A stretch of 64,000 bases of DNA from Thioploca ingrica (lineage in GTDB: Bacteria > Pseudomonadota > Gammaproteobacteria > Beggiatoales > Beggiatoaceae): positions 1,984,001 to 2,048,000 of the forward strand of contig AP014633.1 of NCBI GenBank assembly GCA_000828835.1, given 5' to 3'. Shown here piece after piece: positions 1 to 64,000 of the stretch (its first letter is position 1; the number at the start of each line of letters is the position of its first letter). The notes beneath the pieces are model-generated. The model was not told the DNA's origin and ran no database searches. It saw only the letters and a program-made list of their open reading frames with translations. Both the position numbers and the translations under genes were made by a program.

Positions 1-261
1 TGATAGGATCACCGAGTACTCAATCTCATCAAATAGAATAATATTACTTGTAAAACCAATTACTTTGTAATTGATATGATTACTTTGTAAAAATATAACT
101 GCTTGTTTAAATTTATCATAGCTTTGCGGGGTAATGAAACATTTTACCTTACCACCCATTTTGAAATAGGTTTCATATTTAAGAGAATAATTTTCTCTAT
201 AAAATATCTTATTGGTTTCCAAATAAGATATTAGGACTTCTAATTGCTTATCAGTATTCAT
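1..261 (-). CDS. MurB-like FAD-binding protein, N-terminal part (cut by window edge)
   Basis: The frame reads from an ATG at 261 down to position 1 without a stop, giving 87 residues of a longer protein. Residues around 24-85 follow the N-terminal FAD-binding pattern of UDP-N-acetylenolpyruvoylglucosamine reductase: a YxTxFxMGG element (in MurB usually TFxIGG), a 'F..P.S...' strand, and GFTSNIIL where MurB has GGGSNLLV. A GAGG Shine-Dalgarno 8 nt upstream supports the start. MurB makes UDP-MurNAc for peptidoglycan in the cytoplasm, but the usual glycine-rich GGGSN is degraded here and the gene sits at the end of a polysaccharide cluster, so it may be a MurB paralogue acting on another nucleotide sugar. 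Family likely, function uncertain. Confidence 0.6.
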   Translation of the reverse strand, partial: MNTDKQLEVLISYLETNKIFYRENYSLKYETYFKMGGKVKCFITPQSYDKFKQAVIFLQSNHINYKVIGFTSNIILFDEIEYSVILS

Positions 262-370
262 TAATTATTTCCTCATAATTTTTTACTTTTAATTCTTTAA
301 AGTAAAAATTTACTTTTTCTTCTAAAAAATCCTGATTTAACCCGTTATAATATTTGATTTCCCACCTCAT
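251..370 (-). pseudogene. Short remnant resembling GalE and sulfotransferase C-termini
   Basis: A 39-codon frame (ATG at 370) ends inside the start of the MurB-like gene. Its first residues, MRWEIKYYNGLN, match the end of the GalE encoded at 1426-2430 (RWEIKYYSVLN). The following FLEEKVNFYFKEL resembles FLEEKANFHCQKL near the end of the broken sulfotransferase at 9923-10363. It therefore looks like a junction scar left by recombination between copies of cluster genes rather than a functional gene. Translation cannot be excluded, since it overlaps the downstream start. Confidence 0.35.
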
Positions 371-377
371 AATCTTA

Positions 378-1403
378 CTATTTATGATGGATGATATAGT
401 ATTCTGCTGTGTTACCCATTCTAAGTAAGTCAACCAAAATACAAACCGGCCAAAATACAAATATAGAAGGTATAACGAGTAATTTCCACAACCAAGGACC
501 TGCTCTACGTTGCCATTTATCTTCGTATAGATAAATTATAGAACCTACTATACCAAAGGCATTAGACAAATATCTAACTTTTTTAATTTTTAGCTGGCAT
601 TTATCGCAATAAATTTGCATATTTTGAGGTGCCAGGAGAAATAAGTGTCGAGGTGTTTCCAGACCTACCCAGTACTTTCTAAATAATTTTGCACAAATAG
701 AACGATAATTTGGTGTAGCAATAATGGCTGTTCCATTATCAGTCAGCATAGATTTTACTTTTTTAAGAAATTGATTTGGATCGGTCACATGTTCAATCAC
801 GTGATTTGAAACAATAATGTCAAATTTCATCGTTGGATTATTAGGGAACTGATAAGTATCCAGGGTTTCAAACTGACCAAGATAAACGTTTTCAGTAACC
901 TTTTTAGAAGACTCATAAGCCTCCTCACCAATTTCTATACCAAAAGGGATCATTTTCAATGCTTTGATAATTGCCAAAAATCTGCCGGAACCACAGCCTA
1001 TGTCTAGCACTTTAGCTTGTGGTTTGATTTCGATACCACGCATTCTATGTAATAAAGGATAGAAAAGAAAGTTCCTAAGCCATTCCAAAGGCTTATTCGG
1101 TAGAGAACGAAACAAAAAAGCATAAATAAATATCTTAATGCGTAAAAACTTATCGTTCATTTTCTGAAGGGCACAATATCCATCATAATAAGCCTTTATA
1201 GTTTCAAGTGTCCTATCCGTTTCTGTGACAATAAGTCCACAATTTAGGCATTGATATATATCATAAGTAGGTGTCTTTTTTGCCCACAGCCTATCGTAAT
1301 TGGTATGGAGTTTCTGCCACATTTTCTGTCCACAGCAGTTACATAATTCCTGTTGAACCAAACTGTTATATGTTTTAAAATGGTTAATCGACGATGTTTT
1401 CAT
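378..1403 (-). CDS. Class I SAM-dependent methyltransferase with N-terminal zinc ribbon
   Basis: A 341-residue protein. Cysteines C21/C24 and C52/C55 form a probable zinc ribbon ahead of a Rossmann methyltransferase domain whose motif I, VLDIGCGSG, lies at residues 132-140. The following 'SNHVIEHV.DP..FL' and 'ATPNYRS' stretches are typical of methyltransferases of the Methyltransf_11/23 type. A hydrophobic segment near residues 305-328 could anchor it to the membrane. It lies directly downstream of galE on the same strand (22 bp gap), within a polysaccharide cluster, so methylation of a glycan or lipid-linked sugar is the likely job. The acceptor cannot be read from the sequence. Confidence 0.8.
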   Translation of the reverse strand: MKTSSINHFKTYNSLVQQELCNCCGQKMWQKLHTNYDRLWAKKTPTYDIYQCLNCGLIVTETDRTLETIKAYYDGYCALQKMNDKFLRIKIFIYAFLFRSLPNKPLEWLRNFLFYPLLHRMRGIEIKPQAKVLDIGCGSGRFLAIIKALKMIPFGIEIGEEAYESSKKVTENVYLGQFETLDTYQFPNNPTMKFDIIVSNHVIEHVTDPNQFLKKVKSMLTDNGTAIIATPNYRSICAKLFRKYWVGLETPRHLFLLAPQNMQIYCDKCQLKIKKVRYLSNAFGIVGSIIYLYEDKWQRRAGPWLWKLLVIPSIFVFWPVCILVDLLRMGNTAEYYIIHHK

Positions 1404-1425
1404 AAAAAATTATGATACCCTTTCA

Positions 1426-2430
1426 TTAAAATACTGATTCCCGATTTAAAACGCTATAGTACTTAATTTCCCACCGCCAAGCATGATCAATAATGGTTTC
1501 TAATTGGGCGTATTTTGGTTGCCAGCCTAACCGAGTTTGCGCCAGTTTAGAATCGGCGACCAAACGAATGGGGTCACCCGGTCGTCGTTCTCCCATCGTT
1601 ACTGGAATCGTCTTCTTGACTATTTTTTCAGCAACATCAATGACCTGTTTCACTGAAAAACCGGTACCATTGCCCAGATTATACGCCGCACTTTCAGCCC
1701 CATTTAATAATTGTTCTACGGCGAGTAGATGAGCTTGGCATAAATCCTCAATATGAATGTAATCACGAATACAGGTCCCGTCAGGAGTATCGTAATCTTG
1801 CCCAAACACGGTAACCGTTTCACGTCGCCCAGAGGCCGCTTGTAAAACTAAAGGAATTAAGCAAGTTTCATCAGTATGGTATCCGCCCAGTTGTCCTTCT
1901 GGATCGGCACCAGCGGCATTGAAATAGCGTAAGCAAATTGATTTTAATCCATAAGCATGATCATAATCGGCTAATATTTGTTCAACCATCCATTTAGACC
2001 AACCATAAGGATTAATCGGTTGTTTAGGATGTTGCTCATCAATGGGCAGGTAGTGAGGTTCGCCAAAAATAGTTGCTGAAGAAGAAAAGATAAAGAGTTT
2101 GACTTGATGGGCTACCATCGCATCGAGTAAATTTAAAGTTGCAGCGGTATTATTTTGATAATAGAGGCTAGGATTTATCATGGATTCACCAACTTTAAAA
2201 AAGCCGGCAAAGTGCATCACCGCATCGAACGTGTAGCCCGTAAATAAACGCTCTAATCCGGCACGATCGGCAATGTCGCCAAACACAAAATCACCCTGAC
2301 CGGCTACAGCATTTCGATGTCCTCTGGAGAGATTATCTAAGGTGACTACCTGATAGCCAAATTTCAAGAGCATTTTGACCATGTGGGCACCAATATAGCC
2401 CGCACCACCAACCACGAGAATGGTTCTCAT
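1426..2430 (-). CDS. galE: UDP-glucose 4-epimerase
   Basis: A 334-residue extended short-chain dehydrogenase that interconverts UDP-glucose and UDP-galactose with bound NAD. The N-terminal GGAGYIG (residues 8-14) is the dinucleotide-binding loop. The catalytic Y142-GWS-K146 and the serine-rich FSSSAT before it (116-120) match GalE. RYFNAAGADP and the C-terminal GERRPGDP are also GalE signatures, and the length fits the family (about 338). It follows the glycosyltransferase-like gene at 2443-3588 by 12 bp and precedes the methyltransferase, so it probably supplies UDP-galactose for the polysaccharide cluster. The last residues (RWEIKYYSVLN) recur in the remnant at 251-370. Confidence 0.95.
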   Translation of the reverse strand: MRTILVVGGAGYIGAHMVKMLLKFGYQVVTLDNLSRGHRNAVAGQGDFVFGDIADRAGLERLFTGYTFDAVMHFAGFFKVGESMINPSLYYQNNTAATLNLLDAMVAHQVKLFIFSSSATIFGEPHYLPIDEQHPKQPINPYGWSKWMVEQILADYDHAYGLKSICLRYFNAAGADPEGQLGGYHTDETCLIPLVLQAASGRRETVTVFGQDYDTPDGTCIRDYIHIEDLCQAHLLAVEQLLNGAESAAYNLGNGTGFSVKQVIDVAEKIVKKTIPVTMGERRPGDPIRLVADSKLAQTRLGWQPKYAQLETIIDHAWRWEIKYYSVLNRESVF

Positions 2431-2442
2431 TAGGTTGTTTCC

Positions 2443-3588
2443 TTAAAGTGCTTTAGCCGATTGAATCCACTTTCTCTGCGCCTCAGTGAAATCACCTACC
2501 CAGATTTGTTCCGATGGGGTTTTACAAGTATGATAGAGTGTCGTTCCATAATCAATAATATCTTTGAATGGTTTAATATCTTTTTTGACCATCACTTGAA
2601 TAATATTTTTTAAAATCCAATCGACATCAATTATTTTTAGTAATGATAGATTCATCAGAACGCCATCTGCTAATAAATCAACTCGCTGGGGATTTTCTTG
2701 TTGGAGAGCCCGTGTTGCATTGATAAGAGCTTGTTCCTGCCCAGATAACCAGTAGAAAAAAGGTATCATAATCACCGAAAAGCAAGGCAAGACTTTACCC
2801 GGTGTCTTTTTAAATCTCATGTATTGGACAATCATCTCGGAAGTATGGGCTAAATCTTCTTCCTGCATCGGCATGATTGTGCGCTGGTTTGCTGGGGTAT
2901 GGTTAGCTTGGATATCATCGTACATGTCATAACACACTCGGCGTCCATTAAGTCTACCGGCTTTATGATATCCCATCACCGGGGGATAACTGCGGATCCA
3001 ATTGACATCAACAAAGGCTTCCCAAGTGGTTGCCAGATGATCTGCTTCTCTCAAACCAAGCCATTCAAACCACCTAACTCCCTGAATTTTGGCACCTGAT
3101 TCGATAAAGGCCTGGTAACGTTTTGCCAGTGCCTCTTTCGATAACACTAAAGCATCATAATCCTGAATTAATACCGTTTTAGTGCGTGCATGGTTAAAGC
3201 CAATACTCCATGATAACCACGCGTAGATGAAAGGATCACCTACTTTAGCTGTGTACTTTGCTTGTTGGTGATTGTAATAGAGGAAAGTCACTTTTAACTG
3301 CGAAAACTTATTATTAATGTTATCCTCAAATCCTTGAGGTAAGGCACCTTGTTCTGCATCAACAACAATAATAATTTCCTTCAGTGCATCCCAGCGGCTA
3401 CTGACAAGACAGTCCAAATTAGCACTTAAAATATAGGGAATTCTGGAACACATAGCGATAATCGCCGTACATCCAGATTCAGTTGGGGCGGGAGTGTCCC
3501 AGGAAATCAGCTTTGACATCTGATAGCGACGGAAATTTTTGTAAATCTTAGCTGATAAGAAATGTAAATAGGTCTTATATTTTTCCAT
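2443..3588 (-). CDS. Glycosyltransferase-like protein of the polysaccharide cluster
   Basis: A 381-residue soluble protein. After about 35 basic residues, 'TAIIAMCSRIPYIL..NLDCLVSS.W..LKEIIIVVD' looks like the opening beta-alpha-beta unit of a GT-A glycosyltransferase, and VLIQDYDALVL (near residue 145) is placed where a DxD-type metal site would be (DYD). No full family signature is recognised, so the assignment is tentative. The first 85 residues and its upstream sequence are duplicated in the broken gene at 10360-10632. It is the first member of a tight run with galE and the methyltransferase. Confidence 0.5.
   Translation of the reverse strand: MEKYKTYLHFLSAKIYKNFRRYQMSKLISWDTPAPTESGCTAIIAMCSRIPYILSANLDCLVSSRWDALKEIIIVVDAEQGALPQGFEDNINNKFSQLKVTFLYYNHQQAKYTAKVGDPFIYAWLSWSIGFNHARTKTVLIQDYDALVLSKEALAKRYQAFIESGAKIQGVRWFEWLGLREADHLATTWEAFVDVNWIRSYPPVMGYHKAGRLNGRRVCYDMYDDIQANHTPANQRTIMPMQEEDLAHTSEMIVQYMRFKKTPGKVLPCFSVIMIPFFYWLSGQEQALINATRALQQENPQRVDLLADGVLMNLSLLKIIDVDWILKNIIQVMVKKDIKPFKDIIDYGTTLYHTCKTPSEQIWVGDFTEAQRKWIQSAKAL
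3328..3588 (-). repeat. Source copy of a ~255-bp duplicated segment (second copy 10378-10632)
   Basis: These bases encode the N-terminal 87 residues of the glycosyltransferase-like protein. They reappear almost unchanged at 10378-10632, apart from a 6-base in-frame deletion (TGCATC after CACCTTGTTC) and a few substitutions. Weaker similarity continues into the leader (GAGGTACCTTGGCCATAGGCC here against GAGGTATCCAGCCATAAGCC there). Confidence 0.85.
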
Positions 3589-3689
3589 AGGTATTTCTAA
3601 AAGAAGTTAAGAGGTACCTTGGCCATAGGCCAACTTCAATGGTTAAAGTTAATCGTATTTCCTTGCCCTGGTAAGCAAAAGGAACTTTC

Positions 3690-5447
3690 TCAAGTTGAAG
3701 GTGATAACGTTACACTCGCTGGTTTGCTACAATCTGGCCAAGCAATCCCTTTGACCTGATTATAATCGGTAGCAATTTCACCCCGTGTTGTGATTTCGCA
3801 TTTGGACACATTGATGACACCAAAAGCTAACTTCTTATTGTTTTCAAATGTGAAAATCAAGCTATTATCCGGATGTGTTTCGAGGGCATTGACTTTAGCT
3901 TTCAATGACGCCATCAATTCCTCGCAGATCAAATGAGCCTCACCTTTACTTTGATCATAGGCCCACAATCGACTGCCTTGCTCAAGGTTTTCCACCCCAT
4001 AGAGAATGGTACCTTCGGTATTCCAAGAGATATCTTTAATTTTCATGGCGCCATCGTAAGGAACAACCACGGTACCGGGAAGTTTGAGTTCATTACTTTT
4101 ATCTCGCTCTACTTGGAACAATCCGGTACCCTGCGCCCATCCCCACAAACTTCGGTCGGGATGAAAAGAAAGCGCTTCAACCTGCTCAAAACCCAATTCC
4201 CCAACTTCATTCACCGCCTGGGCACCATTACGAACTTCATATAGTTTACCGTCCACCGAAGCCGAAAACAGTTGATTGTTGAAACGATCAATGGCTAAGG
4301 CTTCAATCTGAAGATTATCGGTTAAGCCCTCGCTGCGGGGATAAATTTCCAAGGGGCTAGCATTGATATTGGCAATAAAAAATTGGGTTTGATTGGCGTC
4401 GTTATGAACACCATAAACAAGGCAGGCTGGATCGGCTGATTTGACGATTAAACCTTGTGGGGGAAAGGTTTGACCTTCAGGGGCATATCCCCAACAAACG
4501 ACAGTGTTGTCGGTCCGAATCCCACAAGCATGATTACTGCCAGTTTCCAAGAGTTGAGAGAAGGTATAATCTGGAAAGGTGGTACAGGCACAGTTATTAC
4601 CACTGAGTCCGGGAATTGGACAAAGACAGGTGCTGTTTGGAACCCTGGCCGTTTCGCTTCGGGTTAAGTCTTGATTGAAAAAACAGACTACCGTATGGTC
4701 AGTTTTCAACCCACAACGTACCCCTACTCCACCATCAGAAAGTTGAGAATAGAACGTATCAATTGGTGGTTGCAATTGTCCAAAACCACCCCAACATTTT
4801 ACTGTTTGATCCGGTCGAATTCCACAAGTCGAATAGAGATTAGCACTAACCTGGGAAAATTCACCGCTTGGTGGTATGGATTGACTCACACCCAGTACAC
4901 CCGCCAAAATAAGCGGATCAGACAGGTGACTACCCCAACATTCTACCGTGTGATCAGTTCGCACCCCACAGGTGTGCCGCCCTCCCGCACTGATTTGTAA
5001 AAAAGTACCACTTGGTGGGGTTGCCTGACCCAAAGTTTCAATGTGTTTCCACTGGGTTAAATAGGGGTCTTCTTTACCCGGCTTATGACTCCAATAAGGG
5101 TCATTGCTACCCCAACAAGCTAATGTATTATCAGTTCTAACGCCACAATTATGCCAAAAACCGGCGCTAATTTGTAAGAAAGTCCCACTAGGTGGGGTTG
5201 ATTGGCCTTCTTCATCTAATCCCCAACAAGCAACCGTTTTATCCGTGCGAATACCACAACTGTGTTGTCCACCCAGGCTAATTTGTAAGAAAGTTCCACT
5301 GGGTGGCATAGCTTGACCCGCTTGGTTTACGCCCCAACAGGCCACCGTATTGTCCGCTTGGATAGCGCAGGAATGGTCTCTTCGTATTTCTGCGGCTGAA
5401 CAAATTGTTACACTGGCTATAAAATAAAATAAAGCGAAATTTCTCAT
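3690..5447 (-). CDS. Secreted RCC1-like repeat protein
   Basis: A 585-residue protein with a Sec signal peptide (residues 1-18, cut after CSA). Seven units of about 40-60 residues follow, each built on CGIRTDxTVxCWG followed by GQxxPPSGxFxQISxGxxH; the sixth is degenerate (VVCFF). This is the RCC1/BNR-type seven-bladed propeller layout, with paired cysteines in each blade that could form disulphides. A short cysteine-rich EGF-like stretch (CxCPIPGLSGNNCAC) interrupts the last blades. Residues ~335-575 form a second, LVIVD-like beta-propeller region ('ALAIDRFNNQLF', 'ALSFHPDRSLWGW'). No enzyme motif is visible. Inside a polysaccharide cluster it is likely a surface or periplasmic binding protein. 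Confidence 0.75.
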   Translation of the reverse strand: MRNFALFYFIASVTICSAAEIRRDHSCAIQADNTVACWGVNQAGQAMPPSGTFLQISLGGQHSCGIRTDKTVACWGLDEEGQSTPPSGTFLQISAGFWHNCGVRTDNTLACWGSNDPYWSHKPGKEDPYLTQWKHIETLGQATPPSGTFLQISAGGRHTCGVRTDHTVECWGSHLSDPLILAGVLGVSQSIPPSGEFSQVSANLYSTCGIRPDQTVKCWGGFGQLQPPIDTFYSQLSDGGVGVRCGLKTDHTVVCFFNQDLTRSETARVPNSTCLCPIPGLSGNNCACTTFPDYTFSQLLETGSNHACGIRTDNTVVCWGYAPEGQTFPPQGLIVKSADPACLVYGVHNDANQTQFFIANINASPLEIYPRSEGLTDNLQIEALAIDRFNNQLFSASVDGKLYEVRNGAQAVNEVGELGFEQVEALSFHPDRSLWGWAQGTGLFQVERDKSNELKLPGTVVVPYDGAMKIKDISWNTEGTILYGVENLEQGSRLWAYDQSKGEAHLICEELMASLKAKVNALETHPDNSLIFTFENNKKLAFGVINVSKCEITTRGEIATDYNQVKGIAWPDCSKPASVTLSPST

Positions 5448-5506
5448 TATATTACCCTTCAGTGGTGCTTAATGGGTTTTGCACACCACTGCAACTACCA
5501 GCGAAA

Positions 5507-6568
5507 TTACCTGGTATTAATGCCACTACTATGCCCTAACAAATTGGTATTCTTTTGACTACAAGTTGTTCCTAAATGAAAACGTCTCTTTAGCTGATTT
5601 TTAACCGCTTTAATTTGTCGTTTAGTTAAATATGAAAATTTCTCGGTTAAGGTATAAAGCTTAAGCAACTGCGCCCATTCCCCAGAACTGCTTAACAATT
5701 TTTCTTTAAGCCCGGAATAGGTATTAGCCAATTCACTGACTAATTGATTCAGTTTGGGTTCACCCCGTATCCAAGCTGGAACATGATAATGACAAAAAAA
5801 GGGCAACTCTTTAGGTAAGGGTGTGGTGTGTACTTGGTAGTTAAATCGCTCATCGAGCACATTAACTGTTAAATTCAAGCGAGCAGCGGCTATGGGTAAA
5901 GCGAGTTGGTCTAACCAAGGGTATTTGTTGGTTATAGTTTCTTCCGCGTCAATTCTTCGACAACAGTCTTCCCATACTTCCGCAAAGCCTAAGCCAATTT
6001 GTACGACAATGACACCCGCATTAAAATAAGGTAACATCAATTCGTCTGTTCCAGTACAGCGAACTTGCCAAGTTGGTAAAGGAAGATTAAATAAATCATA
6101 TAGCTGTCGCCAGCGTTTCACCTCACGGGTGAATAATATTCTGCTCGGAACGGCACTAAATGGTGCTGCAAAAATTCCTTTCCGTTCGCCAACGGATTCT
6201 GAGGCTGAGTTCATGGTTGAAGAAAGGTTGAGAGGAATCGTGTCCGGGCAGAATTCCCGTCCACATAAAATATCACTATCTAAAAAAATGAGTCTATCAG
6301 CCGACGTATCTATAGCTAAACAGGCTATTTTATTGCCAATGGGATAATTATCATGAATGGGATTAGTAATAGGTACAGTACGTACCCCTAAACTTTGCAT
6401 AAAAACTAATGTTTCTGCCGAAACGGTACCCCATCGAGTTGCCGGTTGTGGAATAGCAGCCACACATTCATAATCGCAACGTAAATAGTACTTTAATGAG
6501 GCCGATAGGAGCATGGATTTCAGTTCCAAACTACCTTGTTGACAGACAAAAACGAAGCAATATTTCAT
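5507..6568 (-). CDS. Putative GT-A fold glycosyltransferase
   Basis: A 353-residue protein opening with a beta strand (CFVFVCQQGSLE) and carrying LIFLDSDILCG (DSD at residues 97-99), which is a DxD metal/nucleotide-sugar site of GT-A enzymes. PYFNAGVIVVQ, about 100 residues later, resembles the 'FNAGVxV' strand of GT8-type enzymes, and HYHVPAW supplies a likely C-terminal metal-binding histidine. The C-terminal 70 residues are basic. It follows the RCC1-like gene's region on the same strand with 60 bp between the two. Donor and acceptor are unknown. Confidence 0.65.
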   Translation of the reverse strand: MKYCFVFVCQQGSLELKSMLLSASLKYYLRCDYECVAAIPQPATRWGTVSAETLVFMQSLGVRTVPITNPIHDNYPIGNKIACLAIDTSADRLIFLDSDILCGREFCPDTIPLNLSSTMNSASESVGERKGIFAAPFSAVPSRILFTREVKRWRQLYDLFNLPLPTWQVRCTGTDELMLPYFNAGVIVVQIGLGFAEVWEDCCRRIDAEETITNKYPWLDQLALPIAAARLNLTVNVLDERFNYQVHTTPLPKELPFFCHYHVPAWIRGEPKLNQLVSELANTYSGLKEKLLSSSGEWAQLLKLYTLTEKFSYLTKRQIKAVKNQLKRRFHLGTTCSQKNTNLLGHSSGINTR

Positions 6569-6699
6569 AATAAGAGGTTACACATTGATAAAGTCTTCTG
6601 AGCTTGACATCACGATTTTTTTACACTCGCCTAGATCAAGTTATTAATTAACGATAACTCATTGAAAAATATTACGAAAAATATTACACTGTAATTTCT

Positions 6700-7641
6700 T
6701 TAAAGTTTACTTTGAATCAATTCATTGATTTTTTCAATGATTTTTTCTTTTTCTACGTCAATGGAAACTGGTTTAGGATTCCAATCAACCTTTCTATTAA
6801 TAAGCAATAACCAACACAACTCCGTCAAAATTCTAGATATTTTTGATAGTATAAATCGGTTTCTAGTTCTATACTGAAATCGTCTAAAAAACAAATAAAT
6901 ACCTCTCAATAAAATATTAGGACGTTTATAAATTTTAATATTTAAATCTTTGAGTAGGGATATACGATAATCATCTGGATTGTCTGTTAGAAATACAATT
7001 GGTATTCCAAAAGCAATACAGGGAAGTGCACAATGTAGCCGCTTAGTAATTACTAATCGTGCTTCTTTTCTGTACAAATCGAGTAACTGTCTTGCCATTT
7101 CAAATTTAAGTTTTTCAGAATAGATATGTGGAATAACATGTGTAATTCTTATTGCTACCTGTTCTAAATGTTTAGGAATGGGGGTATCCTCATCAATATC
7201 AACGAGGAAAACCTTGCCATTTTGTGGTTCTGATTCCCTTTTAGGAAAGGTTAAGGTCAAACACTTACTGTAATAAGTTTTCACTCCTTTCCTAGATAGC
7301 ATATTCGCTGTTTCTCTATCTCTACATCCTATTGGTTCATGACATTTAAAATAGTTGATCGAACCTTCGTTTAAAAGAAGTTTTTGGACATTTTTATCAT
7401 TTCTTATATGAAATCCAAAAAAGATAGGCACGATTGACTCTGAAGGTGGCCAATTTTGTGGTTTAGGAGTAAACCAGCCATTCATAACAAGAAGATATTT
7501 ATCATTTTCTTGAACTTGATTAAGAGCATCTATTGGAAATCTCTTATCAACATAAGGTAAGAATTGTTCTACAGCGAGGGTTTGAATGTTGTCACCCAGA
7601 TTTCCTGGTGCATGCTCAAACCCTAAACTTGCATACTTCAT
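6700..7641 (-). CDS. Polysaccharide pyruvyl transferase family protein (short form)
   Basis: A 313-residue protein opening with GFEHAPGNLGDNIQTLA, the GDxxQ-type start of the PS_pyruv_trans fold. It also has GCRDRETANML (the 'RD..S...L' element) and LVITKRLHCALPCIAFGIPIVFL, the conserved TxRLHxxxPxxAFGxP block. Family members add pyruvate ketals to sugars, or are inactive relatives. It lies beside a second, unrelated-length member (7724-8845), so the cluster probably makes an acidic pyruvylated glycan. The C-terminal region is basic and ends in a lysine-rich helix. Confidence 0.8.
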   Translation of the reverse strand: MKYASLGFEHAPGNLGDNIQTLAVEQFLPYVDKRFPIDALNQVQENDKYLLVMNGWFTPKPQNWPPSESIVPIFFGFHIRNDKNVQKLLLNEGSINYFKCHEPIGCRDRETANMLSRKGVKTYYSKCLTLTFPKRESEPQNGKVFLVDIDEDTPIPKHLEQVAIRITHVIPHIYSEKLKFEMARQLLDLYRKEARLVITKRLHCALPCIAFGIPIVFLTDNPDDYRISLLKDLNIKIYKRPNILLRGIYLFFRRFQYRTRNRFILSKISRILTELCWLLLINRKVDWNPKPVSIDVEKEKIIEKINELIQSKL

Positions 7642-7723
7642 AATGTATTCTTCCTTTGTTTTGGTATTTAGTCATAAGTCATTCCTACCTATCTTTGAAG
7701 TGTTATCTAAATTTTTATTTTTC

Positions 7724-8845
7724 TCAAGAGATTATACTTGAACTTAACAATTTGATAGATTTCGCTCGTTCATTCTTAAGTTTGTTTTCAAAAAATTCAT
7801 AATTAAAATCAACACTTAATTTATAAATATCTTCTTCATCATTGATAAACCTATCTCTCAGACCAAATAAATTCAATAAGCTCTCAATTCGGTTTCCTCC
7901 CCATGCCGGGTTTACCGGCACAAAAGGCTTTTTAAAGTTGATAGAAAAACAAATACCATGAAATGAATTAGTTATTACCAAACTGGCATTGGCAAACAGT
8001 TCTATAAATTCAATGGGGCCAGCATCTCTGATGTGAAAATCCGCAGTTATAAATGGCTTAAATGCTTGATCAATTATCACTACTTTTTTGTTATTTCCAA
8101 ACCGGTTGACAACAAACTCAACTGCTTTTTTTAGCAAAGGATCCTTCGATATCCGGTAAACCAAAATATAATCTTCTTTTTGAGTTCTATAATTTTTATT
8201 TATTTTCAAGGCTTCCAACCACTTTTCCTTTGACAGGAGTAAAGTTGGATCTAATACATGAAATACTTCTCTTTTCAAGAGTTGAGATAACATCTCTTGA
8301 GCATCACTTTCCCTGACTGAAATAGTTGTAAAGTCTTTTAATAAATCTTTTATCTGTTCTTTTTCAGAATTGGTAAGACGATAATGCCCACCCATACTTG
8401 ATGCGTAAGAGATTTTTTTGGCCTTCTTATTATTAACAAAGTCTAAAAAATAAACGGGATCCAGTTCTCCATTTTTAGAAACAGCACCGGGATTCCAAAT
8501 TTGGTCACTTCCGCAAACATACACATCAAAATAATTAATTGCTCCAGTTTGGATGTCCTGTCGGGTGACCAACTTGGATGAATTCAGGTTAGATTCAATA
8601 AATTTTTTAAATTTCTTAATGACTTTATTTCTATCTTTGAGTCGTAAGATATCATGTATCATTATTTTAATACCATGAATTGATGGCTTAAATCTTATTA
8701 GATCTAATTTATACTGCAAGTGTGGATTAAAATAATTTATGGTTTCAACTTCCCCATACTGTGATAGTATTTGCTTGGTAGCAAATCCTTGCAATACTGC
8801 ACCATAATTGCTTTGGTAATGCATTGTAATCAGAGCTATTTTCAT
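7724..8845 (-). CDS. Polysaccharide pyruvyl transferase family protein (CsaB-like)
   Basis: A 373-residue protein with the full PS_pyruv_trans layout. It has an N-terminal ITMHYQSNYGAVLQGFA, a central YVCGSDQIWNPG, then SVREx(D)AxEML, VLDPTLLL, and a C-terminal ITNSFHGICFSINFKKPFV. The last is the catalytic-region histidine block (NSFHG) of the subfamily often found with F420-hydrogenase/nitroreductase-like partners in capsule clusters. That partner is present here, because the nitroreductase gene ends 11 bp upstream. Likely cytoplasmic, transferring pyruvate from PEP to a repeat-unit sugar. Confidence 0.85.
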   Translation of the reverse strand: MKIALITMHYQSNYGAVLQGFATKQILSQYGEVETINYFNPHLQYKLDLIRFKPSIHGIKIMIHDILRLKDRNKVIKKFKKFIESNLNSSKLVTRQDIQTGAINYFDVYVCGSDQIWNPGAVSKNGELDPVYFLDFVNNKKAKKISYASSMGGHYRLTNSEKEQIKDLLKDFTTISVRESDAQEMLSQLLKREVFHVLDPTLLLSKEKWLEALKINKNYRTQKEDYILVYRISKDPLLKKAVEFVVNRFGNNKKVVIIDQAFKPFITADFHIRDAGPIEFIELFANASLVITNSFHGICFSINFKKPFVPVNPAWGGNRIESLLNLFGLRDRFINDEEDIYKLSVDFNYEFFENKLKNERAKSIKLLSSSIIS

Positions 8846-8856
8846 TGTTCATTTTC

Positions 8857-9897
8857 TCATCGGTTTTCCAGAGTGCTATAGATTTCTTCAAAAGGTCTTC
8901 TAGCAGATAGACAGACTTTATTATTTTCATCAGGATATCCTACCGCCAGAAGCATAATAATAGTATGATCTGGCTTAATATTAACGATTTTTCTTAATAA
9001 CTTATCGTTCTTTGGCGATTGACTCCAGTTCAAGGCACAAGTGGCCATTCCTAAAGCATGAAAAGCATACATTAAAGACATAGACAACAAACCACCATCT
9101 ATCCAGTGTTGATAACGTTCTGTTGCTGAGAAAAATGCTTTCAAATCAGTCGTAATAACCAGCAGGTTGGGTATATTCTCACCGAAATGTCGATTGCCAT
9201 TTTGATACCTTAAAACGCTATTTTTAACTTCTTTATCACTAGTATGATAAATATGCCAAGCTTGTCGATTACAAACAGATGGGGTTTTCATCGCTAATCT
9301 AATCGCTCGATGAATTATTTCATCACCAACTGTTTTATCCTGAAATTCTCTTAAAGAATATCTTGTTAAGAAAAAATCTTCCGGCTGCTCTAGTTTGCCT
9401 TTTTTAAAATGACTTAAGTTGTATTCCATCGCACCATGAATATCATTGGAATTAAAATCAAATTTTTCCAGTTCTTTTTTTATGGATTGTGATTGTTCTA
9501 AGTTAATATTTTCAGGTAACGCTATAAACTTTTCTAAGATCTGTTTTGAGGCTTTATCATGATAGCCTATAGAATTAGACTGCTTGGCAATATTTAATAA
9601 ATTTAACAATTCATACACATCTCTCCAACCGGAATTTGGATTTCTCTCTTTAAAGCTTAAACTTTTTTCTAGACGATGGTAACAGTAAACCTGCTGATAA
9701 TTTCTTCGTTCTATATCATTCATATTTTCTTGCCAGCCACCATAAGCAAGAAATCTTTTATAATCATACATAAAACCAGCGAAACCGGTTAAGATTTTAT
9801 ACATATGTCGGATAAAATTTATATTTCGCATATAATCTCTTATTAATTCCCACGAACTATTCATAATTGAGTTACTCATTCTTTCTTTACAAACCAA
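8857..9897 (-). CDS. Nitroreductase family protein with N-terminal extension
   Basis: A 346-residue protein whose C-terminal half (about 178-340) is an FMN-dependent nitroreductase domain. It shows TRYSLREFQDKTV (the 'RRSxRxF' FMN-phosphate element), MKTPSVCNRQAWHIY (the 'PSxxNxQPW' element) and a C-terminal LAVGYPDE. The N-terminal 175 residues are helical and charged and are a known feature of versions encoded in polysaccharide clusters next to pyruvyl transferases, as here. It probably modifies a sugar or lipid intermediate by a flavin-dependent redox step. The substrate is not known. Confidence 0.8.
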   Translation of the reverse strand: MVCKERMSNSIMNSSWELIRDYMRNINFIRHMYKILTGFAGFMYDYKRFLAYGGWQENMNDIERRNYQQVYCYHRLEKSLSFKERNPNSGWRDVYELLNLLNIAKQSNSIGYHDKASKQILEKFIALPENINLEQSQSIKKELEKFDFNSNDIHGAMEYNLSHFKKGKLEQPEDFFLTRYSLREFQDKTVGDEIIHRAIRLAMKTPSVCNRQAWHIYHTSDKEVKNSVLRYQNGNRHFGENIPNLLVITTDLKAFFSATERYQHWIDGGLLSMSLMYAFHALGMATCALNWSQSPKNDKLLRKIVNIKPDHTIIMLLAVGYPDENNKVCLSARRPFEEIYSTLENR

Positions 9898-9922
9898 CTG
9901 TCACAACTAAATTGCTAAAAAT

Positions 9923-10363
9923 TCAATTTCTGGCGTTGTGAAATAATGAACCTTTCACTTCCGGGAAATATTTACTCATTAACTTCTGGCAATGAAAGTT
10001 GGCTTTTTCTTCTAAAAAGTTTTTATCTATTTGCGAGAGAATACCAAATTTTTTAGTGGTTACATTGCCACGAGCAGAAGTAGGAAGACTATCTAGCGTA
10101 ATTCCCAAAAATCTTTCAATCTGCGGAATGCTTTGAGTCAGTTCCCGCGTCTTTACAATAAGCAACCGCTCGGGAAGTACGGTGGTAAATACTTTAGTGT
10201 TATGTGTGTTCCACCATGAAAAATAGCTATCTAGCGTGTACAAGCCACTATCAACAAAAACTTTAAATTTTAAGTGACGTTCAGGGAAAAACCACGAAGG
10301 AGGATGTTCATAGATAGGAGTAGCCCAATAATCAGCCTTTCTTATAGATTCTTCAATTTTCAT
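9923..10363 (-). pseudogene. Truncated sulfotransferase (C-terminal half only)
   Basis: 146 residues that match the last part of PAPS-dependent sulfotransferases: 'RLLIVKTRELTQSIPQIERFLGI..DSLP' corresponds to the usual 'R.LxVxxEdLxxxPxxxxxxIxxFLGI' segment, followed by a C-terminal FLEEKANFHCQKLMSKYFPE helix. The N-terminal P-loop (YPKSGTTW-type), which holds the PAPS 5'-phosphate, is missing, so catalysis is unlikely. The frame starts exactly where the duplicated glycosyltransferase fragment ends (ATGA overlap), so this is a recombination junction. An intact sulfotransferase lies at 62673-63470. Confidence 0.6.
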
Positions 10364-10632
10364 AATGACTTTTCCCTAAATCCTTGAAGTAAGGCACCTT
10401 GTTCAACAACAATAATAATTTCCTTCAGTGCATCCCAGCGGCTACTGACAAGACAGTCCAAATTAGCACTTAAAATATAGGGAATTCTGGAACACATAGC
10501 GATAATCGCCGTACATCCAGATTCAGTTGGGGCGGGAGTGTCCCAGGAAATCAGCTTCGACATTTGATAGCGACGGAAATCCTTATAGATTTTCGCTGAT
10601 AAGAAATGTAAATAGGTCTTATATTTTTCCAT
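10360..10632 (-). pseudogene. Truncated duplicate of the 2443-3588 glycosyltransferase-like gene
   Basis: 90 codons nearly identical to residues 1-87 of the protein at 2443-3588, with a two-residue deletion (DA) after EIIIVV. They then run into a short unrelated tail (REKSL) and a stop that overlaps the start of the sulfotransferase fragment. The copy keeps its start codon and leader, so a peptide could still be made. The missing 290 residues make function unlikely. Confidence 0.8.
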
Positions 10633-11020
10633 CAGTATGTCTTTCTATCTATAAATGGGTAGGAGGTATCCAGCCATAAGCCAGTTTCCTCTGTTCTCCG
10701 ATTTTTGGAACACAATTTCACAATTCAGTTCCTACTTTAACCGAACTAGTGGTATTAATAAAATCAAAATCAAGCCACTTTGTCCACAGGTGTTAGTTCC
10801 GGCGGAATTCACCGTATACCTACCATTTAAAATGATACTAAATTAAAAAATGGTTGTCAAAAAATAAAAACATTAGAAACAAAGCCACCGCTGAAATTAA
10901 TCTGGTTCGCTTCTTTAGCATCCCACATTGGCTAGGAAGTGGCTATTTAGAAAAAGTATCCGAACTATTCTTGGGTTAAGTTAGTATAATTCGTTACTCG
11001 TTTAATTTTGGGAAAAATAA
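10633..11020. other. 388-bp divergent intergenic region
   Basis: This separates the leftward polysaccharide cluster from the rightward GT2 gene. The left 60 bases resemble the leader of the 2443-3588 gene (duplicated leader). A perfect TATAAT at 10985-10990 is a candidate -10 for the GT2 gene 31 bp downstream, but no good -35 is present. Nothing else is recognised; the 63-codon frame inside it shows no coding character. Confidence 0.4.
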
Positions 11021-12658
11021 ATGTTAACGCATTTTCTTACTTTTTGGCAGCAATGGTTGGGGAAGCCGTCTAAAAAAAATAATGTCCTTATCGATACACC
11101 GACGGAAAAGGATCTCAAACGGTGGGCTTATAGTGAATGGGTAGAATATCAAGCTTGGTTATTTCATTATGGTTTTTTAACTTTACAAGATTGGCAACAA
11201 TTACGTCATGATGCTCAAAGTTGGTTAAACCGTCCCTTCTTAAGTGTCATTACCCCAGTTTTTAATATGCATCCGACTTATTTACGCGAATGTATTTATT
11301 CGGTTCAAACTCAAGCTTATCCGCACTGGGAAATGTGTTTAGTCGATGATGGTAGTGATAATCCCGAAACTTTAGCTTGTTTACAACAATTAGGGGTAAC
11401 TGATCCACGGTTACGAATTTTACGTTTACCTCACAATCAAGGTATTTGTCATGCGACTAATCAGGCAATCGCTATGGCTCAGGGTGATTACGTGGTTTTT
11501 TTAGACCATGATGATCGTCTCGCACCCGAGGCGTTGTACTGGGTGGCCAAAACCATTGTCGATTTACCCCAAACCGATATTATTTATTCGGATCGGGATA
11601 CTTTGTCGCCAAACGGTTATCGTTTTTTACATTTGTTTAAACCGGATTGGTCACCAGAAACTTTACTATCGGGTAATTACTTATTTCATCTGATGGTCTA
11701 TCGACGCACATTACTCAAACAATTAGGTGGGGTGCGTATTGGCTTAGAAGGTTCCCAGGATTACGATTTGATTTTACGGGCAGCCGAATTACAACCCCAA
11801 GTACAACATCTTCGCAAAGTCCTTTACCATTGGCGACAGCATGGACAATCAATCGCCTTGGCTCAAAATGCCAAAGAATATATTTACGATGCTGGAATTC
11901 AAGCATTGCAAGAGGCTTTAGAACGACGTAGTTTACCGGCACAGGTCAGTGAAAATAAGGCATTATGGCGTGGTCATTATCGAGTACAGTTACGTCCCCC
12001 TCCGCTTAAAAACTATCGCACTTTAAGATTAACTACCGAACCCAATTATGCTCAACAAGTCAATCAAGCTTTGGCATTGGATAATCAGTTTGATTTTCTA
12101 GTCGTATTTGGACCAACGCTTGAAGCCCAAGACGAAGCATTACCAGAATTAGTTTCCTGGTTGCAAATTCCCGAAGTAGGAATGGTTACGGGTAAAGTTC
12201 TAGATGAACAAGGCAATTTATTACATGCTGGCTTAGTGCAGCGTCCTAATGGGATACCACTCGCAATTTATGCTGGATTTCCAGAACACACCCCGGGTTA
12301 CATGGCGGTGACCGCTATTGTGCGTAATCTAAGTACACCCCATCCCGCTTGTGTCGCCATAAAACGGAGCCTTTGGCAAGATTTAGGTGGTTTAGATACT
12401 CGCTACGAAAGTCCCTATGCTTTATTAGATTTTGCGCTGCGCACGCTTCATAGCGGTAAACGTATTGTCTACACGCCTTTTGCTCGCTTTATTGCTCATG
12501 ATTGGCTACTCCCGGAAACGTGGTCAGCCCCTGATCAACAGCGTTTTCTCAACCAGTGGGCAACTTGGTTACAACAAGGTGATCCTTACTATAGTCCTTA
12601 CCTGACATTAGAATTAGCTGATATGGGTTTAAACTTAGATTGGTCAAGGTCAGAATAA
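11021..12658 (+). CDS. GT2-family glycosyltransferase
   Basis: A 545-residue protein. A ~70-residue N-terminal extension precedes a GT-A domain with SVITPVFN (75-82), VDDGSDN (108-114) and the metal-binding FLDHDDRLAPEAL (160-172), all classic for family 2. A 'SQDYDLILRAAE' motif at the acceptor loop follows. The C-terminal ~200 residues resemble a second, weaker GT-like region ('HPACVAIKRSLWQDLGGLDTRYES'), as in O-antigen glycosyltransferases that carry two domains. It stands alone on the plus strand beside the polysaccharide cluster and probably adds a sugar to the same glycan. Linkage unknown. Confidence 0.9.
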   Translation: MLTHFLTFWQQWLGKPSKKNNVLIDTPTEKDLKRWAYSEWVEYQAWLFHYGFLTLQDWQQLRHDAQSWLNRPFLSVITPVFNMHPTYLRECIYSVQTQAYPHWEMCLVDDGSDNPETLACLQQLGVTDPRLRILRLPHNQGICHATNQAIAMAQGDYVVFLDHDDRLAPEALYWVAKTIVDLPQTDIIYSDRDTLSPNGYRFLHLFKPDWSPETLLSGNYLFHLMVYRRTLLKQLGGVRIGLEGSQDYDLILRAAELQPQVQHLRKVLYHWRQHGQSIALAQNAKEYIYDAGIQALQEALERRSLPAQVSENKALWRGHYRVQLRPPPLKNYRTLRLTTEPNYAQQVNQALALDNQFDFLVVFGPTLEAQDEALPELVSWLQIPEVGMVTGKVLDEQGNLLHAGLVQRPNGIPLAIYAGFPEHTPGYMAVTAIVRNLSTPHPACVAIKRSLWQDLGGLDTRYESPYALLDFALRTLHSGKRIVYTPFARFIAHDWLLPETWSAPDQQRFLNQWATWLQQGDPYYSPYLTLELADMGLNLDWSRSE

Positions 12659-12819
12659 ATTTACCCCTCAATAATGACCGTAATATTTTTAATTATTTTA
12701 AAATGTTTTTCTGTATTATGATGTCATGGTGCCATCTCGCTTTAGAAATGACCCAACCCAGGAATAGTCCATTAAAATAAACCATTCGGTTTTAATTCAC
12801 TTAATTAGGAGAATTTGTA

Positions 12820-13731
12820 ATGAATTATTGGTACCATCGGCTAATCATTGGTGTGGTAATGGTCAGCGTGACTCCCACTTGGGCAGCAACTATTGTTGAA
12901 CGCCGTGATACTCGTGGAGACAAGCAAAAAATTATTATGGAAGAGCAACAGGCGCGGATAGAAACCTCGAATCCTAATTTTTACACCTTAATTGATTTAG
13001 AGAAGGGAAAAGCCTATATGGTTAATACTGAGGAAAAACAAATCATGGCCATGAATATTGTTGGAACTCTTCCTAAACCACCCCAAGATATGCCACCTTT
13101 GCCTAAACTACCGGACATTAAAGCTGAATTAATTGAAAAAGGTAAAGGACCTGAAGTTGCCGGTTATACCACCATCAACTATCAAGTTATAGCAGAAGGT
13201 AAAGTCTGTTCAGAAAATTATTTTTCTCTAGAAGCAGTAAAAGTTCCTTATGTTAAAGCCTTTCTTGATGCGATGTATCAAATGTCTAGCTCTAGAAAAC
13301 CCAAAGGTTTACCGGTTCATCCTTGCCAACAAGCACATGACGAGTTAGAAGCACAATCGATGAAACTAGGTGTGCCCATGAAAAGTGTCATCAAAGGCAG
13401 TGGTGAAAAAGGCGATAAGGTAAAATATGAAATCATCCGTATTCAAACCGATGTCAAAATACCGGAAGATACTTTTACCTTACCTAAAAAATACCAACTG
13501 AAAACGGAAGCACAAATGCTGGAAGAACAACAAGCCATGATGAAACGACAAGAAGAGGAACAGCAAGGCGGTCGGGTGCCAGCACCGCGTGGAGAAGAAA
13601 ATGGGCGCTATGATGATCGATATAGACCCCGTCGGGAAGATGAGCGCTATGATGATCGTTCACCACCGCCTCGTGGAGAAGATAGACAATATGATGAGCG
13701 TTATATGCCACCCTCTCGTGATGAAAGATGA
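12820..13731 (+). CDS. Secreted DUF4412-like protein with Arg/Asp/Tyr-rich repeat tail
   Basis: A 303-residue protein preceded by a good AGGAG site. It has a Sec signal peptide (1-22, ...TPTWA). The domain that follows (23-230), with IETSNPNFYTLIDLEKGKAYMVN, resembles the beta-rich DUF4412/LolA-like fold of periplasmic proteins. The tail (about 235-303) is low complexity, with repeated RYDDRYRPRRE/ERYDDRSPPPRGED units of alternating charge. Such tails often stay disordered and bind other proteins or the wall. No enzyme motif is present. It is convergent with the Gld-type ABC operon. Confidence 0.6.
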   Translation: MNYWYHRLIIGVVMVSVTPTWAATIVERRDTRGDKQKIIMEEQQARIETSNPNFYTLIDLEKGKAYMVNTEEKQIMAMNIVGTLPKPPQDMPPLPKLPDIKAELIEKGKGPEVAGYTTINYQVIAEGKVCSENYFSLEAVKVPYVKAFLDAMYQMSSSRKPKGLPVHPCQQAHDELEAQSMKLGVPMKSVIKGSGEKGDKVKYEIIRIQTDVKIPEDTFTLPKKYQLKTEAQMLEEQQAMMKRQEEEQQGGRVPAPRGEENGRYDDRYRPRREDERYDDRSPPPRGEDRQYDERYMPPSRDER

Positions 13732-13771
13732 TAATAACCAATTGGATAATGTGGGCAAAAATAACATAATC

Positions 13772-13827
13772 GGGTGTTAGGGCGAACTCACCGGCTCGCC
13801 CTTCACTTAGAGTGTTCACTGACACCC
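13772..13827. terminator. Nested inverted repeat between convergent genes
   Basis: An inner stem AGGGCGA / TCGCCCT (13779-13785, 13796-13802) lies inside outer arms GGGTGT / ACACCC (13772-13777, 13822-13827). It sits midway between two convergent stops, so it could end transcription from both sides. There is no U-run, so Rho-independent activity is uncertain. Confidence 0.4.
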
Positions 13828-13837
13828 TTAATATCAG

Positions 13838-15073
13838 CTAATTTTCAACCGGAACCGTTATTTCTTCTATAGCGGTCGCTGGCTCGCCAACTTCATCTGC
13901 AACCGGTTTCTCTGCCTTCGTGCTGGATTCTTCCTCAATGAGATCTTTCTGCTTTTTAGCCAAATCATCTACTTTATAATCAGAAAGAATATAAACCCAA
14001 TCTTTGAACTGAGCATTGAGCGTTTCAACCTGTTTGTTAATTTCATCTGCTGGTTTAGGTTGCCATGGCGTCTTCTTTTCAGTTTTATTAGCTACTTTCT
14101 CAGTTGGGTTAGCTGGCGATTGCTCTTTTTCAGTTGCTGATTGAGTTGGCTCCTGGGGTTCTGTCCAAACCGCTTTGGGCGTAAAAGCAGCAGAGAATTT
14201 AGCGTAATGTTTATTGTCCTTATTCATCGTTACCATCGTAATTTCTAAGCCATCAAAGGTGGTAAATACAGCACGCGTACTAGCATCATCGGTAAACGTT
14301 ATTTCATTCGCAGTCGTGACGTCATCCAATTCAAGATTGCTTAAAGTGGTCGCTATATTCTTGAGCACATGAGGCATTTTAACTTTGGCCTTTTCAGGGA
14401 TATACGCCAATTGAAACTCTTCAGCTTGTGGTGCAGTTTTAAAAATCGCTATTTCTTCACCATCGGGATGCGTAATATTGATCTTGCTGACGCGAGCACT
14501 ATCGACATCAACGATTTTGGCATTTAACCAGTTAGCGGCTGCCTTTTCCACTGTTAATTGTCCTATGACAAGCCAGGCTTGTTTATCTTCGGCTCGACGA
14601 ACGTAAATTTCTTGTAAAGTGGGATCAGTTTTAGCCACTTTGTCATTACCAACAATTAAACTGGCGAGCGTTTTACCTTCCGCATTCTTTAAAGTAAGCA
14701 GTTTTGATTGTGAAGCTTCTGCTGTAATATCTTCTACCCCTAACTTGCTATACAGTTTGGGATTGTTAGTTTTTGCTTCCAGCGTAACCAAGTCAGCTAC
14801 GCCAATAAGTAATTTATGAATCTTATCTGGCGACACTGGATAGTTGTGTTTTTCTTTTAATTGCCACTGTCCTTCCACCGGACGAGTTAAAGTGGCTACT
14901 TCATTTTTAGTACTCACCGTAATTTCCGATACTCGATCCAGTGCTTTTAGCAAGTGAGGAAAAAGTTTTTTACTCTCACTGATTGTAGTCGTTTGAGGTT
15001 GGTTTAATACAGCCGCAGTAATAATTACGGCTAAAGTAATCATTGTTAAAATAATTAGGTTCTTTATATTCAT
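13838..15073 (-). CDS. DUF4340 domain protein, partner of the Gld-type ABC system
   Basis: A 411-residue protein with an N-terminal membrane anchor/signal (NLIILTMITLAVIITAAVLN) and the DUF4340 fold: 'ITVSTKNEVATLTRP.EGQWQLKEKHNYPV' then 'KLLTLKNAEGKTLASLIVGN'. The C-terminal ~100 residues are rich in Glu, Lys and Thr and likely disordered. In many proteobacteria DUF4340 follows GldG, as it does here, and is thought to be an extracytoplasmic partner of that ABC complex. It is separated from the GldG gene by 264 bp of heptamer-like repeats. Confidence 0.85.
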   Translation of the reverse strand: MNIKNLIILTMITLAVIITAAVLNQPQTTTISESKKLFPHLLKALDRVSEITVSTKNEVATLTRPVEGQWQLKEKHNYPVSPDKIHKLLIGVADLVTLEAKTNNPKLYSKLGVEDITAEASQSKLLTLKNAEGKTLASLIVGNDKVAKTDPTLQEIYVRRAEDKQAWLVIGQLTVEKAAANWLNAKIVDVDSARVSKINITHPDGEEIAIFKTAPQAEEFQLAYIPEKAKVKMPHVLKNIATTLSNLELDDVTTANEITFTDDASTRAVFTTFDGLEITMVTMNKDNKHYAKFSAAFTPKAVWTEPQEPTQSATEKEQSPANPTEKVANKTEKKTPWQPKPADEINKQVETLNAQFKDWVYILSDYKVDDLAKKQKDLIEEESSTKAEKPVADEVGEPATAIEEITVPVEN

Positions 15074-15092
15074 TCAATGGACTCCTAAATTA

Positions 15093-15155
15093 TCAGTTAT
15101 CCGTTATTGATTATTATATGTCAGTTATCAATTATCGTTTATCGATTATCAACTA
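15093..15155 (-). repeat. Degenerate TAACTGA heptamer array upstream of the DUF4340 gene
   Basis: Nine consecutive 7-base units in phase. Read on the plus strand they run TCAGTTA, TCCGTTA, TTGATTA, TTATATG, TCAGTTA, TCAATTA, TCGTTTA, TCGATTA, TCAACTA. On the coding strand of the downstream gene these read as TAACTGA and variants. A looser tail of TTATC/AACTAACC motifs continues to about 15337. Confidence 0.7.
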
Positions 15156-15337
15156 TCATGGATTAGTTATTAAGAATTATCTATTCAATATCAATAAACC
15201 TTAATACGTTATCAACTAACCACTCGCCGTTATCAACTAACCTGATTAAATCATCAATAAACGTCTAGCCGTTATTAATAACTGGGTAGACGTTATCGTT
15301 AATAATGGATGATTGTTAAACGAATAATAGCAGATTT

Positions 15338-17269
15338 TTAACTGTTAACTGACAACTTACGTCTCCGACTTAAGAAACTGATGGTAATACCACCTATACC
15401 GATTAACAGTGGAATCAGTCCAATATTAATAAACTTCATCTTAGTTTCTAGGCTAGAAATATTTTTATGCAACTCATGTTGTACGTTGCGTAGTTCTTTG
15501 CGCGTTTTAATTTTCTCATCCCGAAAACGTTCAACTTCTTGTTGTTGCTCAATGCTGAGCATCAGTTTGTTATCGTCTTGTTTTTTGGTTTGCAATTCGC
15601 GAATCTTTTGATCGGTTTCTTGCAGTTTGGCTAGCAATTCTTTCTCTTTTTCACGAAAACGCTGTTCGGCTTCCTGTTGAATTGCTTCTACTCGAGTGAA
15701 TGGACGAGCAAAACTGCCGCGATTACGGACACTGATTAGATCATTGCTTCCACTGAGATTATCTAGTGCATTAGAAACCAAAGTGGCATTATTCGCATAA
15801 GGTAACGCAATCCGTTGGCCAACAAAATTTTGCACCCGTACCCAGAATTTATCTTCTAGCAAATCAGTATCGGCTACGACGATCACATTAATCGGTTCCG
15901 CCGCTTCGGTTAAATGCGGCTGATTGGTTGCAGCGGGGGGCTGATTTTCTGTTTCTTTATTGTCTTTATCTGTTTCTTTATCTTTTTCTTTCGGTTTGCC
16001 TTCTGGGAAAGCCGTTTTAACTTTACCCGTAATTCGAGCCGCTAAGGTAAATTTACCTTCGGGTTTAAAATCTCTTGCTAGGCTATCCGGTTCAGCAAAA
16101 AATCCCAGCTTAGTAGTTTCAATTTGCATCGCTTGGTTACCCGATTCAATTAAGGGAACCATTTCCGTGGGTACTTCGCCTTTTTTCACTAAAGCACCGG
16201 GGGTTGCCATAATGATATTGCCTAATTTAGCGGTAATAATATCTTCTTTGTTAAAATATTGGTCTTCACTTAAGTCCATCCAGACTGGATAGGTGACCAC
16301 CATCGCACTAGCGCCTTTTCTAACTTGAACTTTTTGTGCTGTTTTCAAATCACCAACCACTTTATTTGGCACAAGCTCGATACCCCACGCATCAAAGAGT
16401 TTGGTTAAGTCTGAATTACGCGGTGCTTGTAAAGCAGCCATCGGATTATTTTTATCCATGGGAGGCTGATCGGCTTCTGAATACGGATCAACAAAAACAA
16501 TCGCTCTGCCGCCTTTGAGGACAAACTGATCGATAGCATATAAAGTACTATCACTCAGATTTTTGGGATGGACTAACATTAATACATCCACCTCTTTGGG
16601 TATTTCAGTGAGGCTAGTTTCGAGATGGCGTACTTCAAATAGTTGGCGGATATGATCGAGTATCATCCACGGTTCATTACCGCCTTGCGTGAAAGGCGTC
16701 GCATCTCCCTGCAAGGGTAAGCTACTCATAATGCCAACCACTTTCTTTTTAGGCTTGGTTAATTGGTAAATGAGTTTGGTGACATCGTATTCTAGAAATT
16801 CAGCGCGATTGGGAGAGAAAAACGGAATGACTTCTTGATCATCCGTTGAATTAGTACCGGCTAGACCAAAATAAAAGGTGTCATTAGTATTATCGGTAGG
16901 AACTCCTTGTAAACCATAACCTTCAGCCCGATCTTCTTCTTCAGAAAATGGTTCTGGGTCCATGATCAACAATTTGAGTTTATCTCCAGCAATTCGTTGA
17001 TACTCTTCCAATAATTCCTTTACTTGCACGGTATAACTATTGATACCGGGTAAAGTGGTGGCGAGTTTTTCTGATAAATACAGGCGTAAAGTAATCGGTT
17101 CTTCTAATTTAGCGAGGATATTCTTAGAACCTTCGGACAGGGTGTACAATTGATTAGCGGTTAAGTCGAGACGTGCTGCTCTAAACAGGCTATCACTGGT
17201 AATATTAACCGCCAGTAGCAAGGCAATGGCTATCAGTAAGCCTGTGGTCGTGAGTATTTTCTGGTTCAT
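15338..17269 (-). CDS. GldG-family ABC-type substrate-binding/auxiliary protein
   Basis: A 643-residue membrane protein. It has an N-terminal anchor (ILTTTGLLIAIALLLAVNIT) and the ABC_transp_aux/GldG domain (LDLTANQLYTLSEGSKNIL, then 'LRLYLSEKL' and the central 'VVGIMSSLPLQG' and 'VFVDPYSEADQP' strands). A Lys/Glu-rich coiled coil (about 545-600) precedes the last transmembrane helix (610-632). GldG pairs with GldF and GldA; in Bacteroidetes the trio supports gliding, but in other phyla it is an ABC system of unknown cargo. It lies 18 bp downstream of the permease gene. A linker rich in KEKDKETDKDNKE (425-445) is unusual. Confidence 0.85.
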   Translation of the reverse strand: MNQKILTTTGLLIAIALLLAVNITSDSLFRAARLDLTANQLYTLSEGSKNILAKLEEPITLRLYLSEKLATTLPGINSYTVQVKELLEEYQRIAGDKLKLLIMDPEPFSEEEDRAEGYGLQGVPTDNTNDTFYFGLAGTNSTDDQEVIPFFSPNRAEFLEYDVTKLIYQLTKPKKKVVGIMSSLPLQGDATPFTQGGNEPWMILDHIRQLFEVRHLETSLTEIPKEVDVLMLVHPKNLSDSTLYAIDQFVLKGGRAIVFVDPYSEADQPPMDKNNPMAALQAPRNSDLTKLFDAWGIELVPNKVVGDLKTAQKVQVRKGASAMVVTYPVWMDLSEDQYFNKEDIITAKLGNIIMATPGALVKKGEVPTEMVPLIESGNQAMQIETTKLGFFAEPDSLARDFKPEGKFTLAARITGKVKTAFPEGKPKEKDKETDKDNKETENQPPAATNQPHLTEAAEPINVIVVADTDLLEDKFWVRVQNFVGQRIALPYANNATLVSNALDNLSGSNDLISVRNRGSFARPFTRVEAIQQEAEQRFREKEKELLAKLQETDQKIRELQTKKQDDNKLMLSIEQQQEVERFRDEKIKTRKELRNVQHELHKNISSLETKMKFINIGLIPLLIGIGGITISFLSRRRKLSVNS

Positions 17270-17287
17270 CGGTTACTAACTCCTGAA

Positions 17288-18028
17288 TTAGTCTGCTTTC
17301 TTCATTTCAATGAGAATCGCGGTGGCAAATAGCCAAAAAGCGATCAACGAGAAGAAATAAATAATATCCCGTAAATCAATGACACCTTTACCGATGGCAT
17401 TAAAATGGGTTAGAAAACTAAATGAACTAATGGTTTTAACAATTAATTGTGGCGCCCAACCACTAAAAAAGTCTAACACTAAGGGAAAGCCACTGAGAAT
17501 AAAAGCCAAGCAAACGACTACCGTGATGACAAAGGCAATCACTTGATTTTTAGTCAACGCTGACATGCAACTGCCAATCGCTAAAAAAGCCCCAGCCATT
17601 AATAAACTGCCAATATAACCGGCTAAAATAACTGAATTATCGGGATTACCTAAATAATTAACACTTACCCAGATGGGAAAAGTCATGGCTAAGGCAATGG
17701 CGGTAAATGCCCAAGCAGCTAAAAATTTTCCGAGGACGGCTTCGGTAATCGTCACCGGTAAGGTTAATAATAATTCAATGGTGCCGGTTTTGCGTTCTTC
17801 CGCCCACAATCGCATCGCTAAGGCGGGGATCAAGAAAAGATACAACCAGGGATGAAAAGTGAAAAAGGGAATTAAATCCGCTTGACCTCGCGCAAAAAAG
17901 TTACCCAAATAAAAGGTAAAAATTCCACTTAAAAATAAAAAAATAATAATAAATACATAGGCAATTGGTGTAGCGAAATAACTGGTTAATTCTCGCCAAA
18001 ACAATACCATAATCTGCTGTCCACGCAT
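17288..18028 (-). CDS. ABC transporter permease, GldF-like
   Basis: A 246-residue inner-membrane protein with six predicted helices (about 20-42, 60-80, 100-125, 140-160, 170-190, 220-242) and the ABC2_membrane_2 signature 'LWAEERKTGTIELLLTLPVT.TEAVLGKF'. It lies between the ATPase gene (40 bp upstream) and the GldG gene (18 bp downstream), so the three form one operon. It is the membrane core of the complex; cargo unknown. Confidence 0.9.
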   Translation of the reverse strand: MRGQQIMVLFWRELTSYFATPIAYVFIIIFLFLSGIFTFYLGNFFARGQADLIPFFTFHPWLYLFLIPALAMRLWAEERKTGTIELLLTLPVTITEAVLGKFLAAWAFTAIALAMTFPIWVSVNYLGNPDNSVILAGYIGSLLMAGAFLAIGSCMSALTKNQVIAFVITVVVCLAFILSGFPLVLDFFSGWAPQLIVKTISSFSFLTHFNAIGKGVIDLRDIIYFFSLIAFWLFATAILIEMKKAD

Positions 18029-18068
18029 GAAAGTGACTCCTTAACAAAAACCGGAATGAGTGAAAATG

Positions 18069-19028
18069 TTAGCGGTGCTTACTTTCGGATAAATCTTCGG
18101 TAATAGACCGAAATACTTCGTCCAAATGCCCTTTATCCACGTGAAGTTCTTCTACTTCCCATTGCTGATTACGAGCATATTGACTGATTTCACCGATAAT
18201 AGAACGTTGTGTCTCCGGAAAGAGTTGATAACTGAGGTGAGAATCCATTTCGGATAAGATATCTACTTTATAGACACCAGAGAGTTGTGACAACGATTGA
18301 CGAATTGAGGCGGCTTGTTCCATCCTGGCTTTCAAAGTAATCGTCACGGCATTATGATAGCGAGATTTCGCTTCTAGATCAGTTGGAGTACCATCTGCCA
18401 AGATTTTACCTTTAGCAATAATGATAGCCCGGCTACAAACCGCATAGACTTCTTCCAAAATATGAGTCGACAAGATAATGACTTTTTCCTGAGCCATCGC
18501 TTTAATGAGAGTACGAACCTCATGCTTTTGGTTAGGATCCAATCCGTCGGTTGGTTCATCTAAAACTAACACTTCTGGGTCATGTAAAATCGCTTGCGCT
18601 AAGCCAACCCGACGCTTAAACCCTTTAGAAAGCGTATCAATCGTTTGATGTAACACAGTTTGCAAATTAACTTTTTCAATGATTTCATCAATACGCTTCC
18701 GCTTGTTTGCACCTTTTAAGCCGCGTACTCGCGCTATAAATTCTAAAAAATGAGCCGGTGTCATATCCGGATAAGCTGGCGCACCTTCTGGTAGATAACC
18801 AATTCGTCGCTTTACTTCAATGGGTTGTTGGACAATATCATGTCCATCGACTAAAACCGTACCGGTAGTTGGCGTTAGAAAACCGGTAATCATTTTCATG
18901 GTCGTTGATTTACCGGCACCATTCGGTCCGAGAAACCCTAATACTTCTCCTTGACCCACTTGGAAAGAAATATTATCGACCGCCACCAACGGGCCAAAAT
19001 GTTTACGTAATTGTTTTATTTCAACCAT
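18069..19028 (-). CDS. ABC transporter ATP-binding protein, GldA-like
   Basis: A 319-residue ATPase with Walker A GPNGAGKST, the signature LSKGFKRRVGLAQA (here LSKG instead of LSGG), Walker B VLVLDEPTDGLDP, and an H-loop STHIL. The C-terminal ~90 residues (after 225) carry the extra regulatory domain common to GldA/CcmA-type ATPases. It is the first gene of the operon and powers the permease and GldG/DUF4340 partners. Gliding filaments are a feature of Beggiatoaceae, but a role in motility is inference only. Confidence 0.9.
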   Translation of the reverse strand: MVEIKQLRKHFGPLVAVDNISFQVGQGEVLGFLGPNGAGKSTTMKMITGFLTPTTGTVLVDGHDIVQQPIEVKRRIGYLPEGAPAYPDMTPAHFLEFIARVRGLKGANKRKRIDEIIEKVNLQTVLHQTIDTLSKGFKRRVGLAQAILHDPEVLVLDEPTDGLDPNQKHEVRTLIKAMAQEKVIILSTHILEEVYAVCSRAIIIAKGKILADGTPTDLEAKSRYHNAVTITLKARMEQAASIRQSLSQLSGVYKVDILSEMDSHLSYQLFPETQRSIIGEISQYARNQQWEVEELHVDKGHLDEVFRSITEDLSESKHR

Positions 19029-19441
19029 ACTTTACTTTCCATGATATGTTTGGTTATACCCCTAAAGTTTTACAAATAATGAGCACTTGTTCAGTTAACC
19101 GTTAACTGTGTTTTTACCCAATCTCTAAATGCTTTCATACATCGACCCCCTGATCTCTTTTACAAGTAATTGATGACCCGGCGGTATAATCAGTTGCTCA
19201 AATTTAAGTTGCATATTTGCTTTTTTCAAGAAAGCCCTATAGTGAATATTTTACATCTTCCATTATTGTCTATTAACCAACTTCCGTTTACTTAAGCGTT
19301 AAGAAGTGAGATTTTGACCCATGAGTCTCGACCACAAAGATTGTGGAAAATAATGGGGATAAGAGAACAAATTTCAAGCTGGGTTAATTATGCTCATGAA
19401 ATCATATCCTCCTCAAAGTTGATGACTATTTAGTTAATTTT
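19029..19441. other. 413-bp divergent intergenic region
   Basis: This lies between two divergent ABC genes. A TATAAT at 19185-19190 lacks a well-spaced -35. A small hairpin CCACAA-AGA-TTGTGG is at 19332-19346, and a TCAGTTAACCGTTAACTG-like heptamer trace is near 19090. No gene is seen, and neither ABC gene has a strong Shine-Dalgarno sequence. Confidence 0.4.
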
Positions 19442-21295
19442 ATGAATATGCTGAAAAATAGTGAAAAAGTTAAATTATTTACCTCAACAGTCCAGACAGC
19501 AACTCACTTACCTCATCATCGCGGTTACAGTTGGCAGCAAATTATTAATATTGCTATGCAGCACAAGCGGGAAATTATCCTAGCTCACTTGATTGCGGTA
19601 TTAACGACTTTATTAAGTATACCGATTCCACTCCTCATGCCGTTACTGGTAGACGAAGTATTGCTTAATCAACCGGCGACTTTAGTCAACACTATTAATG
19701 GGATTTTTCCATCGTCATGGCACGGGCCTTTTTTTACGGTGGTGGTTATTACCTTGGTTACTATTTGGTTGCGTTTAATGGTATTAGGTACCGGGGTTTG
19801 GCAAATGCGCCAATTCACCGTGATTGCTAAAGAAGTAGTTTATTGTATTCGCCAAGAGTTAATTAACCGCTTACAAAGGGTGTCGATGGTTGAATATGAG
19901 ACCTTAGGGAGTGGGCAAGTTATTTCTCATTTAGTAACTGATTTAGACACGTTGGATAAATTTATTGGGGTGAGTATTAGTCGAGTGATGATTGCGGCTT
20001 TAAGCATTATTGGGACAGCTATTATTTTATTCTGGATGCATTGGCAACTCGCATTATTGATTGTAATCATTAATCCCATGGTGGTTTATTTAACCACCTT
20101 TTTAGGTCGCAAGGTAAAAGAATTAAAACGCAAAGAAAATGAAGCCTATAGTATGTTTCAACAAAGTTTAACTGAAACTCTAGAAGCGATTCAACAAATT
20201 CGAGCTTGTAACCGTGAAGACTATTATTTAGGACGCGTTATTGATACGGCTAGGCAAATTAAAAATCATGCTATTGCTTACGCTTGGAAAAGCGACGCCG
20301 CTGGGCGTTTTTCTTTTAGTGTATTTCTATTTGGTTTTGAGATGTTTCGTGCTATCAGTATGTTTATGGTGCTGTTTTCCGACTTAAGCATTGGGCAAAT
20401 GTTTGCTGTATTCGGCTACCTGTGGTTTATGTTTGGACCAATGCAGGAACTGATTGATATTCAATATAGTTATCATAGTGCCAATGCGGCTTTGCAACGG
20501 GTCAACCGGCTCTTTTCCCTCTCGTGGGAACCTCATTATCCCCATTTAATGAATCCGTTTAAAGAACAACCAACCACTTCAATTCGGTTACAAGAGGTTT
20601 GTTTTTCCTATAATCAACAAGACTGGGTATTGAATCGGGTATCACTTAATATTCAAGCAGGAGAAAAAGTTGCTTTAGTTGGAGCCAGTGGGGGTGGTAA
20701 AACCACTTTAGTACATGTACTACTCGGTTTATACGTTCCGCAGTCAGGAAATATCTATTTTAATAATATACCCATCACTCAAATTGGGATGGATGTGGTA
20801 CGAGAACATGTCGTTACGGTATTACAACATCCGGCTTTATTTAATGATACGTTGCGCATGAATTTAACTTTAGGACGCCCTTTAGCCGATGAACAAATTT
20901 GGCAAGCATTAGAAATTGCACAACTGAGTGAAACAGTTAATAGCCTAGAAACCGGTTTAGATACTTTATTAGGACAACGGGGAGTCCGTCTGTCTGGTGG
21001 ACAACGCCAACGTGTGGCAATCGCTAGGATGATCCTCGCTAATCCTAAAATCGTCATTTTAGATGAAGCGACTTCTGCCTTGGATACGGATACCGAAGCT
21101 AAACTACATACGGCTCTCAGCCAATTTTTGCGAGACAAAACCACAATTATTATTGCCCACCGACTGAGTGCAGTTAAGCAAGCCCAACGGGTATTGGTTT
21201 TTGATGAAGGACAAATTATTGAAGAAGGATATCATGATCATCTCATTCGGGAAAACGGATTATACGCTAAATTGTATGGTGGACAGGTACATTAA
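19442..21295 (+). CDS. MsbA-type ABC exporter (fused permease and ATPase)
   Basis: A 617-residue half-transporter. A six-helix ABC_membrane domain (about 35-335) is followed by an ATPase domain with Walker A GASGGGKTT, Q-loop, signature LSGGQRQRVAIARM, Walker B VVILDEATSALD and H-loop IIAHRLSA. It should act as a homodimer, exporting a lipid, peptide or glycolipid. An MsbA-like lipid flippase and a peptide exporter are equally possible, as no C39 peptidase domain is present. It is monocistronic, with repeats immediately downstream. No clear Shine-Dalgarno sequence precedes the ATG. Confidence 0.9.
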   Translation: MNMLKNSEKVKLFTSTVQTATHLPHHRGYSWQQIINIAMQHKREIILAHLIAVLTTLLSIPIPLLMPLLVDEVLLNQPATLVNTINGIFPSSWHGPFFTVVVITLVTIWLRLMVLGTGVWQMRQFTVIAKEVVYCIRQELINRLQRVSMVEYETLGSGQVISHLVTDLDTLDKFIGVSISRVMIAALSIIGTAIILFWMHWQLALLIVIINPMVVYLTTFLGRKVKELKRKENEAYSMFQQSLTETLEAIQQIRACNREDYYLGRVIDTARQIKNHAIAYAWKSDAAGRFSFSVFLFGFEMFRAISMFMVLFSDLSIGQMFAVFGYLWFMFGPMQELIDIQYSYHSANAALQRVNRLFSLSWEPHYPHLMNPFKEQPTTSIRLQEVCFSYNQQDWVLNRVSLNIQAGEKVALVGASGGGKTTLVHVLLGLYVPQSGNIYFNNIPITQIGMDVVREHVVTVLQHPALFNDTLRMNLTLGRPLADEQIWQALEIAQLSETVNSLETGLDTLLGQRGVRLSGGQRQRVAIARMILANPKIVILDEATSALDTDTEAKLHTALSQFLRDKTTIIIAHRLSAVKQAQRVLVFDEGQIIEEGYHDHLIRENGLYAKLYGGQVH

Positions 21296-21430
21296 GCCGT
21301 GTAGCCGTGTAAGGTGAGCAATGCCCACCCTACTAAATTAACAGTGGTTATTACTTAATCATCTGAAAATGAATAATCTGATATTGCCATGGGATTCAAT
21401 TTCATCTTTATCTAGGAATTCGAGGATTCC

Positions 21431-21506
21431 ACTTGGCAACGCCGGCCGGTCAAGCTCTGCTTAACGAAATACGCGAAGCAGAGCTTTGTGGACAGACACT
21501 ACCAAG
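21431..21506. repeat. 76-bp direct repeat, left copy
   Basis: It runs from ACTTGGCAAC to ACTACCAAG and contains the inverted arms GCTCTGCTT / AAGCAGAGC (21454-21462, 21476-21484). A second copy of equal length and the same orientation lies at 22308-22383. Together they flank the DUF29 gene at 21837-22271. Confidence 0.85.
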
Positions 21507-21515
21507 AAGTTGTAG

Positions 21516-21541
21516 GTTGGGTTAGCGTAGCGTAACCCAAC
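21516..21541. repeat. GTTGGGTTA palindromic repeat
   Basis: A perfect 9-bp stem GTTGGGTTA / TAACCCAAC with an 8-base loop. The same arms recur at 32029-32057 with a different loop, so this is a small REP-like family in the genome. Confidence 0.75.
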
Positions 21542-21600
21542 TATTCATTAACATTATGGTTGTGTTACGGCGCGAAAACCCGCGCCTAACTCAACCTACC

Positions 21601-21696
21601 TGGCTCTGGTGGGGAACAGAACGATTAGCACAAGAACAACCACGAGCAAACCGATGGGCAGAACAATTGAAAGCGTTAGGTGTTGAACCTCAATAA
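21601..21696 (+). pseudogene. C-terminal remnant of a Uma2-family (DUF820) nuclease
   Basis: A 31-codon open stretch to a TAA at 21694-21696 encodes ERLAQEQPRANRWAEQLKALGVEP. This matches the coiled 'ER...A..A...A..LRALGIDPD' tail that ends Uma2 proteins. No upstream Uma2 core or start codon is present, so this is a decayed gene end. Confidence 0.5.
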
Positions 21697-21836
21697 AGCC
21701 AACCAGTTGCCTGGACTTCGCTATGTTTCATTCAGGCTACACTTGCTCAATTCACCAGATTGGAGTCATATGGAATTCCAAAGTTAACTAATTTAACCTT
21801 ATAATGATAAAAGTAAAATTTTAACCAGGGCCACCA

Positions 21837-22271
21837 ATGACTTCTCTTTATCACCAAGACTTTTACGCTTGGTTACTGCAAAATATAGCGTTACTTAAAC
21901 AAGGAAATTGGACTCAGATAGACCGGATGTATTTGCTAGAAGAATTAGAAGAAATGGGTGCTAATCAACAAAATGCCTTAAGCAGTCGATTGCGAATTTT
22001 GCTAGCTCATTTGTTGAAATGGCAATATCAGGTTGAATTGCGTTCTCGCAGTTGGAATGCCACTATTTATGAACAACGTTCACAAATTGAAGAACGATTA
22101 GACCGAAGTCCAAGTCTTAAACATTATTTGTTAGAAAAAATTCCCAAAGCCTATCGCCAAGCAGTAAAATTGGCAGCTAAGGAAACCGGACTTAATGAAG
22201 CCATTTTTCCGACTGAGTGTCCTTATACGTTGGAACAAATTCTAGGTGAAGAATATTATCCAGAGGCGTAG
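21837..22271 (+). CDS. DUF29 family protein
   Basis: A 144-residue helical protein with the DUF29 pattern. It opens with LYHQDFYAWLLQNIALLKQG, then 'D..YLLEELEEMG.....AL.SRLRILLAHLLKWQYQ', 'RSRSWNATI.EQR..IE..L..SPSLK', and a closing ECPYTLEQILGEEYYPE. The role of the family is unknown; it is abundant in cyanobacteria and large sulfur bacteria, often in many copies near repeats. A paralogue is encoded at 25019-25477. The gene stands alone between two 76-bp direct repeats. Confidence 0.9.
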   Translation: MTSLYHQDFYAWLLQNIALLKQGNWTQIDRMYLLEELEEMGANQQNALSSRLRILLAHLLKWQYQVELRSRSWNATIYEQRSQIEERLDRSPSLKHYLLEKIPKAYRQAVKLAAKETGLNEAIFPTECPYTLEQILGEEYYPEA

Positions 22272-22307
22272 TAAACTGTTGTTGATTTTTGCTCGTTACT
22301 AAGTGGA

Positions 22308-22383
22308 ACTTGGTAACGCCTGCTGGTCAAGCTCTGCTTGACAAAATACACGAAGCAGAGCTTCGTGGACAAACACTACCAAG
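22308..22383. repeat. 76-bp direct repeat, right copy
   Basis: Same orientation and length as 21431-21506, with arms GCTCTGCTT / AAGCAGAGC at 22331-22339 and 22353-22361. A longer upstream frame of the next gene reads through it, but the true start lies beyond it. Confidence 0.85.
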
Positions 22384-22445
22384 CAGAGCTTGGTAGCGAG
22401 CTAATACTGGGTATTTCACAACAAAGTTTTGAAAGGAAATACAAA

Positions 22446-23267
22446 ATGGATAGCAAAGACACTAACCCAATCCAGAGCATTGTTAAAATGCTTTCTAAAT
22501 CTTTAGCAACAGGATTTCCTGGACTTCCACCTGTTGCAAAAACCATAAGCATTTTAATGATACTTATAGTTTTTTGTATTTTGTTAATCTCGCCTTTTTT
22601 TGGTTGCGCTGGAATATCAGCACTTATTATTGTAATGGCCGCTATTATTCTGATGGCTATTTTTATTGCCTTAATAGGATATTATTTCCAATGGGATGAA
22701 GCTATGCAACGGGAAGCTATGCAACGGGAAGCTATTCACTCCAATGTGAAGTCTCTGAAAGAAGGTTTTTCAATTACAAAAAAAATAATTGAAAGAATTA
22801 TGGAAATAGGAACTATCGCGCAAAAAGGAGAACTTAAAGAGAAAATAGATAAACTGGATGACTATCTAAAAAATCTTGATAATATTGCAGAAGGGTTTTC
22901 TATATGGAAAGAGGCTGAGATTTGGCTGAGAGATAACCAAGAACTTCTTGTAAAAATAGCAATTAGGAAATTTTCAGCACAACACCCGGAGTTAAAAAAT
23001 CCAGGAAGAAGTTTGGATTCTGACGAAAAAACAAAAGAATTTGAAAAAAGTATTGATAAACACGTTGAGTGGATATTGAAGCTTCTTAGTTTAGGAACTG
23101 ACAGAATTCCACTTAATGAAAATCCAGTTATATCTGAACGTTTTGCTTACAAAGAAATATTTGAGTATCTTAGGGATGAAGTCAAGAAAAACAAGAAACC
23201 TTCCTCCGATGCCCAAGAGGCAGTGGTGGGTCGTCTTGAAATTCTAATCAAGAGATTTAACAATTAA
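22446..23267 (+). CDS. Hypothetical membrane protein with two helices and a coiled cytoplasmic tail
   Basis: The start at 22446 is chosen because GAAAGGAA precedes it, whereas the longer frame from 22338 lies inside a repeat. The 273-residue product has two adjacent transmembrane helices (about 28-50 and 53-77), then a tandem EAMQR EAMQR EAIH repeat and a long charged alpha-helical region (90-273) with 'IDKLDDYLKNLDNIAEGF'. No family is recognised. Composition is more A+T-rich than its neighbours, which with the flanking repeats hints at acquisition. It might be a membrane sensor or scaffold; this is a guess. Confidence 0.6.
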   Translation: MDSKDTNPIQSIVKMLSKSLATGFPGLPPVAKTISILMILIVFCILLISPFFGCAGISALIIVMAAIILMAIFIALIGYYFQWDEAMQREAMQREAIHSNVKSLKEGFSITKKIIERIMEIGTIAQKGELKEKIDKLDDYLKNLDNIAEGFSIWKEAEIWLRDNQELLVKIAIRKFSAQHPELKNPGRSLDSDEKTKEFEKSIDKHVEWILKLLSLGTDRIPLNENPVISERFAYKEIFEYLRDEVKKNKKPSSDAQEAVVGRLEILIKRFNN

Positions 23268-23423
23268 GATCGTCAGGTAATCTTGAAATAGGAGTAAGGT
23301 GCCGCAATTTTCACCCTCACTCTTATCAACTCGCCTTTTGGGAGAGAGGATTAGAGTGGGGAGTTGGGTTAGAACATAAATACATCACTTTTGCCGTACC
23401 ACTACCCGTTTAAGATTAACAGA

Positions 23424-23663
23424 TCATTGTAGTTGTTTTAAACGATTCTGTAGAATAACTAACAGTTCTTTTATGTAATCCTGTTCTTGTTGAATAGAAC
23501 CTTGATTTATTATTGATTCAATACGCTTAAGAAGTATATTTGCTACTTGACAAATTTCTTGAAACAATGAATCAATCTGTGCATTATCAGAAGGATGAAG
23601 GCAGCAATCCTGTTTAACCCTTTTTAGCAGGTCCTGCAATTGATCTAAAGGAGGTTTACGCAT
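23424..23663 (-). CDS. Small helical hypothetical protein
   Basis: 79 residues, predicted all-helical and leucine/glutamine rich (DQLQDLLKRVKQD, ELLVILQNRLKQLQ), with two adjacent cysteines (CCLHPSDN). No signal peptide or known domain is present. It lies 33 bp downstream of the small secreted protein on the same strand and may be the third gene of a regulator / secreted peptide / helical protein unit. The start is supported only by a weak AGAGTG site. Confidence 0.45.
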   Translation of the reverse strand: MRKPPLDQLQDLLKRVKQDCCLHPSDNAQIDSLFQEICQVANILLKRIESIINQGSIQQEQDYIKELLVILQNRLKQLQ

Positions 23664-23696
23664 AACAACACTCTACTTTTGTGATATTACCAAAGA

Positions 23697-23855
23697 TTAA
23701 TTATTTACTTTTAACTGAGTAACTTGTTTAACAGATTCAGAGGATTTTGCACTCTGCATTTGTGGTAGTGGGATACTCACCCTCTCCATATCCGCCCACA
23801 CCAGCCCCGTCCCAAAACTAACAACTACCACCACTAAAACTATAATTCTCTTCAT
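23697..23855 (-). CDS. Small secreted protein overlapping an upstream HTH regulator
   Basis: A 52-codon gene. Its ATG (23853-23855) overlaps the stop of the upstream HTH gene in an ATGA junction, with GGAGAG 6 nt before it. Residues 1-22 (MKRIIVLVVVVVSFGTGLVWA) form a textbook Sec signal peptide with a VWA cleavage site, leaving a mature peptide of about 30 residues (DMERVSIPLPQMQSAKSSES...). The translational coupling and signal make it a credible gene although it is very short. No homologue is recognised. Confidence 0.65.
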   Translation of the reverse strand: MKRIIVLVVVVVSFGTGLVWADMERVSIPLPQMQSAKSSESVKQVTQLKVNN

Positions 23856-24694
23856 AACTTACTCTCCTTGGTCACTTGTTTCACAAACCACACCAAATCG
23901 GAATCTTGGCGAATCGAAGGCAACCACTCTGAAGGGACAAACTCAAGATTTTTAAAATTCTTGCTCACCTTCAGCATGGCTTGCCAGAAAAATTGACATT
24001 TCTCAATATTCTGCAAAATGGACGCAGCCACCAAACCATTACGGGCCGCAATCCAATTCCATGAATCCTCGGTTACCACCGTTTCCACCAATTGCAAATA
24101 ATCCATGTCTAATAACCAACGCCGTATTTCTTCACTATCAGCACGACGACCAGGGTCACAACAATTAAACTTGGTAGAAACGAGACACTGTTGAATCTTG
24201 TACTTCTGTACAGTTAAACTACTTTCTTCATGGTAAGTCAGTACCTTCAATGCTCTTTGATACCACACCAAAGCTGACTCCACCATTTTCATAACTTCAT
24301 GTTCTTTCAAATAAAAAGCACGGTCATAGTAAATATGCCCTAACAACCAACTCACCCGGCAGGCAATCAACTCATGTGAATCCAAGGCTTTGTGATTAAA
24401 TAATAACGGTTCTAACATATTGAGATGTTGAGCAAATTCCTTTTTGGTATACTGTTCCTTCCAAACGTTATATCGTTCAAACCACTGCTCTATATAAGCC
24501 GGAAAAGGGGACTTCACGACTTCCTGATGTAACTGATTGATAAGTTTATTGGAAATCTTGTTACCCGTATATTCAGGCACTCGGAAAATTCTACTGACTG
24601 TACTAATGTGTAAGCCTGTTTCCGTGCTGATTTGTTCCTGAGTCCAACCGGTCGCTTTTTTAATTTCACAGACACGTTCGTAAAGTGAAACCAT
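23852..24694 (-). CDS. Helix-turn-helix protein with an alpha-helical repeat domain
   Basis: A 280-residue protein. An N-terminal HTH_3/MarR-like DNA-binding motif (residues 5-38: 'VCEIKKATGWTQEQISTETGLHISTVSRIFR') is followed by a region (60-280) of TPR-like helices rich in Trp and aromatic pairs ('ACRVSWLLGHIYYDRAFYLKEHE', 'ALVWYQRALKVL'). The layout resembles XRE-type regulators that sense a peptide or effector through a TPR domain. Its stop is coupled to the small secreted protein's start, so a regulator/peptide relationship is possible but unproven. Confidence 0.7.
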   Translation of the reverse strand: MVSLYERVCEIKKATGWTQEQISTETGLHISTVSRIFRVPEYTGNKISNKLINQLHQEVVKSPFPAYIEQWFERYNVWKEQYTKKEFAQHLNMLEPLLFNHKALDSHELIACRVSWLLGHIYYDRAFYLKEHEVMKMVESALVWYQRALKVLTYHEESSLTVQKYKIQQCLVSTKFNCCDPGRRADSEEIRRWLLDMDYLQLVETVVTEDSWNWIAARNGLVAASILQNIEKCQFFWQAMLKVSKNFKNLEFVPSEWLPSIRQDSDLVWFVKQVTKESKL

Positions 24695-24821
24695 ATATTT
24701 CAGACTCTAAAATTGCTTTCACAAAATATTAAGGGAGGGGATTTTGATAAACCAGAGTGGGATAAGACATCAAATGGTGTATGCAAAAGACGTGTAGAAG
24801 CAAGCGTAGGATATATAACAT

Positions 24822-24917
24822 TGCCATTAAGTTAAGCTGATTTAAACCACCCCCTCCCCTCCTTAGCAAGGAGGGGAGTGAGGGGTGGTGGTCGACTTGA
24901 TCCTTAACTTAATGGCA
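24822..24917. mobile_element. 96-bp MITE-like palindrome
   Basis: Perfect 15-bp outer arms TGCCATTAAGTTAAG / CTTAACTTAATGGCA (24822-24836, 24903-24917) surround a G/C-rich inner hairpin CTCCCCTCCTT-AGC-AAGGAGGGGAG with further CCACCCC/GGGGTGG pairing. The whole unit can fold into one long hairpin and has no coding capacity, like a miniature inverted-repeat element. One outer arm recurs alone at 41208-41222. Confidence 0.65.
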
Positions 24918-25010
24918 TTAACCATAGATAATGAATATACTTTTGGAGGCGAGTTAGCGAGTGTAGCCTGGACTACGCTACGCGAAATTCAGGAATTCGA
25001 GGATTCTTCT

Positions 25011-25042
25011 CCTGGATTTCACTTCGTTTCATCCAGGCTACT
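25011..25042. repeat. Dispersed 32-bp CCTGGAT...ATCCAGG repeat
   Basis: The sequence CCTGGATTTCACTTCG... recurs with changes at 33040-33071 and 21710-21742. This copy overlaps the 3' end of the DUF29 gene, so the last residues of that protein (SSLDETK) are encoded by the repeat. Confidence 0.7.
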
Positions 25043-25477
25043 GGGGGGATAAAAATCTTCATCTCTCAGTTGCTCTAAACTGTAGGGACAAACCGGTGGA
25101 AAAGTATTCAAGGATAAACGTGTTTCCCGACTCGCCAATTTCACCGCATCGGGATAAGCTTTGGCGATGGCTTCTGGTGAAAATGGCTTTAAACTCGGGC
25201 TATCTTCTAACTGTTTGGTAATTTGAACCCGTTGTTCATCAATGGAATTCTGCCAACTATTGCTACGTTGATGCGGTTGAAATGACCACTTTAACAGGTG
25301 CGCTATTAGAATGATAAAATGACTGGCTAATTCCCTTTTATCTCGTTTGCCCATACTTTCTAATTCATCAATTAAAATATCAACATCCAGTTGTTCTAGC
25401 TTACCTTGTTTTAATAATTCAATATGATATTGAATCCAGGCATAAAAATCTTTTTCATATAAGGCGTTAGAGTCCAT
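25019..25477 (-). CDS. DUF29 family protein, second copy
   Basis: 152 residues with the same architecture as the protein at 21837-22271: LYEKDFYAWIQYHIELLKQG, 'D.DILIDELESMGKRDKRELASHFIILIAHLLKW', 'RSNSWQNSIDEQR..I', and VCPYSLEQLRDEDFYPP. A good AGGAAA site precedes the ATG. The C-terminus enters the dispersed repeat at 25011-25042, so the original stop was probably lost and replaced. It diverges from the molybdoenzyme operon. Function unknown. Confidence 0.9.
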   Translation of the reverse strand: MDSNALYEKDFYAWIQYHIELLKQGKLEQLDVDILIDELESMGKRDKRELASHFIILIAHLLKWSFQPHQRSNSWQNSIDEQRVQITKQLEDSPSLKPFSPEAIAKAYPDAVKLASRETRLSLNTFPPVCPYSLEQLRDEDFYPPSSLDETK

Positions 25478-25525
25478 AAGTGGTTTCCTGGCTTAGTTAT
25501 ATTTACCCCAATAATCTCGGTCAAA

Positions 25526-25568
25526 TTGATCTAAATCAAAGTCATTTGAAACGGCTTGAAGGTATGCT
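25526..25568 (+). promoter_or_regulatory. FNR-type box and -10 element of the molybdoenzyme operon
   Basis: A perfect TTGAT-CTAA-ATCAA box (25526-25539) matches the FNR/Anr consensus TTGAT-N4-ATCAA. TATGCT at 25563-25568 is a fair -10, so a start near 25575 would put the box centre about 42 bp upstream. That is the spacing of a class II FNR-activated promoter, and it predicts induction when oxygen is low. Confidence 0.75.
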
Positions 25569-25662
25569 ATTGACGTTATTAACTCTCACATAACGTTTAT
25601 TTATTGTACCTGAAGACTGATTGTTATTAAAAACAATTGGTTCAGCTAAGGAAGAGGTACCT

Positions 25663-28600
25663 ATGTCAAATTACGCTGACGAACATCAACCGACTGCGAT
25701 TTCACGCCGTCGTTTCTTATTTCAAATGGCAGCTACCGGTGCCAGTGCCGCTTGGCTTTCTCACAGTGCCATGGCGGCGACTCAGTTGTTAACCCCGGTA
25801 GCCATCGATAATCCTTTATCTCAATATCCTAACCGCGATTGGGAAAAAGTTTACCGGGATTTATATCATTATGATTCTTCTTTTACTTTCTTATGTGCAC
25901 CGAATGATACGCACAATTGTTTGTTACGAGGATTTGTCAAAAACGGCGTGGTTACCCGTATTGCCCCCACTTATGGTTATCACAAAGCCACTGATTTAGA
26001 GGGGAATGGTGCCAGCCAACGTTGGGATCCCCGCTGTTGTCAAAAAGGGCTATCTTTAGTACGACGCTTTTATGGCGATAGGCGTTGCAAACGTCCGATG
26101 GTACGCAAGGGCTATTTAGAGTGGGCACAAGCGGGCTTTCCTCGTCATCCCGAAACCGGTGCCGCTGATCCCAAATACATGCAGCGTGGACGTGATTCAT
26201 GGGTAGCGGTTTCCTGGGATGAGGCTTTTGATCTCGCCGGTAAGGCTTTAATTAATATTGCCCAAACCTATTCGGGTGAAGAGGGTAAAAAACGCTTACT
26301 CGCTCAAGGTTACGATCCCTTGATGGTAGAGGCAACCCAAGGTGCTGGTACGCAAACTTTAAAATTCCGCGGTGGTATGCCCCCGTTGGGGATGACTCGC
26401 GTGTTTGTGCAGTACCGTTTGGCTAATGCAATCGCGTTATTAGATGACAAGATTCGCGGCAGTGGTGCAGAAAAAGCATTAGGGGCACGTGGTTTTGATA
26501 ATTACAGTTGGCACACCGATTTACCACCGGGTCATCCGATGGTGACGGGTCAACAAACGGTCGACTTTGACCTCTGTAATGCCGAACAAGCTAACCTGCT
26601 GCTCGTTTGGGGAATGAATTGGATTACCACGAAGATGCCCGATTCACACTGGATGACGGAAGCGCGGATGAAGGGCACTAAAGTCGTTGTTATCGCCGTT
26701 GAATACAGTGCCACTATGAATAAAGCCGATGAAGCGATTATTGTTCGTCCCGGGACTACCCCAGCATTGGCATTAGGCATTGTTCAAGTGCTGATCAGTG
26801 AAAAATTGTATGATGATGCTTATGTTAAAGCCAATACCGACCTACCGCTACTGGTTCGTATGGACACCGGCGAAATGCTTCGTGCCAGTGATGTATTCCC
26901 TAATTATCAGTTAGCCACTCTCAGCAATAACACCGTCGTTGTCAAAGTGGGTGATAAAGGTCCACCGGTTCATCAACAACCGGGCATCGTGTTTGACGAA
27001 CAACAACGCCAAAATTGGGGTGATTTCGTCCTCTGGGATGAAGCACAAAATCAACCGGTGGCTGTTAATCGGGATCAAGTGGGTAAATATTTTGCTGCGC
27101 TGAATTTACAACCGCAGTTAACCGGTGAAGTTCAAATATCGCTGGTTTCTGGTCAAACCGTCGCTTGCCGAACCGTTTTCGATGTCACCAAACAACTCAT
27201 TGATGGGAGTTACACGCCAGAACAGGTCGAAAAACTCACTTGGGCACCAGCGGAGGCAGTACGCGGGTTAGCTCGGCAAATCGCTGCGAATATGGATAAG
27301 ACGCTGTTTACTGTCGGGATGGGTCCCAATCAATTTTTCAATAACGATCTGAAAGATCGCGCTATTTTCTTGATCGCGGCGCTGACTCGTAATTTAGGTA
27401 AATTCGGTGGTAATGTCGGTAGCTTTGCCGGTAATTATCGCGCTAGCTTTTTCAATGGATTACCGCAATTTATCGGAGAAAATCCTTTCCAGATCGAATT
27501 GGATGCTAGTAAACCCGCCCAACCGAAAGTGTATTGGAAACCGGAAAGTGTTCATTATTTCAATCACGGTGATACCATTTTACGCATGGGTGATACCGTG
27601 CTCACCGGCAAAACTCATATTCCAACCCCAACTAAAGCCGTGCATGTCAGTAATTCCAATTCACTCATTGGTAACGTAAAAGGTCATTATGATTTTGTGA
27701 TTAATACCTTATCGCGAGTTGAATTTGTGGCGCAAAATGAATGGTGGTGGACTGCCAGTTGCGAATACTCGGATATCGTCTTTGCCGTGGACAGTTGGGC
27801 AGAACTCAAATATCCCGACATGACTATCAGTGTCACTAATCCATTTCTATATACTTTCCCAGCAACACCGCTCAAGCGAATTCATGATACTCGCTCCGAT
27901 GTAGAGGTTGCTGCGGGTATCAGTCGTGCTATTGGTCGGCTCACCGAAGATTCTCGCCATCAGAATTACTGGTACTTCCTAGAACATGGCGGGATGCGTA
28001 CTTACATTCAACGGGTTTTAGATCATTCTAATGCTACTCGTGGTTATCGGATTGAAGATTTAGAGCAAAAAGCGGCGGAAGGTATCCCAGCTATCCTGCA
28101 AACCCGCACTTATCCTAAAGTCGGTGCTTGGGAACAAGGCAATGAAGATAAACCGTGGTACACCAAGACCGGGCGGCTGGAATTTTACCGCGAGGAACCG
28201 GAATTCCGTGATAGCGGCGAAAATATGGTCGTACATCGGGAACCCATCGATTCAACCTTCTATGAACCCAATGTCATCGTTGCACAAGCGCATCCGTTGT
28301 TGCGCCCGAAACGTCCCGAAGATTATGGCGTTTCCTCAGATAATGTCACCGCTGACGTTCGCCAAGGTCGGCATGTTGTCAGAACGGTTGAGGAAGTACT
28401 CAATAGCCAACATCCGTTACGCGCTGAACAATTTAGTTTTATTTTCCATACGCCCAAATACCGTCATGGCGCGCACACCACGGCGGTTGATACCGATATT
28501 GTTGCCATTTGGTTTGGACCGTTTGGTGATATGTTGCGTCGGGACAAGCGAATGCCCTTTGTCACCGAGGCTTATATCGATATCAATCCTCAAGATGCGA

Positions 28601-29154
28601 AAGGCTTAGGCATAGAAGATGGCGATTATGTTTACGTCGATGCCGATCCGCATGATCGTCCATTCAGAAATTGGCAAAACAACCCAGAAGGTTATAAAGT
28701 CGCACGCTTGCTAGTACGAGCACGTTATTATCCTGGCACCCCGCGTGGGGTAACGCGCATGTGGCACAACATGTATTGCGCGACTTTCGGCTCGGTGCGC
28801 GGTCAAGAAACCAATCCCACCGGCTTAGCTAAATCACCGGAAACGAATTATCAATCCATCTTTCGCAGTGGCAGTCATCAAAGCTGTACTCGCGGTTGGC
28901 TCAAACCCACGTGGATGACTGATTCGCTTTATGTCAAAGGACTGTTAGGTCAAAAAATGACGCAGGGGTTTGTGCCTGATGTTCACTGTCCCACCGGTGC
29001 GCCGCGCGAATCCATGGTTAAAATCACCAAAGCGGAAGCCGGTGGCTTGAACGGTGAAGGCTTATGGGCACCGGCACAACAGGGCTTACGTCCCACTTAC
29101 GAAAGCGATGTCCTGAAACGGTTTATCGCCGGTCAATTTATCATGCGCGCCTAA
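25663..29154 (+). CDS. Molybdopterin oxidoreductase alpha subunit, type II DMSO-reductase family (NXR/nitrate reductase-like)
   Basis: The ATG at 25663 follows GGAAGAGG. The 1163-residue precursor has a TAT signal (S14-R15-R16-R17-F, cut near 37-39), so it acts in the periplasm. It binds Mo-bisMGD, and D286 in HTDLPPGHP aligns with the molybdenum-ligand Asp of NarG. The first iron-sulfur site reads C78-x3-D82-x3-C86...C125/C126, with Asp where NarG has a Cys. From memory this occurs in Nitrospira/anammox-type nitrite oxidoreductases. Later, [17 protein letters not shown] is typical of the NXR/NarG/selenate/chlorate group. It heads an alpha-beta-gamma-chaperone operon behind an FNR box. Nitrate reduction is the most likely role; nitrite oxidation or another oxyanion is possible. 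Confidence 0.9.
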
Positions 29155-29168
29155 CAGGAGAATGAATC

Positions 29169-30296
29169 ATGGCTGAACGTCATAATTGGCAATTGGGACG
29201 GGACATGACCTATCCCTATGATGCCCCACTACCGCAAAAGCAAGTTGCTTATGTGTTTGATATTAATAAATGTATTGAATGTCAGACGTGTACTATCGCT
29301 TGTAAAACCTGTTGGACCAGCGGGAAGGGCGAAGAAAGTATGTTTTGGAATAATGTGGAAACCAAGCCCTATGGCGGTTATCCAACCGGTTGGGATTTAA
29401 AATTACTCGAACGCCGCGAACCGGCACAATGGCAAGGCGAAGTACTGAAAACTAAGACCATTTTTGAAGATCACGGGCCGTTGGATTTGCCCACGGGACA
29501 TCTGCCGGGAACGATGGATTATTCCGCAGTTAATCTCGGTGAAGACGATATTACTGGCACGGTGGAACAAGGTGGGCATTTTGCAGGTATCCATCCGATG
29601 TGGATGTTTTACCTAGCGCGAATTTGTAACCATTGTACGCATCCCGCTTGCGTCGCCGCTTGTCCTCGGCAAGCCGTTTATAAACGTGATGAAGACGGTA
29701 TTGTCTTAATTGACCAGCAACGGTGTCGGGGTTATCAAGCCTGTGTAGAAGCTTGTCCGTACAAAAAAACCTTTTTCAATTTGGTGAGTCGCACCAGTGA
29801 AAAATGTATCGGTTGCTATCCCCGAGTTGAACAAGGCGAAGTGGCTTTATGCGTCGAGTCTTGCATTGGTAAAATTCGGATGCATGGCTTTTTAACCACT
29901 CAAAGCGAACCGCGTGAAGATAATCCACTCGATTATATTATTAAAATCCGTCGTTTAGCTTTGCCGTTATATCCACAATTTGGCACCAGTCCTAATGTGT
30001 ACTACATTCCACCCGTTCATGTTCCAGATGGGTTCTTAGAACAACTGTTTGGACCACAAGTTGACCAAGCCAAAACGTTGTATCGTAGCTTGAAAGATGA
30101 CAAACAGCTACTGGGTGCTTTACTCCTGTTTGGTGCAACGAATCGCATCATTGAGAAGTTTAAAGTAGAAGGCAATGAAGTTATTGGCTGGGATGGCAAA
30201 GGTGAAGAGGTCGCACGAGTACCTTTCACGGAGCCAACTCGTATCCGTGATTATTACGATAAACAGTATGATGTGTATCGGCACAATACGACCTAA
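29169..30296 (+). CDS. Iron-sulfur beta subunit of the type II molybdoenzyme (NarH-like)
   Basis: 375 residues, 14 bp after alpha, with a strong AGGAG site. Four Fe-S cysteine groups are visible: C35-x2-C38-x2-C41-x3-C45; CNHCTHPACVAAC; CRGYQACVEAC; and KCIGC...CVESC. In the third, Tyr stands where a fourth Cys would be (NarH has Trp), which predicts a [3Fe-4S] cluster beside three [4Fe-4S]. It carries electrons between the alpha subunit and the haem subunit. It has no signal of its own, so it should be exported with alpha by TAT. Only about 375 residues, it lacks the long C-terminal region of cytoplasmic NarH. Confidence 0.93.
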   Translation: MAERHNWQLGRDMTYPYDAPLPQKQVAYVFDINKCIECQTCTIACKTCWTSGKGEESMFWNNVETKPYGGYPTGWDLKLLERREPAQWQGEVLKTKTIFEDHGPLDLPTGHLPGTMDYSAVNLGEDDITGTVEQGGHFAGIHPMWMFYLARICNHCTHPACVAACPRQAVYKRDEDGIVLIDQQRCRGYQACVEACPYKKTFFNLVSRTSEKCIGCYPRVEQGEVALCVESCIGKIRMHGFLTTQSEPREDNPLDYIIKIRRLALPLYPQFGTSPNVYYIPPVHVPDGFLEQLFGPQVDQAKTLYRSLKDDKQLLGALLLFGATNRIIEKFKVEGNEVIGWDGKGEEVARVPFTEPTRIRDYYDKQYDVYRHNTT

Positions 30297-30306
30297 TTGA
30301 GTGGTA

Positions 30307-30328
30307 TCCCCCTTGAACATAAGGGGGA
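30307..30328. promoter_or_regulatory. Intercistronic hairpin between beta and gamma genes
   Basis: A perfect 8-bp stem TCCCCCTT / AAGGGGGA with loop GAACAT lies 11 bp after the beta stop and about 35 bp before the gamma start. It has no U-run, so it is more likely an RNA-processing or stability element that lowers expression of the later genes than a full terminator. The stem sequence recurs in hairpins at 40100 and 42948. Confidence 0.5.
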
Positions 30329-30362
30329 GAAAATTAGCAGCTATCAAACGGAGAAAATAGTG

Positions 30363-31235
30363 ATGAAAACGATTCAACGCTTAGGCTATCCAATTAGTCT
30401 AATCAGCTTTTTTATCCTCATGACGACTATGGCAACGGCTCAAGAAGCCAGTATTACTGTCAAGCGAATTGAAGCTTTACCGACGAACCCACTAGCCGAA
30501 GAATGGCAGTCAGTACCGGTAACCGAAGTACCCGTGATGCCACAACAAGTCACCATGCCGGCTTTGGCACAAGCTTTTATTGACAAAATCACGGTTCAAG
30601 CACTAACCGATGGCAAAACCATTGCGTGGCGGCTGTCTTGGCAGGATGACGCCGCAGACTCTAACGTCGATGTCGGGCGTTTTTCAGATGCGGTGGCAAT
30701 AGAATTACCACTGAATACCGGTGCTTCGCCAATGATGGGACATCGGGGTGGTGGTAAAGTACAAATTTTGTATTGGAAAGGATTGTGGCAAAAAGATATT
30801 GACGAAGGCTTTCAAGATGTCCAAGATGTTCATCCCAATTATTGGAGTGATCTTTATTGGTTTGCCGATGGTCAATTCCCCTACCGAATTCCCGATGCTT
30901 TCAAGAATCCCTATTCTCAACAATGGTTTATTGCTAAAACTGCCAATAATCCAGTCGCGATTTTTAATCGCCAACAACCGGTGCAAGAGTTAATTGCTGA
31001 AGGTTGGGGTACACTCACCCATCAACCCGAATCAGTCACTCGTGGCAAAGGCGTTTGGGCAGAGGGTAAATGGAACGTGGTTTTTTCCCGCCCACTCACG
31101 ACGACTGATCCTAATGACTACCAGTTTAATGGTGACAAGGGCGAAATGGCTTTCGCCGTTTGGCAGGGCGGTAAGAATAATGTGGGCGGACGCAAACATT
31201 GGTCTAACTGGACACCGTATCAAATACAACCATGA
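30363..31235 (+). CDS. Haem-b gamma subunit, ethylbenzene dehydrogenase-related
   Basis: The start at 30363 is preferred: GGAGA lies 8 nt upstream and the N-terminus becomes a Sec signal peptide (MKTIQRLG...TMATAQ, cut after ~25). The 290-residue product has the EB_dh domain: 'KITVQALTDGKTIAWRLSWQDDA..', FSDAVAIELPL, and GASPMMGH, where the Met is a candidate haem axial ligand by analogy with DdhC/EbdC. These subunits bind one haem b in the periplasm and pass electrons to or from soluble c-type cytochromes. The gene order alpha-beta-gamma-chaperone matches such enzymes. No NarI-like membrane subunit is encoded in the window. Confidence 0.85.
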   Translation: MKTIQRLGYPISLISFFILMTTMATAQEASITVKRIEALPTNPLAEEWQSVPVTEVPVMPQQVTMPALAQAFIDKITVQALTDGKTIAWRLSWQDDAADSNVDVGRFSDAVAIELPLNTGASPMMGHRGGGKVQILYWKGLWQKDIDEGFQDVQDVHPNYWSDLYWFADGQFPYRIPDAFKNPYSQQWFIAKTANNPVAIFNRQQPVQELIAEGWGTLTHQPESVTRGKGVWAEGKWNVVFSRPLTTTDPNDYQFNGDKGEMAFAVWQGGKNNVGGRKHWSNWTPYQIQP

Positions 31236-32005
31236 ATATTCACACGACACTTAAAGCCGAACCTATTAAATGGTACCCCAGCCCACCAATTGGCTTGCCT
31301 ACCCGGGCAGATAAAATTGCTCTCTTAGCACAAGCCGACTGGCTGCTGATGATTGCGCCGCTATTCACTTTACCCTCGGCTGGTTTACGGGATAAAGTCG
31401 CCATCGAAGCGGCTGAATTGCAAGAATTGCTCGAGAAATCAGGTATTCCCAATGCAGAAAAATTAATGACAGCCTTTCAAGCGATTCAGCAACAAATACA
31501 AACGCTTCCGTTGGAGATGTGGTCGGGAGAATACAACCGCTTATTTGAATGCTCAGCACCTTGTCCCATCAATGAAACCGGCTGGGTACGACGCGATAAA
31601 GGTAGTATTTTAGCGGATATCGCTGGTTTTTACCGCGCTTTCGGTTTAGAACTAGCCGCCGCCGCGAGTGAAAAGGTCGATTACCTCGTTGGTGAATTGG
31701 AGTTTGTAGCGATGTTGTTAGTGATGCTCGCCAAAGCCACCGAACAAGACAATGCGACTGAAGTCACGTCGATCACGCATAATGCCTTAAGTTCATTCAG
31801 TTCTGACCATTTGGGTGAATGGTTACCGAGCTTTTGTGAACGATTGAGTCAATTGACAGCTTTGCCGCTCTATCAGCAGTTAGCACAATTGCTTCAGTTG
31901 ACGTGGACTGGGATTGTTGCGGTTAATCAACTCCCGGTCAGTGAGGAGAATGTTCAGGAAGTGCTTGGTGAGAAGGGGACGCCTTATGAGTGTGGTTTGG
32001 CTTGA
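31232..32005 (+). CDS. TorD/DmsD-family assembly chaperone of the molybdoenzyme
   Basis: 257 residues; its ATG overlaps the gamma stop (ATGA), so the two are translationally coupled. All-helical, with the family signature EYNRLFECSAPCPINETGWVR and DIAGFYRAFGLELA, followed by DYLVGELEFVAMLLVMLAKA. Such chaperones hold the TAT-bearing alpha subunit until the cofactor is inserted. It is the last gene of the operon and is followed by a GTTGGGTTA hairpin. A 68-bp piece of its 3' part is copied at 32701-32768. Confidence 0.88.
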   Translation: MNIHTTLKAEPIKWYPSPPIGLPTRADKIALLAQADWLLMIAPLFTLPSAGLRDKVAIEAAELQELLEKSGIPNAEKLMTAFQAIQQQIQTLPLEMWSGEYNRLFECSAPCPINETGWVRRDKGSILADIAGFYRAFGLELAAAASEKVDYLVGELEFVAMLLVMLAKATEQDNATEVTSITHNALSSFSSDHLGEWLPSFCERLSQLTALPLYQQLAQLLQLTWTGIVAVNQLPVSEENVQEVLGEKGTPYECGLA

Positions 32006-32028
32006 AGAATTCTTTTAGAAGAATGAAT

Positions 32029-32057
32029 GTTGGGTTACGGTTAATGCCTAACCCAAC
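32029..32057. repeat. GTTGGGTTA palindromic repeat after the molybdoenzyme operon
   Basis: The stem GTTGGGTTA / TAACCCAAC has the same arms as 21516-21541, here with an 11-base loop. It lies 24 bp after the chaperone stop and may protect or end the transcript. A related TGGGTTTCGTCCCTCAACCCA stem follows at about 32080-32100. Confidence 0.65.
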
Positions 32058-32160
32058 CTACGGTACTACAAATAAGATGTTAGCTGGGTTTCGTCCCTCA
32101 ACCCAGCCTACTCGTGCTTTAACAAGATTTCTTAAATAATCAGTGTTATTAGGAGAAATC

Positions 32161-32697
32161 ATGAATTTATACCAAGTTTTTTGGGTAGTCATTATTGGAT
32201 TATTAGCACTCGATATAGTATTTGCTGATAGCAACCCTACTTTTCAGGAGAATATACTCTTACTTCCCTCTGTTGATTCACCCGAAAGAGGGGGAGCATA
32301 TCAAAATGTCCAGTTCCAATTAACAGAATCAGGTGAATGGCAGTTATTAGACTTCACCATAACTCCGGAATTGCAATACTTAGATAAGGTTGAGGTAATC
32401 AAAACAGATTCTTTTCCTATCCAAGTATTTTTAAAAGTATCAGGTAATTTTATAACCGGTTGTCAAGAAATGGGACAAATTAGTTACCGATTATTGGAGC
32501 GAAAATTTGATATTTGGATGTACTCTACTCAGGACGAAAAGTTTTCTACCGGTGAATTAACTTGTGCACAAATGATTACTCCGTTCACTCATATAGTTCC
32601 TTTACCGGTTTATTCTTTAAATAAAGGGGAATATGAATACAGCGTTAATGGTCGTTATACCGGTACGTTTAGCCTTGCTGAGGATAATAAGCTTTAG
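32161..32697 (+). CDS. Secreted hypothetical protein
   Basis: The start at 32161 is chosen for its AGGAGA site. The 178-residue product has a Sec signal peptide (MNLYQVFWVVIIGLLALDIVFA, cut at ~22). The remainder is beta-rich with no known domain. It contains two cysteines about 50 residues apart (C at GCQEMGQIS and at LTCAQMI) that could pair, and it opens with NILLLPSVDSPERGGAYQNVQF. It lies downstream of the molybdoenzyme operon but is A+T-richer and is bordered by repeats and by a copied chaperone fragment, so it looks like a later insertion. Confidence 0.65.
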   Translation: MNLYQVFWVVIIGLLALDIVFADSNPTFQENILLLPSVDSPERGGAYQNVQFQLTESGEWQLLDFTITPELQYLDKVEVIKTDSFPIQVFLKVSGNFITGCQEMGQISYRLLERKFDIWMYSTQDEKFSTGELTCAQMITPFTHIVPLPVYSLNKGEYEYSVNGRYTGTFSLAEDNKL

Positions 32698-32700
32698 CAA

Positions 32701-32768
32701 ACTTTTGTGAACGATTGAGTCAATTGACGGTTTTGCCGCTCTATCAGCAGTTGGCGCAATTGCTTCAG
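32701..32768 (+). pseudogene. Copied fragment of the TorD-like chaperone gene
   Basis: 68 bases match 31830-31897 at 63 or 64 positions (ACTTTTGTGAACGATTGAGT... onwards). It starts four bases after the stop of the secreted hypothetical protein and ends in a repeat. It is not expressed as a protein in any useful frame. Confidence 0.8.
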
Positions 32769-32889
32769 CCAGGTAGCCAGGTAGGGTGCATTTCATGCAC
32801 CATAAACCTGGTTACGAGCACAAGTAGGCTGGGTTGAGGAACGAAACTCAGCGGCTTGAAGACCAATGTTGATGAACCCCCTCACCTCG

Positions 32890-32911
32890 TTCCCACGCTC
32901 CAGCGTGGGAA
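32890..32911. repeat. TTCCCACGCT palindrome
   Basis: A perfect 10-bp stem TTCCCACGCT-CC-AGCGTGGGAA. Near-identical palindromes occur, from memory, as high-copy intergenic repeats in many bacterial genomes, including filamentous sulfur bacteria. It is the only copy in this window. Confidence 0.7.
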
Positions 32912-33074
32912 TGCCTATTGTACCGAAATTACGCACTTTTTGTAAAACTCCAGCTAGGTAGCCAGGTAATGTGGGCATTACCTATCAACCATGATAGGTG
33001 TCAATTAACCTAATAAGTTTGCATATTCTCGCGTTTTTACCTGGATTCTACTACGCTTCATCCAGGCTACTTGC

Positions 33075-33102
33075 TTGACATCACCGCAATATAGGTATAG
33101 GT
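33075..33102 (+). promoter_or_regulatory. Sigma-70 promoter of the toxin-antitoxin operon
   Basis: A perfect TTGACA (33075-33080) is followed after 16 bp by TATAGG (33097-33102). It lies about 50 bp before the antitoxin ATG and has no other gene to serve. Confidence 0.55.
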
Positions 33103-33155
33103 TATTTTATCAATTTTATGGGTAACTTTTTTTAGTTTATATACGGGGAACGAGT

Positions 33156-33374
33156 ATGACGTCGCTGCTCGAACAAGCCTTTGTCGAAGCATCAAAGCTG
33201 CCTGATTTTCAACAAAATATGTTGGCGAAATGGCTTTTAGATGAGATCATATCCGCAAGAAAGTGGGAGAGCACTTTGGTTGATTCAGAGGATTTATTAG
33301 CTCATTTAGCTGATGAAGCCTTAACTGAACATCAACAAGGAAAAACGCTAATTCTAGACCCAGATTCATTGTGA
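33156..33374 (+). CDS. Antitoxin of a RelE-type toxin-antitoxin pair
   Basis: A 72-residue acidic protein (MTSLLEQAFVEASKLPDFQQNMLAKWLLDE...). It has the form of short antitoxins in which an N-terminal helical part binds DNA or dimerises and the acidic C-terminus (LADEALTEHQQGKTLILDPDSL) wraps the toxin. A GGGGAA site precedes the ATG. The last codons overlap the toxin start (GTGA), which is typical of coupled TA genes. Confidence 0.75.
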   Translation: MTSLLEQAFVEASKLPDFQQNMLAKWLLDEIISARKWESTLVDSEDLLAHLADEALTEHQQGKTLILDPDSL

Positions 33375-33640
33375 TTTCTCATACCACTGAACCATTCAGA
33401 AAATCTTTTGCTGATTTACCTAAACTGATTCAACAGCAAGCTAAAACGGTATATAAGCAATTCATAAAAGATCCTTATCACCCGAGTTTACAATTTAAAC
33501 GTATTCATTCGACTAAACCGATTTATTCAGTAAGAATTAATCTTGATTATCGAGCAATTGGAATTCTTCAAGAAAATGAGATTATTTGGTTTTGGATAGG
33601 ATCTCATAACTGTTATGAGAAGTTAATTCAAAGACGATAA
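33371..33640 (+). CDS. RelE/ParE-superfamily toxin
   Basis: 89 residues from a GTG that overlaps the antitoxin stop. The fold shows in 'FRKSFADLPKLIQQQAKTVYKQF', 'HPSLQFKRIHSTKPIYSVRINLDYRAIGIL' and a C-terminal IIWFWIGSHNCYEKLI. The LxFKxI..xxxxYSVRI..xYRAIG core is that of RelE-type mRNA interferases of the DUF4160/HigB-like branch. Likely a ribosome-associated mRNase neutralised by the upstream antitoxin. The GTG start would keep toxin synthesis lower than antitoxin synthesis. Confidence 0.85.
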   Translation: MISHTTEPFRKSFADLPKLIQQQAKTVYKQFIKDPYHPSLQFKRIHSTKPIYSVRINLDYRAIGILQENEIIWFWIGSHNCYEKLIQRR

Positions 33641-34085
33641 AACAACCTAAGCGATAGAACGAGTACTAAGTGAAGCGTAGCGTAGTGTGGGATTGGTAGA
33701 GCGCCTCAGCGCGAAACCCATCAATTCCATGGCTAGAATTCATGAATGTTGGGTTTCGCTGCGTTCTACCTAACCTACGCACTACGCACTAGATTTGCCT
33801 CGTTAGCGAGTAACACGTTACCACTTAATTCGGTGCCACAAAAATTGGATCCTTTGCAGGATCAGTTTCGAGTCCACCGCTCTTGTGGATGTTCTTGGCC
33901 GGCTCTCAGTAACACTCGAGCCGGAAGGATTTTTGGAGTGGGACCATGACGGCTCAGGGAGTCTAAGTTTTCACGCTGAGAGGGGGTCAGATAGATTGTT
34001 AGGGTTACTCCGGTTGCTTTACCTCTCGGGTTTACCCACTATTTTAGCTTAGACACGCTACTACTTGGCTTAACCCGGATTAAAA
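33641..34085. other. 445-bp structured intergenic region
   Basis: The left half has TAGCGTAG / CTACGC-type repeats. At 33820-34080 composition shifts to higher G+C and several stems appear: GATCCT-TTGC-AGGATC (33848-33863) and CCGGCTC / GAGCCGG (33899-33905, 33918-33924). A short plus-strand frame ends at 33949 but shows no coding bias. Either a mobile-element end or a structured RNA is possible; neither is identified. Confidence 0.4.
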
Positions 34086-34979
34086 TTAACCCAGTAATTC
34101 GTCCAAACTCTGTGCTTCAAATAACCGATCGGTCCATTTTTCCAAATCTTCTACCGAAGCCGACTTGATTTTTTTTCTGAGCTTAGGGGACAAGGGGCCA
34201 AATTTTTTTTCCAACAATCGACACAAAATATTTGCTTCACCCTCTTGCTTGCCTTCTCGCTTGCCTTCTCGCTTGCCTTTTTGCTTGCCTTTTTGTTCAC
34301 CTTCTCGCTGACCTTCTTGTTTGCCTTTTTGCTCGCCGTCGGCCTGACCTTGGCGATAAGCCTTTTGCATAAACAAATTGTTTTCTATGGAAATTTCAAT
34401 GCTCATTTGTTGTTCCTCCTGCTGTAACAGCGGATTTAATCCTCTTAGATTAGCTAAACTGGCTAAAATGAGTAACATATCTTTGCGGGATTTATCATCG
34501 AGTTGATCAATTCGGCTTAAGATAGTTCTTAATACTTGCGCCGGTTCATCCAACCGACATAATACCGACAATACATTATCCGCTAAGGAATCGCTTTGTA
34601 ATAACGCGTGACAATCTAAATCACGAATGTCTTTGAGTTCATAACGAAAGCTTAGGGTATCTGTTTGATAATGGGTGATAAAATTGGCTTTATCTTTACC
34701 AACGTATAACACCTGTTGTAAAGGGGCTAGGCCGTAATATTGATAAATTAACGTATAATATTCTAGCATTCGCCACAGCATGTTCTCATCATTTTGGGTT
34801 TGTAATTCCAGATGATAAATTCGCCCATCCGTCAACCGCGCCACTAAATCTGGACGACGGGATTTGACTGCCGGATATTCGATATTCAGCAGTTCCAACG
34901 CTTGGCAACCAGTCAGCAATTGTAACAGTTGTTGCGGCGCTTGATGAAACAGTTCTTTTAGCGGCACGTCGTAGCGCAT
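34086..34979 (-). CDS. Rpn-like PD-(D/E)XK nuclease family protein with GK/E repeat tail
   Basis: A 297-residue protein. An N-terminal domain opens MRYDVPLKELFH and holds the nuclease-like core RRPDLVARLTDGRIYHLELQTQ (D then ExQ), the usual PDDEXK_2/Rpn layout. A helical middle part follows. A low-complexity stretch (about 212-250) has repeats of QKGKQEGQREGEQKGKQ, and a DUF4351-like C-terminus reads LLEKKFGPLSPKLRKKI. Relatives promote recombination or act in mobile contexts; many copies occur in cyanobacteria and large sulfur bacteria. It is flanked by repeats. Confidence 0.8.
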   Translation of the reverse strand: MRYDVPLKELFHQAPQQLLQLLTGCQALELLNIEYPAVKSRRPDLVARLTDGRIYHLELQTQNDENMLWRMLEYYTLIYQYYGLAPLQQVLYVGKDKANFITHYQTDTLSFRYELKDIRDLDCHALLQSDSLADNVLSVLCRLDEPAQVLRTILSRIDQLDDKSRKDMLLILASLANLRGLNPLLQQEEQQMSIEISIENNLFMQKAYRQGQADGEQKGKQEGQREGEQKGKQKGKREGKREGKQEGEANILCRLLEKKFGPLSPKLRKKIKSASVEDLEKWTDRLFEAQSLDELLG

Positions 34980-35144
34980 AGTTATTAGTTTAGCAAATTT
35001 TTCTCCACCTTACTTAAGGATGAGAGAAAGAAATGCTTTGAAAAATGAGGGTTAGGGGGAATCTCAAATCATTCACCACCAAAAAAGTAGCGATACTTCA
35101 CTTTCTTCGATATCATTTCGGCTTCTTTTAAATTTCAAAGGCAA

Positions 35145-36680
35145 ATGATAGCGATGAAAAGTAGGATTAAAACGGATTTGCTGAGTTGGTTAGGTTTTAT
35201 TTGCCGTTCCAGCGGCATTTTACTCTGCTGGGTAGGACTCAGTTTCTCTTCAGCACAAGCGGCTACTGACTGTACGCAAGTTACTCAAATTTCTCAAGCG
35301 GAATGTGAAACGTTAGTGGCGTTATATAAAAGTACGAATGGGCCTAATTGGTGGGATAGCCCAAGTAATAACTGGAATATCACTAATGAACCGTGTCAGT
35401 GGCAAGGAGTTTTTTGTGGGGATGGGCATGTTACTCAGATTGATAGAAGATGGCAAAACCTAGTTGGTATTCTTCCAGATTTAAATAAGTTGACTTTTTT
35501 GCAATCTCTCAATTTAACCAATGAACCTTATTCTCATAAGAACTTAACTGGACCACTACCTAACTTAAGTGCTTTAACTAAGTTAACATTTCTTGCATTA
35601 GATAATAACCAATTCATCGGTACCCTCAATATTTTGTTTTTTCCAAGTAGCTTGCAATCACTTAATCTAAACTCAAATCGGTTAGAAGGTTCTATTCCTA
35701 ATTTTAGAGAAAGACTCCCAAACTTAGTATCTATTGATTTAGGTGACTTTAATGGAAGTAATTCAGGAAGTAATTCTTTAACCGGGCCTATTGATGCTTC
35801 GTATTTTCCAATTAGCTTGCAATCACTTGTTCTATCGAATAATCCTCTCAAACAATCCTTACCTAATTTTAGTAGCTTAATCAATTTAACTAAGCTCCAT
35901 TTAAGTCGTACCCAATTAACCGGATCAATTAACCTATCGTTTTTTCCAAGTTCACTACAATCACTTGATTTAAGTAGCAATCAATTAGAAGGGAAAATTC
36001 CGAATTTTAGTAAGCTTAACAACTTAACTGAACTTAGTTTAGGGGGTAATATTTTACTTAGAGGCCCTATTAATGCTTTGTTATTTCCTCAGAGTTTACG
36101 ATATCTAACTCTATCTGGAGTTCCATTAAATCAACCCATTCCCAATTTAAGCAATTTAATTAATTTAAATGACCTTCTTTTAGATGGTACACAGTTAACC
36201 GGAACTATTAATTCAGCATACTTTCCACCGACTTTGAGTTGGCTTAACTTAAATGAAAACCAACTGTCAGGTTCTCTTCCTGATTTTAGTAGACTTATTT
36301 ATCTAGAAAGACTTGAGTTATATAATAATCAACTAACTGGTTCTATCAATGCTGCACATTTTCCAACTAGTTTAGATGATCTTGAATTGAGCAACAACCA
36401 ATTCACTGGTACCATTCCAAATTTGAATAACCTTAGTCATTTGATATATCTTAGTCTATCTGTTAATCAGTTTACTGGCCTTATTCCAATTTTTCCAACT
36501 AGCTTAAATTCTCTTGGCTTATTTAAAAATCACCTTAGTGGCAATATTCCACTTTCTTTGATTAATCTGACTAACTTAAATAATCTTGATATTGGTTACA
36601 ACCACCTCAACACCACCACAACCCCCGAGATCCACGCCTTCCTAGAAGCCCCGGCAACAAAGATCCTGATTGGGCACTAA
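35145..36680 (+). CDS. Leucine-rich-repeat surface protein, N-terminal part (frameshifted)
   Basis: 511 residues. A start at 35154 is equally possible. An N-terminal hydrophobic signal (about 17-41, ending SSAQAA) is followed by the plant-type LRR cap C-x-x-LVALYKSTNGPNWW...PCQWQGVFC. About 14 leucine-rich repeats follow, with 'LSNNQFTGTIPNLNNLSHL' spacing typical of the plant-receptor/LRR_4 class. The frame stops at 36680, but the usual LRR ending (GNKDPDW) continues in another frame after a C-run at 36649-36652. Gene and next frame are thus one protein of about 1640 residues split by a one-base shift. It is likely exported and surface-bound. Confidence 0.85.
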   Translation: MIAMKSRIKTDLLSWLGFICRSSGILLCWVGLSFSSAQAATDCTQVTQISQAECETLVALYKSTNGPNWWDSPSNNWNITNEPCQWQGVFCGDGHVTQIDRRWQNLVGILPDLNKLTFLQSLNLTNEPYSHKNLTGPLPNLSALTKLTFLALDNNQFIGTLNILFFPSSLQSLNLNSNRLEGSIPNFRERLPNLVSIDLGDFNGSNSGSNSLTGPIDASYFPISLQSLVLSNNPLKQSLPNFSSLINLTKLHLSRTQLTGSINLSFFPSSLQSLDLSSNQLEGKIPNFSKLNNLTELSLGGNILLRGPINALLFPQSLRYLTLSGVPLNQPIPNLSNLINLNDLLLDGTQLTGTINSAYFPPTLSWLNLNENQLSGSLPDFSRLIYLERLELYNNQLTGSINAAHFPTSLDDLELSNNQFTGTIPNLNNLSHLIYLSLSVNQFTGLIPIFPTSLNSLGLFKNHLSGNIPLSLINLTNLNNLDIGYNHLNTTTTPEIHAFLEAPATKILIGH

Positions 36681-37081
36681 CCCAAACTTTCTCCCTCCTC
36701 ACTTGCCCACAAGGCGGTAGTTTTAGCATCAAACCGGATCCTCAAAAACTCAACTTTGGTACTGAACTCGTTGGCCAAACCGCCATCCTCAACCTCAGCA
36801 CCCGTGCTCAAGATTGTGGCGATTTCAAACTCAAAGGCATTCAATTTGTTGGCGATTCCAAAAACGAGTTTGCTCTCCAAAGCGATCCCCAACAGAATTG
36901 CTACGATAGCAATGAAAATGGACATCACTACAATGCTTGTCAATTCACCATCGCTTTTAGCCCTCAAAGCGCCGGTGCTAAAACGGATATTTCGCTCCAA
37001 TTTGTATTTGAACCCGCCCTCGATACCACGCCTCTCCCTATTCAAGCCAATGCCGTTGGTTCCGGTGCCCCAGTCATCAAA

Positions 37082-40000
37082 GTGACTCCCACAGAACACG
37101 CTTTTGGCGAAACCAATTTAGGCTCGGCTCTCAATCCCCAAGTGTTCACCTTGACCAATGCCGGCAATATCAGTTTAAAATCACCGACTTTTGAACTGAC
37201 TGGTGCTAATCCGCTGGAATTCACTTTTGCGGGTTGGGGCTGTAACTACAAAAACGTTCTTTTGCCCAACGAACAAGAATCGTGTGAGCTGATGGCGCAA
37301 TTCATTCCTATCACTCCTGGCGACAAACAAGCGGATCTCACTATCCAATCGGCTAACGCGCCGGCGCTCAAAGTGCCGCTAACGGGAACCGCTAAAATCC
37401 CCGAATCCTGTGCCAATGTCACCACCGAATCCGTCAACAGTGGTGATTGGAATGATCCCGCCACTTGGAGTGCTAACGCCATTCCCCGCGAATTTGACAA
37501 TGTCCGTATTAACGCTAATCACACCATTCGCGGTGCCAATTTCGCTACGGTCAATGCGTTATGTATTGCCGATAACGGTGTGTTAGAAAGTCCAGATAAT
37601 CAAGGAACTTCGCTGATTCTGCACGCAACGAGTTACTTAGAAAATAAAGGCATCATTCGCGGTCAAAACGGTGCTGATCAACTCGCTACGGCAACGACTT
37701 GTAATGGTGACTACTGGTCGACCATTGGCACGCCGGATTGTGCTCAACCCGGTGCTAGCTTGATCCTATCCGTGGGACATAACTCAGAAAATTTACTGAA
37801 CAATGAAGGTGTTATCATCGCCGGTCGCGGTGGTAGTGGCCAATTACATCACGCTTATGGTGGCAACGTTAGCTTGTTAGGTAATGTGATCGTTAACCAC
37901 GTCACGGATACCGGTTGCGGCATCATCAAAGCCGGTGACGGCAGTCTCGCGACACCCGCTAGCGCCGCCGAACGTCCTGGCGTACCGGCCAGATGTCTCG
38001 ACTTACTCAACCAACTCACCAACGCGGCTAATGACAGTGATACCGCCGCGCCAGCCAATAATGGTCGTGCTGGCAAAGGTGGTGATTTAACCCTGTGGGC
38101 CGATTCCGGTTTATACAGCCAGGGGCCGGTACAAGTTCTCGCCGGCAACGGTGGCAATTGTACCGCAGCTCAAACGCAAGGCGGCAATGGCGGTCGCTTG
38201 CGCTTCAATGCTCGCCAACGAGTCGATCTCAGCGGCGGCTATTTTGCAGCGGGACGCGGGAGCACCAACTGCCCACAAAATGGTAATTCCGGTGCGGTTG
38301 GTATCGAACCCAGCGTGATTTCACTGGCTGGCGCGGGTACCCGAATTGAAGGCGGCGATATCACCATTTTTGGCGGTGACGATTGGGTACTCGACTTGAG
38401 TCATTTAGACGCCGCTGCAATTCAAGCCGATGGCGACATCACCCTAGCCGTGGGCAAAAACGGTATCATTGATTTGCGCGGTAATTCTGCCACTATCCTA
38501 AAAGCCGGTGGTCAAGTTAAGCTGTTTTCTGATGAAGTGTTGTTAGATGGTAATGTCAATCTCAAACAAGTGATCCAGGCTAAAAATATCGTGGTGGGTC
38601 CCAATAAAATTCTCTACGACGTGTCCTTCCTTGGAGCAAGTAAATTCGCTGCACAACCGGGAAGCGGGTTAACCATTCCGCTCACCTTGGCTAACAATGG
38701 CCCAACGGTGGATACCTACACGCTCACCCTGACCAATCCTCAAGGATGGATGATCAGTGAATTCCCTGCAACACTGGAAGTCAAAGAATTAAGTACTTAT
38801 GAATTACCGCTGCAAGTGACCTTACCGGAAACACGTGGCGCGAGTAATTCCATCACCGTTACCGCTACTTCGCAAGCTGATCCCACGGTTACCGCGACGG
38901 CGAATATTCTGGTGACGGTAGCGATGGAAGCGGCTGTCGTTAATCCAGAACCGGAACCGGTGATGATTGATCCAGAACAACCCGTAACGGTTAACCCAGA
39001 ATTGGTGACTTTATCCCCAACTGTCATCGTTCCCATGCCCACCAGCAACCCGTGTCCGGACAGCGGCACTATCAACTGGCTGTGTGACAACCGTGAACGC
39101 ACGCTCACCAACGCCACCGTTGCCGAAAATGCCAGTATCGCTGGGGGTTACCTCGCGGGTGAAATTGACAATCAAGGGTTAATTTCTCAAGTCACCATTC
39201 AACCCGAAACCACGCTCACCGGCGGACGTTTGACCGGCACGATTATTAATCAAGGCACTTTGGCCAACTTCAATTTCGTTGGTGCACGCGTGGTTGGTGG
39301 CACGTTAGCCGGTCAGATTATCAACACCAGCCAAATTGAAGGCTATTTTCAAGATGTTCACTTAGCCGCTGATACCCAGATCACCGGCGGCCAACTCGCT
39401 GGTCAAATCAGCGGCGAGGTACAAACGCCTGCGGTACTCAAACAATTAGCCATTAAGCCCGGCAGTCATTTGGAACACTTGATTATTGGCGATGCAGTGA
39501 CCTTTGCCGCCGACGTGACTTTCGGGGAAGGGGTGCAATTTCAAGATCCGAGTCAAGATCCGCGCTTGATTTCGTCACCGACAGAAGAACCAACCCCACC
39601 GGCAACGGTTATTTGTGACTCTGAATTGCCCGCACTCGGAGTGACGGCGACGAATTCCAAAGGCAAAGCCGTTGAAACGACTGCGCAAGCCGCTGGCGGT
39701 GCGGCCGTTAATAGCGGTTCATTTGAGCCAACGGTTTCCGTTCAGTTAACCGATACCGTGGAAGTCCGTGGCACGCTCTGCGTGGAGGCATCACAAGTGG
39801 GACTGGCGGCAGAAATCGTGGTGTACGCCCATTATCAGCCGATGGATTCAACGCAAGTTTCCGCTCATTACATGTTGGATAGTGAGGGTCAAGTACAACT
39901 GTGGGATGGGGAATGGGAGCATTTAGTCGCGCTGAAGTCAACGATTCTGGAATCGAAGCAGTCAGTCACGTTGTATCAGGGCGTTTTTCCGGTCACCGGC

Positions 40001-40087
40001 GAAGTGGCGTTATCGTTTGGTTATCGGTTAGCTGATGGAACGATGATCGCTAATGCGAAGACGATTGTGGTGAAGATTGCACCTTAA
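37082..40087 (+). CDS. C-terminal part of the giant LRR surface protein (frameshifted)
   Basis: The frame is open from 36653, without ATG/GTG/TTG before the GTG at 37082, which shows it is the continuation of the LRR gene. Read from 36653 it includes GNKDPDWA, then two choice-of-anchor/ASH-like units ('INFGTELVGQ'-type and FGETNLGSALNPQVFTL), a CxxVTTESVNSGDWNDPATW stretch, and a long Gly/Asn-rich beta-helix (about 150-480 of 1001). A NEW3-like domain (QPGSGLTIPLTLANNGP...) and a cysteine-poor C-terminus ending in beta strands follow. Surface display or adhesion is likely. It is followed by a strong hairpin terminator. Confidence 0.75.
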   Translation: MTPTEHAFGETNLGSALNPQVFTLTNAGNISLKSPTFELTGANPLEFTFAGWGCNYKNVLLPNEQESCELMAQFIPITPGDKQADLTIQSANAPALKVPLTGTAKIPESCANVTTESVNSGDWNDPATWSANAIPREFDNVRINANHTIRGANFATVNALCIADNGVLESPDNQGTSLILHATSYLENKGIIRGQNGADQLATATTCNGDYWSTIGTPDCAQPGASLILSVGHNSENLLNNEGVIIAGRGGSGQLHHAYGGNVSLLGNVIVNHVTDTGCGIIKAGDGSLATPASAAERPGVPARCLDLLNQLTNAANDSDTAAPANNGRAGKGGDLTLWADSGLYSQGPVQVLAGNGGNCTAAQTQGGNGGRLRFNARQRVDLSGGYFAAGRGSTNCPQNGNSGAVGIEPSVISLAGAGTRIEGGDITIFGGDDWVLDLSHLDAAAIQADGDITLAVGKNGIIDLRGNSATILKAGGQVKLFSDEVLLDGNVNLKQVIQAKNIVVGPNKILYDVSFLGASKFAAQPGSGLTIPLTLANNGPTVDTYTLTLTNPQGWMISEFPATLEVKELSTYELPLQVTLPETRGASNSITVTATSQADPTVTATANILVTVAMEAAVVNPEPEPVMIDPEQPVTVNPELVTLSPTVIVPMPTSNPCPDSGTINWLCDNRERTLTNATVAENASIAGGYLAGEIDNQGLISQVTIQPETTLTGGRLTGTIINQGTLANFNFVGARVVGGTLAGQIINTSQIEGYFQDVHLAADTQITGGQLAGQISGEVQTPAVLKQLAIKPGSHLEHLIIGDAVTFAADVTFGEGVQFQDPSQDPRLISSPTEEPTPPATVICDSELPALGVTATNSKGKAVETTAQAAGGAAVNSGSFEPTVSVQLTDTVEVRGTLCVEASQVGLAAEIVVYAHYQPMDSTQVSAHYMLDSEGQVQLWDGEWEHLVALKSTILESKQSVTLYQGVFPVTGEVALSFGYRLADGTMIANAKTIVVKIAP

Positions 40088-40099
40088 AATCCCCCCTCA

Positions 40100-40127
40100 C
40101 CCCCTTTTTCAAAGGGGGGAATTTTTA
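40100..40127 (+). terminator. Rho-independent terminator after the LRR surface protein
   Basis: The stem CCCCCTTT-TTC-AAAGGGGG(G) (40100-40119) is followed by AATTTTT. It lies 13 bp after the stop at 40087. A similar CCCCCTT hairpin family recurs at 30307 and 42948. Confidence 0.8.
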
Positions 40128-40241
40128 GTGATGCGGGCATATCACCTGAATTGGTCGAACGCGCGCAGCAATATCCAATCAATTTGTCTTATTTCAAGTT
40201 TTTCTTATATCTCCAAAAAAAGAGGCAGTTTTTATTAATTG

Positions 40242-41051
40242 TTATAATCGATGTAAAATTAATTCTAATACCAGCTTACTGCCAAAATAGGCGAGCATTA
40301 GTACAAAAAAACCACTTAAACTCCAACGGATTGCCGTTTTACCCCGCCAACCAAATCGCCAATGTCCCCATAATAATATGGCAAAAACACACCATGCAAT
40401 GATGGATAACACGGTTTTATGAACGAGGTGTTGCGCAAATATATTTTCTAAGAAGAATAACCCACTGATTAGACTGATACTCAATAATCCAAATCCCACT
40501 GCAATCATTTGAAATAGCAATTTTTCCATAATTTGGAGCGGGGGAAATAGCATCTGAAATACCCAACCGGGGTGGCGGTGGTGCAACTGGTAATCTTGAA
40601 TCGCTAAAAGAATCGCTTGTAAAGCTGAAATAGCGAGTAAGCTATAAGCTAAAACTGAGAAAAAGATATGAATTTTGACGCCAATCGGTTCATCAGTGGG
40701 TAAAATGCGTTCGGTATAAAAATGATTTTCTAAGCCGATAGTGAGAGCAGCGATGGGAAATAAAACAATTACTAAATTCTCTACTGGATCACGTAGTAAA
40801 GTAAATAACAGCAACAATGCAATGACCCAAGTAATCAAGGAAGCGGCATTGAAAAAACCCAAATTAACACCCATTGGAGTAACCAGATTTTGATACAATA
40901 CAAGCGCATGTAAGCTAACTGCTAGTGAACTCAACAGCAACAAAGTGGGTTTAGGCGATGATACGGTGTTACTTTGGGTTTGATATAACCGTGAAAAGGT
41001 AGCCGCTATATAAAAAAGAATAGCGGATAAACTAAGTGCGAATAGCTTCAC
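40242..41051 (-). CDS. Cytochrome c assembly (CcsA/YpjD-type) inner-membrane protein
   Basis: 269 residues with eight predicted helices. The core of the CcmC/CcsA family is present as HIFFSVLAYSLLAISALQAILLAIQDYQL and as the C-terminal LVHKTVLSIIAWCVFAILLWGHWRFGWRGKTAIRW, with the periplasmic WGHWRFGWRG near the haem-handling motif. Such proteins (E. coli YpjD) resemble haem transporters for cytochrome c maturation, which suits a cell rich in c-type cytochromes. It is monocistronic, with a short TAACTGA array 16 bp upstream. Whether it handles haem itself is not proved. Confidence 0.8.
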   Translation of the reverse strand: MKLFALSLSAILFYIAATFSRLYQTQSNTVSSPKPTLLLLSSLAVSLHALVLYQNLVTPMGVNLGFFNAASLITWVIALLLLFTLLRDPVENLVIVLFPIAALTIGLENHFYTERILPTDEPIGVKIHIFFSVLAYSLLAISALQAILLAIQDYQLHHRHPGWVFQMLFPPLQIMEKLLFQMIAVGFGLLSISLISGLFFLENIFAQHLVHKTVLSIIAWCVFAILLWGHWRFGWRGKTAIRWSLSGFFVLMLAYFGSKLVLELILHRL

Positions 41052-41388
41052 AATGGTATTTCCTATAACAGTTATCAGTTATCAGTGAACAATATTTCGC
41101 TAACAATGATAACTGATAATTATCTCGTTTTATTTTGATTTTTAGCTTGTTTTACCGCAATTTTTTGTAATATTTGCAAAGAAGAAGTAGGGCTAGATGT
41201 ACCTCAATGCCATTAAGTTAAGCCATAACTTCCCCCCCCATTTAACAAAGAAGAATTGAATAATTTTACGGTAATTCAAATTTTTACGCTAATTTAAATA
41301 GGGTGCGTTACGGCTATTGCTTAACGCACCTTTCTTCGAAGAAATCCGTGATAACAAAGGGCGAATATTGTAAGTAAAGAATGGTTTC
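41052..41388. other. 337-bp intergenic region
   Basis: This holds the TAACTGA units, a single MITE arm TGCCATTAAGTTAAG (41208-41222) followed by a C-run, and a GTGCGTTA / TAACGCAC inverted repeat (about 41312-41329). No gene is seen. Confidence 0.5.
41068..41088 (-). repeat. Short TAACTGA array upstream of the ypjD-like gene
   Basis: Three in-phase heptamers (ACAGTTA, TCAGTTA, TCAGTGA on the plus strand) read TAACTGA on the gene's coding strand. Another TAACTGA at 41110-41116 is reversed. Confidence 0.6.
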
Positions 41389-41706
41389 TTAAAAAAATCT
41401 GGGGCCAAACATCGGTGGCCTAATCATCAGCGGCGGCATACTCATCATAGCAGGAATACCAGCCATTGGTGCACTGTTCATGGTTGGCGGTACCAAACCA
41501 CACATCAATGGAGGCATTCTTCTTTGCATTCTCTCTGGAAAACTTAATACACTGCCACCTAGAAAATTTCCACATTCTAGCGGTAAAAACTGACCATTAA
41601 ATAATCTCATACAACATTCTTCTTGAGAGGCAGCATACACCGTTAAGCTACCCAATGAACAGAGGAAAAAAAAACTGGTTGAAAGTAAAACTTGACGTAA
41701 CAACAT
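41389..41706 (-). CDS. Small secreted Met/Pro-rich protein
   Basis: 105 residues. A Sec signal peptide (MLLRQVLLSTSFFFLCSLGSLTVYA, cut ~25) precedes a cysteine-containing segment (EECCMRLFNGQFLPLECGNF). The methionine- and proline-rich tail (about 60-105) has roughly ten Met, for example AGIPAMMSMPP. Met-rich periplasmic stretches can bind Cu(I), but no CopC-type motif is visible, so this is only a possibility. A single gene with no neighbour on its strand within 300 bp upstream. Confidence 0.6.
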   Translation of the reverse strand: MLLRQVLLSTSFFFLCSLGSLTVYAASQEECCMRLFNGQFLPLECGNFLGGSVLSFPERMQRRMPPLMCGLVPPTMNSAPMAGIPAMMSMPPLMIRPPMFGPRFF

Positions 41707-41951
41707 AGTGTTCTATTCCTTTCCGCTTGCTGTTGAAAGAGTATCATCCTAATTTACAGTCTGCTATAAAATCGATATTCTCGGAAAACAGACCGATTAA
41801 TAACTATAATCGAAACCAAATTGGTTTTAAAGCGCTTCTTAAACCGTAATTGATATTTCATTAAATGCACCCAACTGCAACTCCCTTTTTATCCTTAATA
41901 AAGGGAATTTTTCCTTAACTTCTCTGACTGCAAATTAAAAATAACAATAAC
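41707..41951. other. Intergenic region upstream of the SHOCT gene
   Basis: Together with the promoter that follows, this makes a 317-bp gap. It is very A+T-rich and contains an AACCAAATTGGTTTTAAAGC stretch with a CCAAATTGG partial palindrome (about 41815-41825) and a CCCTTTTTATCCTTAATAAAGGG stem (about 41882-41906). No gene is seen. Confidence 0.4.
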
Positions 41952-42002
41952 TTGTTACAATTTTTTATTCGGCTATAATTTTCAATCCAATTTTAAATTG
42001 GA
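41952..42002 (+). promoter_or_regulatory. Sigma-70 promoter with a 17-bp palindromic operator-like site
   Basis: The -35 TTGTTA (41952-41957), a 16-bp spacer and a perfect -10 TATAAT (41974-41979) predict a start near 41986. A perfect palindrome TCCAATTTTAAATTGGA (41986-42002) begins there. A repressor binding it would block transcription of the SHOCT gene 22 bp downstream. The regulator is not identified. Confidence 0.6.
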
Positions 42003-42023
42003 CCACACTTAGGAGAAGTCATC

Positions 42024-42887
42024 ATGTCACAACAAAATTCACAGTGGCAACAAAAATTGACTGAATTAACTCAAAAATACCAATTGAGTGAACATGCTAT
42101 TATGGTTTTGTGGCAAGCTCTAATTAAAGGTAATGGTAAGATGGCTCAATTTAATCACCCGGAATTAGGTGGTGTTGGGCAGTGGTTACCTGGCGGCCTC
42201 ACTATGATTAGTGATATGTCTAATTCTTATCTTAAAATGGTTATTGATAACTTATGTGGTGAATTATCAATCTTAATTAAAGAGGATTATTTTAACCCCA
42301 TTAATCAGGGAAGTAGACAGCAGCAGCAACAAAGCCAGGGTAATATCGACAGTAGCGAAGCAGTTAAAGCTCATCCATTTAATTATGATCCTTGGTGGCC
42401 AATTGAGTTTGGTGCGCCTACTCTTTCTGGAAGTCAAAATGGTCTACTTTACGCCTACTTTGCTCATAAACAACGACTTGTTTTAGAGAAACAGGGAGAA
42501 ATTTTCGTTTATAATACCCTCCATCACCAGATTAGCGGCGTTTCTCAACAACAAAGTTCATCCGGTCAGTTGCTTGTTTTTGCTAGCCCAGATGGCACAT
42601 TCACTGTAGCAGATTTACCGCTGATTTCTTCTTTTACTCGCCCGGTTCATGAACCCTCAGTAAAAGAAAGTAACCAACACACAGACATTATTGCTAAAGC
42701 TGAAAAAATCAAAGAAATGTTACCTCGCGCTGCCCTCAAAATTGAACCTCTAACTAAACCAGCGGATGAATCTCAGCAACCGGATATTTTTAGTACCATC
42801 AAAAAATTAGCCGAATTAAAGGATCAAGGTATCATTTCAGAGCAGGAATTTGAAGCTAAAAAAACTGAGTTACTGAGTCGATTGTGA
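42024..42887 (+). CDS. Cytoplasmic protein with C-terminal SHOCT domain
   Basis: 287 residues, preceded by a good AGGAG site. The C-terminal 33 residues, 'IFSTIKKLAELKDQGIISEQEFEAKKTELLSRL', are a SHOCT (short C-terminal) oligomerisation motif. The N-terminal ~85 residues form a helical unit with 'HAIMVLWQALIKGNGKMAQFNHPELGGVGQW'. A Gln-rich linker (QQQQQSQG) joins it to a middle domain. There is no signal peptide. SHOCT proteins often assemble with membrane or polymer partners; the exact role is unknown. A palindromic site at its promoter suggests a dedicated regulator. Confidence 0.75.
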   Translation: MSQQNSQWQQKLTELTQKYQLSEHAIMVLWQALIKGNGKMAQFNHPELGGVGQWLPGGLTMISDMSNSYLKMVIDNLCGELSILIKEDYFNPINQGSRQQQQQSQGNIDSSEAVKAHPFNYDPWWPIEFGAPTLSGSQNGLLYAYFAHKQRLVLEKQGEIFVYNTLHHQISGVSQQQSSSGQLLVFASPDGTFTVADLPLISSFTRPVHEPSVKESNQHTDIIAKAEKIKEMLPRAALKIEPLTKPADESQQPDIFSTIKKLAELKDQGIISEQEFEAKKTELLSRL

Positions 42888-42947
42888 GGGAGATAAGAAA
42901 TTAGAAGGAACGAGAGGGGAATTTCGGGAAATCAACCTTTAGGAAAT

Positions 42948-42970
42948 CCCCCCCTTGTCAAAAGGGGGAA
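42948..42970. terminator. Hairpin between convergent genes
   Basis: A CCCCCTT-GTCAA-AAGGGGG stem (42950-42968) lies 61 bp after the SHOCT gene and 70 bp before the end of the M16 peptidase gene. It lacks a U-run on the plus strand. It belongs to the same CCCCCTT hairpin family as 30307 and 40100. Confidence 0.5.
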
Positions 42971-43041
42971 CTGAAGAAAAAATGTTAGGTGCGTAACCTA
43001 AGTTAATCATTTTGCATTCAAGTTTAAGCTCTAAAAGTGAG

Positions 43042-45960
43042 TTATAACATATGATATTCTAACCCAACTTTATCCGGCAATTGGGCTAACGTTTTGGTAT
43101 CACTTAAAACCGCAATATTAGCAGTTTGCTCTAATAAATAGGTTGCTGCGACTCTGGTTAAATCGGCTATCTGCACTTGTAAAATTTGCCGACGAAATTC
43201 ACGTCGTTGTGTTGGGGTTCTACCATGTAAATTATTAAAAAAACTACTAATGGCTTCACCAGCGGGTGAACCAGGTCGATCTATACGAGCAATTACTCCC
43301 AAAATCGCTTCTTCTAAACTACGCGGTTCATGGGGCGTATTTTGTAGCCACACTAAAGCTTGATCGAAATCAGTTAAAGTATCCATTAAACGTGGATCAC
43401 GGTAAGAATAAAGACGGAAACTGCCGGTGCTACCATCATAATTAGCGCCGCCTCCATAAGCACCACCTTGCTCACGTAAAGCGCGATGTAAATAACCGTT
43501 GCGTAAAAAATCAGCGAGTACCATTAAAACCGGGGCATCATCATGACCAACGGGTACCGTGGGATAAACTTTAGCACAAAAATTAATTTGAGTATGAGTA
43601 CTCCAGGCTTGTTTAACAGTATCATAAATCGGCGCTGGTTGAAACCAGGTGGGTTCAGTAGCAACCGGAGGGGTGGTATTGAGTTGAGCTAAACTGTTGG
43701 CAATAACGGCTTGTTGTTCAGCTTCGCTCACTACGACCCATTGCCGGGGAGCCATTTGGAGTTGGGTACGAATCCGTTCTAGGCGAGTGGTAAATTGGGC
43801 TAATTCTTCCTCATTTTCTAAACATTTATCCAACTTCTTCAAAGCTTGCAAACCCGCTAAACCATGCCAACGATGATTTAAATAGCCCACCGGATTAATC
43901 TTACTGCTAGCGGCAGTCATCACTAAATGATGTCCCCGACCGGTAATGCTATTTTCACTATCGACTCGCAATTGTGCAATTAATTCCCGTAACCGAGGTA
44001 ATTCATCAAAACGGGCTTGATCTAAAGTGGTTTGTAATAAATTGGCGAGAGCCTGTTGATTCCGTGCTAAAGCTTTACCAAATAAACTAAACACAATTTT
44101 AACTGTTTGGAGATCAGAAATGCTGCTACGCATTGAAATACGGGCATGAATACCTCCAGTAACAGCGGCTTGCCAAGCAGCCATTTCTAAATAATTCTTA
44201 TTGCCACAGCCAACTTCGGTCAAGCAATCGCAAAATAACGGCAAAATTTCTACCAAATCCTCTTCTAACTGCGGTAACTCAATCACAATATTTTGATAAA
44301 CCATACCATTCGTCCCTTGGGTAAACCAAGTCACCGGTAACTGGTTAGTAATGAGTTGCTCATTTCCTTCGGCAATTTTTAAATCGTCGGGTACATCAGC
44401 CAACCCCACTTTGGGCAACAATTCAGGATCATCTTGCTGTTGTTGACGGGTTTGCAATGCCACTGTTTGAGCCATAATCTGGTTTTTCTCTTCCGCACTG
44501 AGGTTAGCTTGCAAAGCAGCTAATTGAGCTTGTTCTGCAGCGAGTTGTTGCCCGGCTAAATGCGGATCGGGTGTCATCACTACCCTGACTCGATGAGGAT
44601 TATCTAACAATGAATTGCGAATTAAATTGGAAATAAAACTAGGGTCCTGACAATTTTCCCGTAAGGTGACTAACACCGGATCAACATCCAAAAAAGCCAC
44701 CGGATCACCCCCATGTATCATGGGCGAGAGTGCATTAACGAGCAAATGTAATCCATAAGGAAAATGATCCCCGGTGATTTCTCGTTGACTTAATTCGATT
44801 TGGTGCAAAACCGACTCTACTTGATCGGGGGGTATTCCTTGAGCAGCAACCATTTCTAATACCTGTAAAATCATGGTTTCGACTTCGTCCGCTTGCTCGA
44901 GGTTAGAACCTTCTAAACCGCACATAAAACTAGCTTCGCGAGTATTATCATCTAAGCCACAGAGTGGTGATGGTGCTGTGCCTAACGAAGTGGTTTCTAA
45001 AACATGACGTAAAGGGGAAGCACTATGATTAAGCAACACCCCCGCTAAGAGGCTCGCATTCATCATGGCTTGTAAATCAGTACTACGACCCAGTAACCAA
45101 GCAAGTACAATATGGGTTTTATTTTTAACCGCTTCTTGGGGTTCAACCGGATAATAAGTTAATACTTGTTGAGGCGAATCATAACGTTGTTCATCTGGAA
45201 CTTTGAGATCCAACTGTAGCGCTTGAAAATATTGCAACGCACATTCTTCGAATAATTGCTGATGTTCAGCGGCGGGTCGATCACCATAAGTCATCAAAAT
45301 CGCATTAGTCGGATGATAATGACTGGCATGAAAAGCCCGTAATTGAGCATGCGTTAATTTGGGAATCTCGTGCGGATCACCGCCACTATTGTAGTGATAA
45401 GTAATGGTTGGAAACAGATGAGAATGCACCGTTTGTAATAATCGTTGAATGGGGGAACTCATTGCGCCCTTCATTTCATTAAATACCACGCCTTTGTAAA
45501 CCAAAGGTGTCGTCGGATCATCGGGTTTTTCAAATTCAAGCCGATGTCCTTCTTGAGCAAAATCAAGTTCATTCAGATTGGGAAAAAATACGGCATCCAA
45601 ATAAACCCGTAATAAATTATTAAAATCTTTAGTATTTTGACTTGCAAAAGGATAAGCGGTCCAATCGCTACTGGTAAAAGCATTCATAAAAGTATTGAGC
45701 GACCGGCGGATCATCATAAAAAAGGGATCACGTACCGGATAGTGGCGACTACCACATAAAGTGGTATGTTCAAGAATATGCGCTACCCCAGTTGAATCTT
45801 GTGGTACGGTTAAAAAAGCCACTAAAAAAGCATTATTATTATCCTCAGCAACCAGATGCAAGTGCCGTGCGTTAGTCACTAAGTGACGATATTCTTCTAC
45901 CACAATATTTAAACTTGGAATCCGTGCTTGACGAACCAGAGTAAAAGCAGGATGAGACAT
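43042..45960 (-). CDS. M16-family zinc metallopeptidase, presequence-protease (PreP) type
   Basis: A 972-residue two-halved protein with the inverted zinc motif H61-IL-E64-H65 (AHILEHTTLCGS) and, about 75 residues later, VVFNEMKGAM, whose Glu is the third zinc ligand. The single-chain length and 'YPFASQNTKDFNNLL..YLDAVFFP' match the PreP/Cym1 branch that digests peptides in a closed chamber. No signal peptide is present, so it is cytoplasmic or released by another route. An AAGGGA site lies close to the ATG. The start is 14 bp from a TAACTGA array. It diverges from the VWA gene. Confidence 0.92.
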   Translation of the reverse strand: MSHPAFTLVRQARIPSLNIVVEEYRHLVTNARHLHLVAEDNNNAFLVAFLTVPQDSTGVAHILEHTTLCGSRHYPVRDPFFMMIRRSLNTFMNAFTSSDWTAYPFASQNTKDFNNLLRVYLDAVFFPNLNELDFAQEGHRLEFEKPDDPTTPLVYKGVVFNEMKGAMSSPIQRLLQTVHSHLFPTITYHYNSGGDPHEIPKLTHAQLRAFHASHYHPTNAILMTYGDRPAAEHQQLFEECALQYFQALQLDLKVPDEQRYDSPQQVLTYYPVEPQEAVKNKTHIVLAWLLGRSTDLQAMMNASLLAGVLLNHSASPLRHVLETTSLGTAPSPLCGLDDNTREASFMCGLEGSNLEQADEVETMILQVLEMVAAQGIPPDQVESVLHQIELSQREITGDHFPYGLHLLVNALSPMIHGGDPVAFLDVDPVLVTLRENCQDPSFISNLIRNSLLDNPHRVRVVMTPDPHLAGQQLAAEQAQLAALQANLSAEEKNQIMAQTVALQTRQQQQDDPELLPKVGLADVPDDLKIAEGNEQLITNQLPVTWFTQGTNGMVYQNIVIELPQLEEDLVEILPLFCDCLTEVGCGNKNYLEMAAWQAAVTGGIHARISMRSSISDLQTVKIVFSLFGKALARNQQALANLLQTTLDQARFDELPRLRELIAQLRVDSENSITGRGHHLVMTAASSKINPVGYLNHRWHGLAGLQALKKLDKCLENEEELAQFTTRLERIRTQLQMAPRQWVVVSEAEQQAVIANSLAQLNTTPPVATEPTWFQPAPIYDTVKQAWSTHTQINFCAKVYPTVPVGHDDAPVLMVLADFLRNGYLHRALREQGGAYGGGANYDGSTGSFRLYSYRDPRLMDTLTDFDQALVWLQNTPHEPRSLEEAILGVIARIDRPGSPAGEAISSFFNNLHGRTPTQRREFRRQILQVQIADLTRVAATYLLEQTANIAVLSDTKTLAQLPDKVGLEYHML

Positions 45961-45974
45961 TCATATTCCCTTTA

Positions 45975-46023
45975 TCAGTTATCAGTTATCAGTTATCAGT
46001 TATCAGTTACCAGTTGTCAGTTA
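45975..46023 (-). repeat. TAACTGA heptamer array upstream of the M16 peptidase gene
   Basis: Seven in-phase 7-base units; six are exactly TCAGTTA (TAACTGA on the coding strand) and the sixth is CCAGTTG. The array is tandem without spacers, so it is not a CRISPR. Two more units occur at 46094-46100 and 46108-46114. Confidence 0.9.
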
Positions 46024-46196
46024 AAATGCGTCAGTCCTAAAATAAATAAATTGCTTCTGGTCGTTTTGCTGTTTCTGAAGTTTTTACATTATATCAGTTA
46101 TCCGTCATCAGTTACTCACTCGGGTTACACACCAGATGGTTTTTCTCTGGTTTTCCCCCATTGTTAATAGACACATTTTTGCGTAACCTGAGTGAC

Positions 46197-46231
46197 TAAC
46201 TGATAACTGACAACTAATAACTGATAACTGT
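46197..46231 (+). repeat. TAACTGA heptamer array reaching into the VWA gene start
   Basis: Five in-phase units: TAACTGA, TAACTGA, CAACTAA, TAACTGA, TAACTGT. The last runs into the GTG start of the VWA gene. Its sense orientation relative to the gene mirrors the array at 45975-46023 for the divergent gene. Confidence 0.85.
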
Positions 46232-47474
46232 GTCAATACAACTTAATGCAATCTTGGCAACCCCGGTAATGCGAGCTCAGCAACAACAAACGACTTATTT
46301 GCGAATTGGATTAGTTGGAGAGCATTCCTCAATAGCAAATAAGGCGTTAGTCAATGTGACGATGATTATTGATAAATCAGCCTCCATGCAAGGAAAAAAA
46401 ATGGCTTGCGCTAAAGAAGCAACTGCCTTAATGATTGACCAACTGCGTCAAGATGATGTTATCGCTATTGTTACTTATGATCATCATGCTGATATTCTCC
46501 TGCCGGCTAGAATTGCGACAGAAGATACCAGTCGCTTAAAAACGTCTCTGCAGCAACTCAGTGCCGGTGGGCAAACCGCTTTATTTAATGGCATTGAAAC
46601 CGCGGCGAGAGAAATTCGCAAATTTTGGGATAGAGATCGCGTCAATCGATTAATTCTGCTTTCAGATGGTTTAGCCAATGTCGGTCTGTGTTCACCAGAA
46701 GAATTTGGTGCGTTAGCTAACACCCTAAGTCAAGAAAATATTGCCATTACCACCATCGGCTTAGGTTTAGGCTATAATGAAGATTTAATGACGCAACTGG
46801 CACGCCAGAGTGATGGTAATCATGCTTTTGCTGAACAAGGGATTAATTTAACTTCTATTTTTAATAACGAATTTAAAGAAATTTGTGCCGTGATCGCTCA
46901 AGAAGTTAACGTAACTATCCTCTGTATGGAAGGGGTACGTCCATTGCGAGTATTAGGTCGTGATGCTCAAATTCAAGGCACAAAAGTGGCCGTGAAGTTG
47001 AACCAACTTTATAGTGAGCAAGAAAAATATATATTATTAGAACTAGAAGTCTCTGCTTTCCCAGTTAAACCCGAAGTTATTTTAGCTGGAGTAGCTGTGG
47101 TTTATCGCAATATGAGTACCCACTTAACTGAGCGACTTAGTTGCAAAATAGCCGCAACATTTACCGACTCGTTAGTAGGACACCAAGCCAATGCAATGGT
47201 CATGAGTGCCGTAGCCGAACAACTCGCTGCAGAGAAAAATAACTTGGCTATCCAATTACGTGATCAAGGTAAAATAGCCGAAGCCCAGCAATTACTATGG
47301 GATAATGCCCGTTGTTTGGCAGAAGAATCAGCTCAATATCACTCTAGAACTTTACAAGACTTGCACCAAAATAGTTTGCTCGCCGCTCAGCATTTGGATC
47401 CCCAAAATTGGCAGCGACAACGTAAATTAATGCGAGAACAGTTGTATAAAATTACCCATCAACAGAAATATTAG
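46230..47474 (+). CDS. VWA-domain protein with MIDAS motif
   Basis: A 414-residue protein from a GTG. No ATG fits, because upstream residues belong to the core strand. The von Willebrand A domain (about 45-220) has the metal site D-K-S-A-S (IDKSASMQG), and LLSDGLANVG supplies the later Asp. The C-terminal 190 residues are helical and TPR-like, with a Gln-rich tail. No signal peptide or transmembrane segment is present, so it is probably cytoplasmic. It likely binds a partner through a divalent metal, as in VWA/AAA+ systems. The start codon overlaps the heptamer array, with no Shine-Dalgarno sequence, so start and control are unusual. The next gene follows 18 bp later. Confidence 0.85.
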   Translation: MSIQLNAILATPVMRAQQQQTTYLRIGLVGEHSSIANKALVNVTMIIDKSASMQGKKMACAKEATALMIDQLRQDDVIAIVTYDHHADILLPARIATEDTSRLKTSLQQLSAGGQTALFNGIETAAREIRKFWDRDRVNRLILLSDGLANVGLCSPEEFGALANTLSQENIAITTIGLGLGYNEDLMTQLARQSDGNHAFAEQGINLTSIFNNEFKEICAVIAQEVNVTILCMEGVRPLRVLGRDAQIQGTKVAVKLNQLYSEQEKYILLELEVSAFPVKPEVILAGVAVVYRNMSTHLTERLSCKIAATFTDSLVGHQANAMVMSAVAEQLAAEKNNLAIQLRDQGKIAEAQQLLWDNARCLAEESAQYHSRTLQDLHQNSLLAAQHLDPQNWQRQRKLMREQLYKITHQQKY

Positions 47475-47492
47475 TATTAACAGGTTATTATT

Positions 47493-48551
47493 ATGCAAAA
47501 GATAACAAATTATCTTTTATCGACGATAACAAGTCACTATTTATGGATAGGATTGCTAGTTATTAGTATCAATGTTCAGGCGGCTATTTCTGACGAGCAA
47601 GTCGCGGCATTCGTAGAAGCGTTACGATTAGCAGCACCTAAATCTGGCAATTTATACAGTGACTGGCAAATCAAAGCGGCTAATATTTCTACTTGGTCAC
47701 AGCGGTGTTTGGGACGATCTTTGACAACCAGTGAATTTGAAGCTGATTTAGAAATCGCCCGTGCCATTCTGGAATGTAAAATGGGTCATGTTTTACGTGA
47801 ACAATATGAATTAAGTAAATATAACGAAGCCGTCGCTGTACAACGAACTGCCGCTTGGTGGATGACCGGGGTTGCAGAACAATACCAAAATGGCAATATT
47901 GCTAATTATACTCAAAAAGTTTTAAATCTATATTATCAAGAGCTTAAAAATGTTTCCCCGGCAGCAACCAAATCACTAACAACCCCGGTACCACCGACTT
48001 TACCGAATAGCCAAAATCGTGAAACAACCCCCCCACCAGTTTCTGCTAATACCGAATCACCGAACTCGTCAGCTTTTCCTGATACCGAATCACCAACCCT
48101 GCCAGTTTCTCCTGATACCGAATCACCCACTTTACCTTTACCCCCGCCGGTTTCTAATACCCCACCGGCTAGCCCAGGTGTGACGGAAAAACAAATTACC
48201 GACTTAGTCGAAGCGATTCGTTTAGCAACCCCTAAAAACCGTAATCTAGACGATAACCTTTACAGTGAATGGCAAATTAAACCCAGCGCGATTCGCAGTT
48301 GGTCAAGAGAATGCCTACAACAAGAGTTAACACCCGATGATTTTGCTGCGAATCCACAAATGAGTCGTACTATTTTAAAATGTAAAATCGGCCAAATTCT
48401 CAAGCAAGAATATACTGTCAGTAATAAAGACATCTTTGTCGCAGTACGACGTACCGCCGCTTGGTGGATAAGTGGTGATCCCCAACAGTATAAAACGGGT
48501 GTCATTGGTGATTATACTCTTAAGGTACTCGAATTTTATTTACAATTGTAA
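47493..48551 (+). CDS. Secreted protein with a duplicated domain and Ser/Thr/Pro linker
   Basis: 352 residues. A Sec signal peptide (about 1-31, ...NVQA) is followed by two copies of a ~100-residue domain (32-148 and 230-350). Each has 'QITDLVEALRLA.PK...LYSDWQIK...I.TWS..CL', 'ILECKMGHVL..EY.LS' and 'AVxRTAAWWMxG...QY'; a conserved Cys pair and the Trp doublet are shared. A linker of TESPTLPVSPDTESPTLPLPP repeats joins them. No known domain is recognised. It is probably an operon partner of the VWA gene, though that protein lacks a signal peptide, and it is likely periplasmic or surface-exposed. Confidence 0.75.
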   Translation: MQKITNYLLSTITSHYLWIGLLVISINVQAAISDEQVAAFVEALRLAAPKSGNLYSDWQIKAANISTWSQRCLGRSLTTSEFEADLEIARAILECKMGHVLREQYELSKYNEAVAVQRTAAWWMTGVAEQYQNGNIANYTQKVLNLYYQELKNVSPAATKSLTTPVPPTLPNSQNRETTPPPVSANTESPNSSAFPDTESPTLPVSPDTESPTLPLPPPVSNTPPASPGVTEKQITDLVEAIRLATPKNRNLDDNLYSEWQIKPSAIRSWSRECLQQELTPDDFAANPQMSRTILKCKIGQILKQEYTVSNKDIFVAVRRTAAWWISGDPQQYKTGVIGDYTLKVLEFYLQL

Positions 48552-48621
48552 AAAAAGGCTAAGTGGGGTAAGTTTTGTCCAAAATAGAAACAAGCTTAGC
48601 TTAGTACTAGGTAGGGTGCGC

Positions 48622-48643
48622 AATGCCCACTATGATGGGCATT
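48622..48643. repeat. AATGCCCA palindromic repeat
   Basis: A stem AATGCCCA-CTATGA-TGGGCATT sits within TAGGGTGCGCAATGCCCAC, a short repeat also seen at 21313 and, in altered form, 32785. Confidence 0.6.
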
Positions 48644-48707
48644 AATGATGGTAATGATTGGTGTATAGAGTGATGTATAAAAAGTAGCTTTGCAAAAGGG
48701 GGATAGG

Positions 48708-48746
48708 GTGGGCAACGAAAACATTTGCCCACTCTACTAGGTTTTT
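48708..48746. terminator. Hairpin between convergent genes (VWA pair and fccB)
   Basis: A perfect 8-bp stem GTGGGCAA / TTGCCCAC (48708-48715, 48725-48732) with a 9-base loop is followed on the plus strand by TCTACTAGGTTTTT. It can end transcription from the left. It also lies between the convergent stops at 48551 and 48790. Confidence 0.55.
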
Positions 48747-48789
48747 CCCTTAAGTTTAGGGATAAGAAGCCGGATTGATTAGGGTAGAT

Positions 48790-50091
48790 TTAACCAAACA
48801 TGTCTTGAGTAATATTTTTAAACCAACTATGAGCATAAAATACTTCCCGTTTTCTATCTTCAGCAGACGCATCGAAAGGACTCAGTCCACCAGCGCCTTT
48901 CACCGCAGCAATGACATCGCCTTCTAAACGATAGACTGCAGCGACGGATACCCCATAGTCTTTGCCAATAATGCTATAACAAGTATTCAGATAAGAAGGG
49001 GTTCCCATTTCTTTACCCTGTAAAGCGGCTACAACTGCGGCAGCACAAACTTTAGCTTGAGAATTAGCGGCATAACCGGATTTAGGCATTTCTGTCGCGA
49101 TACAAGCGTCACCAATGACATGAATATCTTTTTGCAAAATGGTAGATTCAAAAGTCTTTTTATCAACTGGACACCAGCCTTTGTCGTCAACTAAGCCAAC
49201 CAGGTGCGCAATTTTACCCGCTTGTTGTGGCGGAATAACATTGATGACATCGCCTTTATGTTTGTCTTCAAATTCACCCGCATAAACCATCATCTCTTTC
49301 GCATCAACTCGTACCACCTTACCTTCTTTTGAAGGGGGAAGCCACTCAATCATGCTATTATCAGTCCCATAACCATAGAGTGTTTTCCAACCTTGGATAA
49401 ACAAATCTTGTTTGGAAAATTTTTCTTTAGCATCTAAAATTAACACTTTCGACTTGGGTTTATGTTGCTTAAGATAATGAGCAATTAAGCTAGCCCGTTC
49501 ATACGGACCAGGTGGGCAACGGAACGGATCCGGGGGAGAGACAATGATAACGGTGCCTCCATCTGGCATAGCGACCAATTGGTCACGAAGCAACGTGGTT
49601 TGCGGACCTGCTTGCCAAGCATGAGGTAATTTTTCAATGGTACTTTCATCGTAGCCTTCGATGGCTCCCCATTTAAAATCAATCCCCGGTGACACGACGA
49701 GCCGGTCATAAGTAAAAGTATCACCACTTTGGGTAGTCACCTTTTTAGCAGTCGGATCAATGTCGGTCACTAAGCTTTGCACCACCTTAATCCCTTGCTT
49801 AGCTAAATTATTATAGCCAAATTTAATGGAGTCAATGTTTCGCTCACCGGCTAACACTTCATTACTCATGAAGCAAGTGTAATGGTGTGGTTGGGGATCA
49901 ATTAAAGTCACTTCAATAGAGGGATCAGCTCGATGAATATATTTTGCAACAGTAGCACCTCCTGAACCACCACCAACGACGACTACTTGTTTAGAAGAAG
50001 CAGCACGAATAATAGCAGGAAAACCAATGACGCTAGCCGCTGCAGTGCCCGCAGCGAGTTGAATGAAATGTCTACGGCTCAGATTTGACAT
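48790..50091 (-). CDS. fccB: Flavocytochrome c sulfide dehydrogenase, flavoprotein subunit
   Basis: 433 residues with a TAT signal (S5-R6-R7-H-F..., cut ~31), so it folds before export to the periplasm. It has a [15 protein letters not shown]-binding loop, the family's '[13 protein letters not shown]' stretch, whose first Cys would pair with the later [16 protein letters not shown] Cys as the active-site disulphide, and a C-terminal IGDACIA...[16 protein letters not shown] motif. It oxidises sulfide to sulfur/polysulfide and passes electrons to the FccA haems. It follows fccA by 15 bp as the last gene of the apparent operon. Confidence 0.93.
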
Positions 50092-50106
50092 GTGGTATTC
50101 CCCCAG

Positions 50107-50712
50107 TTATTTTTTCATTTCGGTTTGACTGCTATAGAAGTGGACAATATCTTCAAGACTTTTTTCGCCGTGGGCTTGAAGCATCTTTTCCAATCGTTTC
50201 TTCATTTTTTTCGACATTTCACGGTTGCCAGCCTTAAAATCAGCTAGACTAAATTGCAAATAAGGCATCCATTGACCCGCGAGAATATTGGAACCATCTT
50301 CATCCGTAAAACCATTATCTTCATGACATTTTTCACAATATTCCTCGTGAAGTTTTTGGCCTTGTTGCGCTTTGCTAGCGTCCACTTCTTGTGGATAACG
50401 TACAAAGGGCTGTTTGCGGAAATAGGTAGCCATCTGTTTGAAATCTTCCTCAGTATAGCCTTTGGCAATTCGCCCCATAATGGTTGAAGGACGTTCATCC
50501 TTTTGATATTCTTCCATGGCGTCGAGAAAAGTATCTTCCGCCATACCGGCAATAGTGGGTGTCGCTGGTCCTAAACTCGAACCTTGAGGACCGTGACAGC
50601 CCTCACAATTACCGACTAATAGCGATAAATTGCTGGTTGTTGCCCAAGTAGTCGAATTGAGCATTAAACCCATGGCAATGAGCAGGGTGTATCGCGTTTT
50701 CTTACCTGTCAT
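50107..50712 (-). CDS. fccA: Flavocytochrome c sulfide dehydrogenase, dihaem cytochrome subunit
   Basis: 201 residues with a Sec signal (about 1-24, ...STTWA) and two haem-c sites, C36-EG-C39-H40 (NCEGCHGPQG) and C126-EK-C129-H130. The two-domain c4-like fold is typical of FccA. It receives electrons from the FccB flavin and passes them to the cytochrome c pool. An AAGGGAG site supports the ATG. Gene order is fccA-fccB, the normal one. It is unusual in following a NapC/ankyrin pair on the same strand. Confidence 0.93.
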   Translation of the reverse strand: MTGKKTRYTLLIAMGLMLNSTTWATTSNLSLLVGNCEGCHGPQGSSLGPATPTIAGMAEDTFLDAMEEYQKDERPSTIMGRIAKGYTEEDFKQMATYFRKQPFVRYPQEVDASKAQQGQKLHEEYCEKCHEDNGFTDEDGSNILAGQWMPYLQFSLADFKAGNREMSKKMKKRLEKMLQAHGEKSLEDIVHFYSSQTEMKK

Positions 50713-50761
50713 AACAGACTCCCTTGATAATAGATAATCATCTCGTCTCGTATTTTACTAC

Positions 50762-50788
50762 TTTCCACTTTGGATTGTTGAGTGGAAA
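50762..50788. promoter_or_regulatory. Inverted repeat upstream of fccA
   Basis: Arms TTTCCACT / AGTGGAAA (50762-50769, 50781-50788) flank an 11-base centre in the 112-bp gap between the ankyrin gene and fccA. They might be an operator or an RNA stem; no U-run follows, so it is not a plain terminator. The gap is the largest within the gene set, and fccAB could have its own promoter. Confidence 0.35.
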
Positions 50789-50824
50789 AACGGTTCACTT
50801 ACTTAGGTTAGTTTTAATTGGTTA

Positions 50825-51814
50825 TCACTTATTGAGCATAGATTCCATGGTTTCCATTTGGCCTTGCTGCGCTTTTTCTAATAACCTAACGATATCTTTA
50901 TTATGGTGATTAGCTTGAGCGATTTGTAAAGCGGTCAAACCATCCTTATTAATCAAATCGACTTTGGCTCCTCTCTCCAGTAATAACTCCACTAAATCGG
51001 TATGTCCTCCAGTAGCGGCTTCCATCAAAGCAGTTATGCCATTACTGTCTTGAGCATTGATATCAGCACCATGGGTCAGTAACCAACTAACAATAATACC
51101 ATTACCTTGCTCTGCTGCCCGTATCAGTGCGGTAGTTCCTTGTTTATCTTTAGCATTGACATTGGCTCCTTTAGCCAGTAATAATCGCACGACTTCAGTA
51201 AAGCCTTTTTCAGCGGCACGCATCAGCGGGGTTACACCTTGTTTATTAGCTTGATCCGCAGAAGCACCGTGTTCAAGTAACAGATTAATAACAATTAAGT
51301 GATTTCGTTCTGTTGCCCCCATTAATGCGGTATCACCCGCTTTGTCAGCCGCATGGAAATCAGCACCAAAGCGTAATAGTTGTTCAACGACCGGATGATA
51401 ACCTTGTCTCGCGGAAATCATCAACGCATCCCAACCAGCACGGGTTCTATCGTGTAAGTGAGCACCTAATTCGAGCAGTTTAGCTACCAGAGTACTATGA
51501 CCAAATTCGGCGGCAAAAGTCAAAGCGGTACAACCAGCAACCGTGCGTGCATTGATATCAGCACCTTGAGCAAGTAGCAGATCGGCTACCGAAAAGTTAC
51601 CATTTTCCACCGCTAACATCAGTGCCGTTTTACCGAATTGATTAGCAGCATTAACATTAGCCCCGGTTGTTAACAGCGATTTCACTGTTTCCACATCATC
51701 AACCGTAGCGGCTTCTCGCAATTGGAGATTTAATTTCTCTTGATTATCTTCATTTCCTAAAATCAAAGTAGGTAAACAAAGTAACAGGACTATAATTAAT
51801 AAATTTCGGTTCAT
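50825..51814 (-). CDS. Periplasmic ankyrin-repeat protein
   Basis: 329 residues. A Sec signal peptide (MNRNLLIIVLLLCLPTLILG, cut ~20) is followed by about nine ankyrin repeats of 33 residues with the usual 'G.TALM.AA..G...VV.LLL..GA.VN..' spacing. Export points to the periplasm, unlike most bacterial ankyrins. It lies 34 bp after the NapC-like gene and 112 bp before fccA, on the same strand, so it may hold the redox partners together or guard against toxic intermediates. No catalytic residues are evident. Confidence 0.9.
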   Translation of the reverse strand: MNRNLLIIVLLLCLPTLILGNEDNQEKLNLQLREAATVDDVETVKSLLTTGANVNAANQFGKTALMLAVENGNFSVADLLLAQGADINARTVAGCTALTFAAEFGHSTLVAKLLELGAHLHDRTRAGWDALMISARQGYHPVVEQLLRFGADFHAADKAGDTALMGATERNHLIVINLLLEHGASADQANKQGVTPLMRAAEKGFTEVVRLLLAKGANVNAKDKQGTTALIRAAEQGNGIIVSWLLTHGADINAQDSNGITALMEAATGGHTDLVELLLERGAKVDLINKDGLTALQIAQANHHNKDIVRLLEKAQQGQMETMESMLNK

Positions 51815-51848
51815 TTCCTCCCTCTGTACTCGGTTAAAATTAACTTAA

Positions 51849-52418
51849 CTATTGACCGAGATTAACCTCTTTTTTACTCGGTTCGTCGGGTAACTCATGA
51901 GCAATCCCTTGATGACAATCAATGCACGTTTCTCCCTTATCAACTGCCCTTTCATGCTTTTTACGGGCAAAACGGTCTTGTACACTTAAATCCATATGTT
52001 CAAAAGAATGACAATGACGGCATTCTTGTGATTGAGTGGCTTTCATCTTTTCCCAGACCCGATTAGCCATCCGCCACCGGTTAGCATTATATTTCTCTCG
52101 GGTATCAATTGTTCCCATGATTTCGTGATAGATATCTTTAGTCGCTATCAACTTAGCCCATAATTTAGGGACTAGAGCACGTGGAACATGACAATCAGGA
52201 CAACCGACGGTAACACCAGAAGCATTATTATAGTGAGCCGTTGTCTTTAATTCTTCCAGATTAATTGTCATGGTATGGCAGGAAATGCAGAATTCTGTGG
52301 TATTAGTCATTTCCACAGCGATAGTAAACAGGCCCGCAACAAGAATACCACCAATGAATATGAATATTCCCCACAGCCACCACTTTTTACGTGATTGCTG
52401 AAATTCATTCGTTATCAT
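51849..52418 (-). CDS. NapC/NirT-family tetrahaem cytochrome c
   Basis: 189 residues. One N-terminal transmembrane anchor (about 13-36) precedes four CxxCH haem sites, C44-x2-C47-H48, C73..H77, C133..H137 and C165..H169. The length and spacing match NapC/NirT/NrfH, which carry electrons from the quinol pool to periplasmic partners. It is the first gene of the NapC-ankyrin-FccAB set, so it may connect the sulfide-derived electron flow to the quinone pool, in either direction. No NapA partner is nearby. Confidence 0.93.
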   Translation of the reverse strand: MITNEFQQSRKKWWLWGIFIFIGGILVAGLFTIAVEMTNTTEFCISCHTMTINLEELKTTAHYNNASGVTVGCPDCHVPRALVPKLWAKLIATKDIYHEIMGTIDTREKYNANRWRMANRVWEKMKATQSQECRHCHSFEHMDLSVQDRFARKKHERAVDKGETCIDCHQGIAHELPDEPSKKEVNLGQ

Positions 52419-52472
52419 ATTTGTAGCCCTAATTCTTAATTGGACAATTTATTATTTGGACTTATGTTGTTA

Positions 52473-52501
52473 TAACTAATACTTTACTTTGTAAAAGTCA
52501 A
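52473..52501 (-). promoter_or_regulatory. Candidate promoter of the NapC-ankyrin-FccAB set
   Basis: On the minus strand TTGACT (52496-52501) and TAGTTA (52473-52478) are 17 bp apart. A CTTTTACAAAGTAAAG imperfect palindrome fills the spacer. It sits about 55 bp before the NapC start. The -10 is weak. Confidence 0.35.
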
Positions 52502-52525
52502 GTTTTAGTAATAATAAAAATATTA

Positions 52526-52671
52526 TCAGTTACCGGTAAGCCACTAATCATAATAACTAATAATGATTCACTAACCATTGATAGAGTTATCAATTAACCG
52601 AGCATAGCCCCACTGATATCACATCAACTTAAGGAGTTCCTTTAAGTTGACGGCAGCGGAACATGCTCCGC
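52526..52671. repeat. Mixed repeats in the divergent region between napC-like gene and rfbF
   Basis: A TAACTGA unit (minus sense, 52526-52532) and degenerate TAACTAATAATGA motifs occupy the left part. A TCAACTTAAGGA / TCCTTTAAGTTGA stem (52624-52650) and GCGGA-ACATGC-TCCGC stem (52656-52671) lie to the right. The remainder of the 429-bp gap, up to 52847, shows nothing else that can be named. Confidence 0.5.
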
Positions 52672-52847
52672 ATTCTCCTGGTAATATTCAGTCACCAATC
52701 AGCACTAAGAAACCGGTTTTAGCTTATTTTAATACGTTATTTTCTTTATTTATGAAAATATTAATACTGTGGGTATATTTTATGCATAATAAAATTACAA
52801 CAGAAAAGCGTGATAATACAAATTTATACTATTTTGAATATATAAAA

Positions 52848-53618
52848 ATGAAAGCTGTTATTTTAGCCGGTGGCCTTGGTACTCGTCTCAGTGAAGAAAC
52901 TATTACAAAACCCAAGCCAATGATCGAAATTGGTGGAAAACCAATTTTATGGCATATTATGAAAATTTACTCAACTTACCATATTCAAGATTTTATTATT
53001 TGCTTAGGTTACAAAGGTTATGTGATTAAGGAATACTTTGCTAATTATTTCATTCATATGTGTGATGTTACTTTTGATTTAACTAATAATCAAGTAAAAA
53101 TACACAATAATGGTACTGAACCTTGGCGTGTGACCTTAGTAGACACCGGAGAAAAAACGATGACCGGCGGTCGCCTAAAAAGAATCCAACCCTATTTAGG
53201 AAATGAAGATTTTTGTTTTACCTATGGAGATGGTGTTGGCGATATTAATATCAAACAATTAATCGCTTTTCATCATGAACAAGGAAGATTAGCTACCCTG
53301 ACAGCAACTCAACCATCCGGACGTTTTGGCGCTTTAACTCTGGAGCAAAATAAAGTAACCCATTTTATAGAAAAACCACCTAGTGATAGTGCTTGGATTA
53401 ATGGTGGTTTCTTTGTCCTTTCACCACAAGTTATTAATTATATTGACGAAGATACTACTATTTTGGAACGCGAACCGCTGGAGCGTTTAGCTAAAGATAA
53501 CCAAATGTCGGCTTTTCTTCACCATGGTTTTTGGCAACCAATGGATACCCTACGTGACAAAATGTATTTGGAAGAATTATGGAATTCCGGTAGAGCACCG
53601 TGGAAAGTATGGCAATGA
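52848..53618 (+). CDS. rfbF: Glucose-1-phosphate cytidylyltransferase
   Basis: The start at 52848 gives 256 residues, the normal length of RfbF (about 257); an upstream frame would add 67 extra residues with no family match. GGLGTRLSEET and KPKPMIEIGGKP are the nucleotidyltransferase signature, and 'VTLVDTGEKTMTGGRLKRI' and FCFTYGDGVGD complete the CTP-binding site. It makes CDP-glucose from CTP and glucose-1-phosphate in the cytoplasm, the first step toward 3,6-dideoxyhexoses. The stop overlaps the rfbG start. Confidence 0.95.
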   Translation: MKAVILAGGLGTRLSEETITKPKPMIEIGGKPILWHIMKIYSTYHIQDFIICLGYKGYVIKEYFANYFIHMCDVTFDLTNNQVKIHNNGTEPWRVTLVDTGEKTMTGGRLKRIQPYLGNEDFCFTYGDGVGDINIKQLIAFHHEQGRLATLTATQPSGRFGALTLEQNKVTHFIEKPPSDSAWINGGFFVLSPQVINYIDEDTTILEREPLERLAKDNQMSAFLHHGFWQPMDTLRDKMYLEELWNSGRAPWKVWQ

Positions 53619-54727
53619 AGGCAGAATTTTGGCAGGGTAAAAAGGTACTTATTACCGGTCACACCGGGTTCAAAGGAAGTTGGTTATCTCTTTGGTTACA
53701 AAGTTTGGGTGCAGAATTAGTCGGGTACGCTTTATCTCCGCCTACTGTACCCAATCTATTTGAAGTTGCTCAGGTCGCGGATAATATGATCTCAATTGTT
53801 GGAGATATTCGTCACCTAGAGCATCTACAAAATGTTATTGCGGAACATAAACCCCAAATCATCTTTCATTTAGCAGCACAACCTTTAGTGCGTTACTCTT
53901 ATCTCAATCCAGTGGAAACCTATGCCACTAATGTCATGGGCACCGTTCACCTATTTGAAGCAGTCCGTCGAGTGGGTGGGATTAAAGTCATTGTCAATGT
54001 AACCAGTGATAAGTGCTATGCTAATCGTGAGTGGGTGTGGGGATATCGAGAAAATGAACCAATGGGTGGTTGTGATCCTTACAGTAACAGTAAAGGTTGT
54101 GCTGAACTGGTTACTGCCGCATTTCGTTATTCATTTTTTAACCGAGCTGATTTTAACACCCATGGTACAGCGATTGCCTCAGTTCGTGCCGGTAATGTCA
54201 TTGGGGGAGGTGATTGGGCGGTCGATCGATTAATTCCGGACATGATACGTGCGGTGATGGCCAATCAACCCATAGTCATTCGTAATCCTGATGCAATTCG
54301 TCCCTGGCAATATGTTTTAGAACCCTTAAATGGTTATCTGTTGTTAGCGCAAAAACTATGGGAGCAAGGTACTGATTACGCGGAAGCTTGGAATTTTGGC
54401 CCAAACGATGAAGACGCAAAACCGGTAAGTTGGCTTATAGAGCAATTAATTCAACTCTGGGGACAAAACCTTCTTTGGCAAGTAGATGAACGTCATCATC
54501 CTTATGAAGCCCATTATTTAAAACTGGATTGTTCTAAGGCAAAAAACCAACTGGGTTGGAAACCTTGTTTGAATCTCCAATCTGCCCTTATCTTGGTGGG
54601 AGAATGGTATAAAGCTTATTTGAATGGTGAAGATATGGCTATGATAACACGGCAACAAATAAAGCAATTTTCAAATAATCTTAATCATGGCCACTGGCCG
54701 ATGAAATGGAAAAATCAGGCAGCATAA
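53615..54727 (+). CDS. rfbG: CDP-glucose 4,6-dehydratase
   Basis: 370 residues. The ATG at 53615 overlaps the rfbF stop (ATGA), which is better than the GTG 15 bases earlier. GHTGFKGSWLSLWL is the NAD-binding loop, with YxxxK at DPYSNSKG and 'VTSDKCYANREW', the family's catalytic Thr/Asp/Lys segment. It converts CDP-glucose to CDP-4-keto-6-deoxyglucose, which RfbH then deoxygenates at C3. It is second in the operon. Confidence 0.95.
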   Translation: MKAEFWQGKKVLITGHTGFKGSWLSLWLQSLGAELVGYALSPPTVPNLFEVAQVADNMISIVGDIRHLEHLQNVIAEHKPQIIFHLAAQPLVRYSYLNPVETYATNVMGTVHLFEAVRRVGGIKVIVNVTSDKCYANREWVWGYRENEPMGGCDPYSNSKGCAELVTAAFRYSFFNRADFNTHGTAIASVRAGNVIGGGDWAVDRLIPDMIRAVMANQPIVIRNPDAIRPWQYVLEPLNGYLLLAQKLWEQGTDYAEAWNFGPNDEDAKPVSWLIEQLIQLWGQNLLWQVDERHHPYEAHYLKLDCSKAKNQLGWKPCLNLQSALILVGEWYKAYLNGEDMAMITRQQIKQFSNNLNHGHWPMKWKNQAA

Positions 54728-54774
54728 ATCAACCAAAATTTTAAAAAATTAGCTTTCACCAGAGAAATAGTAAA

Positions 54775-55995
54775 ATGCTCAATATAGTATCCAAATCAAC
54801 CCATTTTCTTCATGTTCCTTACGGTATGACGGTTCACAGTGAAGAAGAAATTGCCGCTGTGAATCGGGCGTTAAGAACTTCCACTCAAATGGGTAAACAT
54901 GTCAGAGAAATTGAAACCAGAGTGGCTCAACTTTTTGAAAAAAAATACGGCATCATGGTCAATTCTGGTTCCTCGGCATTACTTCTAGCAGCAGAAATTT
55001 TAGATTTACCTAAAGGGAGTGAAGTCATAACACCGGCGCTCACATTCGCTACAACGGTTGCTTGTTTAGTCAAAAATAATCTTGTTCCGGCGTTTGTAGA
55101 TGTGACTGAAGGCTCTTATTGCATAGATGTCGATAAAATCGAGAACCTAATTACCAAAAACACTAGAGCGATGTGCATTCCTAATTTAATTGGCAACATC
55201 GCCCAATGGGACAAAATAGCTGAAATAGCCCAAAAATACGAGTTAAAACTCATTGAAGATTCAGCCGATACCTTAGGTGGAAAACTTAACAACCAATCCA
55301 GTGGACACTACGCTGACATAAGTATCACCAGTTTTTATGGTTCTCATGTGATTAATTGTGCTGGTAATGGCGGTATATTATGTGTGAATTCTGCCGAACA
55401 CACCAGAAAAGCTAAACTATTGCGTTCTTGGGGACGAAGTTCATCATTATTTCTTGATTCTGAAAATATTGAAAATCGGTTTAATGTCCAAATCGAAGGA
55501 ATTGAATATGATGCCAAATTTGTATTTGAAGCGATTGGCTACAATTTTGAACCTTCTGAGATAGGTGCAGCATTTGGTTTAGTCCAGCTTGATAAACTCC
55601 AAAATAATATTAACACCAGAGTCCAAAATTTTAACATTCAATTTAATTTTTTTAAAAAATATGAAAACTGGTTTATTTTACCAAAACAAACCCCTAATTC
55701 AATGACTGGGTGGTTAGCTTTTCCACTAACACTTAGAGAAGATGCGCCCTTTACTCGCAGAGACTTGCAAATTTTTCTAGAGCGAAGGAATATTCAAACC
55801 AGAGTGGTATTCACCGGTAACATCACTCGGCAACCCGGTTTCAAAGCCATAGAAAAGCGAATAATGAATGAGGGATATCCTCAGGCGGATAACGTGATGA
55901 AAGGTGGCGTTTTATTAGCTTGTCATCACGGGTTAACGCCCGAAATGTTAGCACATATACACACTAGTTTTGAAGAGTTTACTAAGCAATACTAA
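54775..55995 (+). CDS. rfbH: CDP-4-keto-6-deoxyglucose 3-dehydrase (RfbH, DegT/AHBA-type)
   Basis: 406 residues of the DegT/DnrJ aminotransferase fold. The decisive clue is the SFYGSH block: the usual PLP-binding lysine is replaced by His, as in E1/RfbH and ColD, which work with PMP as dehydrases. The N-terminal 'MLNIVSKSTHFLHVPYGMTVHSEEE' and 'NSGSSALLLAAEIL' are typical of the subfamily. RfbH removes the C3 oxygen with help from an iron-sulfur reductase (RfbI/AscD type); no such reductase is found in the window. It is 47 bp after rfbG. Confidence 0.93.
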   Translation: MLNIVSKSTHFLHVPYGMTVHSEEEIAAVNRALRTSTQMGKHVREIETRVAQLFEKKYGIMVNSGSSALLLAAEILDLPKGSEVITPALTFATTVACLVKNNLVPAFVDVTEGSYCIDVDKIENLITKNTRAMCIPNLIGNIAQWDKIAEIAQKYELKLIEDSADTLGGKLNNQSSGHYADISITSFYGSHVINCAGNGGILCVNSAEHTRKAKLLRSWGRSSSLFLDSENIENRFNVQIEGIEYDAKFVFEAIGYNFEPSEIGAAFGLVQLDKLQNNINTRVQNFNIQFNFFKKYENWFILPKQTPNSMTGWLAFPLTLREDAPFTRRDLQIFLERRNIQTRVVFTGNITRQPGFKAIEKRIMNEGYPQADNVMKGGVLLACHHGLTPEMLAHIHTSFEEFTKQY

Positions 55996-56038
55996 TAACA
56001 AATTTTTCTAAGATTTTGAAAGAGTTAAATTCAAAATT

Positions 56039-56914
56039 ATGCAAAGAATTCTCTTAACTGGGGCAACGGGTTTTTTGGGTAGTCACCTGGTTAAAGCCTT
56101 AGTGAAACAAAATTATCAAATTATCATTTTAAAGCGACCCACTTCAAAGCTAAATCGCCTTAAAAATGTTTTAAATAACATAATTAGTTACGATGTAGAT
56201 GCAGTTGAAATTTCTCGTCCTTTTAAAGAACAAGGAAAAATCAATGCCATCATCCATACCGCAACCTGCTATGGTCGGGCTAATGAAAGCATTAGTGAAA
56301 TTTTGGCAGCAAATGTTATTTTTCCATTAAAGCTTCTAGAAATAGCTACTTTATTTAATACTGAAATTTTCTTTAATACAGATACTGTCCTCTACAAATA
56401 CTTAAATGCTTATGCTCTAGCTAAAAAACATTTCCTGGAGTGGGGTAAGTTAGCTACTAAAATGCAAAAAATTCGCTTTATCAATATTAAATTAGAGCAC
56501 ATGTATGGTCCAGGAGATAATGACTCCAAATTTACAACTCATATTATCAAAAGTTGCTTTGCTAATGTACCCGAATTAAAGCTGACACTCGGTGAACAAA
56601 CCCGAGATTTTATTTATATTGATGATGTCGTTTCTGCTTATATCACTTTATTGCAACAATCAGAATATCAACCAGAATGGTTTCAAGAATATGAACTGGG
56701 CAGTGGTCAATCAATCTCTATCAGAGAGTTCGTCGAAACTGTTCATAAAATAACCCACTCACATACCCAGCTTAACTTTGGTGCGTTACCGTATCGGGAG
56801 GGTGAAATCATGCATTCCCAAGCAAACATAACCGCTTTGCAACAATTAGGGTGGTCAGGTTTAATTACGCTAACCGAAGGAATAGAAAAGACTATACAAC
56901 AGGACTATTTTTAA
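56039..56914 (+). CDS. NAD(P)-dependent CDP-sugar reductase (CDP-paratose or -abequose synthase-like)
   Basis: A 291-residue short-chain dehydrogenase: LTGATGFLGSHL dinucleotide loop, and Y-ALAK (NAYALAKKH) with Thr rather than Ser in the preceding segment (FFNTDTVLY). The following 'EHMYGPGDNDSKF' is common to RfbJ/RfbS-type enzymes that reduce the C4 ketone of the CDP-3,6-dideoxy-4-hexulose. Because an RfbE-type epimerase follows (TAATG overlap), CDP-paratose is the likelier product. The stereochemistry cannot be settled from the sequence. Confidence 0.75.
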   Translation: MQRILLTGATGFLGSHLVKALVKQNYQIIILKRPTSKLNRLKNVLNNIISYDVDAVEISRPFKEQGKINAIIHTATCYGRANESISEILAANVIFPLKLLEIATLFNTEIFFNTDTVLYKYLNAYALAKKHFLEWGKLATKMQKIRFINIKLEHMYGPGDNDSKFTTHIIKSCFANVPELKLTLGEQTRDFIYIDDVVSAYITLLQQSEYQPEWFQEYELGSGQSISIREFVETVHKITHSHTQLNFGALPYREGEIMHSQANITALQQLGWSGLITLTEGIEKTIQQDYF

Positions 56915-57936
56915 TGAAATTATTAATTACCGGTGGTTGTGGTTTTTTAGGAAGTAATCTTGCTGCCTATGCGCTTGAACAAGGGTATGAACTGGTTATT
57001 TTTGATAATCTTTCTCGAACTGGTTCCATAGCGAATCTAGCCTGGTTACAACAACAGGGAAAATTCAAATTTGAACACGGTGATATTCGTAACCAAAATG
57101 ATATTACTCGGATTATTCACAACTTCAAACCGGAAATGATTTTTCATTTAGCCGGTCAAGTGGCTATGACGACCTCTATTGCGAATCCACGGATGGATTT
57201 TGAGGTCAATACGCTGGGTACAGTTAATCTGTTAGAAGCCGTTCGTTTATCTATACCGGAAACCCCAATTATTTATTCTTCTACTAATAAGGTATATGGC
57301 GATTTAGAACAATTTACCTATCAAGAAACCGCAACCCGTTATGAGTGTATTGAGAAACCCAGCGGCTTTGATGAAGATACGCCGCTAAGTTTTCACTCCC
57401 CCTATGGATGTTCCAAAGGTGCAGCTGATCAGTACCTACTAGATTATGCACGTATCTATGGATTAAAAACCGTGGTATTTCGGCATTCTTCTATGTATGG
57501 AGGACGACAATTTGCCACTTACGATCAAGGTTGGGTCGGTTGGTTTTGTCAACAAGCGATTGAAATTCAAACTGGACGATTGAAAAAGCCTTTTTCTATT
57601 TCTGGCAGTGGTAAGCAAGTGCGTGATGTATTACATGCTGATGACATGATAGTACTTTATTTTAAAACCATAGCAAATATAGACCAAGCTAAAGGACAAA
57701 CCTTTAATATTGGAGGAGGAATTGAGAATTCTCTGTCTTTACTAGAATTATTTAACTTAATTGCAAAAGAAATCAATATAACCATGCATTATACCAAACT
57801 ACCACCTAGAGAGAGTGATCAACGTTTATTCGTAGCGGACTTAACTAAAATTCATAAAACGATTGGTTGGAAACCAAGCATAAATAGAGAGGAAGGCATA
57901 AGAAAAATGCTTGAGTGGACCAGATATATGAGTTAA
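56914..57936 (+). CDS. rfbE: CDP-paratose 2-epimerase (CDP-tyvelose synthase)
   Basis: 340 residues from the ATG at 56914, which overlaps the previous stop. LLITGGCGFLGSN is the NAD loop; 'YSSTNKVYGDLEQFTYQ' and SPYGCSKGAADQY supply the Ser/Thr and YxxxK catalytic residues. RHSSMYGGRQFATYDQGWVGW and SGSGKQVRDVLHADD are close to the tyvelose epimerase of enteric O-antigens. It converts CDP-paratose to CDP-tyvelose and completes the pathway from RfbF. Confidence 0.93.
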   Translation: MKLLITGGCGFLGSNLAAYALEQGYELVIFDNLSRTGSIANLAWLQQQGKFKFEHGDIRNQNDITRIIHNFKPEMIFHLAGQVAMTTSIANPRMDFEVNTLGTVNLLEAVRLSIPETPIIYSSTNKVYGDLEQFTYQETATRYECIEKPSGFDEDTPLSFHSPYGCSKGAADQYLLDYARIYGLKTVVFRHSSMYGGRQFATYDQGWVGWFCQQAIEIQTGRLKKPFSISGSGKQVRDVLHADDMIVLYFKTIANIDQAKGQTFNIGGGIENSLSLLELFNLIAKEINITMHYTKLPPRESDQRLFVADLTKIHKTIGWKPSINREEGIRKMLEWTRYMS

Positions 57937-57938
57937 TT

Positions 57939-59264
57939 ATGCCAGCAGTTAATACGATTGAAACAACGACAAGAACAACAAATTATAAAATTCAAGTTAA
58001 AGTTTCATTTATCTATAAAATTTTAGCAATTGGTGCTTCTTTTCTGCTGGTACCAGTCATGCTCCATTATTTGGGGACAGAAAAGTATGGAGTATGGTCA
58101 ACAATATTAACCGTCATTTCCTGGGTAGTTTTTTTTGATATGGGTATTGGCAATGGCATGAGAAATAAGCTTGCTGAGTCATTAGCTGTCGATAATATTC
58201 ACTTATCAAGAAATTACATTTCAACCACCTATTTTTTTGTAGCATTACTCGTTATTGTTGTTTATGGAGTTTTGGTATTTATAGCACAGTTTATTAATTT
58301 CCAAACGCTTTTTAATACCACGCAAATAAACCCCAATGAAATTAAAATTGCATTTTTAGTGGCTTTATTTTCTTTATTAGCGAACTTTTTATTATCATTA
58401 ATAAATCAGATTACTCATGCTTGCCAAAAAACTTCTTTGACCGTGTTGAATCAATTTATATCAAATACAATCGCATTAATACTTATTTTTTTCTTATCTC
58501 AACTAATTCAGGGTAATTTAGTTTATCTCGCTATAGCTTATGGAATATCTCTCAATTTAGCTAATATTATACTTAGTTTTTATTTTTACAAAGATCATAG
58601 GCAATTAATACCACCACGCCTAGAATATTTTGATAAGCGCAAAATAACTATTTTGATGGGGTTAGGGTTACAATTTTTTGTAATACAACTGGCGGTAATC
58701 ATTATTTTTACGACAGACAAAATGATTATTACGCAGATTTTAGGGCCAGAATATGTTACACCTTACGATATCGTTTTAAAACTTTTTAGCGTTGTTACCA
58801 TAACACATGGCATCATCGTTGCCCCTTTATGGTCAGCTTACACTGAAGCTTTTGTTAAAAATGATTGGGTTTGGATCGAAAATAGTCTAAAAAAACTTAA
58901 TTTACTTATGTTACCTATTATTATTGTTGTTATGTTTATTGCGCTGTTTGCCAAAAATATTATAAAAGTTTGGATTGGAAAAGATCTAGGAATAGATACT
59001 AATTTAGTAATATTTATGGGTATATTTGTCATTATTTTGACATGGAATAATATTTATGCCTATTTTTTAAATGGCATAGGTGCAATAAAAATCCAGATCT
59101 ACTCGGCTGTTTTAGCGGCTAGTATCAATATCCCATTGTCAATTTTTTTATCCTACAACTGTCATTTTGGCTTGAGTGGAATCATTTTGGCAACAATTAT
59201 TTCTCTTTCTTTTTTCGCAATACTTGGCCCTTTACAAACATTTTACATTTTAGCTAAAAAATAG
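57939..59264 (+). CDS. Wzx-like oligosaccharide flippase (first)
   Basis: 441 residues (ATG at 57939 preferred over the GTG 24 bases earlier) with about 12-14 hydrophobic helices in the MATE/MVF polysaccharide-transporter fold. 'MLHYLGTEKYGVWSTILTVISWVVFFDMGIGNGMRNKLAES' is the characteristic start of these proteins. It would move the lipid-linked O-unit across the inner membrane. It follows rfbE by 2 bp. A second flippase at 61330 suggests two repeat units or a division of labour. Confidence 0.85.
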   Translation: MPAVNTIETTTRTTNYKIQVKVSFIYKILAIGASFLLVPVMLHYLGTEKYGVWSTILTVISWVVFFDMGIGNGMRNKLAESLAVDNIHLSRNYISTTYFFVALLVIVVYGVLVFIAQFINFQTLFNTTQINPNEIKIAFLVALFSLLANFLLSLINQITHACQKTSLTVLNQFISNTIALILIFFLSQLIQGNLVYLAIAYGISLNLANIILSFYFYKDHRQLIPPRLEYFDKRKITILMGLGLQFFVIQLAVIIIFTTDKMIITQILGPEYVTPYDIVLKLFSVVTITHGIIVAPLWSAYTEAFVKNDWVWIENSLKKLNLLMLPIIIVVMFIALFAKNIIKVWIGKDLGIDTNLVIFMGIFVIILTWNNIYAYFLNGIGAIKIQIYSAVLAASINIPLSIFLSYNCHFGLSGIILATIISLSFFAILGPLQTFYILAKK

Positions 59265-59299
59265 AAAATTTTACGTTAAAAAATTTAATTTTACTAAAC

Positions 59300-60232
59300 A
59301 TGCAAAAGAATACAATAACCTATCCACTGATTAGTATTTTTATCCCGGTATATAATCGCGTCAATCTCATTGGACCTTGTATAGAATCAGCACTAGCTCA
59401 AACTTACTCTAATTTTGAAATTATAATCGTAGATAATTCTAGCACTGATGGTACCTGGGATAAATGCTGTATTTATGCAAAAAGTGACTCTCGTATACGT
59501 ATTTTTAAGAATGACACCAACATTGGCCCAGTACGCAATTGGCAACGATGTATTGAAGAAGCTAAAGGAGAATTTGGCAAAATATTATTTAGTGATGATT
59601 TAATTTATCCAGCATTTTTAGAGAAAACCATATCCTTAATTGAAGATCCTCAAGTCGGTTTGGTGTTTACTACGGCACAAATTGGCAGAGGAATTGCTTC
59701 AGTAAAATTAGTTAATAAAAATGCTTATCCATGGCAAGAATCCTCTGGAAAGTACAATAGCCAAAATTTTATTAGGGATGTGCTACTTAGTAAAATGAAT
59801 TTAGTTTCCCCAGGAGCAGCTTTATTTAGAATAAGCGATTTATATAAAAACCTAATAACTCAAATTCCATCTCCTTCTTTTAATGGTTTTGCTGATTATG
59901 GCGCTGGACCAAACTTATTATTATATCTTTTAACAGCGATTGTTTATCCGAAAATTGCTTTTATTAATGAACCACTTTGTTTTTTTCGAGGACACGAAGA
60001 TTCTTTTACCGAAAAATATCATAAAGAACTTGCCTCACGTTACTTTCAAGCGAAAATTTGGTTCGCACTAAATTATCAATCTTCAGTACCGTTAGAAACC
60101 TTATTATTTCGCGGCTGGTGTTCTGCATGCAAAAAATCAAAAAAATATCTTTCATTTAAGAAATTTTGTACCAAATACGGTGTTAATCAGGTACCGTTAC
60201 CTAACGCTGTATTACATAGTTTATGGAATTAA
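59300..60232 (+). CDS. GT2-family glycosyltransferase (first of two)
   Basis: A 310-residue GT-A enzyme. ISIFIPVYNRVN at the N-terminus, EIIIVDNSSTDGT, then GKILFSDDLIYP (the DxD-like site, here SDD). The length is short, typical of O-antigen transferases. It comes after the first flippase and probably adds one sugar, possibly the 3,6-dideoxyhexose. The acceptor is not known. No strong Shine-Dalgarno sequence is seen. Confidence 0.87.
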   Translation: MQKNTITYPLISIFIPVYNRVNLIGPCIESALAQTYSNFEIIIVDNSSTDGTWDKCCIYAKSDSRIRIFKNDTNIGPVRNWQRCIEEAKGEFGKILFSDDLIYPAFLEKTISLIEDPQVGLVFTTAQIGRGIASVKLVNKNAYPWQESSGKYNSQNFIRDVLLSKMNLVSPGAALFRISDLYKNLITQIPSPSFNGFADYGAGPNLLLYLLTAIVYPKIAFINEPLCFFRGHEDSFTEKYHKELASRYFQAKIWFALNYQSSVPLETLLFRGWCSACKKSKKYLSFKKFCTKYGVNQVPLPNAVLHSLWN

Positions 60233-60252
60233 AAAAGGATAGCTATGCCATT

Positions 60253-61305
60253 ATGAAAACAATTACTTTGACAATAGGTATTCCAACCTATAATAGACCT
60301 CAAGCCTTGGAACGTAGATTAAATGAAATAAAGAAATTTCACAATTTAATAGATGAAGTCGTCATTTGCGACAATTCACCACAAATACTACCAAGCCTAG
60401 CACAAGCAGTTCAAGAACTTAGTAAATGTCATTACTATAAAAATTCGGGAAACATCGGGGGTGGAGCTAATTTTCTTCGGGTAGTGGAACATGCTAAAAG
60501 TGACTATGTATGGTGGCGAGGTGATGATGATGTTATTAGCGAGAATCAAATCCAATCGGTTCATGCCTACCTTAGTACAACCCCGCGGTTAATTCTTTTA
60601 AGTACCAATGTTAAAGCGCCTTTTATTGGTAAAGGCATAAAAACATTTGTTGAAAACTTTCCTGTGGTTCGTACTTTTGGATGGTTGTCCGCTATCGTTT
60701 TACCAACTCAATTTGCCCAAAAATCTTTGCGTTGGGGTTATTTTGGAATAGCCAGTGGCTGGGCCAATGTTGCGCTAATATTAGGGCTTTTTAGAGAATA
60801 CCCAGATTTGGAATTTGTAGTCGTACCTATCTCTTTACAGGATGGAGAATTTCGTGATGTTGACAGAAAGGAAGGTTTAAGGTGGTCCCTGTTTAGAACA
60901 TGTATTAAGCAATTTCCGCTTACTGCTCAGGTTTTAGAATCCGAACAACTAAGAAAAATATATTTAGCAAAATGGCGAACAACTCACGGATTTCATTGGA
61001 TAAAAACAATGGTTCGGTTTAAATTAGGTTATATGCCTCAAGAAAAAATTACCTTAGCTACCTTTTTTCCATTTATTTCGATTAGGAATTTACGAACCAC
61101 AATTTTGGCTATTATATTGTGGATTATGGCAAATATACCGCGTCTTGCTTATCAATTAACTTTTGCTTATATCTGGTTTTATCTAGACGATAAAACTAAA
61201 CAAAAACTTGAACTGGATTTTTTAAGCGGGTGTGAAAATTATTGGCAAGTTTTTAAAGCATTAAGAGTAAATAAAGGTTATGTTTCAACAGACGGGTTTA
61301 TTTAA
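60253..61305 (+). CDS. GT2-family glycosyltransferase (second of two)
   Basis: 350 residues from 60253; a longer start at 60223 overlaps the previous gene. LTIGIPTYNRPQALERRL opens the GT-A fold, and VWWRGDDDVISENQI contains the DDD metal site. A C-terminal hydrophobic stretch (LRTTILAIILWIMANIPRLAYQLTFAYIWF) could be a membrane anchor. It is the downstream partner of the first GT2 gene and acts on the same repeat unit. Confidence 0.87.
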   Translation: MKTITLTIGIPTYNRPQALERRLNEIKKFHNLIDEVVICDNSPQILPSLAQAVQELSKCHYYKNSGNIGGGANFLRVVEHAKSDYVWWRGDDDVISENQIQSVHAYLSTTPRLILLSTNVKAPFIGKGIKTFVENFPVVRTFGWLSAIVLPTQFAQKSLRWGYFGIASGWANVALILGLFREYPDLEFVVVPISLQDGEFRDVDRKEGLRWSLFRTCIKQFPLTAQVLESEQLRKIYLAKWRTTHGFHWIKTMVRFKLGYMPQEKITLATFFPFISIRNLRTTILAIILWIMANIPRLAYQLTFAYIWFYLDDKTKQKLELDFLSGCENYWQVFKALRVNKGYVSTDGFI

Positions 61306-61329
61306 AAATAAAAGCTAGTAACCTAAAAA

Positions 61330-62670
61330 ATGAATGTTTCTCAAAATTTTCTTAAAAAAAAGTTACTTTCTGGTAGTGCTTGGGCTTTTACTGGCAGAGT
61401 TATTACGGCATTTTCCGGAGTGCTCATTAATGCATTGTTATCCAGATTACTTAGTCCAGAAGCAATGGGTACCTATTTTTTAACTCTGAGCTTAGTTACC
61501 GGATTAGTGGGTATTTCACAGTTAGGTATAACTTCAACAGCCATGCGTCTCATTGCAGAATCGATGAGTACCAATCGGCCCGGTCGTGCACTTAAGACAA
61601 TACAGTTAAGTTTTAAATATAGTGTTTTAGGAACATTCATAGTGGCCGCTATTTTAGTTATAGGAATAGGAGAATGGTTAGCAGAACAAGTATTTAATTC
61701 AGTTTTAATGATGAATATTGTTGGGTTGATGACTATTTGGATAATTATTCTAACTTTTCAAAGTTTGATAGCAGAAATATTTCGAGGATTTCATGATATC
61801 CGTTCAGCAACCATGTGTGGACTAATTACAAGTGTTTTATCAGTTTTGTTTTTTGCTGGATTGTGGATAGGATTAGGACATAGCAACATAAAACACGTTG
61901 TTACTTTCTCTATCTTTGCTAGTGCTATAAGTGTTTCAATAGCCAGTTGGCTGATGTGGAATAAACTTCAAACACTTGGAAAAATGACAGATGACTTAAC
62001 CGACCAGGAATTGCTAATTATCGCATGGCCTTTATGGATTACCAATTTAACTCTTTTTGCTTTGGGTCAAGCCGACCTTTGGATTTTAGGTATTTTTTCA
62101 CCTCAAGAAGTTGCCATTTATGGTGCTGTATCCCGTTTAGTTGCATTAGTCACTATGCCGCTTATTATTATCAATACAGTATTGTCCCCTTTAATATCTG
62201 AATTATACGCTCAGAACAATAAATATCAATTGGAACAAGTACTACGTACTACAGCAACTATTACCAGTATTCCTGCTATTATTGTACTTACAATCTTTAT
62301 TTTGTTTGGTGATCCAATCTTAAAAATTATCTATGGAAATTACTATCGTGAGGGGGCAATTGTTTTAACTTTATTAAGTTTAGCTCAATTAGTTAACGTC
62401 TGGGCTGGTTCATGTGGTCAGACTTTAATCATGACCGGTCATCAGATGACAATGATGTTGATCACCATCATTTGCAGCAGTGTGGCGATAATTAGTTCTA
62501 TTGGGTTAGTACAAAAATATGGTGTAATTGGGGTAGCGACTGCCAGCAGTTTAGCACTCATATTACAAAACAGTCTTATGTTACTTATGGTTAGGTTAAA
62601 AACAACTATGTGGACTCACTTTAGTATCAAAATCGTTTTTAACTTAAATAAAATATTAAATTTGAGGTAA
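61330..62670 (+). CDS. Wzx-like oligosaccharide flippase (second)
   Basis: 446 residues with about 12-14 helices and the typical opening LLSGSAWAFTGRVITAFSGVLINALLSRLLSP..MGTYFLTLSLV of Wzx/MATE-type exporters. It lies 24 bp after the second GT2 gene, in the same operon as the first flippase at 57939. Sequence similarity to that protein is low. One may flip the O-unit, the other a different glycolipid. Its stop overlaps the next frame. Confidence 0.87.
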   Translation: MNVSQNFLKKKLLSGSAWAFTGRVITAFSGVLINALLSRLLSPEAMGTYFLTLSLVTGLVGISQLGITSTAMRLIAESMSTNRPGRALKTIQLSFKYSVLGTFIVAAILVIGIGEWLAEQVFNSVLMMNIVGLMTIWIIILTFQSLIAEIFRGFHDIRSATMCGLITSVLSVLFFAGLWIGLGHSNIKHVVTFSIFASAISVSIASWLMWNKLQTLGKMTDDLTDQELLIIAWPLWITNLTLFALGQADLWILGIFSPQEVAIYGAVSRLVALVTMPLIIINTVLSPLISELYAQNNKYQLEQVLRTTATITSIPAIIVLTIFILFGDPILKIIYGNYYREGAIVLTLLSLAQLVNVWAGSCGQTLIMTGHQMTMMLITIICSSVAIISSIGLVQKYGVIGVATASSLALILQNSLMLLMVRLKTTMWTHFSIKIVFNLNKILNLR

Positions 62671-62672
62671 TG

Positions 62673-63470
62673 ATGCAAAAAATAAAACGGATTATAAAAA
62701 TACTTATCGGTTATGAGTTTGGTCGTGCGGTAACCATTTTTCCTGATGATATTCTCATAGTTTCTTATCCAAAATCAGGAAATACTTGGACTCGTTTTTT
62801 GATAGCTAATCTCTTATTTCCACAAGAGCCAATTACTTTCGCAAATATTGAAGATAAAATTCCTGATATTTACCAAAGTAAGGAACGAGAACTGCTCCAT
62901 ATTCCCCGTCCTAGAATTCTTAAAAGTCACGAATATTTTGATCCTCGTTATCAGCGGATAATTTACATCGTTAGAGATCCAAGAGATATCGCTATTTCTT
63001 TATATTATTATAATATTAAATTTGGTGTTTTTAACGACAACTATAGTATTGATAGTTTTATTATAGAACATTTTACTAAAAAGATGAATATCAATAATTT
63101 TGGTACTTGGGGAGAAGATGTTGGAAGCTGGTTGGGTGCCAAAAAAGATGATTCAAATTTTCTACTACTTCGTTATGAGGATATGCTCAGTGATCCTAAA
63201 ATAGAATTAAAAAAAATAGCACATCATTTAAAAATAAGTGTTACTGATGAATTAATTGATAAGGTAATTAAACAAAGTTCATTTGAACATATGCAGTTAC
63301 TTGAGAATAACCAGAGCAATTTATGGAAACTGACAAAAAATACCAGAAAAGATAAATTTTTTGTTCGTTCTGGACAATCTGGTCAATGGCAAAACAAACT
63401 ATCAACCCATTCCATTAAAACAATTGAGTCAACTTGGTCTCAAATCATGATGCAATTAGGATATTTATAA
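62673..63470 (+). CDS. Sulfotransferase
   Basis: 265 residues (a second ATG three bases upstream at 62670 is possible, but GAGG is better spaced from 62673). The PAPS 5'-phosphate loop SYPKSGNTWTRFL (31-43), YIVRDPRDIAISLYYY (the 3'-phosphate site) and RSGQSGQW near the C-terminus are all present. It moves a sulfate group to a hydroxyl, most likely on the O-antigen sugars or on the sheath polymer. It adjoins the flippase (TAATG overlap). A broken relative lies at 9923-10363. Confidence 0.92.
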   Translation: MQKIKRIIKILIGYEFGRAVTIFPDDILIVSYPKSGNTWTRFLIANLLFPQEPITFANIEDKIPDIYQSKERELLHIPRPRILKSHEYFDPRYQRIIYIVRDPRDIAISLYYYNIKFGVFNDNYSIDSFIIEHFTKKMNINNFGTWGEDVGSWLGAKKDDSNFLLLRYEDMLSDPKIELKKIAHHLKISVTDELIDKVIKQSSFEHMQLLENNQSNLWKLTKNTRKDKFFVRSGQSGQWQNKLSTHSIKTIESTWSQIMMQLGYL

Positions 63471-63558
63471 ATCGGAACAAATATGCCAAATTGCTGCTGA
63501 TTTAAATAAAGAGACTTGGACAGTAAATGTGATAATTTAATAATAAAAATTTATATTC

Positions 63559-64000
63559 ATGAAAAATTATCTCGATATATCTAATCAATATCGTAATAGT
63601 CGATTTCTAGATTTTTTTACTTTCTTTTGTCCAACCTTATTTTTAATAGAAATTGATTTAGGTGGGCGACTATTCTTACCAGAATTACTACTAATTAGTA
63701 TATTACCTTTACTTGTTGCAAAAAAAGGCTGGTTACTTTTACAAGCTAAACCCAGATTGATACTTATTTTAGGCATGATATGGTTAATTGCCCAAATTTT
63801 TACCGACTTAATTAGAGCAACACCATTTGAAGATTTTTCAAGAGGATGGTCAAAAATTATTTTTTTAATGCTTAATTTCTCCGCCATCTATTTACTACTG
63901 ATAGACAATGTCAAACGTATTATTTTATTTACAGCTGGTTTTGCAATTGGTGGTTTGTTAAGTTTCTATATTAATCCGTCTGAATTTGCCTTAACGGCTC
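63559..64000 (+). CDS. Polytopic membrane protein, O-antigen polymerase/ligase-like (cut by window edge)
   Basis: The frame is open from the ATG at 63559 to the end of the window (147 residues). After a short charged N-terminus it alternates hydrophobic segments ('FFTFFCPTLFLIEID', 'LFLPELLLISILPLLVA', 'LILGMIWLIAQIFTDLI', 'IIFLMLNFSAIYLLL', 'IILFTAGFAIGGLLSFYI'). Its place at the end of a Wzx-containing operon and the spacing of the helices suggest the Wzy/O-antigen ligase family. The diagnostic periplasmic loop is beyond the edge, so this is tentative. Confidence 0.6.
   Translation, partial: MKNYLDISNQYRNSRFLDFFTFFCPTLFLIEIDLGGRLFLPELLLISILPLLVAKKGWLLLQAKPRLILILGMIWLIAQIFTDLIRATPFEDFSRGWSKIIFLMLNFSAIYLLLIDNVKRIILFTAGFAIGGLLSFYINPSEFALTA

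Follow-up and report, generated by a model that had tools for sequence, protein, structure and literature searches.

A single frame change divides a gene for a large predicted secreted leucine-rich repeat protein in Thioploca ingrica

RESULTS

Two predicted open reading frames in the genome of T. ingrica are, as alignment with intact relatives demonstrates, the two halves of one gene, and that gene carries one break only (Table 1). By its predicted domains and linker, the gene belongs to a multi-copy Beggiatoaceae family whose members are large secreted leucine-rich repeat (LRR) and choice-of-anchor D proteins. We favor, on balance, a recent and real one-base frameshift in the sequenced population as the cause of the break, with an error in the sequence as a close rival. 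A gene split by a single frame change is in itself an ordinary finding. The window, by which we mean the whole 64,000-nucleotide stretch analyzed, covers positions 1984001-2048000 of a genome that consists of a single contig (4,810,005 bases; G+C content 41.1% in a 464-kb sample).

Table 1. Features of the split gene, in window coordinates.
Feature	Position	Strand	Evidence or remark
Upstream half: signal peptide and leucine-rich repeats, 511-residue frame with an out-of-frame tail	35145..36680	+	Pfam LRR_4 (4.9e-25) and LRR_8; matches the intact paralogue over its residues 1-574; signal peptide recognized by eye
Third-position G+C rises sharply from 25% to 50%, some 50 nt ahead of the frame change	36597	+	
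Frame-change site in GCCCC, net one base short relative to intact relatives	36648..36652	+	Codon scores, alignments
Downstream half, 1145 residues, lacking its own start codon before 37082: linker, choice-of-anchor D, G8-like stretch, and a C-terminal domain common to many proteins of the genome	36650..40087	+	NF012200, 60.9 bits (NCBIfam cut-off 45)
ORF called mechanically from GTG, the earliest start codon in the downstream frame; unlikely to be its own gene	37082..40087	+	No Shine-Dalgarno sequence or signal peptide seen
Terminator-like hairpin and T tail, just 3' of the downstream half	40100..40119	+	11 such sites in the region versus 6 expected, so weak alone

The LRR frame opens at an ATG and closes at a stop codon at 36678-36680, its end reading FLEAPATKILIGH before the stop. 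CCCC occupies 36649-36652, and the GGC that begins GNKDPDW follows at 36653. In the downstream frame, the last stop lies at 36587-36589, and the frame is then open from 36590 to 40084 (1165 codons) until the stop at 40085-40087; such an open stretch has a probability of about 3e-23 in random sequence of the same composition. Reading this frame from 36590 to 37082 revealed no ATG, GTG, or TTG before the GTG at 37082. With training on 464 kb of the same genome, codon-usage scores prefer the LRR frame until about position 36619; from about 36665, they prefer the downstream frame. Both frames are thus protein coding, and the change between them is confined to a narrow interval of about 45 nt. The initial annotation had located the LRR frame (35145-36680), the C run, the GNKDPDW motif, and the startless stretch ending at 37082, all correctly. 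The terminator-like hairpin, although weak on its own, fits one transcription unit for both halves.

The linker FLEAPGNKDPDW is found in one frame in four uninterrupted relatives, two of which are in the same genome (1708 and 2042 codons) and two in a congeneric genome (2019 and 1964 codons). Of these, the copy at G000:C1:4236189-4241291 (locus L060), with 1708 uninterrupted codons in this genome, is the closest. The LRR frame pairs from residue 4 to residue 502 with residues 1-574 of this copy, and the 1145 downstream residues pair with residues 575-1700. This paralogue has the same domain order over its full length, and is 63% identical after the linker and about 58% identical before it; it differs in being one open frame, in an additional stretch with Cys ahead of the linker, and in a smaller third-position G+C step. 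All other gaps against it, in either half, are of whole codons, which leaves a single break at about 36648-36652. The proposal that a one-base shift had divided a single protein of about 1640 residues is therefore upheld, with 502 + 1145 residues aligning end to end with the intact 1708-codon relative. Looking for both frames in relatives, as had been advised, confirmed that the uninterrupted ones carry the linker and both parts in one frame. The GNKDPDW motif had been taken as the usual ending of the LRR protein; in relatives, it is actually a linker to the next domain.

A search for the linker among 41 genomes of the family recovered further copies in other genera, and none of the copies found in these genomes is split at the linker site. 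At the break site, relatives read GCA-CCC, GCT-CCC, or GCA-CCT, with no C run beyond three, and the window DNA is net one base short beside the Ala codon that precedes CCC (three alignment rows used, with two wrongly oriented rows set aside). We found no positional orthologue: A CcsA-like neighbor in the same-genus genome sits among other genes, with no adjoining LRR gene. A genome-wide scan of the named genomes with the downstream half gave no match.

The family assignment draws on the LRR half, the linker of this type, and the homology of the downstream half to an uninterrupted relative. NCBIfam scores for a fibronectin-binding, internalin-like, or SspH2 identity of the LRR half fell far under the model cut-offs and reflect nothing more than the LRRs in common. 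The downstream half resembles choice-of-anchor D proteins in exceeding the cut-off of that model, but differs in that no sorting signal or anchor was identified in the window gene. The description of a "surface" protein draws on a readable signal peptide and the choice-of-anchor D domain; no anchor was found. The G8-like stretch is sub-threshold. As a whole, the downstream half has 80 matching stretches in its own genome. Three further genomes from the family (L168, L170, and L171) have LRR-only open frames that are about 500 residues long. The last ~150 residues (39616-40084) recur at about 20 other loci, in large proteins of the same genome and of relatives, and had no Pfam match; they are possibly a sorting or surface-attachment domain.

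The two third-position G+C values on either side of 36597 correspond to the 2nd and 97th percentiles of the genome's genes. The log-likelihood gain for this step is 47, versus at most 11 in four relatives. Despite the step, the LRR block and the remainder share their closest relative in the same genome. Such a pattern points to a mosaic gene, or to an LRR block whose history differs greatly from that of the remainder. Elsewhere in the window (25621-32005), a four-gene operon resembles a DMSO-reductase-family enzyme, with a molybdopterin subunit, an Fe-S subunit, an ethylbenzene-dehydrogenase-like heme subunit, and a NarJ-like chaperone.

The background of frame changes was sampled in 864 kb of the genome, taken as stretches with 622 predicted genes. 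Several sites from a first scan proved, on reading, to be ordinary overlapping genes. In a second scan, which permits gene overlaps, only in the window gene was a frame change flanked on each side by over 1 kb of coding signal, and the four weaker candidates all lay in short predictions. Permitting overlaps also absorbs one probable isolated frame change that the first scan had flagged (L072:14754; G000:C1 about 594754), in a gene that, read by eye, may encode a restriction-modification enzyme. Isolated frameshifts are thus rare in these 864 kb, and the assembly is not riddled with indels, which excludes a high error rate.

Other copies of the family in this genome are damaged. The copy at 4.42 Mb (L064; G000:C1:4417500-4424500) is decayed: It has an LRR stub, a large part of it is deleted, and its frame changes twice, the second time at a G4 run. 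The copy at 3.02 Mb (L068; 3019500-3026000) is a 5'-truncated duplicate of that at 4.80 Mb (L067; 4804000-4810005). This partial duplication spans 3.5 kb at 99% DNA identity, with 1143 residues 100% identical in protein, and is recent. A further copy, at 4.256 Mb, is missing its 3' end.

DISCUSSION

Under our preferred reading, a single one-base frameshift would have arisen at the LRR-to-anchor linker of one gene. Ribosomes would then stop at 36680, and the cell would secrete a 511-residue LRR protein, missing the C-terminal 1145 residues. With no start signal of its own, the downstream part would not be produced, and the gene would accordingly be either a truncated allele or a pseudogene of recent origin. 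Its short LRR product might still bind something; LRR-only frames of similar size in relatives make such a product plausible. The decay of sister genes, together with the rarity of isolated frameshifts, tilts the balance slightly toward a real mutation.

We saw no relaxation of constraint in the downstream half, which has evolved no faster than the intact copy. Relative-rate counts of unique changes, given as downstream half to intact copy, were 85:102, 86:80, and 82:100 with three outgroups. Compared with the intact copy, the LRR half has a dN/dS ratio of about 0.3 (NG86), and dS in the downstream half is near saturation. The break is therefore either very young or not real. Like known frameshift pseudogenes and frameshifted coding sequences, the gene has a single indel, conserved frames on both sides, and intact paralogues, and its frame is broken relative to intact homologues. 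It differs in having no second lesion, so that a real change and an artifact are indistinguishable from sequence. Neither relaxed constraint nor further lesions would be required of a very young pseudogene; with no further lesions and no acceleration, we file it as a frameshift pseudogene provisionally.

A sequence error is a serious but somewhat less probable explanation, under which the gene is intact in cells and encodes one protein of about 1650 residues. The indel is alone and beside a short homopolymer, about 1640 codons are otherwise undamaged with constraint kept, and every detected relative reads through at the break site. The T. ingrica genome was also reportedly derived from uncultured filaments. 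A literature search for a paper linking T. ingrica with pyrosequencing gave only an unrelated one. Against an error stand the scarcity of isolated frameshifts in the sampled assembly, an expectation of only about 0.03 errors in a gene of such length even if every candidate is counted as an error, and the shortness of C4 as a run for a miscall.

We consider it very improbable that slipped-strand mispairing in the C run toggles long and short forms of the protein. The run does lie in a gene of a multi-copy secreted-protein family, and an indel in a C or G run of a secreted-protein gene recalls the homopolymer-tract phase-variable genes of Neisseria and Campylobacter. Unlike those, however, the run in the window is only four long and is not conserved at the break site in relatives. 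Runs of this exact length are common, with 583 C4 and 556 G4 runs (1139 together) in 464 kb, where the longest C or G run is 8. Published Neisseria screens used poly-G/C tracts of at least 9 (PMC5953494). In N. meningitidis, tracts of at least 8 were predominantly variable, and one C5/C6 polymorphism was noted too (PMC5084427). Phase-variable genes would thus be expected to have a tract of about 8 to 9 or more G/C that is kept in relatives, and the window gene has neither. Furthermore, given the GCT-CCC, GCA-CCC, and GCA-CCT of relatives, loss of the third base of the Ala codon would itself create GCCCC, so the C run may be a consequence of base loss and not its cause. Of the three causes offered in the initial annotation, assembly error and a real frameshift are both possible, whereas phase variation is unsupported, because C4 is common, relatives have no C run, and published tracts are longer. 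There is a similarly slim chance that the linker varies naturally within the population, with individual cells secreting an LRR-only or a full-length protein, and that frequent indels, even in so short a run, or recoding bring this about.

Programmed ribosomal frameshifting that fuses both frames in translation is less probable still. Both frames are well preserved, as it would predict, but the zero-frame reading GAA GCC CCG GCA contains no X XXY YYZ slippery heptamer, the 87 nt of downstream RNA fold no better than shuffles (z 0.04), and relatives are unsplit at the break site. Neither component of a programmed −1 site, a slippery heptamer in phase or a stimulatory structure, is therefore present. 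Least credible of all is a pair of genes, one encoding a short LRR protein and the other a protein that starts at GTG 37082: LRR-only proteins do occur in relatives and this GTG is close to the start of the choice-of-anchor D domain, but coding signal and homology reach 430 nt upstream of it, it has neither a Shine-Dalgarno sequence nor a signal peptide, and relatives have a single frame across both parts. The downstream part, which would begin inside a domain region, is thus unlikely to be made as a protein.

For annotation, our findings mean that the two predicted ORFs should be treated as one interrupted gene and that 37082-40087 should not be annotated as an independent protein. More broadly, a large secreted-protein family in a filamentous sulfur bacterium shows turnover by duplication, truncation, and decay. 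If the short form were real and tolerated, this would imply that the LRR part is able to function in the absence of the C-terminal domains.
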